12,897 nt of DNA from Bordetella parapertussis (lineage in GTDB: Bacteria > Pseudomonadota > Gammaproteobacteria > Burkholderiales > Burkholderiaceae_C). Each line of letters begins with the position of its first letter. Within the stretch, counting starts at the first letter, position 1. Where the stretch lies: contig CAMDJS010000053.1 of assembly GCA_945900685.1 (NCBI GenBank), positions 1-12,897 on the forward strand, read 5' to 3'. Shown in pieces: positions 1 through 12,897 of this stretch. The notes under the pieces were generated by a model. It had not been told where the DNA came from. It ran no database searches and saw only the letters and a list, made by a program, of their open reading frames with translations. The position numbers and the translations under genes are program-made.

Positions 1-192
1 ATCTTGATTGAGACAGACAGCCCTTACCTCGCACCGGCACCCCACAGAGGCAAAACCAATAACCCGTCCTATGTGCCTTGGGTTGCCAAGCAAATTGCGG
101 AGTTGCGCGGCATGACAAGTGAACAGATTGCCGAAATAACTTCGGAAAATTTCAATCATTTATTCAAAAAGCATTTAATACAGATCATATAA
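1..192 (+). CDS. TatD-family metal-dependent DNase, C-terminal fragment (5' end outside window)
   Basis: Only the last 63 residues are present; the frame is open from base 1, so the gene begins upstream of the window. TatD proteins are TIM-barrel hydrolases of about 260 residues that use divalent metals to cleave DNA or other phosphodiesters, normally in the cytoplasm. The visible part has the two C-terminal family signatures: ETDSPYLAP, whose Asp is a metal ligand, followed by HRGKTNNPSYV. It ends with the usual helix containing a TSENFNHLF segment. The in-frame ATG-like position at base 4 falls inside the conserved strand and is not a start. The downstream ligase remnant begins 36 bases after the stop on the same strand. 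Which TatD paralogue this is cannot be told from the tail. Confidence 0.9.
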   Translation: MLIETDSPYLAPAPHRGKTNNPSYVPWVAKQIAELRGMTSEQIAEITSENFNHLFKKHLIQII

Positions 193-228
193 ATAATACT
201 ATAGGGCAATTAAATTCAAAATCGCCTT

Positions 229-1655
229 ATGAAACACATACATTCCAAAGAACTCAGACTGGCTTTAAGCCAACTCGCATTCATTCTGATGTTGAGTCTG
301 CCCCTGCTGACTTTTCCGTCAGAAAGCGTATTTGCCCGCTTCATCCCTGACGTGATCGCTTTCACCTGTTTGGGGCTGTGGGGCTTGCTGACATTGATTC
401 AAAAAGAAACACGACATCAACCACTGGAAGTCAACAGTTTGGGAATATTGGCAATCGTTTGGACGGCGATTGTGGCGGCTCAATACTTCAGCGGATTGAT
501 CAGCACCTCTGCAAGCTTCACACTCATGAGTCTGGGCTATTTTCTCGCTATGCTGATGATTGGCATCTTGGTCAATATCTGGGTCAAAGCTGGTTATAAA
601 ACCGAATTGTTTCACTCTTTTTTAACCGCCGTTTTGGCCGTAGCTGTCATCAACGCCATAGTGATAGTGATTCAGTCCTCTGGCTACGTCGAGCTATTGA
701 CACCGATGATTGAAAAAGGCAATCCCGGCCGACCCGGTGGTTTTATCTCACAGTCGAATATCGCTGGCTCCTGGTTACTTTGTGGACTGATTGCACTGGT
801 ATTTCACACCAAAGACAACGGACAAACATCATCAAAGACCATCCGGTCTGGGGCATAGGCTGGCGACAAATGCAGCTTGAACAAATCAGCAGGCCCGAGT
901 TGGATGGTGTGCCTGATCACGCCCACAACTTGTTACTTCAAGTGCAATTGGAATTGGGTGTGCTGGGCAGTGTCAGCTTACTTGTTTTTCTGATTTACTG
1001 GCTCAAACAAAGGTATATCTGGACCACCAAAGATCCCGTCATTGCGGTGGGATTGTTGGTGTGCGTCGTATTTGGCTTACACAGTATGGCCGAGTACCCT
1101 CTGTGGTTTGGGCCCAGTCTTTTTGTATTTTGTGTGGGAGTTGCATTCTTAGCTGAAAAACCTTTGCTACGGCTAAAGATTCATGCCAATGCGGTGCTTT
1201 GTGTATTCGCATTGCATCTAATGATGATGGCGTGGATTTACACAGACCATGTCAAAGCCTATGCCAAATTAGAGGCATTCACCAAAGACTTACCCGTCTC
1301 TGATGTCAATGAATTTCCTGCGACTTGGTGGTTCAAAACCTATGATGACTACAGAGAACTTCAAGTCAGTTCTGTCTCACAGGACAATTACACACAGTAC
1401 AGATCGCAAGCCTTGCAATTGACCAATTTTTTAACACAAGCCATACCTTTTCACATGTTGTTGAAGATATATGTCTTCTCCAACGAAGAAACCAAATCAT
1501 GGGGATTGGCCAGGAAAATTTGCAAGATGGATGTCAAGCTATGGCAAAAGATTGTGGCGTATCATTTATTGACCGGACCCCAAGACATGCAAACTTGGAT
1601 ATTGGCGCTACCGCCTGACCTTAAAAAGTGTTCATCCAGTGAAACTCCTCCCTGA
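229..1655 (+). pseudogene. PglL/O-antigen ligase-like (Wzy_C family) membrane protein, broken by an out-of-frame internal deletion
   Basis: The gene survives as two pieces in different frames. Piece one (229-858, 209 codons) has several hydrophobic segments and the family motif GRPGGFISQSNIAG near residues 165-178, then shifts to an unrelated tail (SSKTIRSGA, stop). Piece two is open in another frame (about 780-1655). It has KDHPVWGIGW, the DHAHN loop, membrane segments and HSMAEYPLWF, followed by a soluble C-terminal tail, as in Wzy_C/Wzy_C_2 ligases that transfer lipid-linked glycans to pilin or lipid A. In intact homologues about 100-150 residues with further membrane helices separate these motifs. 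Here they are about 50 codons apart, so sequence is missing near 810-835 and the frame changes there. End to end the locus is 475 codons against a usual 550-600. No clear Shine-Dalgarno precedes the ATG at 229. A sequencing or assembly deletion is the main alternative to real decay. Confidence 0.75.
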
Positions 1656-2298
1656 ATTACTGAAAATTCATCTGGTCATGTTTGCCTGCCAATTGCTGAC
1701 ACCGGCCTACGCAGGCAGTTACAAAGATTTCTTCACCTTCATTGATGCTGATCGCGCTCAGGAGATAGAAGTTCTGCTGAACAAAGGCTTTGATCCGAAC
1801 ACTGTCAATGAAGAAGGTGTGCCCGCCTTGATACTGGCGGCACAAAAAAAATCTTTCAATGCTATTGTGGTGTTGGTCAAAGATAAAAAAACCAACCTGA
1901 ATGTCACAAGCAAAGAATTTGAAAATACTTTGATGCTTGCCGCCATTCAAAATCAAATCGAGATTGCCAAGCTATTGATTGAGCAAGGTGCAGAAGTGAA
2001 TAAAACGGGCTGGACACCGCTTCATTATGCGGCCACCAAAGGGCATATCGACATCATGCGCTTACTGATAGAACACTCTGCCTACCTTGATGCTGAGTCT
2101 CCCAATGGAACCACACCCCTGATGATGGCCGCTTATTACGGCACACCCCAAGCCGTTAAATTATTGTTAGAGGAGGGTGCCGATCCGCTGATTAAAAATA
2201 AACTCGGTTTGTCTGCCATGGACTTTGCGAAACAATCCACGCACAAAGACTCGCAAGATTACATACAAGCTTTTGTCAATGCAGCAAATGCGCGCTGA
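1639..2298 (+). CDS. Exported ankyrin-repeat protein
   Basis: This is a 219-residue protein starting at GTG 1639. That start gives a convincing Sec signal peptide: Lys at 2 and 9, a hydrophobic core, and cleavage after TPAYA at about residue 25. The in-frame ATG at 1678 would remove most of it, so GTG is preferred. The mature part is almost wholly ankyrin repeats. There are clear units near residues 60-92, 94-122, 123-153 (GWTPLHYAATKGHIDIMRLL) and 157-187 (GTTPLMMAAYYGTPQAVKLL), with degenerate caps at each end. Ankyrin repeats bind proteins and have no catalysis of their own, so the protein probably works in the periplasm by binding a partner I cannot name. The start overlaps the end of the broken ligase by 17 bases, which suggests it was translationally coupled. 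It converges with the haem protein gene, 7 bases away. Confidence 0.85.
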   Translation: MKLLPELLKIHLVMFACQLLTPAYAGSYKDFFTFIDADRAQEIEVLLNKGFDPNTVNEEGVPALILAAQKKSFNAIVVLVKDKKTNLNVTSKEFENTLMLAAIQNQIEIAKLLIEQGAEVNKTGWTPLHYAATKGHIDIMRLLIEHSAYLDAESPNGTTPLMMAAYYGTPQAVKLLLEEGADPLIKNKLGLSAMDFAKQSTHKDSQDYIQAFVNAANAR

Positions 2299-2305
2299 TA
2301 CAGAA

Positions 2306-2935
2306 TCAATTCGCTAATAAACGGGTCACGACCACCGCGCCGCGCAATTCACCGGGCTTGTAATTGACGGCCTTGTCGTTCGGATAAAGCTGATCCAGTT
2401 TGGCTTTAACCTCAGGACTGATTTGCTCAGGCGTGCCATGACAGGCTGTACACATGGGTTGCAACACTATAGGTTTTGCATAACGCAATTCCAAGTCATA
2501 TGAGCCTGATTTAACCAGTTGTATAAATTCAATGTCATACGGTTTGTCGCCTTTGGCTAAACGGTTTTCAAACTGCTTGAAAGCCTGTGTTTGCCAATCA
2601 TTGGGAACACCCATGTCAGGATTTCGCGCTCGGGTTCCGACACGAGCAACTTTCAGTTGATGCTTCATTGAAAGCTTCATGGCAATTTCAGGCGCCTGCG
2701 TTTTACAAACCCCGATAGCGTTTTCCGGACCGCCATCGGCCATGGCCGCTTGCAGAGTCTGACCCAATTCTTTGAGCATGGCTGCTGCAATATCGCGGGT
2801 TTCTTGCATGGCGGATTGGTTCGGACCGGGGCCAGGCTGGGCTGAAACCACAGATGCGCTGAGGAGCACAAGCAGGGAAACAGCGAGTTGAAGCGATTGT
2901 GTGAAGGTGTTTTTTTGACTTAACATAATATGCAT
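2306..2935 (-). CDS. Secreted Tll0287-like (DUF3365) c-type haem protein
   Basis: This 209-residue protein has an N-terminal signal peptide (hydrophobic core about residues 16-31, likely cleavage after VVSA), so it is expected in the periplasm. The rest fits the DUF3365/Tll0287-like family, a PAS-like fold carrying one covalently bound haem c. CTACH at residues 162-166 is the CxxCH haem site. The GVCKTQAP segment places Cys77 where cyanobacterial Tll0287 supplies an unusual cysteine axial ligand; His166 would be the other ligand. The conserved ELRGAVVV strand lies near the C terminus. The gene begins 18 bases after the aldehyde dehydrogenase stop, so the two are probably co-transcribed. A second in-frame ATG at 2926 gives nearly the same signal peptide, and neither start has a strong ribosome-binding site. 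Redox sensing or electron transfer is inferred from the family. Confidence 0.85.
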   Translation of the reverse strand: MHIMLSQKNTFTQSLQLAVSLLVLLSASVVSAQPGPGPNQSAMQETRDIAAAMLKELGQTLQAAMADGGPENAIGVCKTQAPEIAMKLSMKHQLKVARVGTRARNPDMGVPNDWQTQAFKQFENRLAKGDKPYDIEFIQLVKSGSYDLELRYAKPIVLQPMCTACHGTPEQISPEVKAKLDQLYPNDKAVNYKPGELRGAVVVTRLLAN

Positions 2936-2953
2936 CGTATGAAATGAAATAGA

Positions 2954-4384
2954 TCAGGCTTTGTCTGCCGGTTTGAGCTGGATGGCTTTAAATTCCAAGA
3001 ATTCCTCGAACCCGTATTTACCGTTTTCGCGACCATTGCCGGATTGCTTGTAGCCGCCAAACGGCGCGTTGCCGTTGAACGGTGCGCCATTGATATCTAC
3101 CTGGCCGGTTCGCATGCGTCGGGCAAAGGAAATTGCATGCTCATCGGTCGAACTCCAAACACCGCCGCCCAGACCATAGATCGTGTCATTGGCAATTTGC
3201 GCGGCTTCATCTTCGTCTTTGTAAGTCAACACCACCAACACCGGCCCGAATATCTCTTCCCGTGCCAATGTGTCGTCTGGTTTCACGCGCAATGCCGTGG
3301 GTTGCACAAAATAGCCTTTGTCAAACGGCGGTTTGGCGGTGCCGCCTGCGATCAGCTCAGCGCCTTCATCCAGCCCGGTTTGAATGAATCCCAACACACG
3401 TTCGCGTTGCGTGGCGGTGATCAATGGGCCTAAGCGGCTGTTTTCATCCAAGCTCAAACCTAAGGGGTATTTGGCGATACCGGTTTGCAATAAAGCCTTG
3501 ACTTGCTCGTAACTGGATTCAGGCACCAACATGCGGGTGTGGGCAGAACAGGTTTGACCGCTGTTGAGAAAACAAGCAGCCAAAGTGCCTTTGACTGCGG
3601 CTTCCAAATTGGCATCTGGCAACACCACACTGGCGGATTTGCCGCCCAGCTCAAGCGTGACGCGCTTGACAGTATCTGAAGCTAATGCGGCCACACGTTT
3701 ACCAGCCCGGGTCGACCCAGTGAAGCTGACCATATCAACTTGCGGGTGGCTGGCCAGCACTTCGCCGACCACGGGTCCGGCGCCGTTGACCAGATTGAAC
3801 ACGCCAGCGGGCAAACCGGCTTCATGAATGATGTCCGCCAAAATCATGGCGTTGACAGGCGCGATTTCACTGGGCTTGAGCACCACGGTGCAACCTGCGG
3901 CCAGTGCCGGTGCAATTTTCAAAGTGATTTGGTTCAAGGGAAAGTTCCAAGGTGTGATGCAACCCACCACGCCAATCGGTTCTCTGACTACCAGAGAATT
4001 GCCTACTTTTTCTTCATAGTGGTAAGCGCGGGCCACTTTGGCAGCGTTGCCCCAATTGAATACCGGGCCACCCACTTGAATCATTTTGGCCATTTTGATT
4101 GGCATGCCCACTTCACGGGCAATTGCATTCGCCATTTCATCGGTACGCGCTTTCAAACCGGCAACGATTTTGTCGATGAACTGGCAACGCTCCTCGATGC
4201 TCAATGCTGACCAAGCAGGAAATGCAGCACGTGCCGCCATCACAGCTTCGGCAGCTTCATCCGCGGTGCCTTGCGGCACCGTCGCCATCACTTCTTCTGT
4301 GCTGGCGTCATGAACCTCGAAATAGGCCGTGGCTGTGGTTTGTTGCCATGCGCCGTTGATGTAATGTTTGGTGTAGCTGGTCAT
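2954..4384 (-). CDS. NAD(P)-dependent aldehyde dehydrogenase (ALDH superfamily)
   Basis: The 476-residue length is normal for a class 1/2-type aldehyde dehydrogenase, which oxidises an aldehyde to a carboxylic acid with NAD(P)+ in the cytoplasm. All key motifs are intact. TPWNFPLNQ at about residues 144-152 contains oxyanion-hole Asn147. The cofactor loop FTGSTRAGK lies at 221-229. ELGGKS at 245-250 carries general-base Glu245, and SGQTCSA at 275-281 carries nucleophile Cys279. EEIFGPVL and PFGGYKQSGNGRE follow near the C terminus. The substrate cannot be read from the sequence; the family includes enzymes for aliphatic, aromatic and semialdehyde substrates. It appears to be the first gene of a two-gene unit with the haem protein, and a possible promoter lies 34 bases upstream. 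The ATG start fits the family N terminus (HYINGAW). Confidence 0.93.
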   Translation of the reverse strand: MTSYTKHYINGAWQQTTATAYFEVHDASTEEVMATVPQGTADEAAEAVMAARAAFPAWSALSIEERCQFIDKIVAGLKARTDEMANAIAREVGMPIKMAKMIQVGGPVFNWGNAAKVARAYHYEEKVGNSLVVREPIGVVGCITPWNFPLNQITLKIAPALAAGCTVVLKPSEIAPVNAMILADIIHEAGLPAGVFNLVNGAGPVVGEVLASHPQVDMVSFTGSTRAGKRVAALASDTVKRVTLELGGKSASVVLPDANLEAAVKGTLAACFLNSGQTCSAHTRMLVPESSYEQVKALLQTGIAKYPLGLSLDENSRLGPLITATQRERVLGFIQTGLDEGAELIAGGTAKPPFDKGYFVQPTALRVKPDDTLAREEIFGPVLVVLTYKDEDEAAQIANDTIYGLGGGVWSSTDEHAISFARRMRTGQVDINGAPFNGNAPFGGYKQSGNGRENGKYGFEEFLEFKAIQLKPADKA

Positions 4385-4599
4385 GTGGACTTCAGGGGTT
4401 GTTTAAGTAGTTAAGCCATTGTATGGGCGGCTTCCCGCAAGCTTAAGAAAATCAAATGCGGCCTGAGAGCATAGCGAAAGGTTAACGACATGACGGGCGG
4501 TCAGACGCGAACGTTGCCGCGAAGCGGCGGTGAGCGGCGACCGAGCCGACATGGCGTGAGCAAGCTCACTGCTAAAAAAAATGACAACACTTCAACCGA
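4385..4599. other. Intergenic region with a GC-rich palindromic cluster
   Basis: This 215-base gap separates the LD-carboxypeptidase stop from the aldehyde dehydrogenase start; both genes are on the minus strand. Bases 4511-4569 hold two inverted repeats. GCCGC-GAA-GCGGC is at 4516-4528 and GTGAGC-AA-GCTCAC at 4556-4569, with further GGCG/CGAC repeats between them. The eight-base A run at about 4573-4580 lies on the wrong side of the hairpins to make an intrinsic terminator on either strand. The cluster may be a REP-like intergenic repeat or the tail of a lost reading frame; only one copy is present in this window. The ALDH-proximal end carries the promoter listed separately. Confidence 0.4.
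4418..4446 (-). promoter_or_regulatory. Possible sigma-70 promoter for the aldehyde dehydrogenase gene
   Basis: On the minus strand, TACAAT (4423-4418) matches five of six bases of the -10 consensus. TTAAGC (4446-4441) lies exactly 17 bases upstream and matches the -35 consensus at only three bases. The -10 box is 33 bases before the ATG at 4384, leaving room for a short leader. The -35 box is weak, so the call rests on the -10 match, the spacing and the position. Confidence 0.35.
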
Positions 4600-5529
4600 C
4601 TAGTGAGAATGATGCCCCTGATGCGCCCACAACAAGAAAGCCTCGCGCCCTTCCCTGAGCAAACTCAGTTTTTGACCCACCGGCAAACACAATTTGGTCG
4701 GCACATGACCAAACGGCAAACCCGTCAACACAGGCATCTTCACCTGACTGCGCAACCACGCAACAACCGAGTCGAGTTTGTAGCCCTTGTCATGCGCCGT
4801 CAGTTTGTAATCCGTGAATTGCCCCAGCACAATCGCCTGCTGCTTGGCCAGCACACCAGCATGCAGCAACTGCGTCAACATTCGTTCAATACGGTAAGGA
4901 TGTTCTGCCACATCTTCCAAAAACAAAACACCTTTGTCGATAGCTGGCAAATAGGGTGTGCCTAGCAATGCACACAAAACTGACAAATTACCGCCCCACA
5001 ACACCGCATCTTCGGCCAGCATGGAACGCTTTGGCAAATGCGCCAAATCAGAGGCAGGCAAACGCCATCCCGCCCCTTCCCCCCTGCCCTGCGCCATGTC
5101 ATCAAAACAATCCTGCATGATGTCATCTACCGTCAAAGCACCGAAATCCGCGCACGCATGCGGCCCGGCCCAAGTGTGCGCATCGGTCTTGGCAAGCAAT
5201 CCCATTTGCATTGCAGTGAAGTCGCTGTGTCCGACCCACAAGGTGCCTTGCTTGATAGATGCGGTAATCGCTTTGTAAGGAATTTTTTTCATCAAACGGG
5301 TAATGCCGTAACCACCGCGCGTAAGCATGACGACATCTGCACCGCTGGCGGCCGCACGCCCCAGAGCCAACAAGCGAGTCTCATCGTTTCCTGCAAACCG
5401 CTGTTCGCTGCTCAATGCGTCGGGGTCAAGCTCTACATCGTGGCCTTGCTTTGCAAAGTGCTTGACCGCGCGGCGCAACGCGGCCTTGTCACGTACAGCG
5501 CCTGAGGGAGAAAAAATATAAATATGCAT
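4600..5529 (-). CDS. ldcA: LD-carboxypeptidase, peptidase family S66 (muramoyltetrapeptide carboxypeptidase)
   Basis: S66 enzymes remove the terminal D-alanine from the tetrapeptide of recycled murein fragments in the cytoplasm. The 309-residue form has the family features in order: RGGYG at 71-75, GHSDFTA around the nucleophile (Ser102), GGNLSVL at 179-185, LEDVAEHPYRIERML at 204-218 with catalytic Glu205, and GLPFGHVPTK with His275. The inferred Ser102-Glu205-His275 triad matches the family order. The frame extends to a TTG at 5568, but the ATG at 5529 is preferred: it starts directly at the first beta strand (MHIYIFSPSG) and has AGG about 8 bases upstream. There is no signal peptide, as expected. 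It sits 57 bases downstream of the acid-sugar kinase as the last gene of the long minus-strand run. A functional link to that cassette is not evident. Confidence 0.9.
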   Translation of the reverse strand: MHIYIFSPSGAVRDKAALRRAVKHFAKQGHDVELDPDALSSEQRFAGNDETRLLALGRAAASGADVVMLTRGGYGITRLMKKIPYKAITASIKQGTLWVGHSDFTAMQMGLLAKTDAHTWAGPHACADFGALTVDDIMQDCFDDMAQGRGEGAGWRLPASDLAHLPKRSMLAEDAVLWGGNLSVLCALLGTPYLPAIDKGVLFLEDVAEHPYRIERMLTQLLHAGVLAKQQAIVLGQFTDYKLTAHDKGYKLDSVVAWLRSQVKMPVLTGLPFGHVPTKLCLPVGQKLSLLREGREAFLLWAHQGHHSH

Positions 5530-5586
5530 TTTGAAAACCTGTGAACCATATGTAGGGGTTGAGCGCAAATGTAACTTGCCACAACA

Positions 5587-6954
5587 TCAGTGACCGAACC
5601 CGTTCAAAGCCAATGTGTACAAATCCTCAGCGCCAACCTGTCCGCCTTTGAGCAACACCTCTTTGCCATGTATATGCACATCCTCTGACACCAGACTGGC
5701 GAAATGTGCGTTTTGTGCGAAATGGCTGGCTATGCATTGCAAGGCCTGTGAGCCCAAAGCGCGCATCGTGAAGCTGGATGAATCACCGCCCGCCACCACC
5801 AAGCGTGTCAATGACGTTTGCCGAAAGACCTCGCCAGCCATGCGCGCAAATACCAGACCGATGCGTTGCGCCAACTTCCCCGCAGGCCATTCACGCGTCC
5901 ATTCACGCAGTGAATGTGTATGCGAGACCTCTGGGCCTTCAGCAGTGAAAACCACTACGCTTCGTGCATTTTTCAATGCAATTAAAACTTGATCGATCAC
6001 CAAATCCAGTCCGGCATGATGCTCATCGAACAATAACTCTGGTGTCAACCGCAAACATAAAAAACCGGATTGCCGTGCATGTGCAATTTGTTGGGCAGAC
6101 AAAGCAGAGCAACTGCCAGATAACACCAACAATCGGTCAGTGGCAGACAGTTGCTGCAGCGGTGGTTCGTCCGCTGTCAAAGCGTTGTCTCGCCAATATT
6201 GACCCCAGCCATGCGCCAATCCTTGCGCTGCAATGGCACACACTTGTCGCCGCCGACTGATGTGATGCAAGACAGCCGCGGTGGTCACCACATGTTGCTG
6301 CGTATAGCCATCGAATACAACGCTGTCATGTGAATTTAATTTATCTGCCAAAGATGAAGTATCAAGCGCAGAGTTATCAAGTTCTCGCAAATCCGCTTCT
6401 CGCTCGACTGAGAAACCTTGTTCTCTCAACACCGCAGACAGTTTGGATTCATGCATGGGCGTGACCGGGTGAACCGACATCACTGGGTGTTGATCCAAAC
6501 GGTAAATCTGTTGACCGGCTCGCGCGAAATGGTGTCCAAACACCGTGTACCTGCCGAACTCTGGAGCAGCCGCATGTACCGGCACAAAACAAGTCGGCCA
6601 GACTTGTCGCATCAATTCAATGGCATGCCCCAAACTGCCTGTGACTAGAGAGCTATCGAAAGTTGAACAGCATTTGTATTGAAACAGCGGCACACACAAC
6701 TTCGCAAACGCTTGCAATACAGGCAGTAACTCTTGCGTCATTTCCTGCACATTCAGCGAACGCGCTGTACCCGCAACACCAATGACATCGCATTCGAGGG
6801 CGGCTTGCTCCAACACCTGCTGTGTGGGTAATGTGAAAAACAAACGGGTACGCAAACCGTGTCTGGCGTATTGAGCGGCATTGTCAGACGCACCAGTGAA
6901 ATCATCGCCGTAAAAAAGCACGCGTACGCGCTTGTCTGCGAGTCTCAGATTCAT
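5587..6954 (-). CDS. Four-carbon acid sugar kinase family protein (DUF1537; OtnK/OiaK type)
   Basis: This 455-residue kinase belongs to the two-domain DUF1537 family, which phosphorylates acid sugars or their 3-oxo derivatives with ATP. N-terminal substrate-domain motifs are YGDDFTGASD at 15-24, YKCCSTFDSS at 93-102 and HPVMSVHPVTPMHES at 156-170. The C-terminal nucleotide-binding domain begins near residue 272, with LSGSCSALSAQQI at 278-290 and the glycine-rich LVVAGGDSS at 385-393. It ends in LLKGGQVGAEDLYTLALNG. The frame runs upstream into the RLP gene (to 7071). The ATG at 6954 is chosen because the conserved domain begins 10 residues later and because it lies 4 bases after the RLP stop, a typical coupled arrangement. 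Linkage to an RLP and a dehydrogenase resembles the D-apionate catabolic loci, where OiaK makes 3-oxo-isoapionate 4-phosphate. The exact substrate here is inferred. Confidence 0.9.
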   Translation of the reverse strand: MNLRLADKRVRVLFYGDDFTGASDNAAQYARHGLRTRLFFTLPTQQVLEQAALECDVIGVAGTARSLNVQEMTQELLPVLQAFAKLCVPLFQYKCCSTFDSSLVTGSLGHAIELMRQVWPTCFVPVHAAAPEFGRYTVFGHHFARAGQQIYRLDQHPVMSVHPVTPMHESKLSAVLREQGFSVEREADLRELDNSALDTSSLADKLNSHDSVVFDGYTQQHVVTTAAVLHHISRRRQVCAIAAQGLAHGWGQYWRDNALTADEPPLQQLSATDRLLVLSGSCSALSAQQIAHARQSGFLCLRLTPELLFDEHHAGLDLVIDQVLIALKNARSVVVFTAEGPEVSHTHSLREWTREWPAGKLAQRIGLVFARMAGEVFRQTSLTRLVVAGGDSSSFTMRALGSQALQCIASHFAQNAHFASLVSEDVHIHGKEVLLKGGQVGAEDLYTLALNGFGH

Positions 6955-6958
6955 TTTT

Positions 6959-8170
6959 TCAGCCAGCCTTACCAAAAGTAGCCACTGCTTCGCGTAACTC
7001 CCGATGTGTCTTTGCGGCTGCCTCCAAGGACACACCCGCCATGGCCGCATTCCAGGCCTGACGCAAAGCATTCAAACCTGCGGCAATACCACCGGGATGC
7101 GCAAACAATCCGCCGCCTGCCAAAAACATCAAATCTGGCGACTGCAATTTGTCCCACGTGGGATGCGCTTGCATCACCGTTTGCCCCGAAGAAAACACAG
7201 GCATGACTGTGCAAGGTTTTTGTTGGAACAAGGGTTGAAGACAAGCACGTGCAGATGTAATCACGCTGTTGTCATCTTCTTGAAATTTGTTGGCAATGCC
7301 GTTGACATGCATATGGTCTGCACCGGCGAGTCGCCAAATTTTTTGCCAAGCCACATACGACCAACCGGATTGCACATAGCCCCAACCGTTGCGGTGCGCG
7401 TGAATCGGCAATTGCGCATGTCGGCGAAAAGCATTGAAGCCGGTCATACCCACCGAGTTCAAACTCAACATCACGGCAGTGCCGCCTTCTGCCATCACCA
7501 GATCATGTCGTCGGCGCATTTCATCGAGTTCACCGGTGAGGTTGAAGGCACACATCACCTTGCGTCCACTTCGCTCGGCATGGCGGCGAATGACTTGCAT
7601 GCAAAGCCGCACACGCTCATCAAACGGACAAGACGGTCCATCGGCTTGCAACTCATCGTCTTTGATGAAATCGATACCGGCTGCACACAATTGATCCACC
7701 ATGGCCGCCGTGTCTTGCGCACTCAAACCCACCGACGGTTTGATGATGGTGCCGATCAGCGGTGCCTGTGCAACACCAGTCAGGGTGCGCGTACCTTCAA
7801 TGCCAAAAGCCGGTCCCGGGTAGGCATCAGCGAAAGCCTGCGGCAATTCAATATCCAACAACTTTAAGGCATGCACAGGACGCAATTCATACAAATTGCC
7901 GGCGACAGTCGCCAGCAAGTTCGGCAGCGAAGCACCTACATTTTCCAAGGGCCAGCTCAGCGTCAATCGGTAGTGCTGATGCCCTTCAACGGATGCAAGC
8001 GCTAGAGGCTCTATCTGCCAAGTTGCTGCCGCTCTGGCCTTGAGCGCCTCGTCCTCACCGGGTATGGCGATAAACGTGCCACTCGATTGTTCACCAGCGA
8101 TCAATGCAGCGGTGCGATGCGGATCTGCTGCGGTCGTGAGTTGGTAAATGGCGGTGATGCGTTGTTTCAT
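6959..8170 (-). CDS. RuBisCO-like protein (form IV RLP), probable acid-sugar phosphate cleaving enzyme (OiaX-like)
   Basis: This 403-residue protein has the RuBisCO large-chain architecture: an N-terminal alpha/beta domain to about residue 120, then the TIM barrel. By eye, the active-site residues align as follows. GEQSSGTF gives Glu27 and Thr32 (spinach E60, T65); TIIKPSVGLS gives Lys144 (K175). DFIKDDE at 167-173 gives carbamylated Lys170 and metal ligands Asp172 and Glu173 (K201, D203, E204). HRNGWG gives His259 and Arg260 (H294, R295); HMHVNGIANK gives His288 and loop-6 Lys295 (H327, K334). Ser327 and the GGG at 352-354 complete the phosphate sites. The W66 equivalent is Phe33, and the NLYELRP segment is RLP-like. 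The kinase gene follows 4 bases later and an SDR lies upstream. That fits OiaX, which in D-apionate pathways hydrolyses 3-oxo-isoapionate 4-phosphate to 3-phosphoglycerate and glycolate. The substrate is inferred from context. The ATG at 8170 has no strong ribosome-binding site. Confidence 0.9.
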   Translation of the reverse strand: MKQRITAIYQLTTAADPHRTAALIAGEQSSGTFIAIPGEDEALKARAAATWQIEPLALASVEGHQHYRLTLSWPLENVGASLPNLLATVAGNLYELRPVHALKLLDIELPQAFADAYPGPAFGIEGTRTLTGVAQAPLIGTIIKPSVGLSAQDTAAMVDQLCAAGIDFIKDDELQADGPSCPFDERVRLCMQVIRRHAERSGRKVMCAFNLTGELDEMRRRHDLVMAEGGTAVMLSLNSVGMTGFNAFRRHAQLPIHAHRNGWGYVQSGWSYVAWQKIWRLAGADHMHVNGIANKFQEDDNSVITSARACLQPLFQQKPCTVMPVFSSGQTVMQAHPTWDKLQSPDLMFLAGGGLFAHPGGIAAGLNALRQAWNAAMAGVSLEAAAKTHRELREAVATFGKAG

Positions 8171-8200
8171 AAATTTAAATGGAAGACCTGATTGATGACC

Positions 8201-8977
8201 TCATAAACCTCTGGCCCCACTGGCGAGAAATCCGCCATCAACCGGCATAGCAATACCGGTGATGTAGGAAGCATGTGTGGAGGCTAAAAACTCCACAGTA
8301 GCCGCAATTTCATCCACGCTGCCATAACGTTCCATGGGAATGGCTTTGGCGTATTCCTGACGAAATTGCGCGCTGTGCAACTTTTGCGTCAATGGCGTGT
8401 CCACCGGGCCCGGACAAACCGCATTGGCGGTGATGCCGTGTTCTGCCAACTCAACCGCCATTTGCCTTGTCAATGCAATCACCGCGCCCTTGGAAGTGCC
8501 ATAAGCGGTGCGGCCTTTGCCCACCGCACGCATACCGGCTACTGATGCGATATTGATGATGCGACCCCATTGGTGTTTCACCATCAATCGCGCTGCGGCT
8601 TGGCTGCACAACAAGGTGCCCGTGACATTGATGTTCATGGTGCGCACAAATTCATCCAAGGGAAATTCCAAGAAAGAAGAAACAGTGGCTACGCCTGCGG
8701 AGTTCACCAGAATGTCGCAACGCCCGGTCTGCTTTTCAATCTCTGCAAATGCATGACTGATGGATGAAGAATCAGACACATCCATGGCAACTGTTTTGAC
8801 CTCGTGTCCTTGTGAACACAAATGTTCTGCGGTGAGTCGGGCGGCATCCACATCACGGTCAGCAATAAACACCCGATGACCTTGGTTGGCCAGTCGCTGC
8901 ACTACCGCAGCGCCAATGCCCATGGCACCTCCAGTCACAACAACCACGCGTTGCTGCGTGTTTACATCTCTTGCCAC
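8201..8977 (-). CDS. Short-chain dehydrogenase/reductase (classical SDR), likely sugar or acid-sugar dehydrogenase
   Basis: This 258-residue classical SDR has the Rossmann glycine motif TGGAMGIG at 15-22. Asp40 at the end of beta 2 (FIADRD) usually selects NAD(H). NSAG is at 92-95, and the catalytic set is Asn117, Ser145, Tyr159 and Lys163 (YGTSK). PGPVDT and the C-terminal ITGIAMPVDGG follow. It starts with GTG at 8977, decided by an AAGGAG box at 8990-8985 with 7 bases of spacing; the box overlaps the stop codon of the TadA fusion gene (TAAGGAG). The RLP gene begins 30 bases downstream. Context suggests it oxidises a polyhydroxy acid or sugar to the oxo compound used by the kinase and RLP. 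The family's breadth leaves the substrate open; an unrelated 3-oxoacyl-type reductase is possible but less favoured by the neighbours. Confidence 0.88.
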   Translation of the reverse strand: MARDVNTQQRVVVVTGGAMGIGAAVVQRLANQGHRVFIADRDVDAARLTAEHLCSQGHEVKTVAMDVSDSSSISHAFAEIEKQTGRCDILVNSAGVATVSSFLEFPLDEFVRTMNINVTGTLLCSQAAARLMVKHQWGRIINIASVAGMRAVGKGRTAYGTSKGAVIALTRQMAVELAEHGITANAVCPGPVDTPLTQKLHSAQFRQEYAKAIPMERYGSVDEIAATVEFLASTHASYITGIAMPVDGGFLASGARGL

Positions 8978-8988
8978 TTCTCTGCTCC

Positions 8989-10377
8989 TTAGTTTGATAG
9001 ATGGAAAAATGTTTGTAGCGCGCGTGATGCAATTTCACGACCATGCTCTTGCACAAAATGGCCGGCATGCGGCAACAACACAGGCTCAGGGCAAGCGCTA
9101 ATAAGTTGTTGCAATTCGCGCATCACCGGTTCGCCCAGCACCGGGTCTTGTTGCCCGATAAACATCACACTCCGTCCTTGCCATTCATGCTTTAAAAAAC
9201 GGGCTGCATCGCGGGACACAGCAGCACCCGGACTGTCAACTTCAGATGGCACCATGGGCGGAAACGCTCTTAAAGCGGCACGGTGCCCGGCATCCGGAAA
9301 CGGCGCGTTGTAGGCTGCGCATTCGTCAGCACTCATGTGCGGATTGCCTCTGGCAAACAACTTACCCACATCGAACAAGGGCTTGGCGGCGCACATTTGT
9401 CTCCACGCTAAAAAACCCTCACTCAAGGGCTGCTCGCCAGTTGCTAAGGTGGTGTTCATCACCAACAAAGATTCGTAGCGCCAAGGCTGCGCCATGGGCA
9501 GTGTCAAACCGAGAATGCCGCCCCAGTCTTGCACGACCAATTGAACGCCTTTGAGATCCAAGGCTTCAATGAATTCAAGCAACACATTTCTGTGCCAATC
9601 AACGGAATGTGCGCTGTCTTTTTTCGGTTTATCACTTTTGCCAAAACCAGGCATGTCGGGCGCCACCACGCGGTGCCCTGCCTCTAAAAAAACCGGAATC
9701 ATGTGTCTGTACAAATAACTCCACGCCGGGTTACCGTGCAAACACAGCCAAGTCACTTCGGCATCAGCAGGCCCTTCGTCCAAGTAATGCATGCGCAAAC
9801 CATTGAGGGACGGCAAATCGCTGATGTAATTCGGCTCCCAAGAGTAGCCGGGTAATTCGGCGAACGCACTGTCAGGCGTACGCACCGCGTCATCGCGCAA
9901 ACGAGTTGCCGCCGCTTTGGCTTTGTGGGCCAGCCTTTGTTGTTTAAAAAAAGTTTGTAATGGCTGCGAACATTGCTCAGCCAACACATGGCCTTGGTTG
10001 ACGGTTTGATGGTTCAACTGCGGTTTTGCAAACACATCCATCACAGAACCGCAAGCACCAGTTTTAGGCTCAGGCGCGCCCCACACCACTTTGCCTAGGC
10101 GCGCATTCAAAATAGCACCGGCACACATGGTGCAAGGCTCCAGGGTGACGTACAAAGTGCAATCGTCCAGCCGGTAGTTACCCAACTTGGCAGCAGCTTT
10201 GCGCATTACCAATACTTCAGCGTGCGCGCTCGGGTCGTGTTGCGCAACAGGTGCGTTATACGCTTGTGCAATCACCTGCCCGTCGCGCACCAGCACCGCA
10301 CCGACAGGCACTTCTCCGGCGGCCAAAGCTGCGTCGGCTTGCGCCAAAGCAAGTTGCATGAAATCTTCGTCATTCAT
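8989..10377 (-). CDS. tadA: Fusion: tRNA adenosine(34) deaminase TadA + haloalkane dehalogenase-like alpha/beta hydrolase
   Basis: One uninterrupted frame of 462 residues joins two enzymes. Residues 1-155 are TadA, which deaminates A34 to inosine in tRNA-Arg(ACG). They include HAEV with zinc ligand His52 and proton-shuttle Glu54, and TLEPCTMCAGAI with Cys82 and Cys85, ending in the usual LAEQCSQPLQTFFKQQR. After a linker of about 25 residues, 180-462 is an alpha/beta hydrolase of haloalkane dehalogenase type. It has HGNPAWSYLYR at 214-224, the nucleophile elbow VQDWGG with Asp284 and halide-binding Trp285, cap AWRQM with Trp326, acid Asp411 in GQQDP and base His440 in HAGHF. The set matches subfamily I dehalogenases. 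ATG 10377 is chosen over an in-frame TTG at 10386, since MNDEDFM is the normal TadA start. The methyltransferase stop lies 32 bases upstream. The hydrolase substrate is not known. Confidence 0.9.
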   Translation of the reverse strand: MNDEDFMQLALAQADAALAAGEVPVGAVLVRDGQVIAQAYNAPVAQHDPSAHAEVLVMRKAAAKLGNYRLDDCTLYVTLEPCTMCAGAILNARLGKVVWGAPEPKTGACGSVMDVFAKPQLNHQTVNQGHVLAEQCSQPLQTFFKQQRLAHKAKAAATRLRDDAVRTPDSAFAELPGYSWEPNYISDLPSLNGLRMHYLDEGPADAEVTWLCLHGNPAWSYLYRHMIPVFLEAGHRVVAPDMPGFGKSDKPKKDSAHSVDWHRNVLLEFIEALDLKGVQLVVQDWGGILGLTLPMAQPWRYESLLVMNTTLATGEQPLSEGFLAWRQMCAAKPLFDVGKLFARGNPHMSADECAAYNAPFPDAGHRAALRAFPPMVPSEVDSPGAAVSRDAARFLKHEWQGRSVMFIGQQDPVLGEPVMRELQQLISACPEPVLLPHAGHFVQEHGREIASRALQTFFHLSN

Positions 10378-10409
10378 GCGCCGCAATGTAACCTATGCGG
10401 GCGTTGAAA

Positions 10410-11090
10410 TCAGTCGCGTTGGTAGCTTAAGAAACGGCCTCGGTATGGCGTTTCGTCCTGTAGGGGCGTGAGTAAATCGGTTTGTGTCAGCCCGAACCCA
10501 TTGTTTTTCATGGCTTTGTGAAACACGGCACGGTTACCCCGGTTCGGGTCAATGATCAGTACTTGCGCGTGCGCGGCGGCATGGCGCTGTATGAAACCGG
10601 CGAGTTGCTGCGGATGATCGCGCTCATAAAGCACATCGCTGCCGATGATCAAATCAAATTCACCTAGCAAGGGATTGGCGCGTTCCCAATGACCACTGAC
10701 ATAAGGCAAGGTGTGCATGTCATTGAGCAGCAAATTGGCACTCAAAAAACGCTGTGTGTATGGGTGGTAATCCGAGGCGGTGACATTGCCAAGTCGGCGG
10801 TGAATCACCAGACTGGCCAGTCCCAAGCCGCAACCGATTTCCAAAATTCGCAGATCGGCGATAGGCCAAGCCTGCATCACGTCGGCCATTTTGCAGGCCG
10901 ATGGCCAGACCAGACCGAACAAAGGCCAAGTGGCTGAAGAAACGCCTAAAGCCAGGGCAATGCCTAGCGGGTCATGAAATTGTTGTTGGTTGAGTAATGA
11001 ACGAATGTTCAGGGCGGCACCGCCGTCAATGGCGATGCACTCATGCTTGACCAAATAGCCCAATCCGTTGTCGGACGGGCTGGCGGTCAA
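10410..11090 (-). CDS. Class I SAM-dependent methyltransferase, METTL21/methyltransferase-16-like
   Basis: This 226-residue protein has motif I EIGCGLG at 84-90, an acidic residue after beta 2 (ASDYHP) and [11 protein letters not shown] at 146-156. The FGLVWPSAC segment just before the fold is typical of METTL21-like protein lysine methyltransferases, so a protein substrate is the best family-based guess. A small-molecule substrate cannot be excluded. The only start giving the full domain is a TTG at 11090, whose last two bases are the first two of the IF-1 TGA stop. Such an overlap points to translational coupling with IF-1. There is no ATG before residue 68, inside the fold. The position between IF-1 and TadA suggests, without proving, a job in translation. 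Confidence 0.8.
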
Positions 11091-11344
11091 AACCGTCTGC
11101 GACGTGGACCGCTAGGACCCTTGCCTTCAATATGTCTAAAGGTGATTCGACCTTTGGTCATGTCATAAGGAGAGAGTTCCAAGGTGACCTTGTCGCCGGC
11201 CAAGATACGGATGTGGTGCATGCGCATCTTGCCTGCGGTGTAGGCCACGAGTTCGTGACCATTGTCCAAAGTGACACGGTAACGAGAGTCGGGGAGAACC
11301 TCGTGCACCATGCCGGACATTTCCAGCATTTCTTCTTTGGACAT
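11087..11344 (-). CDS. infA: Translation initiation factor IF-1
   Basis: This is an 85-residue IF-1 of the OB-fold, S1-like type. It binds the 30S A site and helps IF-2 and IF-3 set up initiation. Family landmarks are [23 protein letters not shown], split around residues 13-35, the [16 protein letters not shown] stretch, and [16 protein letters not shown]. It continues beyond the usual 72 residues into a Gly-Pro-Arg tail ending RRRRF, as in the second, longer infA copies of many betaproteobacteria. The ATG at 11344 has AAAGG 6 bases upstream. It follows the cold shock gene by 22 bases and overlaps the methyltransferase start by 4 bases. Pairing with a cold shock gene suggests cold- or stress-linked expression. 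The essential infA of the ribosomal protein operon may lie elsewhere in this genome. Confidence 0.95.
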
Positions 11345-11366
11345 CAGCTGCCTTTAAGCTTGCGGC

Positions 11367-11573
11367 TTAATCGGCTGACTTGATGTTGGACGCTTGCAGG
11401 CCTTTGGGGCCGGTGGTCACTTCAAAGCTAACGCGTTGACCTTCTGCCAGGGTTTTGAAGCCTTGGTTCTGGATCGCGGAAAAATGGGCGAACAAATCTT
11501 TGCCGCCGTCTTCGGGTGTAATAAAGCCAAAACCTTTGGACTCGTTAAACCATTTCACTGTACCTGTTGCCAT
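11367..11573 (-). CDS. Cold shock protein, CspA family
   Basis: This 68-residue single cold shock domain binds single-stranded RNA and DNA and acts as an RNA chaperone. It contains [18 protein letters not shown] with RNP1 (KGFGFI, 13-18) and RNP2-like DLFAHFSAI (26-34). It ends ASNIKSAD, the usual length and ending for the family. No strong Shine-Dalgarno precedes the ATG; the leader reads AAGAAATGCAATAA before it. Csp genes often have long structured leaders, and about 200 bases are free upstream. As the first gene of the minus-strand run, its promoter may drive infA and genes further down. Which csp paralogue this is cannot be told. Confidence 0.95.
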
Positions 11574-11772
11574 TTATTGCATTTCTTAAAAAAAAGGGAA
11601 GCCCCCCTCGGGGTCGAAGGTCAGAACAGGCGATGAGACGAAGGGAGAAATACCTATGAGGGCAGAACTAAAAACGAACTACAACGACATAACCTGATAA
11701 TCGAAGACTAACTATGCACTGTTTTGGCATATAAAGCAATCTTTATTTCAGTTATCAGCTAATATCTGGCGA
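11574..11772. promoter_or_regulatory. Divergent regulatory region and cold shock gene leader
   Basis: This 199-base AT-rich gap lies between the divergent cold shock and CoA-binding genes, so it must hold promoters for both unless they lie inside coding sequence. Candidate -10 elements on the plus strand are GATAAT at 11696-11701 and TATAAA at 11730-11735; neither has a good -35 box at proper spacing. On the minus strand the leader just before the cold shock ATG has a CCCC-GAG-GGGG hairpin (about 11613-11603) followed by eight T residues (11595-11588). This could be an attenuator-like element or part of a structured leader. Exact boxes are not assigned. Confidence 0.4.
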
Positions 11773-12240
11773 ATGAGTGACATTCGCGTACTGAAACAGG
11801 TGTTGAAACAACACCGCACCATCGCTGTGGTTGGTTTATCAGCAGACTGGTTCCGCCCCTCCTACTTTGCTGCCAAGTACATGCAAGCCCATGGTTACCG
11901 CATCGTGCCGGTCAACCCCAAGTACCCCAGCGTCCTGGGCGAAACCTGTTACCCGAGTCTTGCAGACATTCCTTTTCCGGTGGATATCGTCGATGTGTTT
12001 CGCAAACCAGCCGACACGCCGGCCATTGCGCAGCAAGCAGCGGACATTGGCGCCAAGGTGCTGTGGTTGCAACTCGGCGTGGTCAACGACGATGCGCGCG
12101 AGATGGCCGAAAAAGCAGGCCTCACCGTCATCATGGACCGCTGTGTCAAGATCGAACACGCCCGCTTGTTTGGCGGCCTTGGGTGGTTCGGTGTCAACAC
12201 CGGCGTCATCTCTGCTCAACGTCAAATCCCACCTCAATAA
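11773..12240 (+). CDS. CoA-binding domain protein (CoA_binding_2, YccU-type)
   Basis: This 155-residue protein consists of a single CoA-binding Rossmann-like domain related to the N terminus of succinyl-CoA synthetase alpha. Visible landmarks are TIAVVGLSADWFRPSYFAAKYM (16-37), the second strand YRIVPVNPKYP (42-52), VDIVDVFRKP (70-79), KVLWLQLGV (95-103) and the conserved VIMDRCVKIEHARL (119-132). Members bind CoA in vitro, but their physiological role is poorly defined; a part in acyl-CoA or CoA homeostasis is a family-based guess. The ATG at 11773 lacks a clear ribosome-binding site. The sulfhydrylase gene begins 6 bases after the stop, indicating one transcript. Confidence 0.9.
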   Translation: MSDIRVLKQVLKQHRTIAVVGLSADWFRPSYFAAKYMQAHGYRIVPVNPKYPSVLGETCYPSLADIPFPVDIVDVFRKPADTPAIAQQAADIGAKVLWLQLGVVNDDAREMAEKAGLTVIMDRCVKIEHARLFGGLGWFGVNTGVISAQRQIPPQ

Positions 12241-12246
12241 ACATAT

Positions 12247-12897
12247 ATGGCAGATCGCACATTCGGTTTTGAAACGCTCAGCCTGCACGCCGGGCAAATC
12301 CCTGATGCCGCCACCGGTAGCCGCGCAGTTCCCATTTACCAGACCACGTCTTACGTGTTTGACAGCGCTGAACATGCCGCCAGTTTATTCAACCTGCAAA
12401 CTTTCGGCAATGTGTATTCAAGGCTTTCTAACCCCGCGGTCGCGGTGCTTGAGGAGCGTATAGCGGCCTTAGAAGGCGGTCGCGCCGCCGTTGCAACTGG
12501 CAGCGGCATGGCCGCGCAAATGATTGCTTTGTTGAATGTGTGCGAGGCCGGGGACCAAATCGTTGCGGCCAATACTTTGTACGGCGGCACGCACACGCAG
12601 CTCAGTGTGAATTTCAAAAAGCTGGGCATTGAAACCATTTTTGTCGATGCCTCTGACCCCGAAAATTTCGCGCGCGCCATCACGCCCAAAACCAAGGCTT
12701 TGTATGCAGAAACCTTGGGCAACCCGTCGTTGAATGTGTTGGATATTGAATCTGTGGCCAACATAGGCAACCAAGCAGGTGTGCCTTTATTCATTGACAA
12801 CACATTTGCCAGCCCTTACCTGTGCCAGCCGTTCAAATGGGGCACGGCGATCAGCATTCACTCGGCCACCAAAGTCATTGGCGGTCACGGCACGACC
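12247..12897 (+). CDS. metY: O-acetylhomoserine sulfhydrylase (Cys/Met metabolism PLP enzyme), N-terminal part, cut by window edge
   Basis: The first 217 residues are present and the frame is open to the last base. The enzyme replaces the acetyl group of O-acetylhomoserine with sulfide or methanethiol to give homocysteine or methionine, in the cytoplasm. Family features are FGFETLSLHAGQ at the N terminus, YSRLSNPAV (phosphate and active-site Tyr/Arg), SGMAAQ, NTLYGGTHTQL, ETLGNPSLNV and the cofactor Asp in FIDNTFASPY. HSATK follows, with PLP-binding Lys210. A full enzyme is about 430 residues, so roughly half is outside the window. The MetY-type start distinguishes it from MetB/MetC, but O-succinylhomoserine use (MetZ) cannot be excluded without the C-terminal half. 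The ATG at 12247 is 6 bases after the CoA-binding gene. Confidence 0.9.
   Translation, partial: MADRTFGFETLSLHAGQIPDAATGSRAVPIYQTTSYVFDSAEHAASLFNLQTFGNVYSRLSNPAVAVLEERIAALEGGRAAVATGSGMAAQMIALLNVCEAGDQIVAANTLYGGTHTQLSVNFKKLGIETIFVDASDPENFARAITPKTKALYAETLGNPSLNVLDIESVANIGNQAGVPLFIDNTFASPYLCQPFKWGTAISIHSATKVIGGHGTT

Follow-up and report, generated by a model that had tools for sequence, protein, structure and literature searches.

A RuBisCO-like protein with an SDR and a DUF1537 kinase as a candidate variant of the apionate pathway

Described RLP pathways and the gene trio

Few functions have been assigned among the RuBisCO-like proteins (RLPs). The D-apionate pathway employing the RLP transcarboxylase/hydrolase OiaT is a known system (Carter et al. 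2018, as cited in PMC6302742). The locus reported here, located in a window of 12,897 nucleotides (the whole stretch of DNA analysed), resembles the OiaT system in that an RLP gene is followed by one for an OiaK-like kinase, and the RLPs share about 60% identity and their catalytic motif residues. In contrast, the window locus lacks ApnL, the Gfo/Idh dehydrogenase, ApnO and the NanR-like regulator and harbors an SDR instead. With the D-apionate pathway of OiaX (NF042437) it shares the RLP superfamily and the kinase partner family, whereas the two RLPs are about 42% identical and Asp27, Gly92, Gln288 and Gly327 of OiaX are replaced by Glu, Asn, His and Ser, respectively. Operons on plasmids of Azospirillum, Rhizobium, Agrobacterium, Cupriavidus, Caballeronia and Chimaeribacter contain an RLP, a kinase and an SDR 59–66% identical to that of the window, but differ by a LysR regulator and a TRAP, KdgT or MFS transporter, by another gene order and by kinases 32–36% identical to that of the window. 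Their annotation is confined to RLP, four-carbon acid sugar kinase and FabG or glucose dehydrogenase, and no description of the SDR-type operon was found in the open-licence literature. Among solved structures the RLP crystal structure 3nwr is the best match (380 bits, about 49% identity to the window RLP); it sits in a separate clade, in which the two loci sampled (L163 and L164) are without an SDR or ApnO marker.

The SDR, RLP and kinase genes, proposed as adjacent by a first-pass annotation of the sequence, are all intact and their Pfam domains fit (Table 1). The SDR displays the motifs TGGAMGIG at residue 15, YGTSK at residue 159 and IADRD at residue 38, the latter being the acidic end of strand 2, which we take to indicate the NAD type. 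From the tadA-hydrolase gene onwards, the successive intergenic gaps are 11 nt to the SDR, 30 nt to the RLP and 4 nt to the kinase gene. For the kinase, ATG 6954 is the most likely start; a start at 7071 was rejected, because the longer reading frame would overlap the RLP gene and because the kinase homology in relatives begins at or just past the RLP end. Purifying selection acts on the trio: each of the three genes was compared with its counterparts in six relatives, and the 18 dN/dS values range from 0.06 to 0.19, which excludes decay as well as chance reading frames. Promoter-like sites by the trio show no excess, with four found against 5.2 expected by chance.

Table 1. Coordinates of the trio and its immediate flanks in the window.
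Feature	Position	Strand	Remarks
SDR oxidoreductase	8201..8977	-	258 aa, GTG start; Pfam adh_short_C2 220 bits
RuBisCO-like protein (RLP)	6959..8170	-	403 aa; Pfam RuBisCO_large 214 bits, RuBisCO_large_N 41 bits
DUF1537 (four-carbon acid sugar) kinase	5587..6954	-	455 aa; SBD_N 153 bits, NBD_C 82 bits
TadA fused to alpha/beta hydrolase	8989..10386	-	flank, outside module; 11 nt upstream of SDR
LD-carboxypeptidase (ldcA-like)	4600..5568	-	flank, outside module; adjoins tadA where trio absent

Assignment of the RLP and the kinase

An MtnW enolase of methionine salvage, which would have refuted the first-pass annotation, is rejected for the RLP: the MtnW profile yields 121 bits at a cut-off of 513.6. 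Membership of the OiaX family is rejected as well. The score on NF042437 (397 bits) is below the curated equivalog cut-off of 700, the residues mentioned above differ, and in the RLP tree (from which 13 redundant window-type loci had been removed and three rows lost because of stops or insufficient length) the window RLP is placed in a clade apart from the over-cut-off OiaX proteins with a support of 100/100. Instead, both tree and alignment group it with the RLPs of ApnO/ApnL apionate operons, whose catalytic motifs it shares; the metal/carbamate motif KDDE (170–173), Lys144, His259, His288 and Lys295 are all kept. Anchored on these apionate-operon proteins, the window RLP would belong to the OiaT (transcarboxylase/hydrolase) side of the apionate RLPs, so that of the earlier placement the apionate-type group stands and the affiliation with OiaX does not. 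The cleavage to 3-phosphoglycerate and glycolate formerly ascribed to OiaX is likewise at odds with its NCBIfam name, which makes it a decarboxylase; these products are formed by the transcarboxylase/hydrolase OiaT. The JGI name "3-oxoisoapionate-4-phosphate transcarboxylase/hydrolase" is attached to 7 of the 120 listed relatives of the Xanthobacteraceae RLP L041. At a conservation of 85%, no column splits the RLPs of ApnO context from those of SDR context, while 14 columns separate the window lineage from the ApnO-context RLPs; columns 94, 292 and 355 of these lie within active-site motifs, with conservative exchanges.

For the kinase, OiaK (NF042436) is the best profile match, with 299 bits at a curated equivalog cut-off of 700. 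Two further kinases, those of L041 and L081, one from an ApnO and one from an SDR context, reach 577 bits each and also stay below this cut-off. Further matches of the window kinase are OxoTetrKin (143 bits, cut-off 350) and D-threonate kinase (82 bits, cut-off 450). In the window lineage the exchanges E27A, L142H, H175V, T180G and G226A are fixed at near-invariant sites (10 of 10 rows). Judged by its sequence, the window kinase is an unusually diverged, OiaK-related kinase, the substrate of which may differ in view of the low OiaK score and the fixed exchanges.

Partner genes, distribution and insertion site

The survey of RLP-kinase clusters covered the 80 best among 554 confirmed stretches, supplemented with plasmid loci and with loci from the G006 family and genus and the G011 family. 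Of 117 non-window rows 113 were aligned (L012, L034, L060 and L184 are missing) and collapsed at 90% identity, giving 84 clusters. Within 8 kb, an ApnO-like oxidoisomerase (PGDH_C) accompanies 46 clusters, an SDR 13, neither 25 and both none, the plasmid loci L229–L233 and L261–L264 lying outside this count; an earlier assignment of 140 loci used 6.5 kb and includes redundant window-type loci, one of which (L184) is in the SDR class. The RLP-kinase operons around OiaT fall into two mutually exclusive partner classes, and the window fits the SDR-partnered RLP-kinase module (RLP, kinase and SDR without ApnO) that is proposed as a class here.

The two classes also differ in their surroundings, with marker matches that depend on the chosen seeds (the ApnL seed, from L118, is a 1019-residue frame running from stop to stop without trimming): ApnL is found near 0/13 SDR-type versus 14/46 ApnO-type clusters (p 0.026), NanR near 0/13 versus 42/46 and LysR near 10/13 versus 6/46. 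Pyruvate kinase is encoded near three of the 13 SDR-type and none of the 46 ApnO-type clusters (ApnO-context L064, for which a pyruvate kinase match was obtained in the marker scan of the loci, does not appear in the latter count), which fits 3-phosphoglycerate as product. Two genomes, G065 and G009, carry an ApnO-type as well as an SDR-type operon, which suggests two inputs. A window-like SDR is linked to RLP and kinase in 4/4 genomes (top 13 or top 6 candidates scored per genome) and on 10/13 plasmids, five of the ten being Rhizobium plasmids and hence not independent; all ten SDRs show at least 59% identity. Thus, one particular member of the huge SDR family is tied to one class, and it has joined RLPs of more than one lineage.

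The same gene order occurs in related freshwater metagenome-assembled genomes, apparently Comamonadaceae, mostly between tadA and ldcA, a site that is empty in other relatives including close ones. The trio occurs patchily, in 10 of the 84 genomes from the genus (many of the surveyed genomes being metagenome-assembled), and yet, where a window-type RLP is present, the trio is conserved in relatives: the kinase follows the RLP in 11/11 cases and the SDR precedes it in 10/11, the eleventh contig beginning inside the RLP gene. In 12 of 12 examined loci without the trio tadA and ldcA adjoin each other, and the aldehyde dehydrogenase is still present in ten of them; since both flanking genes persist at trio-less loci, the aldehyde dehydrogenase and the LD-carboxypeptidase were rejected as pathway parts. 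The "translation-gene run" described earlier holds for infA and the TadA-hydrolase fusion upstream, and the surroundings also comprise a methyltransferase, the LD-carboxypeptidase, the aldehyde dehydrogenase and a Tll0287-like protein. In agreement with the first-pass annotation, no seeded transporter, lactonase or regulator marker was matched within the window. Among seven genomes of window-type relatives an ApnO-like PGDH_C was found in none and an ApnL-like protein in two, both below the cut-off and neither at the trio locus (613 bits in G002 at a cut-off of 750, and a fragment of 104 bits in G007), which could mean apionate use. The dedicated TRAP binding protein of the SDR-type operons is matched at 27–31% at best in 10/10 window-type genomes with a first seed and at 32% at best among seven with a second.

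Proposed reaction sequence and rival readings

Genes, gene order, conservation, exclusive partner choice, SDR linkage and active-site identity are observed, and on this basis we give about even chances to the trio being a variant of the apionate RLP pathway that is entered via an SDR and yields 3-oxo-isoapionate or a close analogue. The SDR, taking the place of the ApnO oxidoisomerase of apiose operons in a minimal catabolic module, would oxidize a 3-hydroxy acid already branched at C2 to the 3-oxo acid, its substrate most likely being isoapionate (2-C-hydroxymethyl tetronate) or a near analogue; no documentation of isoapionate as a natural nutrient was found in the open-licence literature. 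By analogy with OiaK, the DUF1537 kinase would phosphorylate the 3-oxo acid, and the OiaT-type RLP, as clade and active site suggest, would convert the product to 3-phosphoglycerate and glycolate by transcarboxylation and hydrolysis. Of the acid-sugar set proposed in the first-pass annotation, the relation to the D-apionate RLP pathway, the replacement of the usual partner by an SDR and the conservation are retained, whereas the OiaX role and the repair origin are not. Such a module may account for a carbon source used by common freshwater bacteria, and the SDR-type set is also found in soil and plant bacteria, again distinct from the known apiose pathway. As the module consists of three small enzymes and occurs in cultivated hosts, its substrate is directly accessible to tests.

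That the SDR performs ApnO's job on D-apionate or a stereoisomer, the carbon shift being spontaneous or due to another protein, is possible but unlikely. The identity of the RLP catalytic residues with those of apionate-operon RLPs, the strict exclusion of SDR and ApnO near one RLP in the 84 clusters and the ApnL-like protein of G002 are consistent with this input; the coexistence of both operon types in two genomes, the missing ApnL near SDR-type clusters and the different regulators argue against it, and to our knowledge an SDR is not expected to perform a ketol-acid shift. We also consider it rather unlikely that the substrate belongs to another class, either a linear acid (erythronate, threonate or a pentonate) or a branched acid with six carbons, whose 3-oxo phosphate the RLP would decarboxylate or hydrolyse. 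DUF1537 kinases do include 3-oxo-tetronate kinases, the window kinase has sub-cut-off matches to two tetronate-type profiles and its lineage-specific exchanges, and the transporters belong to several acid-type families, but OiaK remains the best kinase match and the RLP has kept its catalytic motifs.

Repair of a metabolic by-product, as suggested earlier, would have the trio clear a dead-end phosphorylatable sugar acid formed in the cell, for which the position directly behind a housekeeping gene with promoter-like sites at chance level, the lack of transporter and regulator markers at the locus and the lack of a close TRAP binding protein would speak. As the SDR-type operons outside the window lineage come with LysR and an acid transporter (TRAP, KdgT or MFS), an imported nutrient is favoured as the role of the set, and with the patchy occurrence and the empty sites in close relatives repair becomes the least probable of the readings considered; owing to the missing transporter and the poor TRAP binding protein matches, an internal source may nevertheless apply in the window lineage. 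Compared with the SDR-entry variant of the apionate pathway, degradation of a 2-carboxy sugar alcohol, e.g. 2-carboxyarabinitol, is improbable. Here the SDR would form 2-carboxy-3-ketoarabinitol and the kinase would convert it to the monophosphate, on which the RLP would perform the later half of the RuBisCO reaction. The inhibitor that plants themselves make against RuBisCO has 2-carboxyarabinitol as its backbone, so that in this case plant- and algae-associated bacteria would use a relative of RuBisCO to remove an inhibitor of RuBisCO.

Genomic setting of the trio

The SDR, the RuBisCO-like protein (RLP) and the DUF1537 kinase form a genuine, conserved module. The gaps measure 11 nt between the upstream gene and the SDR, 30 nt between SDR and RLP, and 4 nt from the RLP stop to the kinase start. 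Comparison of the three genes with six relatives gave dN/dS values of 0.06–0.19 (18 comparisons), and the trio is thus maintained by selection.

Features of the window and neighbours of the trio
Feature	Position	Strand	Remark
Overlapping frames	229–858, 780–1655	+	one homology cluster
infA			5′ neighbour
Methyltransferase			5′ neighbour
TadA-hydrolase fusion	8989–10386	-	5′ neighbour; single 465 aa frame
SDR	8977–8201	-	trio
RLP	8170–6959	-	trio
DUF1537 kinase	6954–5587	-	trio
LD-carboxypeptidase			3′ neighbour
Aldehyde dehydrogenase			3′ neighbour
Tll0287-like protein			3′ neighbour

The partners in the fusion are TadA, a tRNA adenosine deaminase scoring 196 bits against a cut-off of 150, and a hydrolase of the haloalkane-dehalogenase type, scoring 313 bits against 265; both halves are covered at 21 places in the genus, three of them with an internal stop codon. 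The 780–1655 frame matches Wzy_C O-antigen ligase domains; the gene may be broken in two here, through either a frameshift or misassembly.

Among the best 80 of 554 genome-contig matches, the seven nearest loci (80–86%) belong to MAGs labelled Limnohabitans, Comamonadaceae, Burkholderiaceae, Burkholderiales or Betaproteobacteria, some with a lake or pond origin in their titles, and the following matches lie at 57–65%. Within the genus of the related genome G006 a window-type RLP is present in 10 of 84 genomes and the 57–60% type in 8 others; at the family level an RLP of any kind (E 1e-60) occurs in 46 of 399 genomes. The window and seven related loci share the order tadA fusion, trio, ldcA. 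At 12 trio-less loci (L199–L210) tadA adjoins ldcA, and in L199–L201 these two genes are 78–81% identical to those of the window. Since the trio in locus L003 (1–4800) is preceded by efp, earP and a capsule-synthesis-like gene, it is not tied to the tadA-ldcA site. Between G006 (locus L212) and the window, dS is 0.23–0.46 for infA, the methyltransferase, tadA and the aldehyde dehydrogenase, far below the values for the trio (1.2–2.1) and for ldcA and the Tll0287-like gene (1.5); the pattern looks like recombinational exchange of a stretch wider than, but including, the trio. In the MAG G559 the tadA-ldcA site is filled on one contig and vacant on another (L198, L199), probably owing to mixed strains.

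Two partner classes of the RLP

Partner markers were scored around 140 RLP loci, which were then collapsed to 84 non-window clusters. An ApnO-like PGDH_C oxidoisomerase accompanies the RLP in 46 of these and the SDR does so in 13; 25 clusters have neither partner and none has both (Fisher p 8.7e-6). ApnO-type and SDR-type clusters carry, respectively, a NanR-like regulator in 42/46 and 0/13, LysR in 6/46 and 10/13, the lactonase ApnL in 14/46 and 0/13 (p 0.026), Gfo/Idh in 12/46 and 0/13 (p 0.051), DctM in 12/46 and 9/13, pyruvate kinase in 0/46 and 3/13 (p 0.0088) and the kinase partner in 43/46 and 12/13. Two genomes (G065, G009) hold one operon of each type. LysR occurs with TRAP in the SDR-type operons of Azospirillum and Caballeronia, with a 2-keto-3-deoxygluconate permease in Rhizobium and Agrobacterium and with an MFS transporter in Chimaeribacter; none of these is present at the trio locus of the window lineage, and elsewhere in the window-type genomes the TRAP binding protein has just 27–31% matches (10/10 genomes). 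Four loci of the neither-partner class (L008, L010, L018, L049) are sister to the window lineage; in them TRAP genes adjoin RLP and kinase, and three of the four carry an opposite-strand SDR 32–41% identical to that of the window.

The SDR-type operons L081, L258, L259, L165 and L232 contain or adjoin a gene for pyruvate kinase, which fits a phosphoglycerate product. Many alphaproteobacterial SDR-type operons contain a second, distinct SDR directly upstream of the RLP (L012 6063–6959, L017, L027 and others).

SDRs are among the most common enzymes. The window-like SDR was found in 3/200 family genomes (E 1e-72) and 2/398 phylum genomes (E 1e-65), four distinct genomes, all with RLP and kinase in the same neighbourhood. 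Thirteen plasmid records carry the SDR. Wherever its identity is roughly 59% or higher (ten records), RLP and kinase are close by, at no more than about 6.5 kb in nine and some 11 kb away in Caballeronia; in the other three (53–57%) neither lies within 10 kb. The window-like SDR is dedicated to the RLP-kinase module. In the SDR tree the window SDR groups with those of Azospirillum, Cupriavidus, Caballeronia, Chimaeribacter, Rhizobium and Agrobacterium, and the RLPs of these same hosts are spread over different clades of a 69-row RLP tree. Monophyly of the window group, its sister and every SDR-context RLP was rejected (p 1.7e-8); monophyly of the first two with the main alphaproteobacterial group was not (p 0.097).

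RLP chemistry, kinase divergence and a candidate route

The window RLP scores below the NCBIfam cut-off for the decarboxylase OiaX (397 versus 700 bits), and MtnW was rejected (121 bits, cut-off 513.6); its top solved-structure match is 3nwr (380 bits). In the 69-row tree the 11 window-type RLPs are monophyletic (100/100), with four alphaproteobacterial RLPs as sister (100/98) and ten ApnO-context RLPs as the next branch (97/94), and OiaX proteins over the cut-off form a clade of their own; a quick 126-row tree left the window clade and its sister unchanged. Across the RuBisCO-like motifs, residues of the window lineage match those of RLPs in ApnO and SDR context, with E, N, H and S where the five OiaX rows have D27, G92, Q288 and G327. 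At 85% conservation no column tells the 64 ApnO-context rows from the 15 SDR-context rows, and 14 columns distinguish the window lineage from RLPs in ApnO context. Three of these lie within motifs and are conservative (F94Y, L292I, I355L); presumably none is catalytic, the motifs being mapped by RuBisCO numbering.

The Xanthobacteraceae RLP of locus L041 adjoins ApnO and an over-cut-off ApnL (855 bits). Among its listed relatives, 7/120 bear the JGI name 3-oxoisoapionate-4-phosphate transcarboxylase/hydrolase and many others just ribulose-bisphosphate carboxylase large chain. Taken with the tree, the motif residues and the account in PMC6302742 of both decarboxylation and transcarboxylation/hydrolysis of 3-oxo-isoapionate 4-phosphate by Agrobacterium radiobacter and Xanthobacter autotrophicus RLPs, this makes chemistry of the OiaT (transcarboxylase/hydrolase) type the likelier for the window RLP. 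The first-pass annotation, which let OiaX release 3-phosphoglycerate and glycolate, conflated OiaX with OiaT.

The chief result against an exactly identical substrate in the window is the divergence of the kinase. Its catalytic motifs are intact, and E27A, L142H, H175V, T180G and G226A are fixed at near-invariant sites in the window lineage (10/10 rows); it scores 299 bits as the 3-oxo-isoapionate kinase OiaK, and the ApnO-context L041 and SDR-context L081 kinases score 577 each.

ApnO couples oxidation of D-apionate to a shift of the carbon skeleton, yielding 3-oxo-isoapionate, whereas an SDR is expected only to oxidise. In the simplest account the substrate of the SDR would therefore be branched beforehand, as isoapionate or an analogue; kinase and then RLP would act as in the known 3-oxo-isoapionate scheme. 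The trio would then be a variant of the known RLP-kinase pathway with a substrate amenable to testing. For a Rhodobacteraceae strain, PMC11747546 lists the decarboxylase-route enzymes for D-apiose and reports growth on this sugar; it has no bearing on the SDR. On a non-trio contig of a window-type genome (G002, locus L159, 2800–5551), an ApnL-like protein (613 bits, below the 750 cut-off) lies beside a UgpC-like ABC ATPase.
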